Part shown: piece after piece, positions 1-64,000 of the stretch
Layout: the number at the start of each line of letters is the position of its first letter
Position numbering within the stretch: the stretch's first letter is position 1
NCBI RefSeq assembly: GCF_002288065.1
Contig: NZ_CP016773.1
Span: forward strand, 930,001-994,000
Length of the DNA stretch: 64,000 nucleotides
Origin: Candidatus Planktophila sulfonica
GTDB taxonomy: Bacteria > Actinomycetota > Actinomycetes > Nanopelagicales > Nanopelagicaceae
Reading direction: 5' to 3'
Position numbers and translations under genes: made by a program
The notes under the pieces: generated by a model
What the model was told of the DNA's origin: nothing
Seen by the model: the letters and a program-made list of their open reading frames with translations, nothing else
The model's database searches: none

Positions 1-957
1 CGCTCTTCGGGCAATTCCAAATGCGCGCATCAAGACAAGGAAAAGAAGGAAGATGATGAATCCGCTTCCGATAAATCCAAGTTCTTCGCCAGCCACAGTA
101 AAAATAAAGTCAGTCTGTTGTTCAGGAACGAAACGACCATTTGTTTGCGGACCGTTAAAAAGTCCCGTTCCAATAAGTCCGCCAGATCCGACAGTGATAC
201 GTGCTTGGCGCAGTTGATATCCGGCACCTTGTGAATCTGCATTAGGATCAACGAAAGATTGCAGACGCTTCACCTGATAATCGCTGATGATTCCAGCTTT
301 CGTTGCAACGAAGCCGCCAATGAGTGCAAGGAGAACTAAGCCGACTACCCATCGAGTAGGTGCACCAGAAACAGCGAGAATGGTGACAACGGATGCGCTG
401 ATGATAAATACAGTTCCCATATCGGGCTGGGCAAGAATCAGAAGAATTGGGATCGCCGCAACGCCAAGTGCCTTGAGTACATCTTGATTGGTTGGTTCAT
501 CGCTGTTGTGCGTGCGTTCAGATAACAACATAGAAATACCGATGATGATGGAGATCTTTGCAATTTCAGCAGGCTGAATCTGGAAACCACCAGGAAGTGG
601 GATCCACGCCTTAGCACCATTGATTTCACTACCAACGCCAGGAATCAGAACCAAGATCAGTCCAAAGACGCCAGCAACCCAGATGAATGGGGTGTACGCA
701 CGTAGAAGTCTGTAATCAATAATCGTTGTCCCCCACGCAAGGGCAAGGCCAATCACAATATTGATGACATGGCGCTTGAGGTAATACTGAGGATCAAGGC
801 CGTTTGCCGAATACCACTCGCGAGTTGCTGCATACACCAGCAATGTTCCGATGACCAGAAGGAGAGCAACTGCGCCTGTTAGAACTGGGTCAAACCCTGC
901 TGTTACTGATGCGCGACGAGATCTGCGGTAAGGATTGCGATTAAGGAATGTACTCAT
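1..957 (-). CDS. rodA: RodA, SEDS peptidoglycan glycosyltransferase (partial, C-terminus outside window)
   Basis: RodA polymerises lipid II into glycan strands during cell elongation and works as a pair with the class B PBP encoded just upstream. The visible 319 codons start at the ATG at 957 and run off the left edge, so the C-terminal part is missing. They hold several hydrophobic membrane segments and the SEDS stretches around GSEINGAKAWI and LAQPDMGT, followed by the large external loop with QTDFIFTVAGEE. The start codon overlaps the PBP2 stop codon (ATGA), which implies translational coupling. It is the last visible gene of the mreB-mreC-mreD-PBP2-rodA cluster. FtsW is the alternative family member, but the linkage to mre genes favours RodA. 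Confidence 0.93.
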   Translation of the reverse strand, partial: MSTFLNRNPYRRSRRASVTAGFDPVLTGAVALLLVIGTLLVYAATREWYSANGLDPQYYLKRHVINIVIGLALAWGTTIIDYRLLRAYTPFIWVAGVFGLILVLIPGVGSEINGAKAWIPLPGGFQIQPAEIAKISIIIGISMLLSERTHNSDEPTNQDVLKALGVAAIPILLILAQPDMGTVFIISASVVTILAVSGAPTRWVVGLVLLALIGGFVATKAGIISDYQVKRLQSFVDPNADSQGAGYQLRQARITVGSGGLIGTGLFNGPQTNGRFVPEQQTDFIFTVAGEELGFIGSGFIIFLLFLVLMRAFGIARRA

Positions 958-3116
958 CGCTTCGCCTTCACCTTCACCTTAGCAGCGGGAGTTGCAGATG
1001 CAACAGCCTTTGGTTTTCCTGGATTGAGAATAGATGGCTTTGGTTTAGTCGCAGGTGAAATTCGCGGAAGTTTTGTCGGTGGCTTTCCTGCGGGAAAGAG
1101 TGCCAATTCAGGTTTCACTGTTGAACCTTGTGCGCCAAAGATTGTTTCATAAATCTGACGCACACCGACACCAGATGTTCCTGATCCGTATCCGCCCTGG
1201 CTCACCATCATGACAACGGCGTAACGTGGATTCTTCGCGGGCGCGAATGATGCATACCAAGAGGTGTCTGCCTTTGCGCTGCCATTTGCATTTCGACCGA
1301 AGACTTGTGCAGTTCCAGTCTTTCCCGCAGTTGCCACAGGGAATCCTGAAAATGCTCCGGCTGCTGTTCCAGAAATCGTTACTTCACGAAGTGCATCTCG
1401 AAGGAATACAAGAGTCTCTTGGTCAACACCAAGGTCGCCAAGTTTTTCAGGCTTAAATGTTCGAAGAACAGTTCCATCTGTCTTCACAATTGCCTTCGCA
1501 ATAGTTGGCTTCCAGATAGTTCCACCATTTGCAATCGCTGCATACATCTGTGCCAATTTAATCGGAGTAACGACAGTATCTCCCTGCCCGATTGAGAAGT
1601 TAACAGCGTCACCGGCACGGATCTTGTCGCCATCAATGCAGTTCTCACGAGCTAGCTGTAACAAGAATGGCGTCTGTTGCGCTTTGGTAGCTCGGGTTTT
1701 GTAGTTGCAATAGAAATCTTTATTCTGGCTATACCAATCCTTGCGCCACTCGCGATCTGCAAGGCGACCAGCAGATTCTGATGGCAGGTCCACTCCAGTT
1801 TTCTCGCCTACCTTGAACTTTGCCGCTGCCTTAAAGAAGTAGTCATTGGGGTTTGATTTTGGCTTCAATCCACCATCACGAAGCCACTCGTCGTAGGCAA
1901 TGCGATACCAAATCGTGTCGCAAGAAACAGCCAGCGCCTTCTTCATAGAGAGCGTTCCTTGCGCCTTGCTTTCAAAGTTCTGGAATGCGCGAGTACCGAC
2001 CTGTACTTCAGATGGGCAGGCATAGGAAGCGTTGAGGTCATATCCCGCATCTTTGGCAGCAATAATTGAAACAGATTTAAACGTTGATGCTGGTGCATAC
2101 AAACCTTGAAGAGCGCGATTAAGTGCTGGCACCCCGTTTGATTCGCTATAAAGATCATTCGCCTCTTGAACGCTCAATCCTTTTTCAAATGCGTTGGGAT
2201 CAAAGGTTGGATATGAAGCAAGTGCCAACACCTGGCCATTGCGAACATCGAGAACAACGGCAGCTCCACCATCGGCGCGGAATCCAGATCCTCGTGCACG
2301 TTTTACTGCACCTGCAAGTGCCGCTTCAGCTGCTGCCTGAAGACGTATATCAAGGCTAGTAACAAGATGGTTTCCAGCAGTTGGCTTAGTGTTCTTACTA
2401 GTCGTAGTTACTGCTTCTTTGCGATCAACGATAAAAGTTTTGATGCCCGGAACACCACGCAGATATTCGTCATAGACAGTTTCAAGTCCAGCCTTACCAA
2501 TTGATTCAGATCTAAAGTAAGAACGTCCATTTGCGCCCGCTAGGTCTGCTTCAGTTAATGGACCGACATACCCAAGAACGTGTCCCCCATTAAGGCCGAG
2601 CGTTGTTGGGTAACTCCTGATGGCAAGAGGTGTCGCAGAAATTCCTGGGTAGCGATCAGATCGCTCAACAATGCGCAGAGCAAGTTGCGGATCTGCAGTC
2701 TTTGTAATTGGAATCGGTTGGAAGCGTGAACCTGTCCAACATCCCGCTTTCTTGCCTTTAGGAAGTTCACCGCATAGACGCGTACGTTGCCAGACATCAT
2801 CGAAATTTAAGCCGAGCAAATTAACAAGATCTTGAACTACCGCAACGCCCTTATCTGGCAACTTATCAATTTTGGTACGGTCTACTGTGACGGCGAGCCC
2901 CACTTTATTGAGGGCCATCGGGACACCTGAAGAATCAACGATAAATCCACGGTTTGCCGGCGTCACAACATCGCGGCTTTGAATGCTGAGCGCTGCATCG
3001 CGATATTTAGGACCTGCGGCTACTTGAAGATAGAAGAGACGGCCGAAGAGAGCGAACATCAGAGATGCGATAAAGATTTGGATAACGAGAAGGTTGAGTC
3101 GAGAACGTTGATTCAT
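954..3116 (-). CDS. mrdA: Penicillin-binding protein 2 (class B transpeptidase)
   Basis: This is a D,D-transpeptidase that cross-links peptidoglycan during lateral wall growth as partner of RodA. The 720-residue protein has a short cytoplasmic N-terminus, one membrane anchor at about residues 8-30, a pedestal domain, and a transpeptidase domain with all three active-site motifs: S344-T-F-K347, S398-C-D400 and K599-T-G601. The C-terminus (about 660-720) is a Pro/Lys-rich tail ending in alternating Lys/Val, probably disordered and external. It overlaps mreD by 4 nt (ATGA) at its 5' end and rodA by 4 nt at its 3' end, so the three are almost certainly co-translated. Confidence 0.95.
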   Translation of the reverse strand: MNQRSRLNLLVIQIFIASLMFALFGRLFYLQVAAGPKYRDAALSIQSRDVVTPANRGFIVDSSGVPMALNKVGLAVTVDRTKIDKLPDKGVAVVQDLVNLLGLNFDDVWQRTRLCGELPKGKKAGCWTGSRFQPIPITKTADPQLALRIVERSDRYPGISATPLAIRSYPTTLGLNGGHVLGYVGPLTEADLAGANGRSYFRSESIGKAGLETVYDEYLRGVPGIKTFIVDRKEAVTTTSKNTKPTAGNHLVTSLDIRLQAAAEAALAGAVKRARGSGFRADGGAAVVLDVRNGQVLALASYPTFDPNAFEKGLSVQEANDLYSESNGVPALNRALQGLYAPASTFKSVSIIAAKDAGYDLNASYACPSEVQVGTRAFQNFESKAQGTLSMKKALAVSCDTIWYRIAYDEWLRDGGLKPKSNPNDYFFKAAAKFKVGEKTGVDLPSESAGRLADREWRKDWYSQNKDFYCNYKTRATKAQQTPFLLQLARENCIDGDKIRAGDAVNFSIGQGDTVVTPIKLAQMYAAIANGGTIWKPTIAKAIVKTDGTVLRTFKPEKLGDLGVDQETLVFLRDALREVTISGTAAGAFSGFPVATAGKTGTAQVFGRNANGSAKADTSWYASFAPAKNPRYAVVMMVSQGGYGSGTSGVGVRQIYETIFGAQGSTVKPELALFPAGKPPTKLPRISPATKPKPSILNPGKPKAVASATPAAKVKVKAKR

Positions 3117-3634
3117 AGCTGCGAACGCAATCCGAAGATTAAGGCGTGAATGTAAGAAATCACTTTAAGAATTAGAGGAGAAATAATTGCTGTCCAAAAG
3201 GCTGATCCGGCAAGAAGATATAAGACATGCTGGATACTTCCGATTTCTTGGCCAAGCATCAGTCCCAAAAGCAAGAAGACTGCTTGCGCTGCAACAACAC
3301 CAATTGTCGTCAAGAGAACGATATTGATGGGGTTGCCACGAATATTGTCGTCACCGTAACCAAGGAATGCGATTGCATAGCAAGCGATAATCAAAACAAG
3401 TGTCCAATGCCCAAGCGGCCCTGGTGCGCTTTGAGATAAATCCATCATGATGCCCGCACCAAATCCGGTGAGCGCTCCAATTTCAGGGGTGCTCAGCGCT
3501 GCCCAGATGAGAGCGACGATAAGGAGTAAGTTGAATCCACCTGCAGGAAGTCTTAGCTGTGTAACGAACGCTTCTTGGGCCAAATAGATAAATAGGAAAA
3601 CGGGAGCTGAGATAAAGAATCTACGTAGCGACAT
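3113..3634 (-). CDS. mreD: MreD, rod-shape-determining membrane protein
   Basis: MreD is an integral membrane component of the elongasome that connects MreC with the cytoplasmic MreB filaments. The 173-residue protein is almost entirely hydrophobic, with about five predicted membrane segments and a central GFGAGIMMDLSQSAPGPLG stretch that resembles the conserved GFxxGxxxDl region of MreD. It lies between mreC (2 nt away) and PBP2 (4-nt overlap). Sequence identity alone would be weak evidence because MreD is poorly conserved; the assignment rests on topology plus position. Confidence 0.9.
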   Translation of the reverse strand: MSLRRFFISAPVFLFIYLAQEAFVTQLRLPAGGFNLLLIVALIWAALSTPEIGALTGFGAGIMMDLSQSAPGPLGHWTLVLIIACYAIAFLGYGDDNIRGNPINIVLLTTIGVVAAQAVFLLLGLMLGQEIGSIQHVLYLLAGSAFWTAIISPLILKVISYIHALIFGLRSQL

Positions 3635-3636
3635 GG

Positions 3637-4569
3637 TTAGCTCGTTGGAGTTGGCTGAGGTTCGCCCGGAGTCGCGTAGACAGTGACGGTCGGAATCGGT
3701 GTTGGTCGCGGCTTAGGTGGAACCAAGGAATCACGAGGATCAACAGACATTCCTGAAACAACAACGGCTACGACTCCGAGAGTTGAAAAGTTTGCATAGA
3801 ACTTCACATCGGCAGTTTGTGTGACAGCACCTGGTGAGTTATCAACGGAAGTAACTTCGCCGATAGGTGCACCTGGTACGAATGGTCTTCCATTCTGACT
3901 TCCACGAGCAAGAAGCACATCACCTTTACGAACCTGGGTGGTGTTATCAAGAAGTTGTAGAACGCCTTTTCGGGTTCCCTGGCCGCTCAAAATCCCAATC
4001 TGCTGGCTTCCGGCGATGCGCGCACCAATTCGGAATGCTGGGTCAGATGCCAACTGCACAAGAGCGCTATCTGTATATGCATACTTCACTACGCCAACGA
4101 GACCATAACCAGAGAGCACGGTCATGTTGGTATGAATGCCTGAAGAAGTTCCTGCATCGATGGTGATTGTCTGAGTAAATGAAGTACTTGAACCTTGAGA
4201 AATTACTCGAGCGTTAACGACTTTGTAACCTGCAGTTCCGGCCAGATTCAGAACGCCCTTGAGCTGCTTGAGTTGAGCATCAGCAATCTTGCGATTAAGT
4301 AGTGCTAAGCGAAGCTTGTCGTTCTCACTCTTCAACTTCTCAATCTGATTGCGTGTGCGACCCAAGTGGGTGACGTCAGAGAAGAAGTTTCGAAATGGCG
4401 TGACGGCCCATGAACCAACTTTTTGAACTGGTGTGAGGGCTGTCTGAGTTCCTGTGCGCAATCCATCGATGACTTGTACACCGCGCAGATCAAGAGTAAT
4501 CATGAAGAGCGAAGTAACAATTAAAACGATGATGAGTAAGCGACCGCGGTTGTCGCCGCCGTAGCGCAC
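3637..4569 (-). CDS. mreC: MreC, rod-shape-determining protein
   Basis: MreC is a bitopic periplasm-facing scaffold that activates PBP2/RodA. The 310-residue protein has an N-terminal membrane helix (about 9-27), a coiled coil at about 70-105 rich in Lys/Glu/Leu (RNQIEKLKSENDKLRL), and the two beta domains typical of the family (VISQGSSTSFTQTITIDAG and GLVGVV). A Pro/Thr-rich tail occupies about the last 35 residues. The gene is 10 nt downstream of mreB and 2 nt upstream of mreD. Confidence 0.93.
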   Translation of the reverse strand: MRYGGDNRGRLLIIVLIVTSLFMITLDLRGVQVIDGLRTGTQTALTPVQKVGSWAVTPFRNFFSDVTHLGRTRNQIEKLKSENDKLRLALLNRKIADAQLKQLKGVLNLAGTAGYKVVNARVISQGSSTSFTQTITIDAGTSSGIHTNMTVLSGYGLVGVVKYAYTDSALVQLASDPAFRIGARIAGSQQIGILSGQGTRKGVLQLLDNTTQVRKGDVLLARGSQNGRPFVPGAPIGEVTSVDNSPGAVTQTADVKFYANFSTLGVVAVVVSGMSVDPRDSLVPPKPRPTPIPTVTVYATPGEPQPTPTS

Positions 4570-4579
4570 TTGGGGTTAC

Positions 4580-5611
4580 CTATCGACGAGGCTCGGAGAT
4601 CAAAACCTTTTCAAGGGCTTCGAACTCTTCAATGCACTTACCTGAACCTTCGACAACTGCATCGAGTGGGCGGTCTGCAATGTGGATTGGCATACCTGTC
4701 TCTTTACGAAGACGCTCATCAAGACCCTTAAGAAGTGCGCCTCCACCTGTAAGAACGATTCCACGATCCATAAGATCTGATGAAAGTTCGGGTGGGCACT
4801 TATCGAGAGTTGCCTTTACTGCGTTAACAATCTGGTTTACAGGTTCTTCAAGAGCCTTACGGATTTCAGCAGCTGTCACAACGATTGTCTTTGGAAGACC
4901 TGTTGCTAGATCGCGACCGCGAATTTCTGCATCGTTCTCGCCCTGTAGTGGGTAAGCAGAACCAATAGCCATCTTGATTTCTTCAGCTGTGCGCTCACCC
5001 AAAAGAAGTGAGTATTCGCGCTTAGTCCAGTTAATAATCGACTGATCGAGCTCATCTCCACCAATACGGATTGAGAGCGCAGTAACGATTCCACCGAGTG
5101 AAATAACTGCAACTTCTGTAGTTCCGCCACCAATATCAACAACCATGTTTCCTGTTGGTTCGTGGATTGGAAGACCTGCACCGATAGCAGCTGCCATCGG
5201 TTCTTCAATGATGTAAACCTTACGTGCGCCAGCTGCGTAACCAGCATCTTTTACAGCACGCTGTTCGACGCCAGTGATACCTGAAGGGACACAAACGACA
5301 ATACGTGGCTTAGCCAAGTAGCTACGACGGTGAACTTTCTGAATGAAGTAACGGAGCATGCGCTCAGTTGTATCGAAGTCTGCGATAACGCCATCCTTAA
5401 GTGGACGGATTGCAACAATGTTGCCAGGGGTGCGGCCGATCATCTTCTTCGCTTCAAGACCAACAGCAAGGATGCCGCCGGTATCTTGGTTAACAGCAAC
5501 TACTGATGGCTCGTTAAGAACAATGCCACGACCGCGCACATAGACAAGAGTGTTAGCGGTACCTAGGTCAACCGCCATATCGCGGCCGATGAATGACATT
5601 CTGTTAGACAT
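4580..5611 (-). CDS. mreB: MreB, actin-like cell-shape ATPase
   Basis: MreB polymerises on the inner membrane face and directs lateral peptidoglycan synthesis. The 343 residues are full length for the family. The actin-fold nucleotide motifs are clear: phosphate 1 [10 protein letters not shown] (15-24), phosphate 2 DIGGGTTEV (159-167) and the adenosine motif [13 protein letters not shown] near residue 288. The ATG follows the ndk stop codon directly (TAAATG) and has a GAGGGG Shine-Dalgarno inside the end of ndk, which indicates coupling to ndk. Presence of mreBCD implies a rod-shaped or elongating cell. Confidence 0.97.
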
Positions 5612-6034
5612 TTATTTCCCCTCGAAGAAGATAGCAATTTCACGAGCTGCAGATTCTGGTGAATCTGAACCGTGAACAATATTTTGTACAACTTTTGTTC
5701 CTTGATCGCGAGCAAGGTCTCCGCGGATAGTTCCGGGAGCAGCAACAGTTGGATCTGTTACTCCTGCGAGTGAACGGAAGCCTTCGATGACGCGATTGCC
5801 TTCAGCGACGAGAGCAACGATTGGACCTGACATCATGAACTCAACAAGTGGTTCGAAGAATGGCTTGCCCTGGTGTTCTGCGTAATGCTTTTCTAGTAAC
5901 GCGCGATCTGCTTGCAACATACGAAGCGAAACGATCTTGTAACCCTTAGCTTCGATACGAGCGATGACTTCGCCGACCAAACCACGTGCAACGCCATCTG
6001 GCTTAACTAGGACGAGTGTCTTTTCTATGCTCAC
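5612..6034 (-). CDS. ndk: Nucleoside diphosphate kinase
   Basis: The enzyme transfers the gamma phosphate of ATP to NDPs through a phosphohistidine intermediate. All hallmark motifs are present in 140 residues: the N-terminal [11 protein letters not shown] and the active site [10 protein letters not shown] with the catalytic His at 121. The start is a GTG at 6034 with no Shine-Dalgarno; a TAGACT box ends 6 nt before it, so the mRNA is probably leaderless. It is the first gene of the ndk-mreBCD-PBP2-rodA unit and lies downstream of folC and the DUF4233 gene. Confidence 0.97.
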
Positions 6035-6040
6035 GGGAGC

Positions 6041-6046
6041 AGTCTA
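6041..6046 (-). promoter_or_regulatory. -10 box of leaderless ndk promoter
   Basis: TAGACT is separated by GCTCCC (6 nt) from the GTG start of ndk, and no Shine-Dalgarno is present. The same hexamer precedes valS and argG. Confidence 0.6.
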
Positions 6047-6382
6047 TTAGGGGTTGGGAGTGCGCGAAGCCATGAGTTCGGCGCGGATGGCCTCACCCCT
6101 GCGCCCGACCACGATGGCTGCAATCCAGAGTCCCCCGAAAAGCAGCCCCACAATGGCCATAGAAGGCACGACAACGGCATAGCCAATCATCAGAAATTGC
6201 AAGATAGAACCGAGAATCCAACCTGTGCGCTTCTTGAGAAGTCCTGGGGTGAGAAGCATCAAGATTGCGATAATCGCCCCAGCGATAATTGTTGAAGGTT
6301 CGTGGTTATCTTTTGCAAGCAACATCGCAAAACCCATGACAAAGAATTCCATTACGAGAACTGCAGACCCAAGAATGCGCAT
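6047..6382 (-). CDS. DUF4233 family small membrane protein
   Basis: The 111-residue protein has about four hydrophobic segments (about 5-20, 30-45, 55-70 and 75-92) and a basic C-terminal tail. Actinobacterial genomes typically place a DUF4233 gene between folC and ndk, exactly as here. Its start overlaps the folC stop codon (ATG at 6382 is shared with the folC terminus), so it is translationally coupled to folC. No biochemical function is known for the family. Confidence 0.8.
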   Translation of the reverse strand: MRILGSAVLVMEFFVMGFAMLLAKDNHEPSTIIAGAIIAILMLLTPGLLKKRTGWILGSILQFLMIGYAVVVPSMAIVGLLFGGLWIAAIVVGRRGEAIRAELMASRTPNP

Positions 6383-7740
6383 TACTTCTCTTCCTTTGCG
6401 AATTTCTTACGAAGAATAGTGCGAGCCTCGCCAGCTGTCACTACAGAACCAGTTATCAGAATTCCAATAGTGTCTTCGCTCAATGGGCGGATTGAATCCT
6501 TGATTGCCTTATCGATTGCCTCGGTAAGTGAATCAGCAGAGAAGACTCGGTCGATTCCAAAAATTTCAGCGGCAATGAGTTCGAGCTCGTTGACCTTCAT
6601 GGCGCGTGGTGAAGAGTTAGCCGTGACGATAATCGAATCCATGACCTGTTCAAGTTCAAGCAAAATTCCGCGGACATCCTTATCCCCCATGGGAGCAAAG
6701 ATTCCAATCACATCATCGAAGGTGAATTCGCTTTGAATCGTATCAGCGAGTGCTGATGCGCCATGTGGGTTATGGGCTGCATCCAGAATTATTGTTGGGT
6801 CGCGATGCACAACTTCGCAGCGACCGGGTGACGTGACATTTGCAAAGCCGGCACGAACTGCTTCGATATCAAGTTCTTGATCACCGAAGAACGCTTCAAC
6901 TGCCACTAAAGCTGCGGCTGCATTAGATGCCTGGTGCTTTCCGTGAAGTGGAATGAAAATATCTGTGTACACATCTTTAGCGCCTTGAATTGTGAGTAGC
7001 TGACCGCCTACTGCTATCGAACGTGAGATAACTGAGTATTCAATACCTTCGCGCGCAACATCGGCGCCAACAAGTGCTGCTTGCTTGAGAAGTTCGACAG
7101 CGCACTCAGGCTCTTGCTGTGCAAGAATTACAAAGCCGCCTTCTTTGATGATTCCAGCCTTGGTCTGGGCAATTTCAGTAAGAGTTTCGCCAAGATATTC
7201 AGTGTGATCTAGGCCGATAGGCATGATCACTGAAACATCAGCATCAACAACGTTTGTGGCATCCCACAGCCCGCCCATACCAACTTCGATTACGCCAACA
7301 TCGATTGGGTGTTCAGCAAAGGCGGCAAATGCAAGTGCGGTGATTGTTTCGAAGAACGAGATTGGATGTTCAAACTTGGTATCCATCAAATCGAGGTATG
7401 CCGAAATATCGTTGAAAGAGAAGATAAGCGCTTTGGCATCAATTGGTTGAGTATTAATTGCAATTCGTTCGAGATAGCTTTCAAGATGGGGGCTAGTAAA
7501 GCGACCAGTTCGAAGACCCATCTCAAAGAGCAATGAATCAATCATGCGTGATGTCGTGGTCTTACCGTTTGTTCCACCGATATGAATTGTTGGGTAAGTA
7601 AGTTGTGGTGAACCCAAAATATCAACGAGAGCTGCAATGCGCTCGAGAGTTGGTTCGATACGCGTTTCTGGCCAGCGCGCGAGTAGCGCCTCTTCGATGG
7701 CATCAATGCGTGCCTGATCTTCAGGTGAAATATGTGTCAT
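6382..7740 (-). CDS. folC: Bifunctional folylpolyglutamate / dihydrofolate synthase
   Basis: FolC adds glutamate to dihydropteroate and to reduced folates. The 452-residue protein shows the Mur-ligase-like P-loop GGTNGKTTT (55-63), the conserved TSPHLESYLERI stretch, and the second-domain FDDVIGIFAPMGDKD and LDAAHNPHG motifs. It begins with ATG directly after the valS stop codon, with no gap. The C-terminus overlaps the DUF4233 start. Whether it also has dihydrofolate synthase activity cannot be decided from sequence. Confidence 0.95.
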   Translation of the reverse strand: MTHISPEDQARIDAIEEALLARWPETRIEPTLERIAALVDILGSPQLTYPTIHIGGTNGKTTTSRMIDSLLFEMGLRTGRFTSPHLESYLERIAINTQPIDAKALIFSFNDISAYLDLMDTKFEHPISFFETITALAFAAFAEHPIDVGVIEVGMGGLWDATNVVDADVSVIMPIGLDHTEYLGETLTEIAQTKAGIIKEGGFVILAQQEPECAVELLKQAALVGADVAREGIEYSVISRSIAVGGQLLTIQGAKDVYTDIFIPLHGKHQASNAAAALVAVEAFFGDQELDIEAVRAGFANVTSPGRCEVVHRDPTIILDAAHNPHGASALADTIQSEFTFDDVIGIFAPMGDKDVRGILLELEQVMDSIIVTANSSPRAMKVNELELIAAEIFGIDRVFSADSLTEAIDKAIKDSIRPLSEDTIGILITGSVVTAGEARTILRKKFAKEEK

Positions 7741-10320
7741 TTACTTTAACGCTGCAAGTTGTGCGGTGATGCGCTCGATATCTGCAGATGTTGCAGCCAT
7801 GCGCTCTTTGATTTCTGCAACAACGTTTGCAGGAGCCTTTGCCATAAAGCCTTCGTTGCTCAATTTCACTTCAGCAGTCTTCATATCCTTCTGCGCTGTA
7901 GCAAGATCTTTTTCAAGACGAGCACGTTCTGCAACAACATCGACAGTGCCTGATAGATCGAGTTCAACCTTCATGGATCCGATTTCAACAGATGCACTTG
8001 GTGTGAATTCTGTAAGTTCGAGCTTGAGCAAGAATGCCATCGCACCTGAATATGCAGTTACATCAGCAGGGGCGATGATGCGGCCAGGAATCTTCTGTGA
8101 TGGCTTTACGCCTTGATCGTTACGGAAGCGACGAACTTCGGTAATGATCTTCTGGAGTTCACCAACAAGTGCTTCTGACTTCTTATTGATGTGAGATGGA
8201 TCAGCGACTGGCCAGGCAGCGGTGACAAGGGTTTCTCCCCCAGTCAACGTGGTCCACATAGTTTCAGTAATAAATGGCATCACTGGGTGGAGCAAGCGGA
8301 AGAGGGTGTCGAGAACATGGCCCAAGACGCGCTGTGATGCTGCTGCATTTCCTGAAGCAAATGCTTCCTTAGAAAGTTCGAGGTACCAGTCGCAGAGATC
8401 GTCCCAAGCAAAGTGGTAGATAGATTCGCAAGCGCGAGCAAATTCATAATTCTCAATCAGCGATGTGTATTCCGCCGTTGTTTCAGCAAGGCGAGAAAGT
8501 ACCCACTTATCAATATCTGAAAGTGATTCAGTTGCAGGCAGCGGTCCATCGATTGTTGCACCGTTCATCATTGCAAAACGAGTTGCGTTCCAGAGCTTGG
8601 TTGCAAAGTTACGAGAACCGGCAATCCAATCTTCAGCCAGCGCCTGATCCTTGCCTGGGTTTGAACCGCGAGCCAAAGTAAAGCGAAGCGCATCAGCGCC
8701 GTACTTATCGATAAATTCAAGTGGGTCTACAACGTTGCCGCGAGACTTCGACATCTTCTTACCGAATTGATCGCGTACAAGTCCGTGCAGAACGATGGTG
8801 TGGAATGGTGGAACGCCATCCATTGCAAAGAGACCGAAGAGCATCATGCGCGCTACCCAGAAGAACAAGATGTCATAACCGGTTACAAGAACGCTTGTTG
8901 GATAGAACTTCTTTACATCTGCTGTGTTGTTAGGCCAACCCAGTGTTGAGAACGGCCAGAGAGCGGATGAGAACCAGGTATCGAGAACATCGGGATCTTG
9001 TGTGTATCCAGCTGGTGCAGTTTCTCTAGGGCCAACCACGATGACTTCATCGTTAGGTCCATACCAAACAGGAATGCGGTGACCCCACCACAACTGACGT
9101 GAAATACACCAGTCATGCATGTTGTCGACCCACTCGAAGTAACGTGGTGAAAGTTCCGCTGGTTCAATCTTTACGCGACCATCGCGGACAGCATCTCCTG
9201 CTGCCTTTGCAAGTGGTGCAACTTTGACGAACCACTGCTTTGAAAGTCGTGGTTCGACAGTTGTATCGCAACGCGAGCAATGCCCAACAGCGTGAATGTA
9301 TGGACGCTTTTCAGCAACTACGCGACCCATCTCTTTTAGTTTTGCAACCACTGCGGTGCGAGCCTCGAAGCGATCCATGCCATCGAATTCTGTGCCTGTG
9401 CCATCCATGATGCCGTGCTCGTTCATGATGACAACAAAAGGAACGTTATGGCGCATAGCCATTTCAAAGTCATTAGGGTCGTGAGCTGCTGTGACCTTTA
9501 CGGCGCCAGTTCCGAAATCTGGGTCAACAAGTTCATCGGCGATGATTGGAATCATGCGGTTAACAAGAGGCAAGAGAACTTCGGTGCCGATCATGTGCTT
9601 GTAGCGAGGATCATCTGGGTGAACAGCAACTGCGCCATCGCCCATCATTGTTTCGGCACGAGTTGTAGCAACCACGATGCTCTGTTCGCCTTCGCCGTAA
9701 CGGACTGAAACGAATTCGCCGGCATCATCTTGGTGCTCTACTTCAATATCAGAGAGTGCTGTAAGGCAACGTGGGCACCAGTTGATGATGCGCTCTGCGC
9801 GATAGATAAGACCCTGATCAAAGAGTTTCTTAAAGATAGTAAGGACTGCTTGCGAAAGATTTTCATCCATCGTGAATGCTTCACGAGACCAGTCGACAGA
9901 ATCTCCAAGACGCTTCATCTGTCCCAGGATTTGTCCGCCAGATTCCGCTTTCCATTCCCAGACTTTCTTCACGAAATCTTCGCGACCTAAGTCGTGACGT
10001 GAAAGACCTTTTGCCGCTAATTGTTTTTCAACAACATTCTGAGTTGCGATACCTGCGTGGTCCATTCCGGGAAGCCAGAGAGCTTCGAAACCTTGCATGC
10101 GCTTCATGCGAGTTAGGCAATCTTGCAAAGTCTGATCGAGGGCGTGACCGATGTGAAGGTTTCCGGTTACGTTGGGAGGCGGAATAACAATCGTGAATGG
10201 TTCTTTAGATGAATTTGCATCTGCGGTGAAGTAACCAGCATCTAGCCATTTGGAGTACAGAGGGCCTTCGATATCGCCAGGAACAAATGACGACGCGAGT
10301 TCGCGCTTTTCGGAGGACAT
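7741..10320 (-). CDS. valS: Valyl-tRNA synthetase
   Basis: This class I aminoacyl-tRNA synthetase charges tRNA-Val. In 859 residues it carries HIGH at 56-59, KMSKS at 522-526, a CP1 editing domain with the [11 protein letters not shown] motif, a WCPRC zinc-knuckle-like segment near 181-185, the anticodon-binding domain, and the C-terminal ValS coiled coil (about 795-859). The ATG start at 10320 has no Shine-Dalgarno; TAGACT lies 7 nt upstream. It is immediately followed by folC. Confidence 0.97.
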
Positions 10321-10327
10321 GGTGCGG

Positions 10328-10333
10328 AGTCTA
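10328..10333 (-). promoter_or_regulatory. -10 box of leaderless valS promoter
   Basis: TAGACT followed by a 7-nt spacer (CCGCACC) and the valS ATG; it sits in the 37-bp gap after clpX. Confidence 0.55.
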
Positions 10334-10357
10334 ACTGAACAAGAAGGCGCGAACTAA

Positions 10358-11656
10358 CTAGGCGCTTTTCTCCTCAGAAGACTTGTCGCGACGTGATGCG
10401 CGCTTTGGAATATCACCTGTGCGAGGCACCAAAGTTGGAGCTGCATTGGATTCGATGCACTCCTTTTCGATGACGACCTTTGCAATATCGGTACGGCTTG
10501 GGACGTCATACATAACGCCAAGAAGTGCTGACTCCATGATGGCACGTAGACCACGTGCACCGGTTCCGCGATTGAGCGCAAGATCTGCAATTGCATCGAG
10601 TGCATCTGCTGTGAATTCAAGCTGTACATCATCGAGATCAAAGAGCTTCTGATACTGCTTTACGAGAGCGTTCTTTGGTTCGGTAAGGATCTGCATGAGT
10701 GCAGGCTTATCAAGATTTTCAACGCTTGTTAATACTGGAAGACGACCAATGAATTCTGGAATCATTCCAAACTTCAATAGATCTTCTGGCATCACGTCAG
10801 CGAAGATATCGCGACGGTTCTTATCTTCTGCAGTCTGAAGTTCTGCACCAAAACCTACGCCTTGTGAACCACTGCGAGCTTCAATGATTTTATCGAGACC
10901 AGCGAATGCGCCACCGACAATAAAGAGAACATTGGTTGTATCAATCTGAATAAATTCTTGATGTGGGTGCTTACGTCCGCCCTGTGGTGGAACGGATGCA
11001 ACTGTTCCTTCAAGAATCTTAAGAAGGGCTTGCTGAACGCCTTCACCTGAAACATCGCGAGTAATTGATGGGTTCTCAGATTTGCGTGCAACCTTATCGA
11101 TTTCATCGATGTAGATGATTCCTGTTTCAGCTTTCTTAACATCGTAATCTGCTGCCTGTAAAAGCTTGAGAAGAATGTTTTCAACATCTTCTCCGACGTA
11201 ACCAGCTTCGGTGAGCGCTGTTGCGTCTGCAATAGCAAAAGGAACGTTGAGCATACGGGCAAGAGTTTGAGCCATCAGTGTCTTACCGCAACCAGTTGGA
11301 CCCAAGAGAAGAATGTTTGACTTTGCTAATTCGATTCCGTCTTCGTTACGTGAGTCGCCAGATTGAACGCGCTTGTAGTGGTTGTAGACGGCGACAGAAA
11401 GTGACTTCTTTGCACGGTCTTGACCGATGACGTATTGATCGAGGAATTCGAAGATTGCTTGTGGCTTTGGAAGTTCGCTTAATCCGAGTGAAGTTGCTTC
11501 AGAGAGTTCTTCAACGATGATCTCGTTACAGAGTTCGATGCATTCGTCGCAGATATAGACGCCAGGTCCGGCAATCAGTTTCTTAACCTGCTTCTGAGTC
11601 TTTCCGCAGAAAGAACATTTGAGGAGGTCGTTTGCTTCGCCGATACGTGTGGACAT
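10358..11656 (-). CDS. clpX: ClpX, ATPase subunit of the ClpXP protease
   Basis: ClpX unfolds substrates and feeds them to ClpP. The 432-residue protein has an N-terminal C4 zinc-binding domain (Cys 14, 17, 36, 39), a Walker A motif GPTGCGKT at 119-126, Walker B with IDEID at 183-187, and the pore region with GYVGED (152-157). The [11 protein letters not shown] sensor region is near the C-terminus. The start ATG lies 6 nt after TATTCT without a Shine-Dalgarno. The two clpP genes are on the same strand upstream, separated from clpX by an MFS gene. Confidence 0.97.
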
Positions 11657-11662
11657 AGGTAA

Positions 11663-11668
11663 AGAATA
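11663..11668 (-). promoter_or_regulatory. -10 box of leaderless clpX promoter
   Basis: TATTCT is followed by TTACCT and the clpX ATG. The inverted repeat at 11675-11705 lies immediately upstream, in the -35 region. Confidence 0.6.
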
Positions 11669-11674
11669 GTTTTC

Positions 11675-11705
11675 GAGCCTGCTTTATGAGGCCTGAATCA
11701 GGCTC
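11675..11705 (-). terminator. Inverted repeat between MFS gene and clpX, possible terminator
   Basis: GAGCCTG and CAGGCTC form 7-bp arms around a 17-nt loop. An alternative, tighter hairpin can form inside it because the minus-strand sequence reads GAGCCTGATTCAGGC. It follows the MFS stop codon (11719) by about 14 nt, but only a short A/T-rich stretch follows, so terminator function is uncertain; it could also be an operator for clpX. Confidence 0.4.
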
Positions 11706-11718
11706 AACTTTGTTCGCC

Positions 11719-12975
11719 CTAAGAAGAAATTGGATTGCGTGGAGAGTACGGCGGACGCGTTGACTTCATCTCTTTAACTCCGGGTACCAAGAGAACTACT
11801 GCGCAGATAAATAAGTGGAAGACCGCGACGCCGATAAGGAGTTCGCTCTCACCGAAGAGATTGACCATCGGACCGGCAAGTGCCATTCCAAGAGGCATCA
11901 GCCCAAGTGAACCCATGTAATCAATTGCAAAAACGCGCCCTTGATATTCAGGAGGCACTTCGCGTTGAACTTGTGTTGCCCAGAATGCTTCCCAAGGACC
12001 GACAGAGAATCCGGCGATGAAATATGCAATAAAGATGATCGTTCTGGAATTTGGAAATGCCAGGACAAGTGGTGCCAGAACGAAAAGCCCCCAGACGACA
12101 ACAGAGACAAGACCGGGATTCTTCACCTTAGATTTAATACAAATGACAGCAGAGATTGCACCGCCTGCGCTAAATAACGCCGCCGATGTTGCATAAACAG
12201 ATGCGGTTCCAAAATCTCGCTTTGTAATGACAGGAAGGAGAACATTCTCAACACCGATAACCATCATCAATTGAATCGAAGCCATAAGGATCATGGCAGC
12301 AATCCACTTGTAGTACCAGACAACGCTTAGGCCCTCGCGAATCTCTTCAACAAAAGTCGTCTGTGGATTCTCTGAAGCTACTTTCGCGCCTTCATTGATA
12401 CGAAATAGAAGAGCTGCGCCAACCAAGAAGAAGATTGAGGTCGCGACATATGTTGCATGCGTTCCGAGAGAAACAACGATGATTCCTGCAACGCCAGGAC
12501 CCGCAATAGTTGAACCTTTAAATGCAATTCCCTTAACAACATTTCCTGCTGGCAATAAATGATCGGGCAAGATGCTTGGCATAATCGCACCAGATGCAGG
12601 ACCACCGAATGCATCACTTATTCCCATTAAGACAACGATGGCACCGAGGATCCACATTGAAATGTTCTCTGGATCAATAAAGACGACGATGCTTCCAATG
12701 ACTGCTCGAAAGCCATCGGAGACAATCAGGATTGTCTTTCGAGGCAAGCGATCAACCCAGACTCCCCCAATAGGAGACATCAGTACTCCTGAGAGAACGC
12801 GCACCGCGAGGATTAAGCCAAGAGTTGTTGCACTTCCACCTGCATCAAGGACGGTAACTGCCAGTGCCACAGGAAATGCTGACATCGCAATAACTGTAAG
12901 AATTCCGGAGATGAGTAGCGCCCGATATGCCGGGAAAGATAAAAGAGCGCCGGGCTCGAAATATTTCTTCAACAT
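11719..12975 (-). CDS. MFS transporter, EntS/DHA3-like exporter
   Basis: The 418-residue protein has about 12 hydrophobic segments and the MFS loop motif GGVWVDRLPRKT near residue 74. The pattern resembles the MFS_3 (enterobactin exporter / macrolide efflux) group. The substrate cannot be told from sequence. It sits between clpP2 and clpX in the protease cluster, where many actinobacteria have no transporter, so it is an accessory insertion in an otherwise conserved block. No strong Shine-Dalgarno lies at the usual distance; AAGGAG is 13 nt upstream of the ATG. Confidence 0.8.
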   Translation of the reverse strand: MLKKYFEPGALLSFPAYRALLISGILTVIAMSAFPVALAVTVLDAGGSATTLGLILAVRVLSGVLMSPIGGVWVDRLPRKTILIVSDGFRAVIGSIVVFIDPENISMWILGAIVVLMGISDAFGGPASGAIMPSILPDHLLPAGNVVKGIAFKGSTIAGPGVAGIIVVSLGTHATYVATSIFFLVGAALLFRINEGAKVASENPQTTFVEEIREGLSVVWYYKWIAAMILMASIQLMMVIGVENVLLPVITKRDFGTASVYATSAALFSAGGAISAVICIKSKVKNPGLVSVVVWGLFVLAPLVLAFPNSRTIIFIAYFIAGFSVGPWEAFWATQVQREVPPEYQGRVFAIDYMGSLGLMPLGMALAGPMVNLFGESELLIGVAVFHLFICAVVLLVPGVKEMKSTRPPYSPRNPISS

Positions 12976-13004
12976 TTCTAGACCGACGCTCCTTTAGTAA
13001 TTAT

Positions 13005-13631
13005 TTACGCGACAGGCTTGGCCTTTCGTGAAGCCATTACCTTATCGATAATTCCGTACTCGACTGCTTCAGCAGCGGTAAGAATCTTGTCGCGCTCGAT
13101 ATCTTTTTCAATCTCTTGAACAGATTTATTAGAGTGCTTTGCAAGCATCGTTTCGAGCAATCCACGCATACGCATGATCTCGCGCGCCTGGATTTCGATA
13201 TCAGATGCCTGTCCGCCGCCTTCAGAAGATGGCTGGTGGATAAGGATTCTTGAATGTTCGAGTCCGTAACGCTTGCCCTTTGTGCCACCCGCAAGGATGA
13301 TCGCAGCGGCTGATGCTGCCTGTCCGAGACAGATTGTGGTGATGTCTGGGCGAACAAACTGCATGGTGTCATAAATAGCAGTGAGCGCTGTAAATGATCC
13401 ACCAGGTGAGTTGATGTAGATCGAGATATCGCGATCTGGATCCATTGATTCGAGAGTCAAGAGCTGTGCCATGACATCGTTTGCAACGGTGTCATCGATT
13501 GGTTGACCCAAGAAGATGATGCGCTCTTCAAATAGCTTTGTATAAGGATCGAGGCGCTTGTAGCCGTATGCGGTCTTCTCTTCGATTGTTGGAAGAACGT
13601 AGCGGTTTGTAATTTCCTGAATGTGCTTCAT
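13005..13631 (-). CDS. clpP2: ClpP2, ATP-dependent Clp protease proteolytic subunit
   Basis: This serine protease subunit forms the chamber used by ClpX and ClpC. Catalytic triad residues are Ser107 (in GQAASAAA), His132 (in ILIHQPS) and Asp181 (in ERDKIL); the IYINSPGG oxyanion strand is at 71-78. Length (208 aa) is normal. It overlaps the stop codon of clpP1 by one base. Actinobacteria usually need both ClpP1 and ClpP2 to form an active mixed tetradecamer; the tandem arrangement here fits that. Confidence 0.96.
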
Positions 13632-14257
13632 TACTTCTTACCTCCCGCAATGCTTGCCTCGTTTGTTGCAATGTGATCGATGAATCCGTAATCGAGAGCA
13701 TCCTTGGCGTTGAACCAGTTGTCGCGATCAGAATCTGCAATGATTTTTTCAAGTGGCTGACCAGTGTGCTTGGCATTGAGTTCAGACATTGTTTGCTTTG
13801 TGATTGCCATCTGTTCTGCCTGGATACGAATATCAGTTGCTGTACCGCCGATGCCACCAAGAGGTTGGTGCATCAAGATGCGTGCATGTGGAGTTGCGTA
13901 ACGCTTTCCTGGAGCACCAGCTGTGAGCAAGAACTGACCCATTGATGCAGCCATTCCCATTGCAACAGTTGCAACATCGTTCTTGATGTAATGCATGGTG
14001 TCGTAGATCGCCATACCTGCAGTGACTGAGCCACCAGGTGAGTTGATGTAAAGGTAGATATCTTTTTCAGGATCTTCGGCAGCTAGAAGAAGCATCTGCG
14101 CACAAATAGCGTTTGCCATTTCATCGCGTACTTCGCCTGCAAGAAAGATGATGCGTTCGCGGAGCAAACGGCTATAAATCTGATCACCTAGTCCCATGAG
14201 TTCTGAACCAGCTGAGCGGGCAACGGTTGTGTTGTCCTGTGGGTTATTGAAATCCAC
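13631..14257 (-). CDS. clpP1: ClpP1, ATP-dependent Clp protease proteolytic subunit
   Basis: This is the first of two tandem ClpP subunits. The triad is Ser105 (GMAASMG), His130 (ILMHQPLGG) and Asp179 (DRDNWF). The N-terminus (about 1-22) is longer than in E. coli ClpP and could be a processed propeptide. A GTG start is supported by a GGAAGGA Shine-Dalgarno 6 nt upstream, so this unit has a leader, unlike many neighbours. The numbering 1 or 2 follows gene order only. Confidence 0.95.
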
Positions 14258-14372
14258 GTGTCATCCTTCCGATCGTTTTGCTAGTATTGACCTTAACAAT
14301 GGCGGCAGCAAAATGCTTCCCAAATTGGTCAGATTGCCTCGAAAAGGCCGGATGTTCGCTTACGGCTAAAGA

Positions 14373-15689
14373 TTATTCAGCGTCTGAAGCAACTGCTTCG
14401 TCTGCAGCCTTGACCTCTGCAGGTTCGGCTGGGCGAAGAGCTTCGAGTTCGACCTTGTTGCCTGATTTATCGACAACAGAGATGCGAGCAAGAACTGATG
14501 CAAGAGCCTTAGCGCGAGTTACTTCAGCAACTACCTGGCTGATCTGTCCTGCCTTCTGAAGTTCTTGTGCAAACTGCTCTGGACCCATTCCGTAGCGCTG
14601 TGACATGCGGATGAGGTATTCAGTTAATTCGATTTCGTTTACCTGAACATCTTCAGCCTTCACGATTGAGTCGAAGAGGAAATCAGATTTGATTGATGCA
14701 CGAACCTGGCCATCTACTTCAGCGCGGTGTTCTGCATCTTCCATTCGTCCTTCACCTTCAAGGTGCTCGTTAACTTCGTCGAGGACGATGTCATCAGGGA
14801 CTGGAATATCGAGATCTGCAAGAAGCTTTTCAACGAGAAGGTCGCGAGCTTGTGCGCCTTGCTCCATCTTCTTAACGCGGCTTAGACGCTCTGTGAAATC
14901 AGCACGGAGTTCTGCAACAGTGTCGAACTCAGATGCAAGCTTTGCAAATGAATCATCGAGTGCTGGGAGTTCGCGCTCCTTAACAACCTTTAGCTTGATT
15001 TCTACATCGCCCTTTTCGTCATCCTTCTGGCCGACGAGCTGAGTTGTAAATACCTTTGTATCTCCTGCGCTCATATCGACAAGTGCCTCATCGAGGTTAT
15101 CGATCATCTTATTTGAGCCAACTTCGTATGAAATGTCATTTGCCTTGCCGCCATCTACTTCAGCGCCATCAATACGTGCTGTGAGATCGACAGTAACAAA
15201 GTCGCCTGTCTTAGCTGCGCGCTCGACTGTGTGAAGCGTTCCGAAGCGAGCGCGGAGTTCGTCAATCTGCTCATCGATATCGGCATCAGATACTTCAACG
15301 TTATCTACAGTGATTGTGATCTTTGAGAAATCAGGAAGTGTGACATCTGGGCGAACATTTACTTCGACAGAGAAATCAAGCTTCTCGTTATCTACGAAAT
15401 CAATTGCATCAACAGTTGGGCGACCCACAACAAGAACATCGTTCTCGCGAGCTGCAGCTACATAGAAATCTTGAATCGCAGAGCTGATTGCTTCATCGAT
15501 TACAGCTTGGCGACCGACGCGCTGATCGATCATTGAGTTAGGAACTTTGCCCTTACGGAATCCTGGAATGTTTACTGTTGCAGCTACACGCTTATATGCA
15601 GCATCAACATATTGACCCATCTCTGCATAAGGAACATTCACATCTAAACGAACGCGAGTTGGGGAAAGTGTCTCGAGAGTGCTCTTCAC
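14373..15689 (-). CDS. tig: Trigger factor, ribosome-associated chaperone / prolyl isomerase
   Basis: Trigger factor binds the ribosomal exit tunnel and shields nascent chains. The protein has the ribosome-binding signature GFRKGKVP in the N-terminal domain, a central FKBP-like domain (about 150-245), and a helical C-terminal domain with an acidic tail. I chose the GTG at 15689 (438 aa) because AAGGAG lies 7 nt upstream and the product then begins VKSTLETLSPTRVRLDV, typical for the family. An in-frame extension upstream would read through the tRNA-Pro gene and is not real. It heads the tig-clpP1-clpP2 block. Confidence 0.95.
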   Translation of the reverse strand: MKSTLETLSPTRVRLDVNVPYAEMGQYVDAAYKRVAATVNIPGFRKGKVPNSMIDQRVGRQAVIDEAISSAIQDFYVAAARENDVLVVGRPTVDAIDFVDNEKLDFSVEVNVRPDVTLPDFSKITITVDNVEVSDADIDEQIDELRARFGTLHTVERAAKTGDFVTVDLTARIDGAEVDGGKANDISYEVGSNKMIDNLDEALVDMSAGDTKVFTTQLVGQKDDEKGDVEIKLKVVKERELPALDDSFAKLASEFDTVAELRADFTERLSRVKKMEQGAQARDLLVEKLLADLDIPVPDDIVLDEVNEHLEGEGRMEDAEHRAEVDGQVRASIKSDFLFDSIVKAEDVQVNEIELTEYLIRMSQRYGMGPEQFAQELQKAGQISQVVAEVTRAKALASVLARISVVDKSGNKVELEALRPAEPAEVKAADEAVASDAE

Positions 15690-15756
15690 GAAGTGCTCCT
15701 TGTTATGTGCATTGAGATAGCTCCAAAATTTTGGCTTTAGAGCTTTGAAGAAATTC

Positions 15757-15832
15757 TGGTCGGGGCGGGGAGATTCGAACTCCCGATCTCCTGCTCCCAA
15801 AGCAGGCGCGCTAGCCACTACGCTACGCCCCG
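15757..15832 (-). tRNA. tRNA-Pro (anticodon TGG)
   Basis: The acceptor arms CGGGGCG and CGCCCCG pair perfectly, the anticodon stem CCTGC/GCAGG encloses a loop with TGG, and the T-loop is TTCGAAT. The 3' CCA is encoded (15757-15759). It lies just upstream of tig on the same strand. A TAGACT hexamer at 15846-15851 (minus) is a good -10 candidate. Confidence 0.96.
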
Positions 15833-15845
15833 AGGCGCATGCGGA

Positions 15846-15851
15846 AGTCTA
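15846..15851 (-). promoter_or_regulatory. Candidate -10 box for tRNA-Pro
   Basis: TAGACT on the minus strand ends 13 nt before the tRNA 5' end, a suitable distance for a short leader. No clear -35 is seen. Confidence 0.4.
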
Positions 15852-15906
15852 GACGAATTTTTTACTCTCGCTTACACACCCTGTACGCTCAGCCTCCGCA
15901 CCACTC

Positions 15907-15980
15907 GCGGGTGTAGCTCAATGGTAGAGCCCCAGCCTTCCAAGCTGGCCATGCCGGTTCGATCCCGGTCACCCGCTCCA
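15907..15980 (+). tRNA. tRNA-Gly (anticodon TCC)
   Basis: Acceptor arms GCGGGTG/CACCCGC, D-arm GCTC...GAGC, anticodon stem CCAGC/GCTGG with loop CTTCCAA (anticodon TCC), T-loop TTCGATC, and encoded CCA at 15978-15980. It is divergent from tRNA-Pro and ends 5 nt before the convergent collagen-like gene. Confidence 0.96.
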
Positions 15981-15985
15981 TATCT

Positions 15986-17026
15986 TTAATTAATACTGCC
16001 GACCTTGGCTATATATGCGGTTCCGCTGAAGACCATAGGACTTCCGCCCGTATCCCCTGTTCTGTCGATAATCCTTATTGAAAAAGTCTGAGCATTTGAT
16101 GCCGTCTGCAGAGTCCCAATAATTAAGAAACCATAGTTATTGGTCCAACTTGAGTCACCAATTTTCTTGAAATTATTACCAAGAACTTTGAAGCTTGGAG
16201 TGACTCCGGTAGTAAGTAAATTTGCTCCAAATTCAAACGCAGAAGCACTTGTTGCAGAAACATAAATTTCAAACCAGTACGAAGAATTTGCGGCAAGTGT
16301 TCCGAAATCTGCAGAGATTGCTGATCCATAAAGTGTGCCTGTGGAAACTGTGAAGTTTGCAATTGAGACAACACTTACTTCAGAGACTCCCGCAGGGCCT
16401 GCGGAACCAGTTGCACCTGTCGCACCAGCAGATCCTGTTGCGCCCGTTGCTCCTGCACTTCCCGTTGCACCGGTAGAGCCAGTTGGACCAGCAGGTCCTG
16501 TTGCACCCGTTGCTCCTTGTGCACCTGTTGCACCTTGCGGTCCAGGTGTTCCTGTACCTGATCCCGATGCACCCGCTGGTCCTTGTGGGCCGGTTGCACC
16601 TGCAGCTCCTGAAGGTCCCGCGGGACCGGTTGCACCAGTCGCGCCCTTTTCTCCTTGTGGTCCTGCAGGTCCTGATGTTGCAGTTGTTGTTGATGCATTA
16701 GTAATTGTCTTTCCATCAGAACCATTCTTGCCATCACTTCCATTTTTTCCATCGCTTCCGCTGACGCCTGCAGCTCCTGTTGGCCCTTGCAGATTAGAAG
16801 GAAGTGGCCACTTACCACTGACTTTAGGTCCGTAAAGCAACAGACTGCGAGTATCAATATAGAAATCGCCATTGATGCCAACCTTGCTAGTTGGCGCACC
16901 CTTGCCATTCAAAATTGTGTTTGGAATTGAAGATGCACTTCGCCCTGCAGCAGTTGCGGGTAGCGAATGTAATGATGTGGCAAAAAACGCAAGAACAAAT
17001 ATGGCTGCGAATCGATTTAACTTCAC
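15986..17026 (-). CDS. Secreted collagen-like (G-X-Y repeat) protein
   Basis: The 346-residue protein has a signal peptide (about 1-27, cleavage near ATAAG), a short N-terminal module (about 38-80) with the sequence [17 protein letters not shown], and then collagen-type G-X-Y triplets. The first run is at about 81-106, a Ser/Thr-rich break follows at 107-118, and the second run covers about 119-215 with one phase break near 157-161. The Y positions are rich in Ala/Thr/Ser/Gln instead of hydroxyproline sites. A beta-rich globular domain (about 216-346) closes the protein and may be the trimerisation head. The GTG start has a strong GGAGGT 5 nt upstream. Function is unknown; surface adhesion or a stalk-like fibre is inference. 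Confidence 0.85.
16400..16462 (-). repeat. Tandem 27-nt coding repeat in collagen-like gene
   Basis: The nine-residue unit GSA-GAT-GAT is repeated twice plus a final GSA (residues 189-209). Bases drift between copies, so this is an expressed collagen repeat and not a recent microsatellite. Confidence 0.7.
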
Positions 17027-17113
17027 TGGTGACCTCCGGGTCCTTGGTGTGTAACCAGTGTGAAGTTGGGTCTTAAGTCAGGAAATCGGAAAATCCCCCA
17101 GTTTTCTCTCAGG

Positions 17114-17149
17114 AATCTGTAGTGCTCACGCGTAAGCACCCCACAGATT
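17114..17149. promoter_or_regulatory. Long inverted repeat in divergent intergenic region
   Basis: Outer arms AATCTGT/ACAGATT and inner arms GTGCT/AGCAC enclose an 8-nt loop. It lies in the 245-bp gap between the collagen-like gene and the divergent Ala-rich protein gene. It has no T-run, so it is more likely an operator or RNA structure than a terminator. A separate perfect 10-bp palindrome, GTGTCGACAC, sits at 17237-17246 in front of the plus-strand gene. No other gene is seen in the gap. Confidence 0.45.
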
Positions 17150-17271
17150 GGGGGTTAAAACTCGCAAGGCTCTCACAGGTAAACGGGATATCTTTTTGAG
17201 CATTGAGGGGTTAATTACTCACAAGTCGATACGAGGGTGTCGACACAAAGTACGGGACAGGAGACATGCAG

Positions 17272-17916
17272 ATGTCAACAAAGAAGAAGATAGCAACGAT
17301 CGTTATTACGACCTTTGCACTAACAGCAGGAACTGTTGGAATCTCATCAGCAGCCTCAAAGTCAACGACAACTCGAGTGTCATCGACTACTGCAGTGAAG
17401 GGACCTCGTGGAGTTGATCTCGCAGCAACTCTTACAGCACTCGTTGCAAAGGGAACAATCACTCAGGCACAAGCTGATGCAATTACGGCAGCAGCAAATG
17501 CAGCGAAGGCAGCAGCCGAAGCTGCTCGACCTGCAAAGCCAACAAGTGCAGATCATGCAGCACGTCTTGCACTCATTGCGACAACAATCGGAATTGATTC
17601 AGCAACAATTCAGACACGTCTCAAGGCTGGAGAAACTCTTGCAGCAATCGCAGGAGCAAAGAAAGATGCACTTATCGCAGCACTTGTTGCTGATGAAACA
17701 AAGCGCATCGATGCAGCAGTAACTGCTGGAAAGCTCACAGCAGCGCAGGCAACAGCAATGAAGTCAACGCTGACTGCACATGTCACCGAAGAGGTTAACT
17801 CAACACGTCCTATGGGTGGCGGTAAAGGTGGCAAGGGTGGACGTGGACACGGCGGACCAATGGGTGGCGCACTGGGAACAGCACCACTCATACTTCCAGC
17901 AACCCCAACTGCGTAA
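17272..17916 (+). CDS. Secreted Ala-rich helical protein with Gly/Lys tail
   Basis: I do not recognise a named family. The product (214 aa) has a signal peptide (about 1-28, ending SSAAS), then an Ala-rich region with two helical-hairpin segments containing KGTITQAQADAI and GKLTAAQATAM, a motif often repeated in actinobacterial secreted proteins. It ends with a GGGKGGKGGRGHGG segment and a Pro/Thr-rich tail. Two ATG codons are possible; the second (17272) has AGGAG 8 nt upstream, while the first (17266) has only 2 nt and is rejected. Codons are strongly biased (GCA for Ala), and a good terminator follows, which suggests high expression from a single-gene unit. Confidence 0.8.
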   Translation: MSTKKKIATIVITTFALTAGTVGISSAASKSTTTRVSSTTAVKGPRGVDLAATLTALVAKGTITQAQADAITAAANAAKAAAEAARPAKPTSADHAARLALIATTIGIDSATIQTRLKAGETLAAIAGAKKDALIAALVADETKRIDAAVTAGKLTAAQATAMKSTLTAHVTEEVNSTRPMGGGKGGKGGRGHGGPMGGALGTAPLILPATPTA

Positions 17917-17966
17917 TCAACAGCAATAAATAGATTCGACATGTAGTAACTCCGAGGGTAGAAAAG

Positions 17967-17995
17967 CCCGTCACGTGAAAGCGTGGCGGGTTTTT
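17967..17995 (+). terminator. Rho-independent terminator
   Basis: A 9-bp stem CCCGTCACG/CGTGGCGGG (one G-T pair) with loop TGAAAG is followed by TTTTT. It ends the transcript of the Ala-rich secreted protein and separates it from rpiB. Confidence 0.88.
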
Positions 17996-18027
17996 CCTTG
18001 CCCGCAGATAGCGTGCTTAAATTGCGC

Positions 18028-18483
18028 ATGCGCATTCATATCGGCAGCGATCACGCCGGCCTTGATTTCAAGAATGAACTCATCACCCACCTAGTTATGA
18101 ATGGCCACGACGTCACAGACCACGGCCCTTACGAATACGACGCTCTCGATGATTACCCAGATTTCTGTATTCCTTGCGCCGAATCTGTTGCAAAAGATCC
18201 AACGTCAATGGGCATCGTCCTTGGCGGTTCTGGCAATGGCGAACAGATGGCGGCAAATAAGGTCAAGGGAATTCGCGCAGCACTTGTCTGGAGCATCGAA
18301 ACCGCAAAGCTAGCCCGCGAACATAACAATGCAAATGTCATCGCAGTTGGTGGGCGCATGCACGAGGCAGATCTTGTAAAGCAATTGATTGATACCTTTA
18401 TCGCAACACCTTTTCCTGGCGATGAGCGCCATGTGCGCCGCATTGAAAAGGTTGGAAATTACGAAGTAACGGGCGATCTCTAA
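18028..18483 (+). CDS. rpiB: Ribose-5-phosphate isomerase B
   Basis: RpiB interconverts ribulose 5-phosphate and ribose 5-phosphate in the pentose phosphate pathway. The 151-residue protein begins MRIHIGSDHAG and contains GGSGNGEQMAANK, where the Glu replaces the catalytic Cys of the E. coli enzyme, as in mycobacterial RpiB. NANVIAVGGRM completes the LacAB_rpiB signature. I chose the ATG at 18028 because the alternative in-frame start lies inside the upstream terminator. It converges on trmB with an 11-nt gap. Confidence 0.94.
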   Translation: MRIHIGSDHAGLDFKNELITHLVMNGHDVTDHGPYEYDALDDYPDFCIPCAESVAKDPTSMGIVLGGSGNGEQMAANKVKGIRAALVWSIETAKLAREHNNANVIAVGGRMHEADLVKQLIDTFIATPFPGDERHVRRIEKVGNYEVTGDL

Positions 18484-18494
18484 GCCCAACTAAT

Positions 18495-19154
18495 TTAAGA
18501 CTTGAAGTAACGCAGGTCGTTAACTTGATGATCTTTAGTAATTCCTTGTCCTTCAAATCTCGTAACTGGGCGCCACTCAGGGCGTTCGACCAATCCCCCA
18601 GTAAATAGTGGGCTAGCTGCAAATACCTCTTGGATGTATTCGGCATAGGGAACCCAGTCGGTTGCAATATGGAAGAAGCCACCATCTTTAATCTTTGGGT
18701 GAATGAGCTTGAGGAACTCTGCATTAATAATGCGACGCTTGTTATGTTTCTTCTTTGGCCAAGGATCTGGAAAGAAAAGATGCACTCCGTGTACCGATTG
18801 ATCCGGAATCATCGTCTGCAAAATCGGATGCGCATCGCCTTCAATAATTCGAATATTTGAAAGACCGAGTTCTTCAATGCGGGCCATTAATTTGCCGATG
18901 CCTGGTTTATGTACTTCCACTGCAAGGAAACCCGTGTCAGGGAAATCGCGACCAATGAGTGCGGTCGCTTCTCCCATTCCAAATCCGATTTCAAGAATTA
19001 TTTGGTCTGAGTTAGGAAAGAACCCGGCTGGGTCGATAGGGGTGATGGAGTAGTCGATTCCATATATCCCCCAGTACTTATCGAGGGCGCTCTGCTGGGG
19101 GCCGGTGATGCGCGTACCGCGTATGCGATAGCTGCGAATCGATGGTTGCTCCAT
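18495..19154 (-). CDS. trmB: tRNA (guanine-N7-)-methyltransferase
   Basis: TrmB makes m7G46 in tRNA using S-adenosylmethionine. In 219 residues it has the SAM motif EIGFGMGEA, the substrate region HLFFPDPWPKKKHNKRR, and the conserved FHIATDWVPYAEY and ATDW-TRFE elements of the family. The ATG at 19154 follows TACGAT by 6 nt, with no Shine-Dalgarno. Confidence 0.95.
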   Translation of the reverse strand: MEQPSIRSYRIRGTRITGPQQSALDKYWGIYGIDYSITPIDPAGFFPNSDQIILEIGFGMGEATALIGRDFPDTGFLAVEVHKPGIGKLMARIEELGLSNIRIIEGDAHPILQTMIPDQSVHGVHLFFPDPWPKKKHNKRRIINAEFLKLIHPKIKDGGFFHIATDWVPYAEYIQEVFAASPLFTGGLVERPEWRPVTRFEGQGITKDHQVNDLRYFKS

Positions 19155-19160
19155 TTCATA

Positions 19161-19166
19161 ATCGTA
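19161..19166 (-). promoter_or_regulatory. -10 box of leaderless trmB promoter
   Basis: TACGAT, spacer TATGAA, ATG. The phosphomannomutase gene at 61879 uses the same hexamer and spacing. Confidence 0.6.
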
Positions 19167-19250
19167 ACGTGTGACGGGAGCGCGAGTTGGTGGTTGGATA
19201 AGGCGATCGGAACACCCCAGTCTTCATAAGACCATCAATAAGGAGTCATC

Positions 19251-21788
19251 GTGCCAGGCACAAATATCAAGCAGGTTGAAGCAGCAGAACGTTCAGCACT
19301 CATCAAGGTTTCTCGCTACTCAATCGATCTCGACCTCACAACTGGCGCAGAGAACTTCCGCGTCAAGACAGTCGTTCACTTTGCTGGATTGAAACCTGGT
19401 GCAACTACCTATATCGACTGCGTTGGCAGCAAGGTGATTAGCGCAAAGCTCAATGGCGTTGACTTCGATCCTAAATTTGATGGCGAGACAATCTTCCTTC
19501 CTGCAATTGCTGCTGAGAACGTTCTTGAAATCGAACACGATGGCGTTTACTCAAACTCAGGTGAAGGTCTTCACCGCTTCGTAGACCCAGCTGATGATGA
19601 GGTCTACCTCTATACGCAGTTCGAAACTGGCGATGCTCGCCGTATGTATGCCTGCTTCGATCAACCAGATCAGAAGGCAACATTCAAGATCAGCACAATC
19701 ACACCAAAGCATTGGGAAGTTATCTCTAACTACGGCATCGAATCTACAAAAGATCTCGATGGAGATCGCAAGTTCACACAATTTGCCGAGTCACAGGTCA
19801 TCGCAACATATGTCACAGCAATCGTTGCTGGTGCATATAAGTCAGTTCATGATGAATATAAAGGCGAGAAGACAATTCCTCTTGGAATCTATGCTCGTAA
19901 ATCATTCTTCCAATATGTTGATGCTGAAAATATCTTTGAAGTCACCAAGCAAGGTTTTGCATACTTCGAGAAGACCTTCGGTCTTGCCTATCCATTTGGA
20001 AAGTATGACCAGATTGCAGTTGCTGAATACAACTGGGGTGCAATGGAGAACGTCGGCTGCGTGACATTCCACGAAGACGTTTTGATCTTCCGCTCGAAGG
20101 TAACTGAGCGCAACTACGTCAGCCGCGCGACAACCATTCACCACGAGATGGCGCATATGTGGTTCGGTGACTTGGTCACTATGAAGTGGTGGGAAGACCT
20201 ATGGCTCAACGAATCATTCGCTGAATGGGCTTCATATCAATCAGTCTCTGAATCAACTAAGTACACACACGCTTGGACTGAGTTCAACTCACTCCGTAAG
20301 AACTGGGCTTACCGCGTTGATCAACTCACAACTACGCACCCAATTGCCACCGAGATGGAAGATCTCGATGCAGTTCGTACCAACTTCGATGGAATTTCTT
20401 ACGCAAAGGGCGCATCAGTTCTTCAGCAGCTCGTTGCTCACGTCGGTCGCGATAACTTCATCAAGGGACTTCGCCTCTATTTTGCAAAACACCAATATGG
20501 AAATACAACTCTTAAAGACCTCATCGATCAGCTAGAAGCTGCATCAGGTCGCGATCTCACTCCATGGGTATCAACTTGGCTTCGCACAGCTGGCGTAAAT
20601 ACTCTTCGCCCAGTTATCGAAATCGATGGCGATTCATACAAGTCAATCTCAATTAAGCAAGAAGCACCTTCCATGCCAGTTGGCTCAAAGGAACTTCGCC
20701 CACACCGCTTGCACGTTGGACTCTTCGATATCAAGGGCGACAAGCTCTCACGTCGTACCAGCGTTGAACTTGATGTTGCTGGTGCACTTACTGAAGTAGC
20801 AGAACTTGCTGACCAGAAGTTGGCTGACCTCGTTCTCATTAACGATAAGGACCAGACCTACGCAAAGCTTCGCTTTGATGATCGCTCAATCGCCACAATG
20901 AAGAGTCACCTCGGTACTTTGGATGATTCCTTGGCTCGCGGTCTTATCTGGGCATCGCTCTGGGATTCATGTCGCGATGGCGAACTATCAACATCTGATT
21001 ACGTCACAATCGCTTTGAACGCGCTGAAGACAGAGAGCGACATTTCAATTGTTGCTGCTACTTATCTTCAATTCGAAACAGCTATCTGGGCATATGCAAA
21101 CCCAGCAAAGCGTGACGCGCTCCGTGCACAAGTTGCTGATGCAACAGCAGCAATGCTTGCAACTGCAGCTCCAGCAAGTGACCACCAGATGCAATTTGCT
21201 AAGGCATTTGCCAACAATGCAATCACTCCAGCGCATATGGAGAAGCTCAAGGCAATCCTTAATGGATCCGAAAACGGCCTCGTTATCGATGCTGAAATTC
21301 GTTGGTACATCTTTATCTGTGGCGTAAAGCGCGGAGTATTTACTGTCGCTGATATCGAAGCCGAGTCAGCAAAGGACAACACAGCTCACGGTAAGCAGTA
21401 CACCGCTTATGCCCACGCTGCGCTTCCAACAAAGGAGGCAAAAGTTGCTGCCTTTAAGTCAATTACGACAGATAACCTCTCAAACACAATCCACTCATAT
21501 ATGTGCCGTGGGTTTAACGAGAATATCCACCACGAACTTCTTGCTGGATTTGTCGATCAGTACTTCGATGCAATCTTGAAGGTCTGGGAGACCAAGGGCT
21601 TTGAGATTGCTGAAACAACTGCAACGTTGTTATTCCCATCATGGGTTATTGGCGAAGAGACTGTGAAGAAGGCTCAGCATTGGCTCGATGTCACGGGCAA
21701 GGATGCATCACATGCACTTCGCCGCTCAGTGACCGAAGGTCGCGATGCGATGTCTCGCGCGATTAAAGCTCGCGCTGCAGATAAGTAA
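19251..21788 (+). CDS. pepN: Aminopeptidase N (M1 zinc metallopeptidase)
   Basis: PepN removes N-terminal residues from peptides in the cytoplasm and supports amino-acid recycling. The 845-residue protein has the exopeptidase motif GAMEN (263-267), the zinc site HEMAH (298-302) with the third ligand Glu321 (NESFAEW), and an ERAP1-like C-terminal helical domain. The GTG start has an AAGGAG Shine-Dalgarno 5 nt upstream. It ends base-to-base with the convergent small membrane protein gene. Confidence 0.96.
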   Translation: MPGTNIKQVEAAERSALIKVSRYSIDLDLTTGAENFRVKTVVHFAGLKPGATTYIDCVGSKVISAKLNGVDFDPKFDGETIFLPAIAAENVLEIEHDGVYSNSGEGLHRFVDPADDEVYLYTQFETGDARRMYACFDQPDQKATFKISTITPKHWEVISNYGIESTKDLDGDRKFTQFAESQVIATYVTAIVAGAYKSVHDEYKGEKTIPLGIYARKSFFQYVDAENIFEVTKQGFAYFEKTFGLAYPFGKYDQIAVAEYNWGAMENVGCVTFHEDVLIFRSKVTERNYVSRATTIHHEMAHMWFGDLVTMKWWEDLWLNESFAEWASYQSVSESTKYTHAWTEFNSLRKNWAYRVDQLTTTHPIATEMEDLDAVRTNFDGISYAKGASVLQQLVAHVGRDNFIKGLRLYFAKHQYGNTTLKDLIDQLEAASGRDLTPWVSTWLRTAGVNTLRPVIEIDGDSYKSISIKQEAPSMPVGSKELRPHRLHVGLFDIKGDKLSRRTSVELDVAGALTEVAELADQKLADLVLINDKDQTYAKLRFDDRSIATMKSHLGTLDDSLARGLIWASLWDSCRDGELSTSDYVTIALNALKTESDISIVAATYLQFETAIWAYANPAKRDALRAQVADATAAMLATAAPASDHQMQFAKAFANNAITPAHMEKLKAILNGSENGLVIDAEIRWYIFICGVKRGVFTVADIEAESAKDNTAHGKQYTAYAHAALPTKEAKVAAFKSITTDNLSNTIHSYMCRGFNENIHHELLAGFVDQYFDAILKVWETKGFEIAETTATLLFPSWVIGEETVKKAQHWLDVTGKDASHALRRSVTEGRDAMSRAIKARAADK

Positions 21789-22007
21789 TTACTCGATAGA
21801 GGTGATGACAGAAGAAGAGCCTGTGCTCTTCTTCTTCTCGCCTGTCAGTGCCCAAGCGATAACAGAGATGACAACAAAGAGCGCGATTGGTGCTGCAACA
21901 AAGTAGGTAAATGTCTGCAGAGCTGTAAGACCTTCGCCTGGCATAGCACCTGGCTCTTGGTTAATTCCTGGAGAGAGTAAAGCGACCTGTGAAAGTGACT
22001 TAATCAT
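21789..22007 (-). CDS. Small single-pass membrane protein, unknown function
   Basis: The 72-residue product has an N-terminal external-type segment with a Gly/Pro-rich stretch, one membrane helix (about 35-54, FVAAPIALFVVISVIAWAL) and a Lys/Ser-rich cytoplasmic tail. I do not recognise a function. Its coding nature is supported by the clean start and stop, typical codon use and exact abutment with pepN. It lies 9 nt downstream of the HNH gene and could be co-transcribed with it. Confidence 0.6.
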   Translation of the reverse strand: MIKSLSQVALLSPGINQEPGAMPGEGLTALQTFTYFVAAPIALFVVISVIAWALTGEKKKSTGSSSVITSIE

Positions 22008-22016
22008 GTGCGCAGT

Positions 22017-22535
22017 CTATGCAGTTGCTGCAGAGACGCCAAATGGTTCTAGGTATGGCAACCAACGAGATTCGGTGCGACCGGTTCCAAGAATTCTCCA
22101 AGCAGCTCCAACGGGTTCGCGAGGTAATGAACGTAAACGCCAGCCAAGTTCCTTCAGTGGCTTATCCGCCTTCACATGGTTGCACTTATGGCATGCGCTA
22201 ACGACATTCTCCCAGTTGTGACCGCCACCACGAGAACGTGGAATGACGTGATCGATAGAAGTTGCTGGTGCATGGCAGTAAACGCAACGACCGCCATCGC
22301 GAGCAAAGATTGCACGACGTGAAAGCGGAACTGCATGGCGATAAGGAATCTTGACGAATTTATTGAGGCGAATAACTAGCGGAAGTTCGAGTTGGCCAGT
22401 TGCAAAATGTAGAACAGTTCCGGATGACTCAATCATTGTTGCCCGGTTATTGAGAACCAGAATAAGCGCGCGTCGATCAGTCACAACACCTAGTGGTTCA
22501 TAGGTGGCGTTGAGTACCAATGTGCGGTTCATCAT
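22017..22535 (-). CDS. HNH endonuclease family protein
   Basis: The 172-residue protein has an N-terminal domain beginning NATYEPLGVV and a C-terminal HNH domain with two zinc knuckles, CVYCHAPATSIDHVIPRSRGG and CHKCNH. This arrangement is a conserved actinobacterial/cyanobacterial HNH family of unknown cellular role. A restriction or homing function is not indicated: there is no methyltransferase, intron or intein nearby. Two adjacent ATG codons (22535, 22532) are equally possible. Confidence 0.85.
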   Translation of the reverse strand: MMNRTLVLNATYEPLGVVTDRRALILVLNNRATMIESSGTVLHFATGQLELPLVIRLNKFVKIPYRHAVPLSRRAIFARDGGRCVYCHAPATSIDHVIPRSRGGGHNWENVVSACHKCNHVKADKPLKELGWRLRSLPREPVGAAWRILGTGRTESRWLPYLEPFGVSAATA

Positions 22536-22604
22536 TACCCCGGTTCCAACGCGTGGCTCGCGTTGATTGGGTTATATTGCCTCAAAACCGAGCCTCTTAG
22601 GGGT

Positions 22605-22636
22605 ATTTCATGGTGAAATTTAGATAAAGATTTCAC
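22605..22636. promoter_or_regulatory. Overlapping inverted repeats upstream of mscS-like gene
   Basis: ATTTCA-TGG-TGAAAT (22605-22619) is followed by a second palindrome that shares its right arm: GTGAAAT (22613-22619) pairs with ATTTCAC (22630-22636). The array ends directly at the -10 box, so it covers the -35 region and may be a repressor operator. Confidence 0.4.
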
Positions 22637-22642
22637 TACCCT
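22637..22642 (+). promoter_or_regulatory. -10 box of mscS-like gene
   Basis: TACCCT ends 8 nt before the ATG at 22651, with no Shine-Dalgarno. Identical hexamers precede orn and the TRIC-like gene. Confidence 0.55.
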
Positions 22643-22650
22643 TAACACCT

Positions 22651-23196
22651 ATGAGCGAACGTACGCAGGCAATTTGGGATTGGTTCAACGGAGCCCCACT
22701 TCGAGTACTCGTCATCTTCCTTGTGGCCTTCATAAGCCATCTGGCCGGCCACCGCGCCATCGATCGCGCTATCGCCCGTCTTTCTCAAGCAGATTTGAAA
22801 CCAGGCCCAGGAACTGCAAAGCGTCAAAGTGAACGTGCCCGCACAATCGGAACAGTCTTTAGTTCAACATTTAATGCAGCTGTCTGGATCATTGCGATTG
22901 GAATGATTCTTGGAGAATTCGGATTTAACTTAGGACCTGTCATCGCATCTGCTGGTGTTATCGGTGTTGCACTAGGTCTTGGTGCGCAGACGCTAGTTCG
23001 CGATGTGCTCTCTGGAATCTTTATGCTGATTGAAGATCAATATGGCGTTGGCGATGATGTAAAAGTTCAAGATATTGAAGGAAAAGTTGAACGCGTAGGT
23101 CTTCGCATTACACAGGTTCGCGATTCAAATAATGTGCTCTGGTATGTCCGCAATGGTGAGATTCTCATTGTCGGCAATAAATCTCAGAAGCGTTAG
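22651..23196 (+). CDS. Short MscS-family mechanosensitive channel
   Basis: MscS-type channels open under membrane tension and release solutes during hypo-osmotic shock. The 181-residue protein has a membrane helix (about 18-36), a second (about 68-90), the pore-lining TM3 signature with Gly/Ala alternation (SAGVIGVALGLGAQTLV), and the beta domain with GDDVKV and GKVERVGLRITQVRD. The alpha-beta C-terminal domain of classical MscS (about 280 aa) is absent, which is common in actinobacterial short forms. It overlaps the convergent haemoglobin gene by 4 nt. Confidence 0.88.
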   Translation: MSERTQAIWDWFNGAPLRVLVIFLVAFISHLAGHRAIDRAIARLSQADLKPGPGTAKRQSERARTIGTVFSSTFNAAVWIIAIGMILGEFGFNLGPVIASAGVIGVALGLGAQTLVRDVLSGIFMLIEDQYGVGDDVKVQDIEGKVERVGLRITQVRDSNNVLWYVRNGEILIVGNKSQKR

Positions 23197-23579
23197 TCCA
23201 GACGATTAACGAGGTGCTCAGCTGCACCTTCCAGATAACGCCATAACTTTGCTTTAGCTTCTGCTTCCATATTCATTCCATCAACTGCAGCCTTCATACA
23301 TGACATCCATGCATCACGAGCAGCCGGATTGATATGAAAACCTGCATGGCGCATACGTAGGCGAGGGTGGCCACGTTCTTCTTGATAGGTGGTTGGTCCG
23401 CCCCAGTATTGCTCGAGGAACATCTGCAATCTGCGCGCAGCGCCCTTCATATCTGATTCTGGATACATGGGACGCAAGATTTCGTTTGTTGCAACATGGG
23501 CATAGAACTGCGAAGTCAGATCAGAGAAGAATGCTTCTCCCCCGAATAGTTCGTAGTAATTCGTTGTATCGCGCTCCAC
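23193..23579 (-). CDS. glbO: Group II truncated haemoglobin (trHbO)
   Basis: This small haem protein binds O2 and may aid respiration or NO/ROS handling. The 128-residue form (GTG at 23579) is typical in length. Visible landmarks are Tyr in the B helix (SQFYAHV), the WGGP segment after the E helix (FLEQYWGGP), and the proximal-His region HPRLRMRHAGF. The GTG start has GAGG 5 nt upstream, inside the end of the MFS gene, and begins 2 nt after its stop codon; longer starts would lie deep in that gene. Confidence 0.9.
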   Translation of the reverse strand: MERDTTNYYELFGGEAFFSDLTSQFYAHVATNEILRPMYPESDMKGAARRLQMFLEQYWGGPTTYQEERGHPRLRMRHAGFHINPAARDAWMSCMKAAVDGMNMEAEAKAKLWRYLEGAAEHLVNRLD

Positions 23580-23580
23580 A

Positions 23581-24843
23581 TTAACCTCGTAGCTCTGCTG
23601 CTGTCTTTCCCTTAGCAATGTGTAGCACCGCAAAGGCAGCGACAAGACACATAGCAGCTGAGATATAGAACGCAAGAGCGTAATCCCCGAGCTTTACGCG
23701 AAGAACAGCTGCACCAATTGCAGCGATTGATGCACCGATCTGGTGCCCCACAAATACCCAGCCATAGACGACTGCAGAGCGCTGATTGCCCATCACGATA
23801 CGACAGAGAACGAGAGTTGGAGGAACTGTCGCTACCCAATCAAGGCCGTAGAAAATAATGAAGACAAGTGTTGAAGGATGCATAGTGCTAAAGAGAATTG
23901 ATGGAAGCAAGAAGAGTGAAAGTCCACGAAGTCCGTAATAGAAGAAGAGGAGTCTGCGTGGATCCATTCGGTCAGTGAGCCACCCTGAGAAGAGAGTTCC
24001 GATGACATCGAAAACTCCAACGAGCGCTAGCAAACCTGCTGCAACAGTTTCGGCCATTCCATGGTCATGCGCGGCAGGAATAAAGTGAGTTCCAATCAGC
24101 CCGTTGGTGGAAAGACCACACACCAAGAAAGTTCCAAAGAGGATCCAGAAATCTTTTGACTTCGATGAAACCTTTAATGTGTCGATCGCCATTCGCCCTG
24201 CTGATAATTCACTGGGTGCTGGTGGTTGCCAATCAGCAGGTGCACCGTATGGCGTCATTCCAATCGATTCAGGTTTCTCTTTCAGGAAGAAGTAGATAAA
24301 TGGGATAACGAGCGCTGCCGCTGTACCAACCGTGAGTGAGACGCTCTTCCAGCCATAGGTAACTGCAAATTGCGAAAGCATCGGTAAGAAGATCAATTGG
24401 CCGCTTGCAGTAGCTGCAGTTAGTGCACCAATAACGATTCCCTTACGGGCCACAAACCATCTGTTAGCAATTGTTGCGGCGAAAACTAAAGCCATTGAAC
24501 CTGCACCAACTCCAACTCCAACGCCCCATAACGCCCAGAGATGCCATGGTTGATTCATAAAGATTGTTGAAGTTGCACTGATTGAAACAAGTGCGAGTGC
24601 AGACATGACAACTTTTCGAACCGTAAAACGCTCCATGAGAGCAGCTGCAAATGGCGCCACTAACCCAAAGAGAAGTACGTTGATCGATACTGCCGCTGCA
24701 ACCTGAGAACGCGACCAACCGAAAGCCTCCTCTAGAGGAACGATGAGAACAGAAGGCGCTGATCGATATCCGGCAGAAGCCATCAAGGTAAAGAAGGTAA
24801 CTGTTGCCGCGATCCAACCTGGGTGGATTTTCTGCCTCTTCAT
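23581..24843 (-). CDS. MFS transporter, oxalate/formate or monocarboxylate carrier-like
   Basis: The 420-residue protein has about 12 membrane segments with a broad central loop. The sequence NRWFVARKGIVIGALTAATASGQ-like region around residues 127-150 resembles the OFA/monocarboxylate branch of MFS (N-R-W-F-x-x-R-x-G conserved). The substrate is not determinable. It is tightly placed: 3 nt after the thioesterase gene and 2 nt before glbO, suggesting an ettA-thioesterase-MFS-glbO operon. Confidence 0.8.
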   Translation of the reverse strand: MKRQKIHPGWIAATVTFFTLMASAGYRSAPSVLIVPLEEAFGWSRSQVAAAVSINVLLFGLVAPFAAALMERFTVRKVVMSALALVSISATSTIFMNQPWHLWALWGVGVGVGAGSMALVFAATIANRWFVARKGIVIGALTAATASGQLIFLPMLSQFAVTYGWKSVSLTVGTAAALVIPFIYFFLKEKPESIGMTPYGAPADWQPPAPSELSAGRMAIDTLKVSSKSKDFWILFGTFLVCGLSTNGLIGTHFIPAAHDHGMAETVAAGLLALVGVFDVIGTLFSGWLTDRMDPRRLLFFYYGLRGLSLFLLPSILFSTMHPSTLVFIIFYGLDWVATVPPTLVLCRIVMGNQRSAVVYGWVFVGHQIGASIAAIGAAVLRVKLGDYALAFYISAAMCLVAAFAVLHIAKGKTAAELRG

Positions 24844-24846
24844 AAA

Positions 24847-25254
24847 TTAAGCCTTGAGGTAAGAGTTAAGAAATTCCCGCTCTGGTTCTGTAAGTGGGCG
24901 CGATTTCTTGGTCTCCATTGAAACTGCTACTTGAACAGATTTAACGCGCGCATGCACGACTCCGTTATCACCAACTACTTCATAGCCCATTGAGAAAGAT
25001 GAATTGCCAATCGATTCAACCCAGAGGTTTACATCGTAGAAACGGCCACCTTCATAGATTGGTACGAGGTAATCAACTTCTGCTCGCGCCACAACCATTT
25101 CGACAAGAGTTGGCTTCTCGTTCTTAGCAGCATATTGATAGAAGGACCATTGAAAGCGAGCTTCCTGAATATAGGTCAGGTACTTCGCATTGTTGACGTG
25201 CCCGAATGCATCGATGTCATCCCACCGAATAAATTGCTTATCGGTGTAAATCAT
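24847..25254 (-). CDS. Acyl-CoA thioesterase, 4HBT hot-dog fold
   Basis: The 135-residue protein has the 4-hydroxybenzoyl-CoA thioesterase signature WDDIDAFGHVNNAKYLTYI, with the expected catalytic Asp in the first strand-turn. The acyl-CoA substrate is unknown. The start codon overlaps the ettA stop (TAATG). Confidence 0.88.
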   Translation of the reverse strand: MIYTDKQFIRWDDIDAFGHVNNAKYLTYIQEARFQWSFYQYAAKNEKPTLVEMVVARAEVDYLVPIYEGGRFYDVNLWVESIGNSSFSMGYEVVGDNGVVHARVKSVQVAVSMETKKSRPLTEPEREFLNSYLKA

Positions 25255-26921
25255 TAGCGAGTGAGCTTTCGGTATGTGGCGCGATGTGGACGAGCCGCAT
25301 CAGCACCCAAACGTGCAATCTTATTCTCTTCATAGGATTCAAAGTTTCCTTCAAACCAAAACCACTTTGAGTCACCTTCGTAAGCCAAGATGTGTGTTGC
25401 TACACGGTCTAGGAACCAACGATCGTGAGAGATCACAACGGCGCAGCCAGGGAATTCAAGCAACGCATTTTCAAGTGAGCCAAGTGTTTCCACATCGAGG
25501 TCGTTTGTAGGTTCGTCGAGAAGCAACAAGTTGCCGCCCTGCTTCAAAGTAAGTGCCAAGTTGAGGCGGTTACGTTCTCCACCTGAAAGGACTCCGGCTG
25601 GCTTCTGCTGATCAGGACCCTTGAAACCAAATGCTGCAACGTATGCACGCGATGGCATTTCAACTTGTCCGACCTTCATGAAATCAAGTCCGTCAGAAAC
25701 AACTTCGAAGAGTGACTTCTTTGGATCAATTCCGCCACGTGACTGATCGACGTAAGAAATCTTTACGGTTTCACCAATCTTGACGTTACCTGAATCAGCT
25801 GGTTCTAGCCCAAGAATGGTCTTAAAGAGCGTGGTCTTACCAGCACCGTTAGGTCCGATTACTCCAACGATTCCGTTGCGAGGAAGCGTGAATGACAAAT
25901 CATCAATCAATACGCGATCGCCAAACCCCTTAACTAAGTTTTCAACTTCAACGACAACGTTTCCAAGACGTGGCCCAGGTGGAATCTGAATTTCATCAAA
26001 GTCCAACTTACGCATCTTGTCTGCTTCGGCAGCCATCTCTTCGTAGCGTGCAAGACGAGCCTTCGACTTTGTCTGACGGCCCTTTGCATTCTGGCGCACC
26101 CAGTCGAGTTCTTCTGCCAAACGCTTCGCGCGCTTTGCATCTTTCTGGCCCTCGACCTTAAGACGCGCACCCTTTGTTTCAAGATATGTTGAGTAGTTGC
26201 CTTCATATGGATATGCACGACCGCGGTCGAGTTCAAGAATCCATTGCGCAACATTGTCCAAGAAGTATCTATCGTGCGTAATCGCTACAACAGTGCCTGG
26301 GTACTTGCTCAAGTGTTGTTCAAGCCATAGAACGGATTCAGCATCCAAGTGGTTAGTGGGTTCGTCGAGAAGTAATAGATCTGGTGCCTCAAGGAGCAAC
26401 TTACATAAAGCAACGCGGCGCTTTTCTCCACCAGAGAGCACGCTTACATCAGCATCAGCTGGTGGGCAACGAAGTGCATCCATTGCTTGTTCGAGTTGTG
26501 AATCGAGTTCCCACGCATTGCGGTGATCGAGTTGTTCTTGGAGCTCTCCCATTTCAGCCAACAACTTGTCGTAGTCAGCATCAGGGTTTGCCATCTCTTC
26601 AGAAATTTCATTGAAGCGGCGAACCATCTCCATGGTTTCTGCCACACCTTCTTGCACATTTTCAAGAACAGTTTTCTCTTCATTCAGCTTCGGTTCCTGC
26701 ATCAGGATTCCGACTGTGTATCCAGGAGATAGGTATGCCTCGCCATTAGATGGCTGTTGAAGACCAGCCATGATCTGGAGAACTGTTGATTTACCTGCAC
26801 CGTTCGGGCCAACAACACCGATCTTTGCGCCAGGCAAGAACATCAAAGTTACGTCGTCGAGAATTACCTTCTCACCATGCGCTTTACGCGCCTTCTTCAT
26901 CGTGTAAATGAACTCAGCCAT
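25254..26921 (-). CDS. ettA: EttA, energy-dependent translational throttle ABC-F ATPase
   Basis: EttA binds the ribosomal E site and restrains the first elongation step when energy is low. The 555-residue protein has two ABC cassettes, each with Walker A (GPNGAGKS and GPNGAGKT) and signature motifs (LSGGEKRRVAL and LSGGERNRLNL), an intervening linker with the KAKGRQTKSKARL-type arm, and no membrane domain. The ATG lies 8 nt after TAGAGT with no Shine-Dalgarno. Confidence 0.95.
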   Translation of the reverse strand: MAEFIYTMKKARKAHGEKVILDDVTLMFLPGAKIGVVGPNGAGKSTVLQIMAGLQQPSNGEAYLSPGYTVGILMQEPKLNEEKTVLENVQEGVAETMEMVRRFNEISEEMANPDADYDKLLAEMGELQEQLDHRNAWELDSQLEQAMDALRCPPADADVSVLSGGEKRRVALCKLLLEAPDLLLLDEPTNHLDAESVLWLEQHLSKYPGTVVAITHDRYFLDNVAQWILELDRGRAYPYEGNYSTYLETKGARLKVEGQKDAKRAKRLAEELDWVRQNAKGRQTKSKARLARYEEMAAEADKMRKLDFDEIQIPPGPRLGNVVVEVENLVKGFGDRVLIDDLSFTLPRNGIVGVIGPNGAGKTTLFKTILGLEPADSGNVKIGETVKISYVDQSRGGIDPKKSLFEVVSDGLDFMKVGQVEMPSRAYVAAFGFKGPDQQKPAGVLSGGERNRLNLALTLKQGGNLLLLDEPTNDLDVETLGSLENALLEFPGCAVVISHDRWFLDRVATHILAYEGDSKWFWFEGNFESYEENKIARLGADAARPHRATYRKLTR

Positions 26922-26929
26922 AAGGCGAG

Positions 26930-26935
26930 ACTCTA
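26930..26935 (-). promoter_or_regulatory. -10 box of leaderless ettA promoter
   Basis: TAGAGT, 8-nt spacer CTCGCCTT, ATG. The GH13 gene uses the same hexamer. Confidence 0.5.
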
Positions 26936-26986
26936 CCCGTCAATGCTTCGGTAGACTTAATCCGCAATCACCGATGTTCCTCACAC

Positions 26987-27060
26987 GCGCCCGTAGCTCA
27001 GTCGGATAGAGCAACCGCCTTCTAAGCGGTAGGTCGCTGGTTCGATTCCAGCCGGGCGCA
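26987..27060 (+). tRNA. tRNA-Arg (anticodon TCT)
   Basis: Acceptor arms GCGCCCG/CGGGCGC, anticodon stem ACCGC/GCGGT with loop CTTCTAA (anticodon TCT), T-arm CTGG-TTCGATT-CCAG. CCA is not encoded. It is divergent from ettA and converges on pstS. Confidence 0.96.
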
Positions 27061-27086
27061 CACCTCACAAATTTGCCAATAAAAAA

Positions 27087-27118
27087 ACTCGGTAGCCCAC
27101 CGAAGTGGACTACCGAGT
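27087..27118 (-). terminator. Rho-independent terminator after pstS
   Basis: A 14-position stem (ACTCGGTAG..CCAC with GTGG..CTACCGAGT, one C/A mismatch) closes on a CGAA loop. On the minus strand it is followed by seven T, so it terminates pst transcription; on the plus strand a weaker TTCTTTACTTT follows, so it may also end tRNA-Arg transcripts. Confidence 0.9.
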
Positions 27119-27134
27119 TCTTTACTTTAAAGGG

Positions 27135-28283
27135 TTACTTATTTGCCTTAGCGATTAGCGCCTTAGCCTTGTCTAGGTATGCTCCTGAAAGAACAACGTA
27201 TCCAAGCTTTGGATCTACCGCTGAACACGCTGGTGACAAGATGTACTCAGCGAGCTGCTTTACAGCTGCTCCACGAGCCTTGTCCTTGTATTCAGTTTCG
27301 AGCAACATGTACGAAACGATACCGAGTGTGTAAGCACCAGCAAGCTTTGTACCGTAATTGTATGAAACGATTCCGTTAGCATCCTGTGTTGCTTCACCAA
27401 GGAATGCTGATACAGCGCCTGATTCAGGGTAGATGAAGTTACCTGAAGCGTTACCGATTGAAGCTGCACGGAGACCGTATGCATCTCCCCAGTTCTTCTC
27501 AGCGTATGTGATTGAGTACTTTGTCTTCGCTGCGAGTGTTGCTACACCCTGTGAAGCGTTAGCACCGACGATACGGCCGATATTTCCTGTTGAGTTGATG
27601 TTTCCTGGGAATGCTGTTGTGAATGCATCGTTAGCTGGCTTTGTCCATACTGATGGAGCTACACCGTTAAGCCACTTTGTGAAGTTATTTGAAGTACCTG
27701 ATCCGTCTGCACGGTAGATAACCTTGATTGGCTGGTTAGGAAGTGTGTAGATAACTGACTTTGATGTTGAGCGAAGTACAACTGGGTTTCCGCTCTTATC
27801 CTTGACAGCGTTTCCTTGTGCATCCTTCTTGTAAACAGTGACTGAAACTGAGCGGTTGTTATCAGCAACAATTGCTGGGTCATTCCACTTTGTGATTTCA
27901 CCTGAGAAGATCTTTGCAACTGTTGTTGCTGAAAGGTAAACATCCTTCTTAGCTGGAAGGTTTACGAGTACTGCAACTGGTGCAGCGATGATTGGTGCAT
28001 GGTAAACAGTTGAGCGCTTTGTAGCTGCTGTATGAGCTGAATCTGAGAACCAGAAATCTCCGATATTTGAATCAGAGTTCTTCTTACCTGTACCTGAACC
28101 TGTTGATGTGTAAACATATGAGTGGCTAGTTGCCTTAGCGAAGCCTGCCTTGCAAGCCTGGAGAAGTGGATCAACGAATGAAGCTCCAGAACCCTGGAGG
28201 TCAGCTGCGTGAGCTGGTGTTGCTGATGAAACTGCAATAAGGCCCGCGATTACGAGCGCCTTTGCCTTCTTTGAAAACGACAT
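27135..28283 (-). CDS. pstS: PstS, periplasmic/secreted phosphate-binding protein
   Basis: PstS captures phosphate for the PstCAB importer. The 382-residue protein has a signal peptide (about 1-26, AHA-A cleavage) with no Cys after it, so it is not a lipoprotein, although actinobacterial PstS often is. Phosphate-binding loops GSGASFVDPL and YRADGSGTSNNFTKWL are visible. The gene lies last in the order pstC-A-B-S, 120 bp after pstB, with its own PHO-box-like site. A strong terminator follows. Extended T/C-biased codons for Thr and Val match a highly expressed gene. Confidence 0.94.
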   Translation of the reverse strand: MSFSKKAKALVIAGLIAVSSATPAHAADLQGSGASFVDPLLQACKAGFAKATSHSYVYTSTGSGTGKKNSDSNIGDFWFSDSAHTAATKRSTVYHAPIIAAPVAVLVNLPAKKDVYLSATTVAKIFSGEITKWNDPAIVADNNRSVSVTVYKKDAQGNAVKDKSGNPVVLRSTSKSVIYTLPNQPIKVIYRADGSGTSNNFTKWLNGVAPSVWTKPANDAFTTAFPGNINSTGNIGRIVGANASQGVATLAAKTKYSITYAEKNWGDAYGLRAASIGNASGNFIYPESGAVSAFLGEATQDANGIVSYNYGTKLAGAYTLGIVSYMLLETEYKDKARGAAVKQLAEYILSPACSAVDPKLGYVVLSGAYLDKAKALIAKANK

Positions 28284-28361
28284 GTTTTCCCCTTCGAGAT
28301 GTTTAAGTAAGTAACCCTTACATCAAGAAAAGTAACGAGAACTGTTTACCAATTAGCCACT

Positions 28362-28394
28362 TTTAGGTTAACAACCGGGTGTGCCAAAGTGAAC
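28362..28394 (-). promoter_or_regulatory. PHO-box-like triple direct repeat upstream of pstS
   Basis: On the minus strand three 11-nt units begin with GTTCACT, CACACCC and GTTAACC. The outer two are close to the GTTCACC half-site used in actinobacterial PHO boxes, and the middle one is degenerate. It lies about 80 nt before the pstS ATG, a good activator position. Confidence 0.55.
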
Positions 28395-28403
28395 AAAAGG
28401 TGC

Positions 28404-29300
28404 TTAGCCGAAGCGGCCGGTTACGTAATCTTCGGTGCGCTTATCCTGTGGTGAAGAGAAGATTCGGCTTGTAGGAGCAGCTTCAATCATCTCGCCTGGG
28501 CCACCATCAGATAGGAAGAAGGCTGTGTAGTCAGAGACACGGGCCGCCTGCTGCATATTGTGGGTAACGATGACGATTGTCATGGTCTTTGCGAGCTCGC
28601 CGATTGTCTCTTCGATTCTAAATGTTGATCCTGGGTCGAGCGCTGAACATGGTTCGTCCATCAAGAGAACCTGTGGTTCAACTGCAAGTGAGCGAGCGAT
28701 ACAGAGACGTTGCTGCTGGCCACCTGAGAGCGCGCCACCGTGCTCGCCTAGACGGTCCTTTACTTCATTCCATAGACCTGCGCGGGTAAGGCAGGACTCA
28801 AGAAGATCATCTGTGTTCTCTTTCTTAAGCTGTGCGAGCTTGAGACCAGAGAGAACGTTTTCCCCGATGGTCATTGATGGGAATGGGTTCGGCTTCTGGA
28901 AGACCATACCTACTCGAAGACGAATCTTGGTGACATCTGTTCCTGGTGAGTAAATGTCTTTTCCATCGAGAAGAACTTCTCCAGCCATTGCAGCTGTTGG
29001 AATAAATTCGTGCATTCTGTTCAGTGTGCGAAGGAATGTTGACTTACCGCAGCCTGAAGGGCCGATAAGGGCTGTGACAGTTCCTGCAGCAAAATCCAAA
29101 GTTACATCTGAGAGAACATGCTTCTTACCGAACCAGGCGTGAACGCTACGAGTCTCAAGACCTGTGCCGAGAAGCGCTGTACCTGGCTGTGACAAGGTGC
29201 GCGCTGATGCAACGTTTGCAAGTGATGCTGGCTGTGCGTGGGCTGTTGTCATCTTGTTCTCATCCTTATCTTCGTTATTAACATTTCTTGAATCGGTCAT
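28404..29300 (-). CDS. pstB: PstB, phosphate ABC transporter ATPase
   Basis: PstB powers phosphate import. It shows Walker A (GPSGCGKST), Q-loop, signature [16 protein letters not shown], Walker B ([13 protein letters not shown]) and the H-loop VTHNM. The N-terminus before [11 protein letters not shown] is longer than usual by about 45 residues. I place the start at the ATG at 29300 (298 aa), which overlaps the pstA terminus; a second ATG at 29240 has AAGGA about 10 nt upstream and may be the real start, giving the usual length. Confidence 0.92.
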
Positions 29301-29304
29301 CGTG

Positions 29305-30351
29305 CTACCCAACCTTTCGTCCGCTTAAGTAGCGTGCTAATCCAAAGAGAATAAAGATGAAGCTAAGGAGCACCAACATACCGCCCCAAGCGCGAGCAAA
29401 TGCTTCTTCAGTTCCGCCAGTAAGGAATGCCTTCCAGATGTAATAAGGAAGAGATCCCATCGCACCCTGTGTTGGGTTGAGGTTCACAGCATCTCCACCG
29501 CCTGAAACTAAGAGAAGGGGTGCTGTTTCACCAATGATGCGGGCGATACCAAGAATGATTGCAGTTACAAGGCCGCTCTTTGCTGCTGGCAGAACTACTC
29601 CTGCAACAGTGCGCCATTGGGTTCCGCCCAGTGCAACGCCAGCTTCACGTAATTCATTTGGAATCAGGTGGAGCATTTCTTCTGCGGTACGAGCGATTGT
29701 TGGAATCATCAAAATCGTAAGTGCGAGCGATCCCATCAAACCTGATAGCTGCTTTGTTACTGGGTAGATAAGACTTGAAAGAATGAAGAGGCCAGCGACG
29801 ATTGATGGCACACCAGACATTGCTTGAACTAAGAATTTAATTGGTCGGGCAAGAGGTCCACGAATTTCAGTGAGATAAAGAGCGGTGAGGACTCCGATTG
29901 GGAAGCTGATAATTAGCGCGCCACCAACCATGATGATTGTTCCGGCTAGCGCGTGTAGCAATCCACCATTTGCGATTGGGTCGTTAACGGATGCAAGCGC
30001 CATATCTTTTGTGAGAATTCCCCAGTGAAGACCTTTATAGCCCTTGCTAAAGACTGTTGCGACGATGCTGACGATTGGAATCAAGGTGATCACAATGGCC
30101 ATCACAGCAAGAACTTGAAGAAGTGAATCTTTAGCTGCAGCAGTTCCGCGCTTTAAGTAATGGAATCCGAAGTTAAGAATAAGTAGTGAAAAGAAGAGTG
30201 AGAAGAAAAATCCGAGCTTGCCATTGAGTCCAGTGAATTTAACTGAAGCACCAGCAAGGCCAAATGCAGCGATGACAATAAGTAAGTCTTCCAACTTATC
30301 GAGCGCAGTTGGCTGCCAAGGCTTCCGTGGCGCAGGAATCGCTTTTTTCAT
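29305..30351 (-). CDS. pstA: PstA, phosphate ABC transporter permease
   Basis: This is one of two channel subunits of the Pst importer. The 348-residue protein has an N-terminal extension with two to three hydrophobic segments (about 20-60), then the BPD_transp_1 permease core with the EAA-like loop [16 protein letters not shown]. Its start overlaps the pstC stop by 4 nt, so the two permeases are coupled. Confidence 0.93.
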
Positions 30352-31340
30352 CGTCCCTTACCTCCGAAGCGTGTAATGAGTAAATCTGCTGTTGCGTTGA
30401 CCAAGAGGGTGAGCAGAAAGAGAATCAATCCCGCAGCCATTAGTGCGTCTACTTCGTAAGGACCAGCTTCACCGAACTTAAGAAGAATAAGTGATGCAAC
30501 GTTTCCACCTGCACCAAATAGCAGTTGCCAGTTCACCTGGTAAACAACGTTTAGAACTGTGTAAACCGCAACGGTTTCTCCCATTGCGCGGCCAAGACCG
30601 AGCATTGCTCCGCCGATGATTCCACCGCGACCGTAAGGGATAACTACCGCTTTGATCATTGCAAGTTTTGTTGCACCAAGTGCGTATGCCGCTTGCACAC
30701 GATCAAGCGGAGTCTGGTCGAAGATTTCACGGGAGATCGAGGTAACGATTGGGATGATCATGATTGCAAGGACAAGTCCTGCAATAAATGGTGAACGTTC
30801 AAAGATTGGAGTTGGAACATCAAAAATAGGAATAAATCCAAGGTACTTGTTTATTAATTTTGCCCAGTATTCAGCTGAAGACATAAATACGAAGAAGCCC
30901 CAGAAACCGAAGAGCAGCGATGGGAATGCAGCCATCAAATCGATAACAGAGATAAGGAACTTCTTAACTTTTCCGTTTGCGTAGAAAGTTAAATAGAGCG
31001 CACTGAGTACAGAGATAGGAACACCTACAGAGATTGCAATAACCGCAGAAAGCATGGTTCCGATGAGCATCGCACCAATTCCGAAGTTGGATTGTGTAAC
31101 CGCTCCACTTTCGTCGGTGATTACTTCCCATGCAGAGCCGGTGATAAATCCAAACTTCTCTTCAACAAGAATGTGTACGCCTTTAATTGAGAGAAAGAGC
31201 GCAATCAATCCGAGAATGACAAGTGATGCCATTCCACCCGCAGTAACAACCATGCGGAAAACTTGATCTGAACGTCGAGGCTTTGTAGTGATCTCGCGGG
31301 GTGACGGGGGCGCGGGACGTTCCTTGAGCTCAATTGCCAT
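30348..31340 (-). CDS. pstC: PstC, phosphate ABC transporter permease
   Basis: PstC pairs with PstA. The product of the ATG at 31340 has 330 residues with a short basic N-terminus, six main membrane segments and the cytoplasmic loop DRVQAAYALGATKLAM (EAA motif). The next upstream in-frame start would lie in the PHO box region and is rejected. CATTAT lies 6 nt before the ATG and could be the -10 of a leaderless mRNA. It is the first pst gene, so the PHO-box-like repeat in front of it would control pstCAB. Confidence 0.93.
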   Translation of the reverse strand: MAIELKERPAPPSPREITTKPRRSDQVFRMVVTAGGMASLVILGLIALFLSIKGVHILVEEKFGFITGSAWEVITDESGAVTQSNFGIGAMLIGTMLSAVIAISVGVPISVLSALYLTFYANGKVKKFLISVIDLMAAFPSLLFGFWGFFVFMSSAEYWAKLINKYLGFIPIFDVPTPIFERSPFIAGLVLAIMIIPIVTSISREIFDQTPLDRVQAAYALGATKLAMIKAVVIPYGRGGIIGGAMLGLGRAMGETVAVYTVLNVVYQVNWQLLFGAGGNVASLILLKFGEAGPYEVDALMAAGLILFLLTLLVNATADLLITRFGGKGR

Positions 31341-31379
31341 GGGCAGATAATGGCTGTAATTCGGAGATGAAAATCGGAC

Positions 31380-31412
31380 TTTGGGTGAACTCAAGGTGAA
31401 CGAATGGTGAAA
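31380..31412 (-). promoter_or_regulatory. PHO-box-like triple direct repeat upstream of pstC
   Basis: Three consecutive 11-nt units on the minus strand begin with TTTCACC, GTTCACC and GTTCACC, each followed by four variable bases. This matches the direct-repeat architecture of PHO boxes bound by PhoP/RegX3-type regulators in actinobacteria. It ends 40 nt before the pstC ATG, and 28 nt before the putative -10. It also lies 46 bp in front of the divergent orn gene. Confidence 0.8.
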
Positions 31413-31445
31413 TCAGCCTCGGATTCGTTACGCCCAGATGATAGG

Positions 31446-31451
31446 TACCCT
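31446..31451 (+). promoter_or_regulatory. -10 box of leaderless orn promoter
   Basis: TACCCT, spacer TCCCCC, ATG; no Shine-Dalgarno. Confidence 0.6.
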
Positions 31452-31457
31452 TCCCCC

Positions 31458-32027
31458 ATGACTGCTGTCTTGCCACACCTGATCTGGATAGATTGCGAAA
31501 TGACTGGGCTCGATCTCACGACCGATGCCCTCGTTGAAATTGCAGTCCTCGTTACCGACTCTGATTTAAATGTGATTGGTGATGGCGTTGATGTCGTTAT
31601 TCATGCAACGCAAGGTGAACTCGATTCCATGAATGACTTTGTTCGCGAGATGCATACTTCTTCGGGTCTCATAACTGAAATCCCTAATGGAATTTCGATG
31701 TCAGCGGCTGAAGAACAGATACTTACTTATCTGCAATCAGCTGGTACCGAGCCAGGTAAATCTCCCTTGGCAGGAAACTCTGTCTCAGTCGATCGCAACT
31801 TCATCGCCCGGGATATGTTGAAGTTAAATGAATACCTTCATTACCGAACCATCGATGTCTCATCGATTAAAGAGCTTGCTCGTCGCTGGTACCCAAAGAC
31901 CTATTTCGCAGCCCCAGCCAAGACGGGCAATCACCGCGCGTTGGGCGATATTCGTGACTCAATCGCTGAACTGGCCTACTACCGCCAAGCGCTATTTATC
32001 GATTCAGGGCGCGAGCAGGTAAAGTAG
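31458..32027 (+). CDS. orn: Oligoribonuclease
   Basis: Orn degrades 2-5-nt RNA fragments and linear dinucleotides such as pGpG. The 189-residue protein has the DEDDh exonuclease motifs WIDCEMTGLDL (motif I), NSVSVDRNFI (motif II) and HRALGDIRDSI (motif III). The ATG at 31458 was chosen because the only longer start overlaps the pst PHO-box-like region and adds unrelated residues. Confidence 0.95.
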   Translation: MTAVLPHLIWIDCEMTGLDLTTDALVEIAVLVTDSDLNVIGDGVDVVIHATQGELDSMNDFVREMHTSSGLITEIPNGISMSAAEEQILTYLQSAGTEPGKSPLAGNSVSVDRNFIARDMLKLNEYLHYRTIDVSSIKELARRWYPKTYFAAPAKTGNHRALGDIRDSIAELAYYRQALFIDSGREQVK

Positions 32028-32043
32028 CCCCTGCACAGCACAT

Positions 32044-32120
32044 GGTGGGCGTAGCTCAGCTGGTAGAGCACTCGGTTGTGGTCCGAGATGTCGCGGGTTC
32101 GAGCCCCGTCGTTCACCCCA
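32044..32120 (+). tRNA. tRNA-His (anticodon GTG)
   Basis: The anticodon stem CTCGG/CCGAG encloses loop TTGTGGT (anticodon GTG). An extra 5' G (32044) opposite C73 (32117) is the tRNA-His identity element, and CCA is encoded at 32118-32120. Confidence 0.95.
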
Positions 32121-32161
32121 AGTTTTTCTTCTCAACATTTATGTAAAGAGAGTCGGTTCAT

Positions 32162-32647
32162 ATGATCTTCGACGTCGTTGTTGAAATTCCTGCAGGTTCA
32201 CGCAATAAGTACGAGATCAATCACGATACTCACGAAGTCCGCCTCGACCGCATGCTCTTTACTGCGACTCGTTTCCCTCATGATTACGGTTTCGTAAAGA
32301 ACACTCTCTCAAATGATGGCGACCCACTTGATGCTTTGATCATGTTGGATGAACCAACATTTCCTGGCTGCGTAGTTTCATGCCGCGTCATCGGAATGTT
32401 TCGCATGACCGACGAAAAGGGTGGCGACGACAAGCTTCTCTGTGTAGCTGCCGGAGATATCCGTAAGAACAACCTTAAAGACCTTTCAGATGTTCCTTCA
32501 TACGAACTCGATGAAATCAAGCACTTCTTCGAGGTGTACAAGACTCTTGAACCAGGTAAAGAGGTACACGGCGGAGACTGGGTTGGCCACGACGCTGCTG
32601 AACTAGAAATTAATGCTTCATACGCTCGTTACAAGGAGACTCATTAA
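32162..32647 (+). CDS. ppa: Inorganic pyrophosphatase
   Basis: This family I enzyme hydrolyses pyrophosphate and drives biosynthesis. The 161-residue protein has the active-site set: NKYEI(N), the signature DGDPLDALIML near residue 56 with catalytic Asp residues, and the KGGDDKLLCV stretch. It is followed closely (2 nt) by amtB, whose Shine-Dalgarno AAGGAG lies in the ppa end. Confidence 0.96.
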   Translation: MIFDVVVEIPAGSRNKYEINHDTHEVRLDRMLFTATRFPHDYGFVKNTLSNDGDPLDALIMLDEPTFPGCVVSCRVIGMFRMTDEKGGDDKLLCVAAGDIRKNNLKDLSDVPSYELDEIKHFFEVYKTLEPGKEVHGGDWVGHDAAELEINASYARYKETH

Positions 32648-32649
32648 GA

Positions 32650-33918
32650 ATGCAGGCGATCAATAGCGGCGATACAGCTTGGGTTTTAGCAAGCGCAGCA
32701 CTCGTTCTCTTTATGACGCCAGGTTTGGCAATCTTCTACGGCGGTATGGTCCGCGCAAAGTCAGCGCTCAACATGATGATGATGTCATTCGCTGCAATGG
32801 GCGTTACAACAATTATCTGGGTTCTCTACGGTTACTCACTCGCCTTCGGTAAGTCACAAGGCGGCTTCATTGGAAACCTCGATCACATCGGGCTTTCATC
32901 AACTCTTGATCAAGTAACAGGCGCTGAAGGACATCAAATTCCTGTCCTTGCCTTTGCAATGTTCCAATTAACTTTTGCAATCATCACAGTTGCACTTCTT
33001 TCGGGTGCAATCGCTGACCGCGCTAAGTACGGTTCATGGGTCATCTTCGTTGGCGTATGGATCACCCTCGTTTATCTTCCTGTTGCCCACTGGGCATTTG
33101 CTGCTCAAAATGGCGAAGGTGGATGGATCATCGACAAGCTCAAGGCGCTCGACTTTGCAGGCGGAACCGTTGTTGAAATTAACTCAGGCGCTGCAGCACT
33201 TGCACTCGCTCTTGTTCTTGGAAAGCGCGATGGTTTTAAGCGCGATCCAATGCGCCCACACAATATGCCGCTCGTGCTTCTTGGCGCAGGAATGCTCTGG
33301 TTCGGATGGTTTGGATTTAACGCAGGTTCAGCACTCTCTGCAGGTTCCCTTGCTGCAACAGCGATGATTAATACTCAGATTGCAACAGCGGCAGCTGCGA
33401 TGACATGGGTTGCATACGAGAAGAAGCGCGACGGAAAGGCAACAACGCTTGGTGTTGCATCCGGCGCTGTTGCAGGTGCTGTAGCAATTACACCTGCTTG
33501 CGGATACCTCAACCCAATGGGCGCTCTTGCACTCGGGCTCATCGCAGGTGTTGTCTCTGCTTGGGCAGTTACTCGTAAATACAAATTTGGGTACGACGAT
33601 TCACTCGATGTTGTTGGCGTACACGGAGTCGGCGGAATCCTCGGAATGATCGCTATCGGACTCCTTGCAACTGTGACAGCAAATGAAGCTGGCGCTGATG
33701 GACTTTTCTTCAGCGGCGGAACAACTCAGCTCAATCGTCAGCTGATTGCAGTTGTCGCTGTTGCTGCCTTCTCATTTATTGCAACATGGCTTATCGCCAC
33801 AGTCATTCAAAAGACCATCGGTTTCCGCGTTTACCGCGATGACGAGCTCACTGGTTTGGATACAACTTTCCACGCTGAATCTGCTTACGACATCACTGGA
33901 AACTCAAACCGTTACTAG
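32650..33918 (+). CDS. amtB: Ammonium transporter (Amt family) with altered twin-His pore
   Basis: Amt proteins conduct ammonium across the membrane. The 422-residue protein has about 11 membrane helices and the family stretches FYGGMVRAKSALN, HWAF and MLWFGWFGFNAGSA. The pore usually carries two His; here the second is present at His324 (DVVGVHGVGGILG) but the first is Glu176 in DFAGGTVVEIN, where most bacterial Amts have His. The same substitution is known in some fungal Mep proteins. The PII gene follows by 30 nt, a standard pairing that lets PII block the channel when nitrogen is abundant. Confidence 0.95.
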   Translation: MQAINSGDTAWVLASAALVLFMTPGLAIFYGGMVRAKSALNMMMMSFAAMGVTTIIWVLYGYSLAFGKSQGGFIGNLDHIGLSSTLDQVTGAEGHQIPVLAFAMFQLTFAIITVALLSGAIADRAKYGSWVIFVGVWITLVYLPVAHWAFAAQNGEGGWIIDKLKALDFAGGTVVEINSGAAALALALVLGKRDGFKRDPMRPHNMPLVLLGAGMLWFGWFGFNAGSALSAGSLAATAMINTQIATAAAAMTWVAYEKKRDGKATTLGVASGAVAGAVAITPACGYLNPMGALALGLIAGVVSAWAVTRKYKFGYDDSLDVVGVHGVGGILGMIAIGLLATVTANEAGADGLFFSGGTTQLNRQLIAVVAVAAFSFIATWLIATVIQKTIGFRVYRDDELTGLDTTFHAESAYDITGNSNRY

Positions 33919-33924
33919 TATTGA

Positions 33925-34287
<363 letters not shown>

Positions 34288-34295
34288 TAAAGTGC

Positions 34296-35633
34296 ATGAC
34301 ACAGTCTCTTAAGACCCAAAGTTGGGCAACGCCCGCTTCGCAAGAAATCATCACTCGTATCGCTTCTCAAGTCGATACCAAGTCAGGTGCTGATGTTCAG
34401 AAGTGGATCGAAGAGCTAGCGCAAGAGAACCATCGCCTTCACGATATTGAAGGAATCAATCTCAATCCAGCAACAAATATTCTCAACCCTCGCGCCGAAA
34501 AGTTGCTTGCATCCGGAATGGGTTCACGTGCATCCCTTGGCCATCCAGGAGATAAGTACGAAACAGGACTTGGCGCAATCGAGCAAATTGAAATCATCAC
34601 TCAGGAACTTGCCTGCGAAGTATTTGGATCAACGTATGCAGAATTCCGCGTTCCATCAGGTGCTATTGCAAACCTGTATGCATTCATGGCAACAACCGAA
34701 CCGGGCGACACCATCATCGCTCCCCCAGCAACTATCGGCGGCCACGTCACTCACCACAAGGGTGGATCAGCTGGTCTCTATCGCCTCAACACAATCTCTG
34801 CACCTGTCGATGAAACCGGATACACAATCGATATCGACGCGCTTCGCAAACTTGCTCACGAAGTAAAGCCCAAGCTCATCACAGTTGGTGGTTCTCTCAA
34901 CCTCTTCCACCACCCCATCGCCAAGGTTCGCGAGATTGCTGATGAAGTCGGCGCAAAGGTTTTATTCGATGCAGCGCACTTGTGCGGAATGATTGCTGGA
35001 AAAGTTTGGCCACAACCACTCGTTGAAGGCGCTCACCTGATGACTTTTTCAACCTATAAGTCCTTGGGTGGTCCTGCAGGTGGATTAATTGTTACCAACG
35101 ATGATGCAATCGCACAGAAACTCGATGGCATCGCATATCCAGGACTTACAGCGAATTTCGATGCAGCCAAGACAGCCGCTCTTGGCGTCACTCTTCAGGA
35201 TTGGAAAGCAGTCGGCTCTGATTACGCGCAGATGATGGTGAAGACTTCACAAGCTCTTGCGCAAAACTTGCAAAACCGCGGCGTCAATATTTATGCAGCC
35301 GATAGGGGCTTCACCACGTCGCATCAATTCGCAATCCTTGCAGCACCTTACGGAGGCGGACAGACTGCAGCAAAGCGCATGGGAGAAGCAGGTTTGCTCG
35401 CATGCGGAATCGGATTGCCAATCGCTGCAGTTGAAGGCGATCTCAATGGACTTCGTATCGGCACTCCAGAAATCGTGCGCCTTGGCATGAAAGTTGAGCA
35501 TATGGATCAGCTCGCTGATTTCATAGCGCGTTCACTCGATACTGCAGCTGATTCGAAATCTATTCAGCGCGAAGTTACTGAGTGGCGTAAGCAATTTAGC
35601 GGTGTGCATTACACCGTAGATCTTCCTAACTAA
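34296..35633 (+). CDS. SHMT-like PLP-dependent enzyme (divergent glyA paralogue)
   Basis: The 445-residue protein is a fold-type I PLP enzyme of the serine hydroxymethyltransferase family. Features are DAAH (225-228) for cofactor binding, the PLP lysine Lys255 in MTFSTYKSLGGP, and RVPSGAIANL near residue 118. The usual SHMT active-site run STTHKTLRGPR is altered (STYKSLGGPAGG, with Thr-His lost), so this may act on a serine/threonine analogue such as alpha-methylserine or be a threonine-aldolase-like lyase. It forms a close unit with amtB and glnB and converges on the DUF1524 gene with an 8-nt overlap. Confidence 0.8.
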   Translation: MTQSLKTQSWATPASQEIITRIASQVDTKSGADVQKWIEELAQENHRLHDIEGINLNPATNILNPRAEKLLASGMGSRASLGHPGDKYETGLGAIEQIEIITQELACEVFGSTYAEFRVPSGAIANLYAFMATTEPGDTIIAPPATIGGHVTHHKGGSAGLYRLNTISAPVDETGYTIDIDALRKLAHEVKPKLITVGGSLNLFHHPIAKVREIADEVGAKVLFDAAHLCGMIAGKVWPQPLVEGAHLMTFSTYKSLGGPAGGLIVTNDDAIAQKLDGIAYPGLTANFDAAKTAALGVTLQDWKAVGSDYAQMMVKTSQALAQNLQNRGVNIYAADRGFTTSHQFAILAAPYGGGQTAAKRMGEAGLLACGIGLPIAAVEGDLNGLRIGTPEIVRLGMKVEHMDQLADFIARSLDTAADSKSIQREVTEWRKQFSGVHYTVDLPN

Positions 35634-36294
35634 CAGGAACTTTCTGTGTTGGGCACTTTGCCAAGATTGCAGACATCGCCGCTTTCTCTGGAGCCACAAC
35701 CCACAGCGAGTACTTTGCCTTCACTGCAATTTGTTGGGCAACATAAGTACATCTAAAACTCTTCAACGGTGGCAGCCATGTTGCAGCATCCCCATCGCCT
35801 TTCTGCGAATTCAATCTTCCCTTAACGGCAAATAAATTCATTGGATCATTGGCGAGCGCCTTGCGTTGTTCAGCACTTAACTTGAATGCTCCTGTCTGCC
35901 ACGCATTCGACAGAGCAACCACATGATCAATCTGGACTTCCATGCTTGTTACATTTCCGCGAACGAAATTGATGGTCTCCCCCGAATATCGGTCGACCAA
36001 AGTTCCAGATAGAACGACGCAATTTCGAGTACCCGCCTTGTAGGTAATCGCAGTGAGATCTCGCTTCAACATGTCGTTACGGGTATCGCATCCATTGCGG
36101 TCAACATCGGCCCAGGCCTGTCCGAATTGGGCTCGCGTGTAACCGGTCTTTGGTGCGCGACCCTTCACTGCAAGAGTCTCAAGTACGGCTGTAGCCAGCC
36201 CTGGTTGCTGCTCTGCCGCGGTAGTAGCTGACGGGGTAAACCCAACAACTATCGCCCCAATAAGTGTGGCTATCCGTATTTCCCAGCGAGACAT
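35626..36294 (-). CDS. Secreted DUF1524/HNH-family nuclease
   Basis: The 222-residue product has a signal peptide (about 1-27, TTAAE) and the DUF1524 HNH core: DVDRNGCDTRNDML, the catalytic QIDHVVALSNAW, and NLFAVKGRLNSQKGD with the Asn. Cys pairs suggest disulfides, consistent with export. Homologues in actinobacteria are extracellular nucleases. A role in scavenging nucleic-acid phosphorus or nitrogen is inference, but it fits a window with pst and amt genes. Confidence 0.88.
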   Translation of the reverse strand: MSRWEIRIATLIGAIVVGFTPSATTAAEQQPGLATAVLETLAVKGRAPKTGYTRAQFGQAWADVDRNGCDTRNDMLKRDLTAITYKAGTRNCVVLSGTLVDRYSGETINFVRGNVTSMEVQIDHVVALSNAWQTGAFKLSAEQRKALANDPMNLFAVKGRLNSQKGDGDAATWLPPLKSFRCTYVAQQIAVKAKYSLWVVAPEKAAMSAILAKCPTQKVPVS

Positions 36295-36383
36295 CTCACT
36301 ATCTTCGCGCCAGAAAGGTGGTTAGACAAGGGTCGCCGCGCTGGTAAGGTCTGCTCTGCATTTAAGCGTTCCCGCGTTTAAAT

Positions 36384-36456
36384 GGGTTGTTAGCTCAGTT
36401 GGTAGAGCAGGTGACTCTTAATCACCGGGTCGGGGGTTCGAGTCCCTCACAACCCA
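36384..36456 (+). tRNA. tRNA-Lys (anticodon CTT)
   Basis: Acceptor arms GGGTTGT/ACAACCC, anticodon stem GGTGA/TCACC with loop CTCTTAA (anticodon CTT), T-loop TTCGAGT. CCA is not encoded. Its 3' end is adjacent to the convergent TRIC-like gene. Confidence 0.96.
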
Positions 36457-36457
36457 C

Positions 36458-37063
36458 TTAGGAAGTCTTACTGAATTTTGGTAAGTGCAGGTCGAATTGG
36501 ATCGAAATGATGCGGGTAAGAATTACGACCGCACCACCAGCGATAGCGCAGATGTTATCTCCGAAGCTAAATTGATGAAGTGCAACAAAGGTAATCGCAC
36601 CCATGAGAGACGATGTGCCAATTGTTTCTCGGTGAAGCAATACCGGCTCTACTTGGCAAAGGACATCTCGAAGTAAGCCGCCCGTTACTGCGGTAATTAC
36701 GCCTAAAAGAATCGCTGCAAACCAAGTGACATCCATTTCAAAAGCCAACTGAGTTCCAGACATGGTTGCAACCGCTAGCCCGAAAGTATCCATAATTAGC
36801 AAAGTCTTACCCACATGGGTCACGCGCCTGAAGACAAGAGTGATTACAACAGCTGCAATCACGCTTGCAACAATCCATGGATCAATAATCCAGATTGGTC
36901 GCATTCCTAGAAATACGTTACGAAGTGTTCCCCCAGATACAGATGCAATGCCGGCGATAAAGGCGATGCCACCGTAATCAAGACCCTTATCTGCAGCAAC
37001 GCGCGCCCCAACGAGTGCGAAGACGAAAGTAGAAAGTAGATCAAGGACGTGGAGCAAAGTCAT
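36458..37063 (-). CDS. UPF0126/TRIC-like membrane protein
   Basis: The 201-residue protein has about six to seven membrane helices and two related halves, each with a Gly-rich motif (FIAGIASVSGGTLRNVFLG and GVITAVTGGLLRDVLC), the hallmark of the UPF0126/TRIC family. Members are described as glycine or cation channels. The ATG at 37063 was chosen because TACCCT lies 6 nt upstream; an in-frame start further upstream would add residues of no family similarity. Confidence 0.85.
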   Translation of the reverse strand: MTLLHVLDLLSTFVFALVGARVAADKGLDYGGIAFIAGIASVSGGTLRNVFLGMRPIWIIDPWIVASVIAAVVITLVFRRVTHVGKTLLIMDTFGLAVATMSGTQLAFEMDVTWFAAILLGVITAVTGGLLRDVLCQVEPVLLHRETIGTSSLMGAITFVALHQFSFGDNICAIAGGAVVILTRIISIQFDLHLPKFSKTS

Positions 37064-37069
37064 GGGTAC

Positions 37070-37075
37070 AGGGTA
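37070..37075 (-). promoter_or_regulatory. -10 box of leaderless TRIC-like gene
   Basis: TACCCT, spacer GTACCC, ATG. Confidence 0.55.
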
Positions 37076-37146
37076 CGGAGGTCTGACCCTTTGAGCCTGC
37101 ACAAAACTGCAAAATAGTTTCATTTCCGTCACATTTTGCGTGTTTG

Positions 37147-37166
37147 GCTACCGGTATGACGGTGGC
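37147..37166. promoter_or_regulatory. Operator-like inverted repeat before GH13 gene
   Basis: GCTACCG and CGGTGGC form 7-bp arms (one G-T) around GTATGA. The repeat overlaps the expected -35 and spacer region of the GH13 promoter, a position suited to a sugar-responsive LacI-type repressor. No repressor gene is in the window. Confidence 0.4.
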
Positions 37167-37171
37167 TTCCG

Positions 37172-37177
37172 TAGAGT
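37172..37177 (+). promoter_or_regulatory. -10 box of leaderless GH13 promoter
   Basis: TAGAGT, 7-nt spacer TCCGCGC, ATG. Confidence 0.55.
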
Positions 37178-37184
37178 TCCGCGC

Positions 37185-38855
37185 ATGTCGAAAACAACAA
37201 AGAAGACTTCAGGGCTCTCTCAAGATAAGAACTGGTGGCGCCAAGCTGCCATCTACCAGATCTACCCACGCAGCTTCGCTGATTCAAATGGCGACGGCAT
37301 CGGCGATATCAAGGGAATCACTTCACGCATTCCTTACTTGAAGTCGCTCGCTATCGATGCTGTGTGGTTGAGCCCTTTCTATCCATCAGCACTCGCTGAC
37401 GGCGGTTACGACGTTGATGATTATCGCGATGTAGATCCAAAGCTTGGAACGCTTGCCGATTTTGATGAAATGCTCGCAGGACTTCATAAAGAGGGAATTC
37501 GCGTATTCGTAGATATCGTTCCAAACCACTCTTCAAATTTGCACGAATGGTTTAAAGAAGCACTCGCTGCCAAGCCGGGATCAAAGGCGCGCGAGCGTTA
37601 CATCTTCCGCGATGGCAAGGGTGCAAATGGCGAACTCCCACCATCAGACTGGGTTTCACACTTCGCCCCATCTTCATGGACACACGAATCAACATTTGGT
37701 GGAAAGAACAATCAGTGGTTCCTTCACTGGTTCGCACCCGAACAACCAGACTTCAACTGGGAAAATCGTGAAGTTCAGAAAGATTTCCTTAAGACTCTTA
37801 AGTTCTGGTCAGATCGCGGCGTCGACGGATTCCGTATCGACGTTGCACACGGATTGGCGAAAGATCTTTCAGAGCCTTTCCGCAGCATGCCTGTCCACGA
37901 AGGACTCGAACAGCGCGGAAATAAGGGCAAGGGCATCTGGGGCGATCGCAATGAAGTCTTTGCAATCTATAAGGAGTGGCGCAAACTCTTCAATCAATAC
38001 GACCCACCACGCGTTGCAGTAGCTGAAGCATTTGTGCACCCAGAGCGTCTTCCGCTCTACGCAAGCACAAAGACCTTGGGCCAGTGCTTTGATTTCCGCT
38101 TTATTGAAACTCCATTTGAAGCTCACGCATATAAAGTTGCGACGAAAGAAGCGATTGAACTTGCGCAGAAGAATAAATCTTCGTGCACCTGGACACTTTC
38201 AAACCATGACCAGATTCGCCATGCGACCAAGATGGGCCTCAACCCTGCAGTAAATCGTCGTAGCTGGATGCTTTCAAATGGAACTTCACACCCGCTCGAT
38301 AAGGAATCCGGTACAGCCAATGCTCTTGCAGCATCTATTTATATCTTGGGTCTTCCAGGCTCTACCTATATGTATCAGGGCGAAGAACTTGGCCTTCATG
38401 AAGTAACTGATATTCCTGAAAGTGAAATCCAGGATCCTCAGTACCTTCGTAACCTCAAGGTTGATAAGGGTCGCGATGGATGTCGCGTCCCACTGCCTTG
38501 GACTGCATCAGGTTCATCATTTGGTTTCGGTTCTGGTGGAGCTCATTTGCCACAGCCAAAGTGGTTTGCGGATTACGCGGTTGAGGTTGAGGAGAAGGAT
38601 GAAAGCTCACCGCTAGCGATTTATCGCAAAGCTCTTTCGCTACGCAAGGAACTTCAGACGAAAGAAGAGATTAAGTGGCATAAGACCACGGATATCTCGG
38701 TTCTTCACTACTCGCGACCAAATGGTTGGAATGTGATTATCAACTTCCGCGCAGAAAATTACCAAATGCCAAAGGGCGAGCTACTGCTTTCAACTCGCCC
38801 CGTGGTTAATGGAAAAATCCCTGCAGGTACAACTGTTTGGTTTAAGAAGAAGTAA
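37185..38855 (+). CDS. GH13 alpha-glucosidase
   Basis: The enzyme cleaves alpha-linked glucose from maltose-type oligosaccharides in the cytoplasm (no signal peptide). In 556 residues the clan GH-H signature regions are visible: DIVPNH near 110-115, GFRIDVAH with nucleophile Asp219, the acid/base Glu281 in VAVAEAF, and SNHD with Asp342. The start at 37185 is fixed by the TAGAGT box 7 nt upstream. Whether it prefers alpha-1,4 or alpha-1,6 bonds is not certain. It stands alone between TRIC-like and FKBP genes with no sugar transporter nearby. Confidence 0.92.
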   Translation: MSKTTKKTSGLSQDKNWWRQAAIYQIYPRSFADSNGDGIGDIKGITSRIPYLKSLAIDAVWLSPFYPSALADGGYDVDDYRDVDPKLGTLADFDEMLAGLHKEGIRVFVDIVPNHSSNLHEWFKEALAAKPGSKARERYIFRDGKGANGELPPSDWVSHFAPSSWTHESTFGGKNNQWFLHWFAPEQPDFNWENREVQKDFLKTLKFWSDRGVDGFRIDVAHGLAKDLSEPFRSMPVHEGLEQRGNKGKGIWGDRNEVFAIYKEWRKLFNQYDPPRVAVAEAFVHPERLPLYASTKTLGQCFDFRFIETPFEAHAYKVATKEAIELAQKNKSSCTWTLSNHDQIRHATKMGLNPAVNRRSWMLSNGTSHPLDKESGTANALAASIYILGLPGSTYMYQGEELGLHEVTDIPESEIQDPQYLRNLKVDKGRDGCRVPLPWTASGSSFGFGSGGAHLPQPKWFADYAVEVEEKDESSPLAIYRKALSLRKELQTKEEIKWHKTTDISVLHYSRPNGWNVIINFRAENYQMPKGELLLSTRPVVNGKIPAGTTVWFKKK

Positions 38856-38860
38856 CTTCT

Positions 38861-39337
38861 TTATGCAACGCCAATGATGTCGACTGAGAAAATCAAAGTC
38901 TCATTCGGTCCAATTGGCCCTGAACCAGATGCGCCGTAACCCATTGATGGAGGCAAGATAAGTAGGCGACGTCCGCCTGCCTTTGCTCCTGGCAAACCTT
39001 TCTGCCATCCCTCAACAACTTGTGCCAATGGGAATGTTGCAGGCTGTCCGCTCCAAGAAGATTCAATGATCTGTCCTGTTGACCATGCCATAAGTGTGTA
39101 ATGAACAGTCAGCGTTGAAGTAGGAAGAACTTCTGCGCCAGTTCCGACGATGACATCTGAGAAGGTGAGCTCTGCTGGAGGAGTTCCTTCAGGCTTTGAA
39201 ATAGTTGGTGCCTGGCCAGCAACTGCTGAAACTACTGGAAGCACTGTTGAATCTGATCCTGACATTTGTATTCCTCCGAGAATTGTTACTGCGACGAGAG
39301 TGATAGCAAAGATTGCTGCAAGAATTTTGCGGGTCAT
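38861..39337 (-). CDS. FKBP-type peptidyl-prolyl isomerase, exported
   Basis: The 158-residue protein has an N-terminal signal or anchor (about 4-24) without a lipobox Cys, followed by one FKBP domain with typical sites: VHYTLMAW, GWQKGLPGAKAGGRRLL and PPSMGYG. Tyr/Phe/Asp pocket residues are partly changed (the FD pair reads ES). It acts outside the membrane. It lies 4 nt after argG and may be co-transcribed. Confidence 0.87.
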   Translation of the reverse strand: MTRKILAAIFAITLVAVTILGGIQMSGSDSTVLPVVSAVAGQAPTISKPEGTPPAELTFSDVIVGTGAEVLPTSTLTVHYTLMAWSTGQIIESSWSGQPATFPLAQVVEGWQKGLPGAKAGGRRLLILPPSMGYGASGSGPIGPNETLIFSVDIIGVA

Positions 39338-39341
39338 GTTA

Positions 39342-41865
<2,524 letters not shown>

Positions 41866-41872
41866 ATATGTG

Positions 41873-41878
41873 AGTTTA
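41873..41878 (-). promoter_or_regulatory. -10 box of methyltransferase gene
   Basis: TAAACT, 7-nt spacer, GTG. The box coincides with the end of the upstream kinase gene, whose stop codon TAA is its first three bases. Confidence 0.5.
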
Positions 41879-43099
41879 GTCTTTAACGACAGGTAATTCG
41901 ACCACGATTGCAAGGCCACCTAAAGAACTCTTGCGTAGGGAGAATCTTCCGCCGAGCTTTTGAATGACTGCAGACATGATGCTCATTCCCAGCCCAGAGC
42001 CACCGTTTTCACGAGAGCGAGATTTATCAAATCGATTGAGTGAACGAATATCTTCACGGTAAGCGCTTGCGGGTAGCCCCTTGCCGGCATCTTCGATTAT
42101 TAGCTCTGCTGTTTTTCCATGTGTGGTGAGTGAAATGTTTACAGCAACATCGTTATCTGTATGACGAACAATATTTGTAAGAGCGTTTTGAATAAACCTC
42201 GCCATGTAATCGCGTGAAGCTTCAATGGTAATTCTCTGCGAAATTGCCAGCGTCACTTTACGCTCAGGATTTAAAGTGATGAAATCAGTGCCATGGGAGT
42301 TCAGGATCTCGCTCAGGTCAATCTTTTCAATATCTCGAGCCCCGCTCTCCCCCAGTTCTGCAAGGAGCAGTAGATCTTGAACCAGAGTCTCCATACGCTG
42401 AATCTCGTTACCTACGCGATTAAATGCACGTTCCTTATCTGAATCTTCCTTTAGCTGATTCTTGCTGAGCATTTCAACATATCCCTTAATCACCGTCAAA
42501 GGAGTTCGAAGCTCGTGGGATGCATCTCCTAAGAACTCTTGCATGCGCGCAAGGGAGGCTGTCTCATCGCGACGATTGATTCGCCTGAAATAAAAGAAGA
42601 GGAGGAGCGCGGCCAATGTGTCGATGACAAAGGTGAAGGCTGCAAGTGATTGAAGATTTGAGCGGAAGTTCGAATCTAAATCATCAGTTGAGCGCGCAAT
42701 GATGATGAAATCGCCACCTTCAACGAGAACAGATCTAAATCGATAGGGAGCACTTCCAGGAATTCGAACTGGCACCATCGATGCACGCTCTACAGTTGGA
42801 AAATCGGGAGCACCTAAGTAATTAAGAGATGACTCATGAATGAGCGTCTCATCCCCTTCGTGAGTTAAAAAGCTGAGGGTGATATCTAATCCAGATTGCT
42901 CAATAGCAAAGAGGGCAGCACCAACAGGTTGTGTGGGATTCTCGAATGCGGATTGAGCAACAAAATTAAGAGTGCGATCGACCTTATCAATCTCAGCTCC
43001 TTGCGAATGCAGGACTGAGAAGCCTCCGACTCCGACAGTAATTAAAGTAAGCAGTAGAACGGTGACGATACTGATGCGCGAAGATGAGGAAAATTTCAC
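41876..43099 (-). CDS. Sensor histidine kinase of PhoP-like pair
   Basis: The 407-residue kinase has two membrane helices (about 10-30 and 153-173), an external sensor domain of about 120 residues of no recognised fold, a HisKA domain with phosphoacceptor His195 (GDASHELRTP), and HATPase_c with N, D-x-G (DAGKGL) and G-x-G boxes. No HAMP domain is obvious between TM2 and HisKA. It overlaps its regulator's stop codon by 4 nt (ATGA), a standard coupling. Confidence 0.9.
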   Translation of the reverse strand: MKFSSSSRISIVTVLLLTLITVGVGGFSVLHSQGAEIDKVDRTLNFVAQSAFENPTQPVGAALFAIEQSGLDITLSFLTHEGDETLIHESSLNYLGAPDFPTVERASMVPVRIPGSAPYRFRSVLVEGGDFIIIARSTDDLDSNFRSNLQSLAAFTFVIDTLAALLLFFYFRRINRRDETASLARMQEFLGDASHELRTPLTVIKGYVEMLSKNQLKEDSDKERAFNRVGNEIQRMETLVQDLLLLAELGESGARDIEKIDLSEILNSHGTDFITLNPERKVTLAISQRITIEASRDYMARFIQNALTNIVRHTDNDVAVNISLTTHGKTAELIIEDAGKGLPASAYREDIRSLNRFDKSRSRENGGSGLGMSIMSAVIQKLGGRFSLRKSSLGGLAIVVELPVVKD

Positions 43100-43782
43100 T
43101 TCTTCTCCGCTTGAAGCTGAAAGCCAACTCCTCTGACAGTTCGGATGCCTTCAAAGCCATCTCTATGCAACTTCTTGCGAAGGTAAGAAATATAGGTATC
43201 AACCACGGTGCTCTCGGACTCGAAGGTAATTCCCCAGACTTCGTCTAGCAGATAGGTCTTGCTCAATACGCGACCTTTACTTTCGAGAAGAACATGGAGC
43301 AATCTAAATTCAGTGGGTGAAAGATCGACAACTTCATCATTGAAAGTGACCTGATGCGAATCGCTATCCAGAGATATTGGACCGCAAGAAAGACTTGCAG
43401 AAGTAGCCACAGTGAATTGCGATCGGCGCAGAATCGCTTTGATGCGAAGAACGAGCTCTTCGAGGCCAAATGGTTTGGTCACGTAATCGTCGGCACCTAG
43501 CGTCAGCCCGCGAGTGATATCTGCGCGATCGCCACGTGCGCTCAACATCAGCGCTGGAGTGTTATCGCCATTGCTGCGGATTCGCTCAACAAATTCAAAT
43601 CCATCCATCATCGGCATATTGATATCGACAATGAGCAGATCGGGCTTTGTCGTCCGAAGAAGGGTCTGCGCGACCATTGCATCAGGTGCGGTCACGGTCT
43701 CAAAACCAGCCAACTTGAGAGCATCGCCCAATAAATCACGGACTCCTGCTTCATCATCGATCACCATAATTAATTGGCTCAT
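43096..43782 (-). CDS. OmpR-family response regulator, PhoP-like
   Basis: The 228-residue regulator has a receiver domain with phosphoacceptor Asp53 (LIVDINMPMMD), Lys103 region DDYVTKPF, and a winged-helix DNA-binding domain with LSPTEFRLLHVLLESKGRVLSK and VDTYISYLRKKL. The latter stretch and PALMLSARGDR resemble the mycobacterial PhoP. The start at 43782 has AAGG 7 nt upstream and gives the normal N-terminus MSQLIMVIDDE. A direct-repeat site of the type PhoP binds lies in the divergent intergenic region at 43855-43872. Confidence 0.88.
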   Translation of the reverse strand: MSQLIMVIDDEAGVRDLLGDALKLAGFETVTAPDAMVAQTLLRTTKPDLLIVDINMPMMDGFEFVERIRSNGDNTPALMLSARGDRADITRGLTLGADDYVTKPFGLEELVLRIKAILRRSQFTVATSASLSCGPISLDSDSHQVTFNDEVVDLSPTEFRLLHVLLESKGRVLSKTYLLDEVWGITFESESTVVDTYISYLRKKLHRDGFEGIRTVRGVGFQLQAEKK

Positions 43783-43854
43783 GCCCCAACCTTGCCATGT
43801 ACAACGCTCAATTGCCACCGTCTTTCAACTTCGCACACGGAGCCACGAGGAGTT

Positions 43855-43872
43855 TCACAGAATATTCACACG
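43855..43872. promoter_or_regulatory. PhoP-type direct repeat in divergent promoter region
   Basis: TCACAGA and TCACACG start 11 nt apart with a 4-nt ATAT spacer. This is the spacing and half-site of the mycobacterial PhoP motif (TCACAGC-N4-TCACAGC). It lies between the response regulator gene and the plus-strand gene at 43895, 11 nt before the latter's -10. Confidence 0.45.
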
Positions 43873-43882
43873 TCATAAGAAT

Positions 43883-43888
43883 TACTAT
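43883..43888 (+). promoter_or_regulatory. -10 box of small secreted protein gene
   Basis: TACTAT, spacer TGGCAC, ATG. Confidence 0.6.
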
Positions 43889-43894
43889 TGGCAC

Positions 43895-44353
43895 ATGAGA
43901 AGAAGCCACCGACAGGCAACTATTGCCCTTTCAGTCGCGCTCTTTTCTCTCGCTCTCACTCCATCACACGCTGATGTAACTCCTGCTCCGACTCCTTCTC
44001 CAACTGCAACTTCTTTTAAGGCACTTCAGGAGCAATACAAGAAAGATCGCGAAGCTTTTATTCAAGCAGTCAAAAACCGCGAACAACGTATTCGTGAAAT
44101 TAACTCTGCATTTAAAGCGTCAGTAGATAAGGCAACGTACGAGGCAAAGACTTTGATGGCGACTGCAACGACTCCAGATCAGAAGAACGCTATTTCTGCA
44201 CAACGTCGAAGCGCTGTTGCTGCAGCAATTGTTGCTCGTGAAAGTGCAGTCGCCGCTCTTGGTTCACTGCCAACGCCGCCTACCGAACCTGTTCGACCAA
44301 CAAAGATGGCTGCACCTGGCATGAGTGATCAGAAGGCAAAGCCAAAGCGTTAA
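43895..44353 (+). CDS. Small secreted helical protein, unknown function
   Basis: The 152-residue product has a signal peptide (about 1-27, ending SHADV), a Pro/Thr-rich linker (about 28-42), a long charged alpha-helical segment (about 44-125, e.g. KALQEQYKKDREAFIQAVKNRE, probably a coiled coil), and a Pro-rich basic tail. I do not recognise the family. The ATG follows the TACTAT box by 6 nt. It is divergent from a PhoP-like regulator and may be its target. Its 3' end abuts the convergent hibernation-factor gene. Confidence 0.7.
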   Translation: MRRSHRQATIALSVALFSLALTPSHADVTPAPTPSPTATSFKALQEQYKKDREAFIQAVKNREQRIREINSAFKASVDKATYEAKTLMATATTPDQKNAISAQRRSAVAAAIVARESAVAALGSLPTPPTEPVRPTKMAAPGMSDQKAKPKR

Positions 44354-44725
44354 TTAGTCGCTTAAATCCACTTTCATAGTTCGCAGAGTCTGTCGATCAT
44401 GGCTCTTATCTTTCTCATGAATTCGACGAATTTGAAGTTCAATACTCTTTATCGCATCATCGAATGCAGCAACATCATTGAAACCCAATGACTCGGCTCG
44501 AAGCAAAGGCCCTGAACCATGCGATGTAATAACGACTTTGTGGGAATTCTTACCTTGTCGAGGATTCGCCTCGTGGGTAACTTCTACTTCAATGCGATCA
44601 ATAACGACGCTAAAGCGTTCCATTGAATGAAGTTTCTCTTCTGCTATCTCTTTGAAGTCTGATGCGAGTTCTGCATGTCGAGTATGGATTATGATTTTCA
44701 CATCTCCAACAATGTCACTCGGCAA
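44354..44725 (-). CDS. hpf: Short ribosome hibernation promoting factor (HPF/YfiA)
   Basis: HPF binds in the 30S decoding channel and inactivates ribosomes under starvation. The 123-residue protein has the N-terminal HPF fold (IIHTRHAELASDFKEIAEEKL, a central IEVEVTHEANP and the LRAESLGFNDVAAFDDAIK stretch), and ends in a short basic tail. The C-terminal dimerisation domain of the long form usual in actinobacteria is missing. The start is a TTG at 44725; an internal GTG at 44701 would begin exactly at the family's first strand and is a credible alternative. Confidence 0.82.
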   Translation of the reverse strand: MPSDIVGDVKIIIHTRHAELASDFKEIAEEKLHSMERFSVVIDRIEVEVTHEANPRQGKNSHKVVITSHGSGPLLRAESLGFNDVAAFDDAIKSIELQIRRIHEKDKSHDRQTLRTMKVDLSD

Positions 44726-44751
44726 GTGAAAATGTAAGGGGGAAGAAAAAA

Positions 44752-45135
44752 TTAATTAAGTGGCAAGAGATAAACAATGAGTGTCAGTACTGCGGCCAGA
44801 GCCAGCGACTGAACGAGGATGGTGAAAGCGGTTTTGCGGTCAGCTGCCAGAGCGGCCTTATCGGCTACGCGAGAGATTTTTCCTAGGCGCCCAAAGTTAA
44901 ATGTGCCCATAAAGCCATACGCCAGACAGAAGCGCTTACGTGATTGAACGAAGCCGATGGAGAAGACGGTGAGCGGAAGGAAAATTCCTAAACGAATTGC
45001 GGGCGCTGCATCTGTTGTAATAAACCCAGCGAGAGCACTCACGCTGAGAAAGAGTCCGATCAGTGCAACGACTTGGCGTTGGCGAACTTCAGCCTTACCA
45101 ATATTGCAAGAACCTGCAACGTATTGATCGCTCAT
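44752..45135 (-). CDS. Small integral membrane protein with CNIG motif, unknown function
   Basis: The 127-residue protein has an N-terminal YVAGSCNIGKAEVRQRQ segment (a C-N-I-G-x-A-E-x-x-x-R motif I have seen in uncharacterised actinobacterial membrane proteins) and about four membrane helices, with a conserved-looking cytoplasmic loop containing RKRFCLAYGFMGTFNFG. Its ATG starts immediately after the stop codon of the 48-aa gene upstream, so both are likely translated together. No function is assigned. Confidence 0.65.
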   Translation of the reverse strand: MSDQYVAGSCNIGKAEVRQRQVVALIGLFLSVSALAGFITTDAAPAIRLGIFLPLTVFSIGFVQSRKRFCLAYGFMGTFNFGRLGKISRVADKAALAADRKTAFTILVQSLALAAVLTLIVYLLPLN

Positions 45136-45282
45136 TTATGCATCTTCGAATTCATCTTCATCAACCCAAGCATCGGTAGATGTGTCATCTTGCTTCTCAA
45201 CCCATGAGAGAAAAGAGCCGACAGCACGAAATGCCAGAATCGCAACGGTTACCGCTGCGATGAGTCGTCGAAGTGCCTTCAT
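45136..45282 (-). CDS. 48-residue membrane miniprotein with acidic tail
   Basis: The predicted product starts with ATG at 45282: a short basic N-terminus (KALRRLIAA), one membrane helix (about 8-28), then a very acidic C-terminus (about 31-48) with Asp/Glu clusters. Support: TATTTT box 7 nt before the ATG, TAA directly abutting the next ATG, and a sensible signal-anchor topology. It is too short for most automatic calls. Function unknown; it may assist the membrane protein encoded next. Confidence 0.55.
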   Translation of the reverse strand: MKALRRLIAAVTVAILAFRAVGSFLSWVEKQDDTSTDAWVDEDEFEDA

Positions 45283-45321
45283 GAGGATAAAAATACTCCT
45301 CTTTAAGGATAAGCGCCTCTT

Positions 45322-46389
45322 TTACGCCTTAGAAAGAGCGGTGTCGATATCTCGCCACAAATCTTCAACATGTTCGCATCCAACAGAGAGGCGGATGAGA
45401 TTTTCAGGAACGCTGTCGCTTTCAAGTGCCCAACGGCGACGACGTTCCCATGTGGTCTCAACTCCCCCAAGGCTTGTCGCATTGGTGATGATGGATGCAC
45501 CATCGCATACGCGTTCAGCTGCAGCAGCATCTCCAGTGATCTCGAAGGAGACGATTGCGCCGAAGCCTGGATAACGAACATTGGTAACAGAGTTATGTCC
45601 TGCCAATTTCTTGGCTAATTCTGCGGCGCTCTTCTGTGCCTGTTCAAAGCGAAGTGGGAATGTGCGAATGCCTCGGAGGCCGAGCCATGATTCAAATGGA
45701 CCAGGGATAGCGCCGTATGAGACTCGTGCATCTTGCAGACGAGCATGCAGCGCTGAGTCCTTCACTGAAAGTGAGCCAAGGATGACATCGCTATGGCCAG
45801 CTAAATACTTTGTTACTGAATGCATCACGATATCTGCACCGAAGGTAAGTGGTTTCTGATTAAGCGGGGTAGCGAAAGTGTTATCGAATCCAACGCCCAT
45901 ATTGCGCTTCTTTGCTTCGCCAATAATGACTGAAACTTCAGCGATACCAAGGCCAGGGTTTGTTGGAGATTCAACCCATAAGAAAGCTGCGCCTTGCAAT
46001 TGCGCAATAACTTCCTTTGTATCGGTGATATCTACGAAGCGAACTTCAAGTCGTCCTTCTGCGTGATAACGCTTGAGCAGAGCCATCGTTCCGCTGTAAC
46101 CCTCGTGGGATGCAACAACGGGCGCACCGTGAGGCAGAAGTGAGAATGCAGCAGTGATTGCAGCCATTCCAGAAGAGAAGAGCAGGGTTGATGTGGCTTC
46201 TTCGAGGGCGCTGATCGCTTCTTCAAGAGGCTGCCAGGTTTCATTGCCTGTACGTCCGTAATTGATTGGGCCACCAGCAACAAATGTTGAATTGAGCGAA
46301 ATCGGAACATTGATACCTTCACCGGCTTCATGGCCTGGGCGACCCGATGAAATAGCAAGGGTCTCGGGATGAAGGTTCTCGTTGCTCAT
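45322..46389 (-). CDS. metB: Cystathionine gamma-synthase/lyase (Cys/Met metabolism PLP enzyme)
   Basis: The enzyme belongs to the Cys_Met_Meta_PP family and most likely condenses an O-acylated homoserine with cysteine. The 355-residue product carries the PLP lysine Lys194 in MHSVTKYLAGHSD, the substrate loop NYGRTGNETW in place of YSRxxNPT, and the C-terminal GGVETTWERRRRW, seen in short actinobacterial members. The ATG at 46389 is set by TACTCT 6 nt upstream. Downstream of the PatB-like lyase; together they would convert O-acylhomoserine via cystathionine to homocysteine. Confidence 0.85.
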   Translation of the reverse strand: MSNENLHPETLAISSGRPGHEAGEGINVPISLNSTFVAGGPINYGRTGNETWQPLEEAISALEEATSTLLFSSGMAAITAAFSLLPHGAPVVASHEGYSGTMALLKRYHAEGRLEVRFVDITDTKEVIAQLQGAAFLWVESPTNPGLGIAEVSVIIGEAKKRNMGVGFDNTFATPLNQKPLTFGADIVMHSVTKYLAGHSDVILGSLSVKDSALHARLQDARVSYGAIPGPFESWLGLRGIRTFPLRFEQAQKSAAELAKKLAGHNSVTNVRYPGFGAIVSFEITGDAAAAERVCDGASIITNATSLGGVETTWERRRRWALESDSVPENLIRLSVGCEHVEDLWRDIDTALSKA

Positions 46390-46395
46390 TGGATA

Positions 46396-46401
46396 AGAGT
46401 A
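46396..46401 (-). promoter_or_regulatory. -10 box of metB-like gene
   Basis: TACTCT, spacer TATCCA, ATG; it lies just before the PatB gene end. Confidence 0.55.
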
Positions 46402-46405
46402 ATCG

Positions 46406-47569
46406 TTAGCGTAGAACTGTGGCGAGGCGATTGAAGGCCTCTTCAAGAATTTCAGGGCTTGTTGCAAAGTTGAGGCGCACAAATTGCGTTGCTTGTGAGC
46501 CGAAACGATGGCCAGGAACAAAGGCGACCTTCGCTTTTTCAAGCAAAACACTTGATGGATCTTCTCCTAAATTGAATGAGGTGAGATCAAGCCACGCCAA
46601 ATATGAGCAATGCGGGATCAGATAACCAACTCCGGGAGTCTTCTCTGCGATCAGTTGGGAAACCAAATTTCTGTTGTGATCTAGTTGAACCATGAGTTCG
46701 TTGAGCCACGGCTCGCCTTTTTCGAAGGCGGTCACTGTGGCAAATGCTCCAAGTAGGGAGGCTCTGTAATGGGTTGCCGGCGCGATCCCATTAAGAAGCT
46801 CATGCAGCTTCTCATTATCGGTAACGATGATTGCGCACTTAAGGCCGGCAATATTCCAACCCTTGCTCGCTGCGGTGATCGTGATTCCGACTTCGCGCGC
46901 ATTGTCAGATACAGCCAGGAACGGTGTGAATGTCTGTTCAGCGAATGTCAGTGGTGCATGAATTTCATCGCTCAGGACGAAGACGTTGTGTTTCTTAGCT
47001 AAGTCTGCGAGTCGAGATAGTTCTTCCTTCGTATATACGCGGCCGAGAGGATTGTGGGGGTTACTGATCAGGTGCACCTTGATCCCAGATGCGTATGCCT
47101 TTTCGATTCCATCCCAGTCAAGAATCCAATGGCTTCCATTAACTTCTGCATCAGATTGAGTCAAAGGCACATCAACTTCTACTAGATGCGTCTCTTGAGA
47201 CCATGTCCAAAAATTTGGATAGACGGGTTGATTAATTAAAATCTTATCGCCAGGTTTTGTAATTACTCGAAGTGCTTCAACAACACCAACGCCGACATCG
47301 GCAGCAATGCGAACTTGAAGCGGATCAACTGTCCAACCCCAGCGACGCTTCGCAAATCCTGCAAATGCTAGGCCCATTTCCGGAATCGATCCAAGATAAC
47401 CTAAATCAGAATGATCGATCATCTCGCGAAGAGTTTGGCGAATTGGATCCGCTACGGGGAAATCCATTTCAGCAACAGGAAGCGGAAGGATTTCCTTGGG
47501 AAAGGCCCGCCATTTCTCGCTGCGATGTGTCTGTAATTCAGCGAGATCAAGGGCCTTGAGGTGATGCAT
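46406..47569 (-). CDS. patB: PatB/MalY-type cystathionine beta-lyase
   Basis: This is a class I/II aminotransferase-fold C-S lyase that makes homocysteine from cystathionine. In 387 residues it has the MalY-like N-terminus (PLPVAEMDFPVADPIRQ), NPHNPLGRVYT, DEIHAPL and the PLP Lys236 in TAASKGWNIAG. CATACT lies 6 nt before the ATG. It is 16 nt upstream of metB, suggesting a two-step transsulfuration unit. Confidence 0.87.
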   Translation of the reverse strand: MHHLKALDLAELQTHRSEKWRAFPKEILPLPVAEMDFPVADPIRQTLREMIDHSDLGYLGSIPEMGLAFAGFAKRRWGWTVDPLQVRIAADVGVGVVEALRVITKPGDKILINQPVYPNFWTWSQETHLVEVDVPLTQSDAEVNGSHWILDWDGIEKAYASGIKVHLISNPHNPLGRVYTKEELSRLADLAKKHNVFVLSDEIHAPLTFAEQTFTPFLAVSDNAREVGITITAASKGWNIAGLKCAIIVTDNEKLHELLNGIAPATHYRASLLGAFATVTAFEKGEPWLNELMVQLDHNRNLVSQLIAEKTPGVGYLIPHCSYLAWLDLTSFNLGEDPSSVLLEKAKVAFVPGHRFGSQATQFVRLNFATSPEILEEAFNRLATVLR

Positions 47570-47591
47570 GGACTTAGTATGTCACTGCGAA

Positions 47592-47597
47592 TAAAGT
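47592..47597 (+). promoter_or_regulatory. -10 box of leaderless alkA-like gene
   Basis: TAAAGT, spacer TAATCC, ATG. Confidence 0.55.
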
Positions 47598-47603
47598 TAA
47601 TCC

Positions 47604-48221
47604 ATGATCTCCGAGTCGCAAATGAAGAAGATTGTGCGCGACTTAGCAGCACGTGATGCACGACTCGCCAAAGTGATTGAGGCACATCCTTTATGCACGT
47701 TAGGCAGAAACCCCAAGCCAGTCACCCACTTTGAATCTCTTGTTGAGTCAGTTATTTCACAACAATTAGCAGTAAAGGCTGCCGACACTATCTATGGCCG
47801 AGTAAAGGGTTTAGCTAAAGGTCGCATGGTTCCTGGTCGTATAGCCGAAATATCAGAGATAGATATGCGAGCAGCAGGGGTATCGGGTGCAAAGTTTAAA
47901 ACTATCCAAGGTCTTGCCGATGCTGCACTTTCAAAGAGAATTAATATCAATAAGTTGCACGAAATTGAAGATGATCAATTCGTCTTTGATCAACTGACTT
48001 CGCTTTGGGGTATCGGACCATGGACTGTCGATATGTTTATGATGCATCAACTCAGCCGATTAGATATTTGGCCAACCGGCGACTTAGGCGTGCGTCGCGG
48101 CTGGGAGAGGATGTATTCGCTGAAGGAAGAGATTGAACCCAAAGCACTTGAAAAGAAGGGCGAGAAATTCCGCCCCTATCGAAGCGTTGTGGCGTGGTAC
48201 TGCTGGAGAGCGATTAGTTAG
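47604..48221 (+). CDS. DNA-3-methyladenine glycosylase II-like (HhH-GPD)
   Basis: The enzyme removes alkylated bases from DNA. The 205-residue protein has the helix-hairpin-helix LWGIGPWTVDMF (GIGPWT at 136-141) and the catalytic Asp160 in IWPTGDLGVRRGW, as in AlkA-type glycosylases without the N-terminal AlkA domain. It converges on msrA with an 8-nt overlap. Confidence 0.9.
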   Translation: MISESQMKKIVRDLAARDARLAKVIEAHPLCTLGRNPKPVTHFESLVESVISQQLAVKAADTIYGRVKGLAKGRMVPGRIAEISEIDMRAAGVSGAKFKTIQGLADAALSKRININKLHEIEDDQFVFDQLTSLWGIGPWTVDMFMMHQLSRLDIWPTGDLGVRRGWERMYSLKEEIEPKALEKKGEKFRPYRSVVAWYCWRAIS

Positions 48222-48741
48222 CAAGCGCTGGAAATGCCACACCGGTCGATGAGTGGCAGTCATATCCGTTGGGATTCTTCTGCAGATACTTCTGGTGGTA
48301 TTCCTCAGCAAGGTAATACGGAACTCCTTCAGCGCTCAAGATTTCGGTGACAATCTGATCAATGCCTTCGCGAGTGAGAGCTGCTTGATAGACATCGCGA
48401 GTTACCTCGGCTTGAAGCTTTTGTGATTCAGAGGTCGTGAAGATGGCGCTGCGATATTGAGTTCCGATATCTCCACCTTGGCGATTAAGCGATGTCGGAT
48501 CGTGCATCACCCAGAACTCTTCAAGCAATCTGCGGTAGCTCACACGAGTTGGATCAAAGGTGACTTCAACCATTTCTGCATGGCCAGTGACGCCGGTGCA
48601 GACTTGTTCATATGAAGGATTTGGTCGAACTCCACCCATATAACCAACACTTGTCTCGATTACGCCATCGATATTCCAGAATCGACGTTCTGCGCCCCAG
48701 AAGCAACCGGTTGCAAAATATGCTTTCTCTGAACTGTTCAT
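48214..48741 (-). CDS. msrA: Peptide methionine sulfoxide reductase A
   Basis: MsrA repairs oxidised methionine (S-epimer). The 175-residue protein has the active-site GCFWGAERRFW with Cys13, GYMGGVRPNPSYEQVC, and the C-terminal YHQKYL and DCHS segment with resolving Cys. The ATG at 48741 was chosen; the longer in-frame start would run through the tRNA-Arg gene at 48769. Confidence 0.95.
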   Translation of the reverse strand: MNSSEKAYFATGCFWGAERRFWNIDGVIETSVGYMGGVRPNPSYEQVCTGVTGHAEMVEVTFDPTRVSYRRLLEEFWVMHDPTSLNRQGGDIGTQYRSAIFTTSESQKLQAEVTRDVYQAALTREGIDQIVTEILSAEGVPYYLAEEYHQKYLQKNPNGYDCHSSTGVAFPALAN

Positions 48742-48768
48742 AGTCGGATAACCTACCCTTGTACCTGC

Positions 48769-48840
48769 GCCCCCGTAGCTCAGGGGATAGAGCACTGCCC
48801 TCCGGAGGCAGGTGCACAGGTTCGATTCCTGTCGGGGGCA
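48769..48840 (+). tRNA. tRNA-Arg (anticodon CCG)
   Basis: Acceptor arms GCCCCCG/CGGGGGC, anticodon stem CTGCC/GGCAG with loop CTCCGGA (anticodon CCG), T-loop TTCGATT; no encoded CCA. Divergent from msrA. Confidence 0.96.
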
Positions 48841-48973
48841 CGCGATATAAATCACCCGTATTTAGAAAATCTCTTTCGCTACCTTCTTGTTTAAATATCT
48901 CGATATAGAGAGAATTGTCCCTTGCGCAGAGCACGCGCCGCATAATCAAGAATTACGAAGAGGAGGTAGAGCC

Positions 48974-49237
48974 ATGGACTGGAGACATCAATCTGCATGT
49001 CGTGAAGAAGATCCAGAGCTCTTCTTCCCTGTCGGAAATACTGGACCTGCCATTACTCAGATCGAAGAGGCGAAGAAGGTCTGCAATCGCTGCATCGTGA
49101 AGGATCCATGTCTTGCATGGGCGCTTGAATCTGGACAAGATGCTGGCGTCTGGGGCGGTCTCTCTGAAGATGAACGTCGCGCATTGAAGCGTCGTGCTGC
49201 ACGAAATCGTGCACGACTAGCTGAGAGTGGTCAGTAA
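48974..49237 (+). CDS. whiB1: WhiB-family iron-sulfur transcription factor (WhiB1-like)
   Basis: WhiB proteins bind a [4Fe-4S] cluster, sense NO or O2 and bind the vegetative sigma factor. The 87-residue protein has the four ligands Cys9, Cys37, Cys40 and Cys46, the GVWGG turn (58-62) and a basic C-terminus (RRALKRRAARNRAR). A strong Shine-Dalgarno (GAGGAGG, 7-nt spacer) fixes the start, so unlike many neighbours it has a leader of 100 bp or less. It stands next to the PdtaS-type kinase gene, as whiB1 does in mycobacteria. Confidence 0.94.
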   Translation: MDWRHQSACREEDPELFFPVGNTGPAITQIEEAKKVCNRCIVKDPCLAWALESGQDAGVWGGLSEDERRALKRRAARNRARLAESGQ

Positions 49238-49244
49238 GAACTTT

Positions 49245-50717
49245 TTAATTACTTGGGAAGGTAAGTACAGCCCGAGTCTCTTGCTCATCTGTAACCAAAG
49301 ATAACGTTCCACGTAATTCATTCTCTGTCAGTGTGCGAACAATCTGTAGCCCTAAGTTGGGTGATGTTGAGATATCAAAGCCTTCAGGGAATCCCACGCC
49401 ATCATCTGAAATAGTTACAGACAACTCTGAACCATTACTTGAGACATGGATGCCAAGTGCGAGGCCTTCCTCTGCCAGTCCGTGCTCAAGTGCATTATGA
49501 ATTAACTCGGTGATGACAAGAGCAAGCGGTGTGGCAATTCGTGGTTCAAGTGAACCCAATTTTCCAGTTCGCTCAATGTGTAGTTCATTCATTCGTGGGC
49601 TGAGTTCGAGTGCGTGTGAAACCAAGCTATCGAGAACTTCATCAAATGCAACGGAAGAATCTCGGCTACTGGAAAGAGTTTCGTGAACAAGTGCAATTGA
49701 TGCAATGCGACGTACAGCTTCATTGAGTGCAGCACTTGCGCCTGGATCTTCGATGCGACGAGCCTGCAGGCGAAGTAGCGCTGAAACCGTTTGTAAGTTG
49801 TTCTTCACACGGTGATGAATTTCGCGAATAGTTGCATCTTTTGTGACCAATTCACGTTCGCGGCGACGAAGTTCGGTGACGTTATTGAGCATCACGATTG
49901 CGCCAATTCTGTCACCACTCTTAATCAGTGGAAGTACAGTGAAATCAATCGTTCCACCCGCATTTTCAATCTCAACTCGCTTTAGAGATTTACCTGTAAG
50001 TCCAAGTGCGATTGTCTCTTCATGTGCATCAGGGCGGACTCGCGCAAGAGATTGCGCAACTTCACCAAGTAAATGTCCTTCTACTTCACTCATCCAGCCA
50101 AGTCGGCTAAATGCAGAACGCGCATTTGGACTTGCATAGGAAACAACGCCATTTACATCAAGGCGGATAAGGCCATCACCTACGCGGGGTGCTGGATCAA
50201 AGAGAGAACCTGCATCTGGGTACGGGAAAGTTCCTTCAGAAATCATTCGATAGAGGTTATGCGCAATCTCTCGGTAGTTAAGTTCGAGGCGGCTGGGTTG
50301 TCGCATCAGCTCTGAATTTCGGTGACGGGAAATCACTCCGATGACATGTTCATCAAAGATGACTGGAATCGTTTCTTCCTTGACCATGAAATCGCCCATG
50401 GGTTCAGGCTGTGTATCGCGGATAATTTCTGCACTAGAAAGTGCTTGATCAATATGAGGGCGGGCGCCGTACGTAATTTCTTCACCAATGACATCGTGAG
50501 GAAAAAGCGTGGCTGCAGTTGTTGGGCGAATATGCGCAACTGCCACATAACCTGTTGGCCAGCTCTTCATATCTTTACGCAGCGGCACCCAGAGAATTAA
50601 GTCTGCAAAGGAGAGATCAGAAAGTAATTGCCAATCGGCTACAAGCTCGCGAAGACGATGGACTTGATCGGCAGAGAGCGGGCTTCTGCCCTGAACATAA
50701 TCTTCGATGGATGCCAT
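49245..50717 (-). CDS. pdtaS: PdtaS-type sensor histidine kinase (GAF-PAS, HisKA_2)
   Basis: The 490-residue soluble kinase has an N-terminal GAF-like domain (about 1-160), a PAS domain (about 180-285), a HisKA_2 domain with the phosphoacceptor His301/302 (EIHHRVKNNLQTV), and HATPase_c (NALEHGL and SDDGVGFPEG). In mycobacteria PdtaS signals to the RNA-binding antiterminator PdtaR and responds to metals or NO. No membrane segment is present. The convergent neighbour whiB1 ends 7 nt away. Confidence 0.9.
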   Translation of the reverse strand: MASIEDYVQGRSPLSADQVHRLRELVADWQLLSDLSFADLILWVPLRKDMKSWPTGYVAVAHIRPTTAATLFPHDVIGEEITYGARPHIDQALSSAEIIRDTQPEPMGDFMVKEETIPVIFDEHVIGVISRHRNSELMRQPSRLELNYREIAHNLYRMISEGTFPYPDAGSLFDPAPRVGDGLIRLDVNGVVSYASPNARSAFSRLGWMSEVEGHLLGEVAQSLARVRPDAHEETIALGLTGKSLKRVEIENAGGTIDFTVLPLIKSGDRIGAIVMLNNVTELRRRERELVTKDATIREIHHRVKNNLQTVSALLRLQARRIEDPGASAALNEAVRRIASIALVHETLSSSRDSSVAFDEVLDSLVSHALELSPRMNELHIERTGKLGSLEPRIATPLALVITELIHNALEHGLAEEGLALGIHVSSNGSELSVTISDDGVGFPEGFDISTSPNLGLQIVRTLTENELRGTLSLVTDEQETRAVLTFPSN

Positions 50718-50723
50718 AGGAAA

Positions 50724-51113
50724 CTACTTCAGCCAGCTATCGAGATTGTTTGCAATCTCTTGTGTTGCAAACCATGTCAGCTCTTCGCCATCATCAGAGA
50801 CTTCAAAGAGACATTCGAGGTGTTCCCAGAGCAGTGGGGTTAAGAGCGAGATAGACATATCGTGGCTCTCTTTAATGAGCTCCGGCGGTACTTCAAATGC
50901 GAGAACACAAGCTTTACCCGATGTTGCTGACTTCATCTCAAGGGCATCTTCGGCTGCAACCATAGATAGCGTGAACTCGATTTCCTCATCATCGAGGTCT
51001 TGGTTGTCGACAATAAATTGTGATGTCGGCGCGTAGAGATCTGAAACATCGAATTCGCGGGATTGAGCGAACTCGGCAACCTCTTGAGCTGTCATAGCTA
51101 GATATCCGCGCAT
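50724..51113 (-). CDS. DUF6912-like protein
   Basis: The 129-residue protein begins MRGYLAMTAQEVAEFA and continues with DDEEIEFTLSMVAAEDAL, matching the actinobacterial DUF6912 pattern (MRVYLP...) that I recall, with a more conserved N-terminal half and a variable C-terminus. No function is known. The ATG at 51113 is fixed by TAGGCT 6 nt upstream. It lies 6 nt before pdtaS. Confidence 0.65.
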   Translation of the reverse strand: MRGYLAMTAQEVAEFAQSREFDVSDLYAPTSQFIVDNQDLDDEEIEFTLSMVAAEDALEMKSATSGKACVLAFEVPPELIKESHDMSISLLTPLLWEHLECLFEVSDDGEELTWFATQEIANNLDSWLK

Positions 51114-51119
51114 GAGCCA

Positions 51120-51125
51120 AGCCTA
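51120..51125 (-). promoter_or_regulatory. -10 box of DUF6912-like gene
   Basis: TAGGCT, spacer TGGCTC, ATG. Confidence 0.55.
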
Positions 51126-51132
51126 TAAGAAG

Positions 51133-52218
51133 TTATGAGGTTAATTCACCGGCAATATCTGCGATTACTTTACGCAAGAGCCCTCGTTCATTGGACTCGA
51201 TAAGAGGAGAAAGGTTCTCTTCAGCAGCGTTGACACTCCGCGGGTCCCACGGGAGTCGAAGTAGACGAGTTGGGCGAAGAGGAGTGACTAGTTGCAGAAA
51301 TTGCTCGTCGCGCGAAGAGCCTCTCTTCACATGTGCACTTTGCGCATTGATAAATGATGGTGATGGTTTCATGGGATTGCGTTTAAATTCATTGATAAGA
51401 GTCTTGAGGCGTTCTAATCCCAAGTGGTTGGTTCGAGTAAGAATCCATATTTCATCTGCGTGCGTGGTCGACCAAATTATTGCCTCGCTCCCCCAACGCC
51501 GCCCAGTGAGCGATTTTTCAAAATCACGTAGTACTCCACAATCAACGAGAATGAAGTCGAACTCAGAGAGAGCTCGATCGAGAAGTAACAGGTCTTGAGC
51601 AACACTTTCTTGGGTAATTTCTAAAATGTGCAGCCCTGCAGAAAATGCACGGATTTCACCTGAGGTATTAAGTCCTCTCTCTCCTAACAGAGATGCGAAT
51701 GAAGCTGACTCTGCATGAGCATCAACGATCAGAACTTTTCTGCCCAGCTCGCTTAGCTCTGCTCCGAGATTGATAGTTAACGTTGAAGTCCCAAGTGCTC
51801 CCGATGCGGCGCCCAGAGCAATCGTGCGGGCGCGCACCTTTGCGCTATAGCTACTGCGTATGAGTGGGTTGCGCAGCGATCCTCGCAAGAGAGCGACGAG
51901 TTCAAGAGTTGTTGCAGGCCGCGCTACTGCCTCAGGGTATTTATCTTGCAGATCGTTTTCTGCGCGAAAGAGCATGTACTTGGCTCCTTGCTTACGCAGA
52001 AGATCTAGCCCAGCAGAAGTCAGCCCTTCGCAATCCGTAGAGAGAAGGAGCAAAGGCTTATCGGTTGAACTTGTATCCAAATATGTATTCAGGGATTGAA
52101 AATCCAGCGCACGAAAAAGAACGTTCCACCCTTGTTCATAGAGTGCACTAGCTACGAAACCTTCGAACTCTGCATCCCGAATACCTGTGACGGCAATCTG
52201 TTGAACGAAATCACCCAT
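51133..52218 (-). CDS. CpaE/Ssd-like MinD-family protein lacking P-loop lysine
   Basis: The 361-residue protein has an N-terminal receiver-like or coiled domain (about 1-125) and a MinD/ParA-type fold (about 130-340). Where the deviant Walker A would be KGGVGKTT, the sequence reads GAASGALGTSTLT (136-148): both signature lysines are missing. A Walker B-like FDFILVDCG follows. This resembles the septum-site-determining Ssd (Rv3660c) and TadZ-like proteins, which also lack the lysine. It overlaps the SAF protein gene by 8 nt, as in pilus-assembly pairs, but no tad/flp pilus genes are nearby. Confidence 0.75.
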   Translation of the reverse strand: MGDFVQQIAVTGIRDAEFEGFVASALYEQGWNVLFRALDFQSLNTYLDTSSTDKPLLLLSTDCEGLTSAGLDLLRKQGAKYMLFRAENDLQDKYPEAVARPATTLELVALLRGSLRNPLIRSSYSAKVRARTIALGAASGALGTSTLTINLGAELSELGRKVLIVDAHAESASFASLLGERGLNTSGEIRAFSAGLHILEITQESVAQDLLLLDRALSEFDFILVDCGVLRDFEKSLTGRRWGSEAIIWSTTHADEIWILTRTNHLGLERLKTLINEFKRNPMKPSPSFINAQSAHVKRGSSRDEQFLQLVTPLRPTRLLRLPWDPRSVNAAEENLSPLIESNERGLLRKVIADIAGELTS

Positions 52219-52807
52219 GTGATCTCACGATGACAAGTCTTCCGCTTGTGGTTGCCGCTAAGAGATCTGGGACCGCATCTCGATTTACAGAAATCGTGAG
52301 CGCTGCTTCTCCGCCAAAATTACTTCCCTTGCGATCTAAACCAACGATAAATACCCCACTAAGAATGTGATCCGGTTCGAGCGCTGCCTCACCATTTGAG
52401 GCATCGTGTAATTGAAAGATTGTGACAACCTCGCCTATCTGCAAGGTTGAAGGAATATCAACGCTGCGAAGACTGATTGAGAGCTGTTGGTTGACCAAAG
52501 CTGCCGAATTATTAGTCAGGGCGCTGATTTCAAGTAGGTCACCTGGGGCAAATGGACGTTTGGTAATCGAACCTACTGGATTGCTCTGTTCTCCTAAGTA
52601 ATTGCTGCCTGAATTTCCTAAGGCAACCATCTGATAACCAACGTCGGATTGTTCTAGCTGCGTTCCTACAGCAATAGGTTTGAGCACTACCCAATACTTT
52701 TCTCTCTGATTGGCAGCCTTCGACATAGCAAATGAGGCCAGGAGCGCTGCAGCACAGAGTGAGCTGGCAACAATGAGGCGAGTTTGGGAGTTCTTCTTCT
52801 GATTCAT
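52211..52807 (-). CDS. SAF-domain protein, CpaB/RcpC-like
   Basis: The 198-residue protein has an N-terminal membrane anchor (about 10-30) and a SAF domain (about 38-100, VGTQLEQSDVGYQMVALG and PFAPGDLLE), as in CpaB of Flp pilus machines. The C-terminal RcpC domain may be present (about 110-195). The ATG follows TATCTT by 6 nt. It is paired with the CpaE/Ssd-like gene. Confidence 0.78.
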   Translation of the reverse strand: MNQKKNSQTRLIVASSLCAAALLASFAMSKAANQREKYWVVLKPIAVGTQLEQSDVGYQMVALGNSGSNYLGEQSNPVGSITKRPFAPGDLLEISALTNNSAALVNQQLSISLRSVDIPSTLQIGEVVTIFQLHDASNGEAALEPDHILSGVFIVGLDRKGSNFGGEAALTISVNRDAVPDLLAATTSGRLVIVRSHG

Positions 52808-52813
52808 GGGCGC

Positions 52814-52819
52814 AAGATA
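52814..52819 (-). promoter_or_regulatory. -10 box of SAF-protein gene
   Basis: TATCTT, spacer GCGCCC, ATG. Confidence 0.55.
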
Positions 52820-52930
52820 CGAGCGGGTTCACGCTATTTTCGATGAGTTCTCCACAGTAGATCTTTAGTGCGATTGAGAATCATTCTTTGGGTCGATTCA
52901 TTCAGCTCTTTGGTAGCCAAGTATCGGCAG

Positions 52931-53461
52931 ATGACTACTTTTGAAAATCTCACAGCGACATATCGATCTCAAACTCCCATGATGCAGTTGATATCAAGCA
53001 CCGAAGATCCTGCACTCTGGAGCCATCCTGTTCTCGATCTCTTTGCTCCCCCGGTCATTGAAAGGGTGGAACAGAAAGCAAAGTTGTATCTAGTTCCTTC
53101 AACTTTTGGTGAAGAGCTCGAACTGGATGAGATGCCCATTCCAACTTCAGCTTCTGATTTACCTGAACTTCATGCATGGACAATGAAATTTATTGTGAGC
53201 GTCGTTGAGGTCTGGGCAGGACGTCGCCAACCGGCACAATTGATCAGATGGTGTCATCGCGTGATTTATATGGAGCTACTGAAGAAATCAGGTAGTCAGA
53301 AAGAGATTGGCAAGATCAAAAGCATTCACCAGACCGAACCTCTAGATGGAATCTGCGAATCAACTGTCATCATCAGGTACAACGACCGCTTTCGGGCAGT
53401 AGTAATCCGTTTTGAAGGCGTTGATGGACGCTGGTTATGTACGGCGCTACGGATGCTTTAG
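52931..53461 (+). CDS. Rv3235-like (DUF6459) family protein
   Basis: The C-terminal domain contains VVEVWAGRRQPAQLIRWCHRVIYMELLKK near residues 90-120, which fits the Rv3235/DUF6459 pattern (WAG.RP..QL.RW). In mycobacteria Rv3235 also lies near secA1, matching this position. Its role is unknown. The start is uncertain: ATG at 52931 (176 aa) has no clear Shine-Dalgarno or -10, and a GTG at 52868 (197 aa) is possible. Confidence 0.75.
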   Translation: MTTFENLTATYRSQTPMMQLISSTEDPALWSHPVLDLFAPPVIERVEQKAKLYLVPSTFGEELELDEMPIPTSASDLPELHAWTMKFIVSVVEVWAGRRQPAQLIRWCHRVIYMELLKKSGSQKEIGKIKSIHQTEPLDGICESTVIIRYNDRFRAVVIRFEGVDGRWLCTALRML

Positions 53462-53473
53462 AGCGTTAGAGAT

Positions 53474-56149
53474 TTAGGAAGCAGCTCCGTGGCAACGCTT
53501 GTACTTCTTTCCAGAGCCACAAGGGCAAGGTGCGTTGCGAGTTACATCTCCTGATGAAGTAACTCCATTTTCATCGGCAGCGGTGTACTTCAGTGGCTGT
53601 GTTTGCACTGGTTTTTCAGTAACGCCACGCGCCTTTACCTGAGATCCGTCGCCTTCAATGGTTACTTCGACGTTAAATACAAGACTTGCAAGCTCTTCCT
53701 TGATGGCATCCATCATCGCCGCGAAGAGTTCGTAACCTTCACGCTGGTATTCAACGAGTGGATCGCGCTGTGCCATCGCACGAAGGCCGATACCTTCTTG
53801 TAGATAATCCATCTCGTAAAGGTGTTCACGCCACTTGCGATCAAGGACTGACAACAGAACTTTTCGCTCAAGTTCGCGAAGAACTTCAGTTCCAAGCTCT
53901 TCTTCACGCTTCTTATATGCAGCAGCTGCATCATCAAGGATTCTTGCCTCAAGGAAATCAACATCGAGCGCTGATGCAGATCCAACTTCAGCGATGATCT
54001 GTTCAGGTGTGAACGAGATTGGATAGATCAACTTGAGCGCAGTCCATAGCTGATCGAGATCCCAATCTTCGCCGAAGCCCTGTTGCGCGGCAGCGCGAAC
54101 GTAAGCTGAGATTGTTTCTCCCATAAAGTCTGACACTTGCTCGCCGATATCTTTACCTTCAAGAACAAGGCGACGCTCACCGTAGATAACTTCGCGTTGG
54201 CGGTTCATGACATCGTCATACTTCAAAACATTCTTACGGATTTCAAAGTTCTGCGCCTCAACTTGAGTCTGGGCAGAGCGAATTGCATTTGAGACCATCT
54301 TAGATTCAATTGGTTCATCTTCAGGCAAACCAGCAGCGGCAAGTACGCGCTCGACAATTCCTGAGTTAAAGCGACGCATCAAATCATCTTGAAGTGAGAG
54401 ATAGAAGCGAGATTCACCAGGATCGCCCTGACGTCCTGAACGTCCGCGGAGCTGGTTATCAATACGACGTGATTCGTGGCGCTCTGTGCCTAGAACATAA
54501 AGTCCACCGAGAGCGATTACTTCTTCATGCTCTTTAGCGATGGCAGCTTTCTGCTTTGCAATCTCTTCAGGCCAGGCAGCTTCATACTCTGCTGCGTTAT
54601 CTACTGGTGAAAGTCCGCGGCGCTGTAATTCAAAATCGGCCATGAATTCTGGGTTTCCACCGAGCATGATGTCTGTTCCGCGGCCTGCCATATTTGTTGC
54701 AACGGTTACGGCTCCCTTAACACCAGCGCGGGCAACAATCGCTGCTTCGCGCTCGTGGTGCTTTGCGTTGAGAACTTCGTGGGCAACGCCAGCCTTCTTG
54801 AGGAATCCTGAAAGTTCTTCAGACTTTTCAACGCTGACAGTTCCGACAAGAACAGGCTGCCCCTTGCGATGGCGTTCGACGATATCGCGAGTAACTGCTG
54901 CAAACTTTCCCACCTCGGATTTGTAGACCAAATCTGGTTGATCGATACGTTGCATATCGCGGTTGGTAGGAATTGGAACTACGCCCAACTTATAAATCTG
55001 GTGGAATTCAGATGCTTCTGTCATTGCAGTACCAGTCATACCTGAGATGGTCTGGTAGAGACGGAAGTAATTCTGCAAAGTGATTGTCGCAAGGGTCTGG
55101 TTTTCATCCTTGATATCGATGCGCTCTTTCGCTTCAAGAGCCTGGTGCAAACCTTCGCTATAACGACGGCCTGCAAGCATGCGGCCAGTGTGCTCATCGA
55201 CAATGAGAAGTTCGCCATTCATGACAACGTAATCCTTGTCGCGCTTGAAGAGTTCCTTGGCACGAACTGAGTTGTTGAGATAGCCAATCAAAGTTGTATT
55301 TGCAGCTTCGTAAAGGTTTTCAATCTTGAGAAGTTCTTCAACCTTGGTGACACCTTCTTCAAGGATGCCGATGGTCTTCTTCTTCTCATCTACCTCATAG
55401 TGGGTATCGCGCTGTAATTTCGTCGCGATATTGGCGAATTCGACATACCACTTGGTTGCCTTATCAGCAGGTCCGCTAATAATCAGAGGCGTACGAGCCT
55501 CATCAATCAAAATCGAGTCAACTTCGTCAACGACTGCGAAGAAGTGATCGCGTTGCACGCAATCTTCGAGAGACCAAGCCATGTTGTCGCGAAGATAATC
55601 GAAACCAAATTCGTTATTTGTTCCGTAAGTAATATCTGAAAGATATGCAGCGCGACGCTCAGAGGGAGTCATGCTGTTAACAATGACGCCAACACTTAAT
55701 CCTAAGAAGCGGTGAATACGGCCCATCCACTCGCTATCGCGTTCTGCGAGATAGTCGTTCACGGTGACGACGTGGACGCCGCGTCCTGCCAAAGCATTGA
55801 GATAGGAAGGAAGAGTTGCTACGAGAGTCTTTCCTTCACCTGTGCGCATTTCTGCGATGTTTCCTTTGTGAAGCGCTGCGCCACCCATGAGCTGAACGTC
55901 GTAGTGACGCTGGCCCAATGTGCGCTTTGCGGCTTCGCGAACAACAGCGAAAGCTTCTGGCATTAGGTCATCAAGAGTTTCGCCTTTTGTAAGGCGAGAT
56001 TTGAATTCATCAGTCTTCGCACGCAACTGATCATCAGAGAGTGGAGAAATGGATGCTTCAAAGGCGTTGACCTTATCGACGATCTTGCTTAAGTCGCGAA
56101 GAATCTTTCCTTCGCCGGCTCGCATAAGTCGATCGAGAATTGAAGCCAT
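53474..56149 (-). CDS. secA: SecA, preprotein translocase ATPase
   Basis: SecA drives proteins through SecYEG. The 891-residue protein (start at 56149, AAGG 7 nt upstream) shows the Walker [10 protein letters not shown] near residue 101, the DEAD-type [13 protein letters not shown], the Walker B region, the second ATPase motif [10 protein letters not shown], and a C-terminal zinc-binding tail with [13 protein letters not shown]. It belongs to the secA1-mtrAB synteny block. Confidence 0.97.
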
Positions 56150-56180
56150 CGGCCTACCTTCCACTTGCTTGTTAACCCCC

Positions 56181-56819
56181 TTATCTTAGGGGTTCGGCTA
56201 TGCAGGCTGTTACGGCGGCTATGACCTCAATCCCATTTTCACGCAGGGCCCGGGCGCCTTCATAAATAGTTGCCCCCGTTGTGACGAGATCATCAACCAA
56301 AATCACCTTTTCACTGAGATATCTCAGGGATTTCATTGAACCCTCAATATTTACCAACCTCTGCTTTGCATCAAGAGAAGATTGATCTCGCACCTTGCGA
56401 ATATGCGAAAGGCTTTCAACCGTTTCCATTCCGGTGCTTTTGCTTAACTGCAGAGAAAGTTCGGTGATGAATTGGCGACCACGAGAACGTGCCACTGCAT
56501 GACGTGACGGAATCGGAACGAATAAACCTACTCCCCTCTCCTTTGCGCAGAAGTGGAAAGATTTCTGAAGTGCCTGAACCAATAAATCATCAGCTAACTT
56601 GATGTTGTTCTCTTTCGCAGCCAATAAAACTTTGCTTGCAACCGTTGAATATTGGATTGAAGAGAATATTGGGAAGTATGGCGCAGTTCTAGACCAGCTT
56701 CGATAGATATGAGGATTCCATTTGCCTCTGCATTCTGAGCAGATCTCTAGGCCTAACGCAGAACAGCCTAAGCATCGAATGGGAAAGATTATTTCTTGTA
56801 GCGACTTCAAGCTCTTCAT
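56181..56819 (-). CDS. comF: ComF-family phosphoribosyltransferase-like protein
   Basis: The 212-residue protein has an N-terminal zinc knuckle (CLGC...CSEC, about 17-33) and a PRTase-like core ending in [14 protein letters not shown]. ComF supports DNA uptake in competent bacteria, but many actinobacteria have it without known competence. No other com genes are visible in the window. It sits between mtrB and secA, its usual mycobacterial place. Confidence 0.88.
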
Positions 56820-56850
56820 CTCTGCATTCTCTCTGCAGATTAGTTATGAG

Positions 56851-58416
56851 TTAGAGGTAAAAAGTTTCCTCGTGGAAATCTTTTGGTGCAGCCTTTATTG
56901 GACGCCCTTCAATCTCATCCCCTGCTCTACGTGGCAAGGTGAGTACAAAGTGAGCGCCAAGCCCCGGTCTTCCCCACGCATCAAGTTCGCCATTGTGGAG
57001 GCGCGCATCTTCAAGTGCGATTGATAGACCAAGCCCTGTGCCACCTCGAACGCGTGCACGTGAAGGATCTGCACGCCAGAATCGGTCGAAAACTCGAATG
57101 AGTGCTGACTCATCAAGTCCCGATCCCAAATCACGAACGCCGATGCCAACTTCACTCTCTGTCGCAACGATTGTCACTACAACTTCTTTGCCATCGCAGT
57201 GATCGAGCGCATTAGATAAGAGGTTTCGCATAATGCGCTCAACGCGTCTTATATCAGCTTGAATCTGCACGACAGGAAGCTCGGATTCAATGCGGATTCC
57301 CGAATCTGTATCAAGTTCTCCCACTTGGAAGTCTTTAACGCAACGGTTAATCAGTGCAACAACATCAAAGTCCACAGGTTCGAGAACAGCTACCTCAGCA
57401 TCAAATCTACTTACCTCGAGCAGGTCTTCCAGTAGACGTTCAAATCGATCAATCTGCGCAGCCAAGAGCTCTGAGCTACGTGCAACAAGTGGATCAAAGG
57501 AGGCTCGCTGGTTGTAGATAACTTCGGATGCCATACGAAGAGTGGTGAGCGGAGTACGGAGTTCATGGGAAACATCAGATACAAATCGCTGCTGGACGCG
57601 AGAAAGGTTTTCAAGACGTGAAATCTGCTGCTCAATAGATTGCGCCATCTCGTTGTACGAGTTGGCCAGAGTCGCCATCTCATCTTGAGATTCAATGCGC
57701 ATGCGCTGACTGAAATCACCTTGGGTAAATTGCGTTGCAATTCGGGCAGCGTCTCGTACCGGGCGTACAACCTGGCGAACTACCAGCCAGGTAATCATTC
57801 CGATGAGGAAGATAAGTGCAACGCCTGTAAAGAGAAGTGAGTTTCGAATGAGGTCAAGAGTTTCAGTCTGGCTTGTCAGAATAAAGGCGATATACATTTC
57901 ATATCGTCCCGCAGTTGGAATGTTGATTCTCTCTCCAACGAAGAGGGTATTGCCTTGGCTCACTTGCGCCGAGCGTAGGTCTCCGTATTCGTACTGGAGA
58001 TCAGTGCCTTTTTGAATTCGTTCACGCAGCGCTTGTGGGACAGATTCGGCCTTAATCAAACTCGAAGACATCTCGTAAGAAACTTTTGTCTTTCGCTCAC
58101 CTGGAACTTTAATGAAGATAACTTCACGGCGGCTCTGTTCTGAGCTCTGCGTTGTCGAACTAATGATCAAATCAGCGAGAGCTTTCTTGCGCTCTTCCAC
58201 TGAATCGCCTTGGGAAAGAAGCATCTGATATTGCGCGTTAAAGAAAGTGAATCGTGCTTCAGCAAGTGCCGAATCAAGGCTTACTTGGCGAATTCCGTCA
58301 GAAAGACGTGAGTAGAGCGCAGATCCCGTTAGCGAAATTACGCCAAGAGAAAGCATGACCGTCGAGAGAATAACTTTGGTCGCAAGAGATTGCGAAAGCT
58401 TTCTACGAGCACCCAT
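56851..58416 (-). CDS. mtrB: MtrB sensor histidine kinase
   Basis: MtrB regulates cell division and envelope genes through MtrA. The 521-residue kinase has two membrane helices (about 13-35 and 194-214), an external sensor domain (about 36-193), HAMP (about 215-266), HisKA with phosphoacceptor His284 (DVSHELRTPL), and HATPase_c with GGTGLGLSIALEDARLH. It is 14 nt downstream of mtrA. LpqB, normally the next gene, is absent; comF follows instead. Confidence 0.93.
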   Translation of the reverse strand: MGARRKLSQSLATKVILSTVMLSLGVISLTGSALYSRLSDGIRQVSLDSALAEARFTFFNAQYQMLLSQGDSVEERKKALADLIISSTTQSSEQSRREVIFIKVPGERKTKVSYEMSSSLIKAESVPQALRERIQKGTDLQYEYGDLRSAQVSQGNTLFVGERINIPTAGRYEMYIAFILTSQTETLDLIRNSLLFTGVALIFLIGMITWLVVRQVVRPVRDAARIATQFTQGDFSQRMRIESQDEMATLANSYNEMAQSIEQQISRLENLSRVQQRFVSDVSHELRTPLTTLRMASEVIYNQRASFDPLVARSSELLAAQIDRFERLLEDLLEVSRFDAEVAVLEPVDFDVVALINRCVKDFQVGELDTDSGIRIESELPVVQIQADIRRVERIMRNLLSNALDHCDGKEVVVTIVATESEVGIGVRDLGSGLDESALIRVFDRFWRADPSRARVRGGTGLGLSIALEDARLHNGELDAWGRPGLGAHFVLTLPRRAGDEIEGRPIKAAPKDFHEETFYL

Positions 58417-58430
58417 GTTATGTGAGCCCT

Positions 58431-59111
58431 TTACGCTGGGCCGCCCGCCTTATAACCAACGCCGCGTACCGTCATCACAATCTCTGGATGTTCAGGGTCA
58501 TGTTCAATCTTTGAACGAAGACGTTGTACGTGAACATTTACAAGTCGTGTATCTGTGCTGTGGCGATATCCCCACACTTCGCTCAAGAGAGAATCGCGAG
58601 TAAATACACGACCTGGGTCTTTTGCTAATGCGACCAAGAGATCGAATTCAAGTCGAGTGAGCGCAATCTTCTGTGAACCACGGAGAACTTCGTGGGCTGT
58701 GACATCGATAGATAAATCTCCGATAGTCAGTAGCCCAGTGACATCCGCATTTGTGCGACGAAGTCGGGTGCGAATTCGCGCTATGAGTTCGGCTTTGTCG
58801 CGGAATGGCTTCTGCATATAGTCATCAGCGCCGGCTTCAAGACCACGAACTATGTCTTGGGTTTCGCCTTTAGCGCTCAGCATCACGATTGGAACCATTG
58901 ATTCTTGTCGAATCAATCTGCAGACCTCAATGCCATCAATTCCTGGCAACATCACATCGAGCAAGACGAGGTCTGGAGGATTATTTCTAAATACCTCCAG
59001 CGCCTCATCTCCTCGACTGACAAGATCTACATCGAAGCCTGAACTTGTGAGAACAATTCCAAGCATTTCTGCAAGGTCTTGATCGTCATCGACGACCATA
59101 ACCAGAGTCAT
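58431..59111 (-). CDS. mtrA: MtrA response regulator
   Basis: The 226-residue OmpR-family regulator has phosphoacceptor Asp52 (LVLLDVMLPGIDG), GADDYMQKPF, and a winged-helix C-terminus with VGYKAGGPA. The start is directly after the ahcY stop, so ahcY-mtrA-mtrB are coupled. In actinobacteria MtrA is an essential or central regulator of septation and osmotic response. Confidence 0.95.
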   Translation of the reverse strand: MTLVMVVDDDQDLAEMLGIVLTSSGFDVDLVSRGDEALEVFRNNPPDLVLLDVMLPGIDGIEVCRLIRQESMVPIVMLSAKGETQDIVRGLEAGADDYMQKPFRDKAELIARIRTRLRRTNADVTGLLTIGDLSIDVTAHEVLRGSQKIALTRLEFDLLVALAKDPGRVFTRDSLLSEVWGYRHSTDTRLVNVHVQRLRSKIEHDPEHPEIVMTVRGVGYKAGGPA

Positions 59112-60392
<1,281 letters not shown>

Positions 60393-60462
60393 TTAAATAT
60401 TTCTCCCTAGTGTAAAAACGGCTGTTTTTTTCGCTTGACCTTCGGCGTAGGGCTCTACTGTG

Positions 60463-60490
60463 CTAGTCGGCTATGGGAATAGCCTACTAG
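60463..60490 (-). other. Hairpin immediately after phosphomannomutase stop
   Basis: CTAGT and GGCTAT arms pair with ACTAG and ATAGCC (11 bp with one A/G mismatch) around TCCC. It begins right after the stop codon at 60491-60493. There is no T-run, so it is not a classical terminator; RNA stabilisation or processing is possible. The rest of the gap up to ahcY (60393-60462) holds a probable promoter TACACT and the ahcY Shine-Dalgarno. Confidence 0.45.
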
Positions 60491-61879
60491 TTAAGGGATT
60501 AATAGGAGGAGGTCGAGGCCATCGAGGTCGCCTCGGATCGTGTTAAGTACATCATCTCGAACCTTCTTCATACGGGCTTCCGTTGAAGCCTCAACGTTGA
60601 GTCGAAGGAGCGGTTCGGTATTGGAAGCGCGAAGGTTGAACCACCAATTATCTCCGTTAATGGTGAGGCCATCGAGATGGTCGACTTCGACGCCGCTCTT
60701 CTTTCCATAAATCTTTTCAATCTTGTTCATCGCAGCTGGTGCATCAGAAACTGTTGAGTTGATTTCGCCACTTGAGTGATAGCGATTAAAGGGGGAAAGT
60801 AGTTTTGAAAGTGGGACTTCTATTTCACCGAGCGCTGCAATCGCATGGAGCGCTGCGAGCATTCCTGAATCTGCTTTCCAGAAATCACGGAAGTAGAAGT
60901 GGCCCGAGTGTTCGCCACCAAAAACGGCGCTAGTTTCAGCCATGAGCTTCTTAATGTAAGAGTGACCAACGCGAGAACGAACCGCAGTCCCGCCATTCTC
61001 TTCTACAACTTCTTTCACCGCGCGCGAAGAAATTAAGTTATAAATAATGTTTGAAGCGGGGTAGCGTTTGAGTTCGCGGGTGGCGATGAGTGCCGTCAAT
61101 GCTGATGGATTAACCAAATCACCTTTCTCATCTACAAGGAAGCAGCGATCAGCATCTCCATCAAATGCGAGCCCTATGTCTGCTTTATGTTTCTTAACGG
61201 CCTTTTGAAGATCTTTGAGGTTTGAAGGTTCGATGGGGTTCGCTTCGTGATTTGGGAAAGTTCCATCTAGTTCGAAGTACATCTCAATAACTTCAGCGTT
61301 GAGTCGCTTGAAGACGGCGGGAGCGGTATATCCGCCCATTCCATTTCCAGCATCGATAACAATCTTGAGCGGACGAATCGAGGAGACATCGACGAGAGTA
61401 AGTAAATGATCTACATATTCCTCGAGCATCTCTTGGCGCTTTTCAACACCTACATTGCGCATCGCCATAGGAGTTCCCTCTTTGACGAAGTTCTCGATGG
61501 TGACTAGACCTGATTCTTTTCCAATAGGGCGTGCACCGCTGAGGCAGAGTTTGATTCCGTTGTACGCGGCTGGATTATGACTTGCAGTAAACATTGCTCC
61601 TGGAAGATTGAGCTTTCCGGAAGCGAAATACAACATATCTGTTGAAGCTAAACCGATTCGAATGACATCAAGTCCTTGCGAGGTCACGCCTGCAGCGAAC
61701 GCGGTAGCCAAGGTGGGTGAGGATGGGCGCATATCTTCACCGATTACGACGGTTCCGGGCTCTCGCTCTTGTTCTAGGAAACGTGCGACTGCAACACCTG
61801 TTGCAAATGCGAAATCAGCTGTCAGTTCCTTATCGACTAAACCACGGATGTCGTACGCCTTAAAGATAGAAGAGCTCAT
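60491..61879 (-). CDS. manB: Phosphomannomutase / phosphoglucomutase
   Basis: The enzyme interconverts hexose 6- and 1-phosphates for cell-wall glycans. The 462-residue protein has the phosphoserine loop with Ser100 (AMFTASHNPAAYNGIKL), the metal site DGDADR, the sugar-binding GGEHSGH, and the phosphate loop RASNTEPLLRLN. The ATG follows TACGAT by 6 nt. It lies between DUF3499 and ahcY as in other actinobacteria. Confidence 0.93.
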   Translation of the reverse strand: MSSSIFKAYDIRGLVDKELTADFAFATGVAVARFLEQEREPGTVVIGEDMRPSSPTLATAFAAGVTSQGLDVIRIGLASTDMLYFASGKLNLPGAMFTASHNPAAYNGIKLCLSGARPIGKESGLVTIENFVKEGTPMAMRNVGVEKRQEMLEEYVDHLLTLVDVSSIRPLKIVIDAGNGMGGYTAPAVFKRLNAEVIEMYFELDGTFPNHEANPIEPSNLKDLQKAVKKHKADIGLAFDGDADRCFLVDEKGDLVNPSALTALIATRELKRYPASNIIYNLISSRAVKEVVEENGGTAVRSRVGHSYIKKLMAETSAVFGGEHSGHFYFRDFWKADSGMLAALHAIAALGEIEVPLSKLLSPFNRYHSSGEINSTVSDAPAAMNKIEKIYGKKSGVEVDHLDGLTINGDNWWFNLRASNTEPLLRLNVEASTEARMKKVRDDVLNTIRGDLDGLDLLLLIP

Positions 61880-61885
61880 GTGGTA

Positions 61886-61891
61886 ATCGTA
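61886..61891 (-). promoter_or_regulatory. -10 box of phosphomannomutase gene
   Basis: TACGAT, spacer TACCAC, ATG. No Shine-Dalgarno. Confidence 0.6.
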
Positions 61892-61916
61892 AAGAGAAAG
61901 GAGGGGTTAAGAGAAA

Positions 61917-62288
61917 TTAGGAGGGAACGGCGCGTAAATGTCCGCGTCGGCCGACGTTGGCATGAGATGCCGAGATTTCAGGAGCGCTCTCTTGGCTGCG
62001 TGGAGCCTGAGCCACTTCTCTGACCGCATCCGCGATCGCCATCAAATCATCTTCGCTCGGACCTGTTGCATTCGCATCAATTGATTGGCGAATAACTTCC
62101 CAGCCATTTGGCACAGTAAGTCGCGCAGAGTGTTTTTCACAGAGGTCGTAAGAATGAGGTTCAGAGAAAGTTGCTAGCGGTCCAAGAACAGCAGTGGAAT
62201 CTGCATAGATATATGTAAGAGTCATCGATGCAACTGATCGGCAACTGACGCGCGAACAGGCGCGACCAGTGCGAAGTTGTGAACTCAT
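61917..62288 (-). CDS. DUF3499 family protein
   Basis: The 123-residue protein has the family's zinc-binding-like pattern CSRVSC near residues 11-16 and YDLCEKHSARLTVPNGW (Cys50, His53). The C-terminal half is low-complexity. DUF3499 genes are known only in actinobacteria and are usually next to manB and whiB2, as partly seen here. Function unknown. Confidence 0.85.
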   Translation of the reverse strand: MSSQLRTGRACSRVSCRSVASMTLTYIYADSTAVLGPLATFSEPHSYDLCEKHSARLTVPNGWEVIRQSIDANATGPSEDDLMAIADAVREVAQAPRSQESAPEISASHANVGRRGHLRAVPS

Positions 62289-62295
62289 AGCGCTA

Positions 62296-62301
62296 AGGCT
62301 A
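62296..62301 (-). promoter_or_regulatory. -10 box of DUF3499 gene
   Basis: TAGCCT, 7-nt spacer TAGCGCT, ATG. Confidence 0.5.
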
Positions 62302-62320
62302 GTGGGGGCGCTCTGAAAAG

Positions 62321-63622
62321 TTATGGATTGAGTACCCGAATATTTGATGCCGGGATTGAAGATTTCGTTAAGACGCTACCTGGGTTGAGAGGGATATACC
62401 CATATCCACTCTTGGATGTAATGAGGGCAGCACCTGAAGTACCAGTTGAGATTTGAGAGAAGGAAACTGAGCGCACCGAACTAGAGACAACAAAGGTTGC
62501 AATATCTTCAGCATCGATTTTTACGGACTTGCTCTTGCCGTTGGTATATGTGAGATCTAGTGTGACCTTGACTCGCTTGCCCGTAAAGACCAATGTAGGT
62601 GCAAGCCCAGTAGTTGCCAAAGTGAATTCACTGAGCTGGCTAGCTCCAGTACTCCAGACAAAGTCGCGTTTGCCGCCAGATAGCGTGCGAGAGAAAACGG
62701 ACCCCAGGATTGGCTGATCGGAAGTAATGTGTAGAGCAAATTTGCCTGACGCCATTGTTATATCCATCGGGATCTCAACAACCTTTTTATGCGCGATCGT
62801 GCGCCCATTGATTCCTACAGGTGAAAAAGTGCCATCGGTAGATCGAATCTCTGCAGATATACGTGCATCTACATCACCCGGTACGAGCAATCGCAAAGTA
62901 TGAGGCGTAGAACTATTTCGGCCAGTCTGCTGTGGGATTGCCGGAATCTGAAGCGTCTTGGTTGCATCCCCAGTTGAATTCACGAGATCTCCACCGAGAG
63001 CCTGAAGGCCCTTGCCGCGTTCGTCAATGAGGAAACCATTAACGCGACCCGAACGACTCAGAAGATGAATTGCAATCTCTTTAGATCCGGGTGCAAGTGT
63101 CGCCAAGGAAAGTGATGCATATGAATTTGGCTTGAGCGAAATGCTCCGTGGCGCAAGCTCTCCATTTTCATTAAAGAGTGTGATCTCGACAAGTGCGCGA
63201 CCTAATCCGCTGTTGACGATATTGAGCGAACCCTTCGAAGTGATATCGGCGATTGCACCGACAAACCATTGAGATGCAATAGGTGCGCTACATGGAACAG
63301 CGCCAGCCCACACACCCTTACGCACTTGCCACACAACAGGTGTGACAGGTCCTGCTTCAATCACAGCAGATTGCGCAGCAACTGCATATCTTCTAAAACC
63401 AACTTCAGCTGTCTTCATCGAAGATGTACCAGTCTTGCGAACCAACGTCTTCGGAGATGTCAGCGATATTGCAGTGGTGAGCCCGGAGATATTTGGAGGG
63501 CAGACAACAGCTGGGTAGCTCTCGTTGAATCTGCTAGTTGATGCGGTGAAATTAAGGATATTGCTGAGAAATACTGTGGCGGCAGTAGCTACGGCAAGAA
63601 TAAGAACTCTTCTATTTTTCAT
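62321..63622 (-). CDS. DUF5719 family exported protein
   Basis: The 433-residue protein has an N-terminal membrane anchor or signal (about 6-28) and a mostly beta-strand extracytoplasmic part with many Ser/Thr and Gly, typical of the actinobacterial DUF5719 family. It overlaps the upstream glycosyltransferase-like gene by 4 nt (ATGA). In other actinobacteria this pair lies beside DUF3499, which supports the assignment. Function unknown; a role in envelope glycan assembly is inference. Confidence 0.8.
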   Translation of the reverse strand: MKNRRVLILAVATAATVFLSNILNFTASTSRFNESYPAVVCPPNISGLTTAISLTSPKTLVRKTGTSSMKTAEVGFRRYAVAAQSAVIEAGPVTPVVWQVRKGVWAGAVPCSAPIASQWFVGAIADITSKGSLNIVNSGLGRALVEITLFNENGELAPRSISLKPNSYASLSLATLAPGSKEIAIHLLSRSGRVNGFLIDERGKGLQALGGDLVNSTGDATKTLQIPAIPQQTGRNSSTPHTLRLLVPGDVDARISAEIRSTDGTFSPVGINGRTIAHKKVVEIPMDITMASGKFALHITSDQPILGSVFSRTLSGGKRDFVWSTGASQLSEFTLATTGLAPTLVFTGKRVKVTLDLTYTNGKSKSVKIDAEDIATFVVSSSVRSVSFSQISTGTSGAALITSKSGYGYIPLNPGSVLTKSSIPASNIRVLNP

Positions 63623-64000
63623 GAGAGCTCCGATTCCGAAATCTCACGACGGCGACGGCCTGCTGGCAAAGCCAGAACAACTGTGGTGACAAGTACGATG
63701 AGGAAGAAGGAGATCCAAGCTCGTCGAGCAGTGCCATCATGAATTACTGAAATATCTCCACCTGTTGTTACCTCAAATGTTGGTAAACCATTGGCGTTTT
63801 CAATCTTTGCCAATCGATAACCATCTTGGAATACCTGCCAACGCTTGCTGTAGGTCTCAGTTAACGTGATTGTGCCTGGCGTTGGAGCATTGGCACTCAC
63901 GCCCTTCGATTCAAGTACAAATTCTTTTCCAGAGTAATCAACAAACTTGATTCGGCCAGTACTTTCCAATACTCGCCAGACGATTCCGTCTCGGGTCGCT
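63619..64000 (-). CDS. C-terminal end of a large membrane protein, probable GT2 family (partial)
   Basis: The frame is open to the right edge, so only the last 127 residues or so are seen. They form a beta-rich domain (ATRDGIVWRVLESTGRIKFVDYSG) and one final membrane helix (about 19 residues) before a basic RRRR tail. The position directly upstream of DUF5719 and the domain pattern fit the C-terminus of large actinobacterial glycosyltransferase-2-like membrane proteins. The catalytic part is outside the window. Confidence 0.6.
   Translation of the reverse strand, partial: ATRDGIVWRVLESTGRIKFVDYSGKEFVLESKGVSANAPTPGTITLTETYSKRWQVFQDGYRLAKIENANGLPTFEVTTGGDISVIHDGTARRAWISFFLIVLVTTVVLALPAGRRRREISESELS

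Follow-up and report, generated by a model that had tools for sequence, protein, structure and literature searches.

Does the ammonium transporter gene of Candidatus Planktophila sulfonica encode a protein that has replaced the first of the two pore histidines by glutamate, and does such a replacement mark a distinct kind of transporter or a mere accident? The twin-His motif is central to the debate on how Amt proteins move ammonium and how they select for it. The gene lies in what is here called the window, that is, the whole stretch of 64,000 nucleotides that was analyzed (NZ_CP016773.1, positions 930,001 to 994,000), for which an original prediction made from the sequence alone had proposed this substitution. 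The features on which the argument rests are as follows (AmtB numbering was taken from an alignment with PDB sequences):

32162..32647, plus strand: ppa, inorganic pyrophosphatase (PF00719), with its stop codon 2 bases before the amt start
32650..33918, plus strand: amt, Glu-type ammonium transporter of 422 amino acids, an intact ORF matching PF00909 and TIGR00836
33175..33177, plus strand: GAA codon of Glu176, the first twin-His position (AmtB 168), read directly and mapped to AmtB
33184..33186, plus strand: codon of Ser179 (AmtB A171), three residues after Glu176, placed by alignment
33622..33624, plus strand: codon of His325, the second pore His, which is kept (AmtB 318), read directly and mapped to AmtB
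33949..34287, plus strand: glnK, the PII regulator paired with the window amt, with R47 and Y51 in its T-loop (PF00543, E 4.1e-32)

The predicted Glu is indeed encoded where it had been placed, with GAA at 33175-33177 specifying Glu176, the equivalent of AmtB 168, in the motif DFAGGTVVEIN within DFAGGTVVEINSGA of the ORF 32650-33918. The accompanying claim that the second His is retained was also borne out, but its number, His324, was not: the His is residue 325, and residue 324 is a Val. The protein matches both family profiles over their full length, namely PF00909 (409.8 bits against a cut-off of 23.2, E 1.3e-122, profile positions 1-399 of 399) and TIGR00836 (451.7 bits against 343.3, positions 1-406 of 406), and the Amt domain at residues 10-413 is its sole Pfam match; with the AmtB equivalog model NF007947 it scores 336 bits, below the cut-off of 657. 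An AlphaFold2 model (pLDDT 93.6) has 11 long helices, corresponding to the 11-helix Amt fold, with A. fulgidus Amt-1 as its top PDB match and TM scores of 0.89/0.96 against 2b2f. The standard pore residues are present in the form of D168 (AmtB D160), F109 and F223 of the Phe gate, W220, S227, S271, and T281; the Phe gate, the Asp160 equivalent, and the second His are invariant across 113 non-redundant proteins. A further departure from AmtB, Phe150 in place of W148, is seen in 46 of 82 His-type proteins, actinobacterial ones included, and in 26 of 31 Glu-type proteins of the same non-redundant set, and is therefore not tied to Glu176. With Glu176 at the first site and His325 at the second, the window protein lacks a complete twin-His motif; we treat this motif as typical of the family rather than defining, because the fungal Mep1/3 proteins also lack the first His.

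If the substitution were an accident, close relatives should not share it. Alignment of the Amts of this lineage, which had been suggested as a check, instead shows Glu in every distinct protein read that shares 66.6% or more of its residues with the window protein (55, itself included); the next protein down, at 65.7% identity, has His. The outcome that would have spoken against the original prediction, namely His in relatives and a sporadic change here, is thus contradicted by the conservation of Glu among near relatives. Within the genus, 59 of 61 genomes searched have an Amt, and Glu was found at each of the 23 places of exactly 1212 bases, the other places, read in part, having His. The search of the family (101 genomes) likewise gave Glu in 30 of 30 best places read, with the fragments of G103 set aside. 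The full alignment comprised 391 sequences, 367 of them distinct. They were chosen by similarity to the window protein, mainly from one class and with Amts under about 50% identity mostly outside the set, so that counts from it should not be taken as natural frequencies. Of these distinct Amts, 271 have His at position 176 and 96 have Glu, and no other residue is seen. The second pore His is present in all 363 distinct proteins that cover its site, the remaining four being His-type proteins in which the stretch is cut. Of the 107 Glu loci, near-copies counted, 59 use GAA and 48 use GAG, and the His is encoded by CAC in 235 loci and by CAT in 48. That the Glu codon stems from a sequencing or assembly error, or from a sporadic change in one strain, is thus extremely improbable, since many more genomes, of the same genus, family, or class, share the residue, and both of its codons are in use.

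The nearest named records are metagenome-assembled genomes (MAGs) with Amts 81-85% identical to that of the window. Three MAG records (L072, L073, and L080) are titled "Bifidobacterium breve", and these titles look like mislabelled bins; the Amts of L072 and L073 are 85% identical to the window Amt. In the named genome collection, Glu Amts were found in 18 loci among the best 80 of 594, belonging to Streptomyces, Amycolatopsis, Nocardia, Prescottella, Rhodococcus, Aurantimicrobium, and further MAGs, and they are present in genomes of up to 9.9 Mb (G237). Outside the class but within the phylum, Glu was seen in none of 20 genomes, a minority of those searched, with one locus read in each, and beyond the phylum all rows read have His (Desulfobulbaceae, Deltaproteobacteria, Nitrospirales, an archaeon, and a bacterium). 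Four loci from outside the class (L346, L347, L353, and L356) show a tandem of a His Amt, glnK, and a second His Amt with the motif GGxVVHASSG, ending at the edge of the fetched stretch.

A Pfam search of the window's genome, which is a single contig of 1,344,614 bases, recovered two Amt genes. The second is:

C1:842530-843762, minus strand: second amt (L001), His-type, with the motif GGTAVHINAG and its own glnK directly downstream

The two copies are alike in family and in each having its own downstream glnK, but they differ at the two sites of interest, where L001 has His and Ala, and share only 59% identity. In a quick tree, L001 groups with L091, from a record titled Candidatus Nanopelagicaceae (support 98). 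This pairing of a Glu copy with a His copy turned out to be widespread. In the window's family, each of the 30 genomes with Glu at its best place has a second Amt match, which is His in all 21 cases read (G000 and G051 among them); in a further member of the family, G070, a His Amt is accompanied by a distant Glu Amt of 53% identity (locus L340). The sample from the class comprised 148 genomes, of which 104 outside the window's family were read; two listed places (G158 and G287) and most lower matches lie outside it. There, 61 of the 104 genomes have one Amt match, which is His in 60 and Glu in one (G160), and 43 have several, of which 28 combine Glu and His, nine show only His among the copies read, and six had one copy read, a His. 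Hence, a His Amt accompanies the Glu form in 28 of the 29 Glu-bearing genomes among these 104. The family search included 13 single-contig genomes from the window's genus, of which ten have two Amts and three just one, about 58% identical to the window protein; this lone Amt is of the His type in G014 and G015, and the third genome, G105, lies outside the residue reading. A Glu Amt with no other Amt was encountered in three drafts, namely G160 (93% complete, 170 contigs, and again with a single Amt in a second search), G018 (74%), and G023 (82%); in the latter two, missing contigs would explain the absence of a second copy but do not prove it. The recurrence of Glu, its conservation, and its presence nearly always beside a normal copy thus make it look like a real second mode of uptake and not an error.

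Did this form arise once and spread, or was it reached repeatedly? A quick tree, built without columns 176 and 179 from 113 rows (31 Glu and 82 His after clustering at 80%), requires eight switches between His and Glu, compared with a mean of 27 when the labels are shuffled, and at least four of these are forced by well-supported branches; this first tree contained a very long row (L148_p_4193), and the count stayed at eight without the L148 rows. A more careful tree of 110 rows, the bootstrap of which had not fully settled, also gives eight changes (7-8 across bootstraps), at least five of them forced. A later quick tree of 123 rows, with later loci added and a very long row (L311_p_1212) included, gives nine, at least seven of them forced. 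A single Glu clade was rejected by the AU test, run on the quick tree with the Glu group named by the trait (log-likelihood 301 lower, p-AU 4e-61), which rules out one origin of the Glu form. Judging from these trees, the same swap between His and Glu arose several times in related bacteria. Counts of change on a tree cannot separate gain of Glu from its loss; however, the rows from outside the phylum are all His, and gain of Glu is therefore the likelier direction.

Several loci carry the two forms side by side, arranged as His-glnK-Glu-glnK (6 loci), His-glnK-Glu (4), His-Glu (3), or Glu-His-glnK (1), some of these being near-copies of each other (e.g., L118/L218 and L216/L226). The tandem amt(His)-glnK-amt(Glu)-glnK arrays of L216, L226, L219, L194, and L201 (in G168, G186, G212, G200, and G224, respectively) all belong to one family of the class (f13). 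In two loci, the Glu copy is closest to the His copy that adjoins it: in L136 (Aurantimicrobium) at 78% identity, with the next best at 66%, and in L340 at 72%, with the next best at 69%. In the 123-row tree, the two copies of L340 are sisters (support 99), and the Glu copy of L136 falls in a set with three His rows (support 100). In both loci, the residue three places after the site in question is Ser in the Glu copy and Ala in the His copy.

This companion residue is a candidate for what accommodates the Glu. The position corresponding to Ser179 is Ser in 93 and Ala in three of the 96 distinct Glu proteins; of the 271 distinct His proteins, 245 have Ala there, 23 have Ser, and three have Gly. 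It has the strongest association with Glu of all positions (0.46 bits), followed closely by positions 143 (0.41) and 333 (0.40) of the window protein. In comparisons of independent pairs, Ser accompanies Glu in 3.1 of four (median p 0.25), whereas the signal at positions 143 and 333 was not repeated, the same direction being seen in just 0.5 and 0.3 of four pairs. A larger test of this kind found Ser with Glu in 5.5 of seven pairs, 0.5 against, and 1.0 without a difference (median p 0.125, range 0.031-0.453). The association misses significance in independent pairs, and a helper role for Ser179 is therefore a lead and not a result. For Mep1, it has been argued that other residues probably accommodate the Glu, and that restoring the His there inactivates the protein (PMC7048316).

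The second copy might be supposed to be redundant and drifting, with the change from His to Glu being nearly neutral since the work falls to the His Amt. AmtB and Mep2 do stay active on ammonium when a single one of their twin His is replaced (PMC3647058, PMC9040831), and a second copy is nearly always present, as this explanation would have it. Yet the pattern of substitution speaks against drift: a change from His to Glu takes two base changes via Asp or Gln, neither of which is seen at position 176; among the 367 distinct proteins, the site is His or Glu and never Asp, Gln, or Ala; and the same residue was reached on separate branches. The window's Glu clade has a median dN/dS of 0.063 (38 rows, 230 pairs, near-copies included; median dS 1.72), and for the His clade the value is 0.048 (45 rows, 234 pairs, near-copies included; median dS 1.8), the ratios being rough because dS is near saturation at 1.7-1.8. 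The window's Glu clade is under purifying selection, and a value of 0.063 gives no backing to a pseudogene or to drift, which we accordingly regard as an improbable explanation.

In the window, the order is ppa, amt(Glu), and glnK, with 30 bases between the latter two. A ppa ORF lies within the fetched stretch of 48 of the 59 Glu loci with proteins at least 65% identical to that of the window (near-copies included), in two of 283 His loci, and in none of the 48 other Glu loci; ppa is thus a frequent neighbor of the window's clade of Glu amt genes. A promoter and terminator scan of 31900-34500, confined to sigma-70-type consensus sites, found nothing. The gene after glnK (34296-35633) codes for a divergent serine hydroxymethyltransferase-like enzyme scoring 296.6 bits, under the NCBIfam SHMT cut-off of 335, and its product also scores 187.8 bits with the model for fluorothreonine transaldolase (cut-off 650); the next (35626-36294) codes for a protein of 222 amino acids, the sole Pfam match of which is the C-terminal domain of GmrSD restriction endonucleases.

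Of 107 Glu Amts, 66 have glnK as the next recognized gene on their downstream side, and of 282 His Amts, 169 do; it was not found downstream, despite room for it, in 32 and 97 cases, respectively. Among the aligned GlnKs within 700 bases after a Glu Amt, all 60 have R47 and 58 have Y51; among those after a His Amt, all 150 have R47 and 145 have Y51. In E. coli, the T-loop of GlnK plugs and releases AmtB. The preservation of R47 and Y51 after Glu Amts therefore points to retention of the AmtB-plugging T-loop for the Glu form too. In a comparison that ignores kinship on the tree, GlnK positions 45, 55, 56, and 82 differ between the partners of Glu and His Amts.

The presence of its own glnK could also be taken to mean that the Glu Amt is a sensor or receptor, which binds ammonium and signals via this GlnK while transporting little, and Amt sensors do exist (e.g., Ks-Amt5, PMC10433425; PDB 6eu6 and 8qj3). 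We nevertheless consider this unlikely: the window protein consists of a single PF00909 domain with no fused signaling domain, its gate, Asp160 equivalent, and second His are unchanged, and in fungi it is the Glu form that is without a signaling role, according to the available text of PMC7048316. On balance, we favor the view, which is analogical and somewhat better than evenly supported, that the window protein functions as a second ammonium transporter of a Mep1-like kind, paired with GlnK and kept alongside a canonical His Amt.

What such a transporter might do can be gauged from published Glu variants, which agree with the original prediction that a fungal Mep variant of this kind is known and that it alters pH dependence and selectivity: Glu occurs in Mep1/3, and changes in pH optimum, kinetics, and selectivity are on record (PMC7048316, PMC9040831, PMC10794816). 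In oocytes, currents with a Km of 258 uM at -100 mV are obtained from S. cerevisiae ScMep1, which has Glu181 (PMC7048316, PLoS Genetics 2020); ScMep2 H194E is active, with a raised Vmax and a shifted pH optimum, but instability of its tagged form precluded a judgment in oocytes (PMC7048316). The pH optimum is 6 for Mep1 and 4 for Mep2 (PMC10794816, Biosci Rep 2024). AmtB has His at 168 in the wild type (PMC10794816), and its H168E variant shows a current of 22.28 nA against 3.38 nA (PMC9040831, mBio 2022) and a Km of 12.87 +/- 7.79 mM against 0.8 +/- 0.1 mM (PMC9040831); when driven by a strong promoter, its ammonium flux appeared toxic to yeast (PMC9040831).

By analogy with Mep1/3 and AmtB H168E, Glu176 would make the middle of the pore more acidic and wetter, so that a proton and NH3 (or NH4+) might pass faster. 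The apparent affinity of the Glu Amt would then be lower and its pH optimum shifted, perhaps with slight leakage of K+. The cell would possess two gears, the His Amt being tight and selective and the Glu Amt faster, and either could be closed by its own GlnK. It is in this sense that we infer the transport activity, kinetics, pH and ion behavior, and GlnK control of the window Amt. The higher Km and higher current of AmtB H168E would, on a naive transfer, predict more capacity and less affinity; however, given the error of +/- 7.79 mM on its Km and its non-native context (Ala171), the lower affinity may not carry over, and with the variant being engineered and devoid of the Ser, its transfer to the window protein is uncertain in general. 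Moreover, AmtB is already electrogenic, and the fungal contrast between electroneutral and electrogenic transport may therefore not apply.

A less selective cation path, in which the main gain is passage of methylammonium or K+ rather than ammonium capacity, might also be read from the same variant, since H168E has a 12-fold higher methylammonium current and weakly rescues the growth of a yeast K+ uptake mutant (PMC9040831). However, the available text of that study reports no measurable K+ current for H168E in liposomes and, per its authors, an unaltered discrimination between methylammonium and ammonium (PMC9040831), and the window gene adjoins glnK, a nitrogen regulator; we deem this path a poor candidate. 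The ecological suggestions made with the original prediction fare less well than its molecular ones. A role in tuning ammonium capture in an oligotroph is doubtful in view of the higher Km of AmtB H168E and of the soil genera that share the trait, and nothing in our analysis backs a role in ammonium retention. Indeed, with the Glu form found in soil genera (Streptomyces, Nocardia, and Amycolatopsis) and in genomes as large as 9.9 Mb, adaptation to oligotrophy can be rejected as its general cause.

The recurrent bacterial Glu form, its close His sisters within one genome, and a candidate helper residue together constitute natural matched pairs, which could be used to test whether the first twin-His residue sets rate, affinity, pH response, and selectivity. 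Were the two-gear reading to be true, the disputed role of this residue would become testable in proteins built for Glu. These observations also carry the warning that it can be a mistake to regard all annotated Amts as one and the same high-affinity transporter, and this in a genome resembling those of abundant freshwater actinobacteria. The literature has an ammonium transporter listed for acI genomes (PMC5301498) and three Amts, all under GlnR control and reported without their pore residue, in M. smegmatis (PMC3662644). Glu at the first twin-His site is described as a feature of fungal Mep1/3 (PMC7048316, PMC9040831); no description of a bacterial Glu Amt was found in the literature searched, which took in the available text of two reviews (PMC10433425, PMC10794816), nor any paper joining "twin-His" with Actinobacteria, subscription journals lying mostly outside both searches.

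Among the systems already characterized, Sd-Amt1 has a signaling domain fused after its Amt domain. The window Amt differs from it, and from Ks-Amt5, which also carries one (PMC5764959), in having no such fused domain. E. coli AmtB shares the fold of the window Amt (Foldseek prob 1.00) at about 40-42% identity, and its variant in 2now, a PDB entry with a title naming a twin-His study, even reads VVEIN, with Glu168 apparent from its sequence; unlike the natural form with its Ser179, this engineered protein has Ala171. Also close in kind are the fungal Mep1 and Mep3, which likewise have Glu at the first twin-His site and occur beside a His-type paralogue, Mep2 (PMC9040831, PMC7048316). The window Amt differs from these in being bacterial and in adjoining glnK. 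The bacterial Glu Amts branch among the His-type actinobacterial Amts, in trees without fungal rows, and ScMep1 has a further Glu one place before its second His (PMC9040831), where the window Amt has Val324. From its sequence, the window Amt can thus be said to resemble Mep1, not to be one. Beyond this individual likeness, it is somewhat more likely than not that bacteria of this class repeatedly evolved a two-gear system in which a Glu Amt joins a His Amt, in many cases as its neighbor and with one GlnK for each, much as Mep1 joins Mep2 in fungi, and that a helper change from Ala to Ser one helix turn on is what makes the replacement of His by Glu workable.
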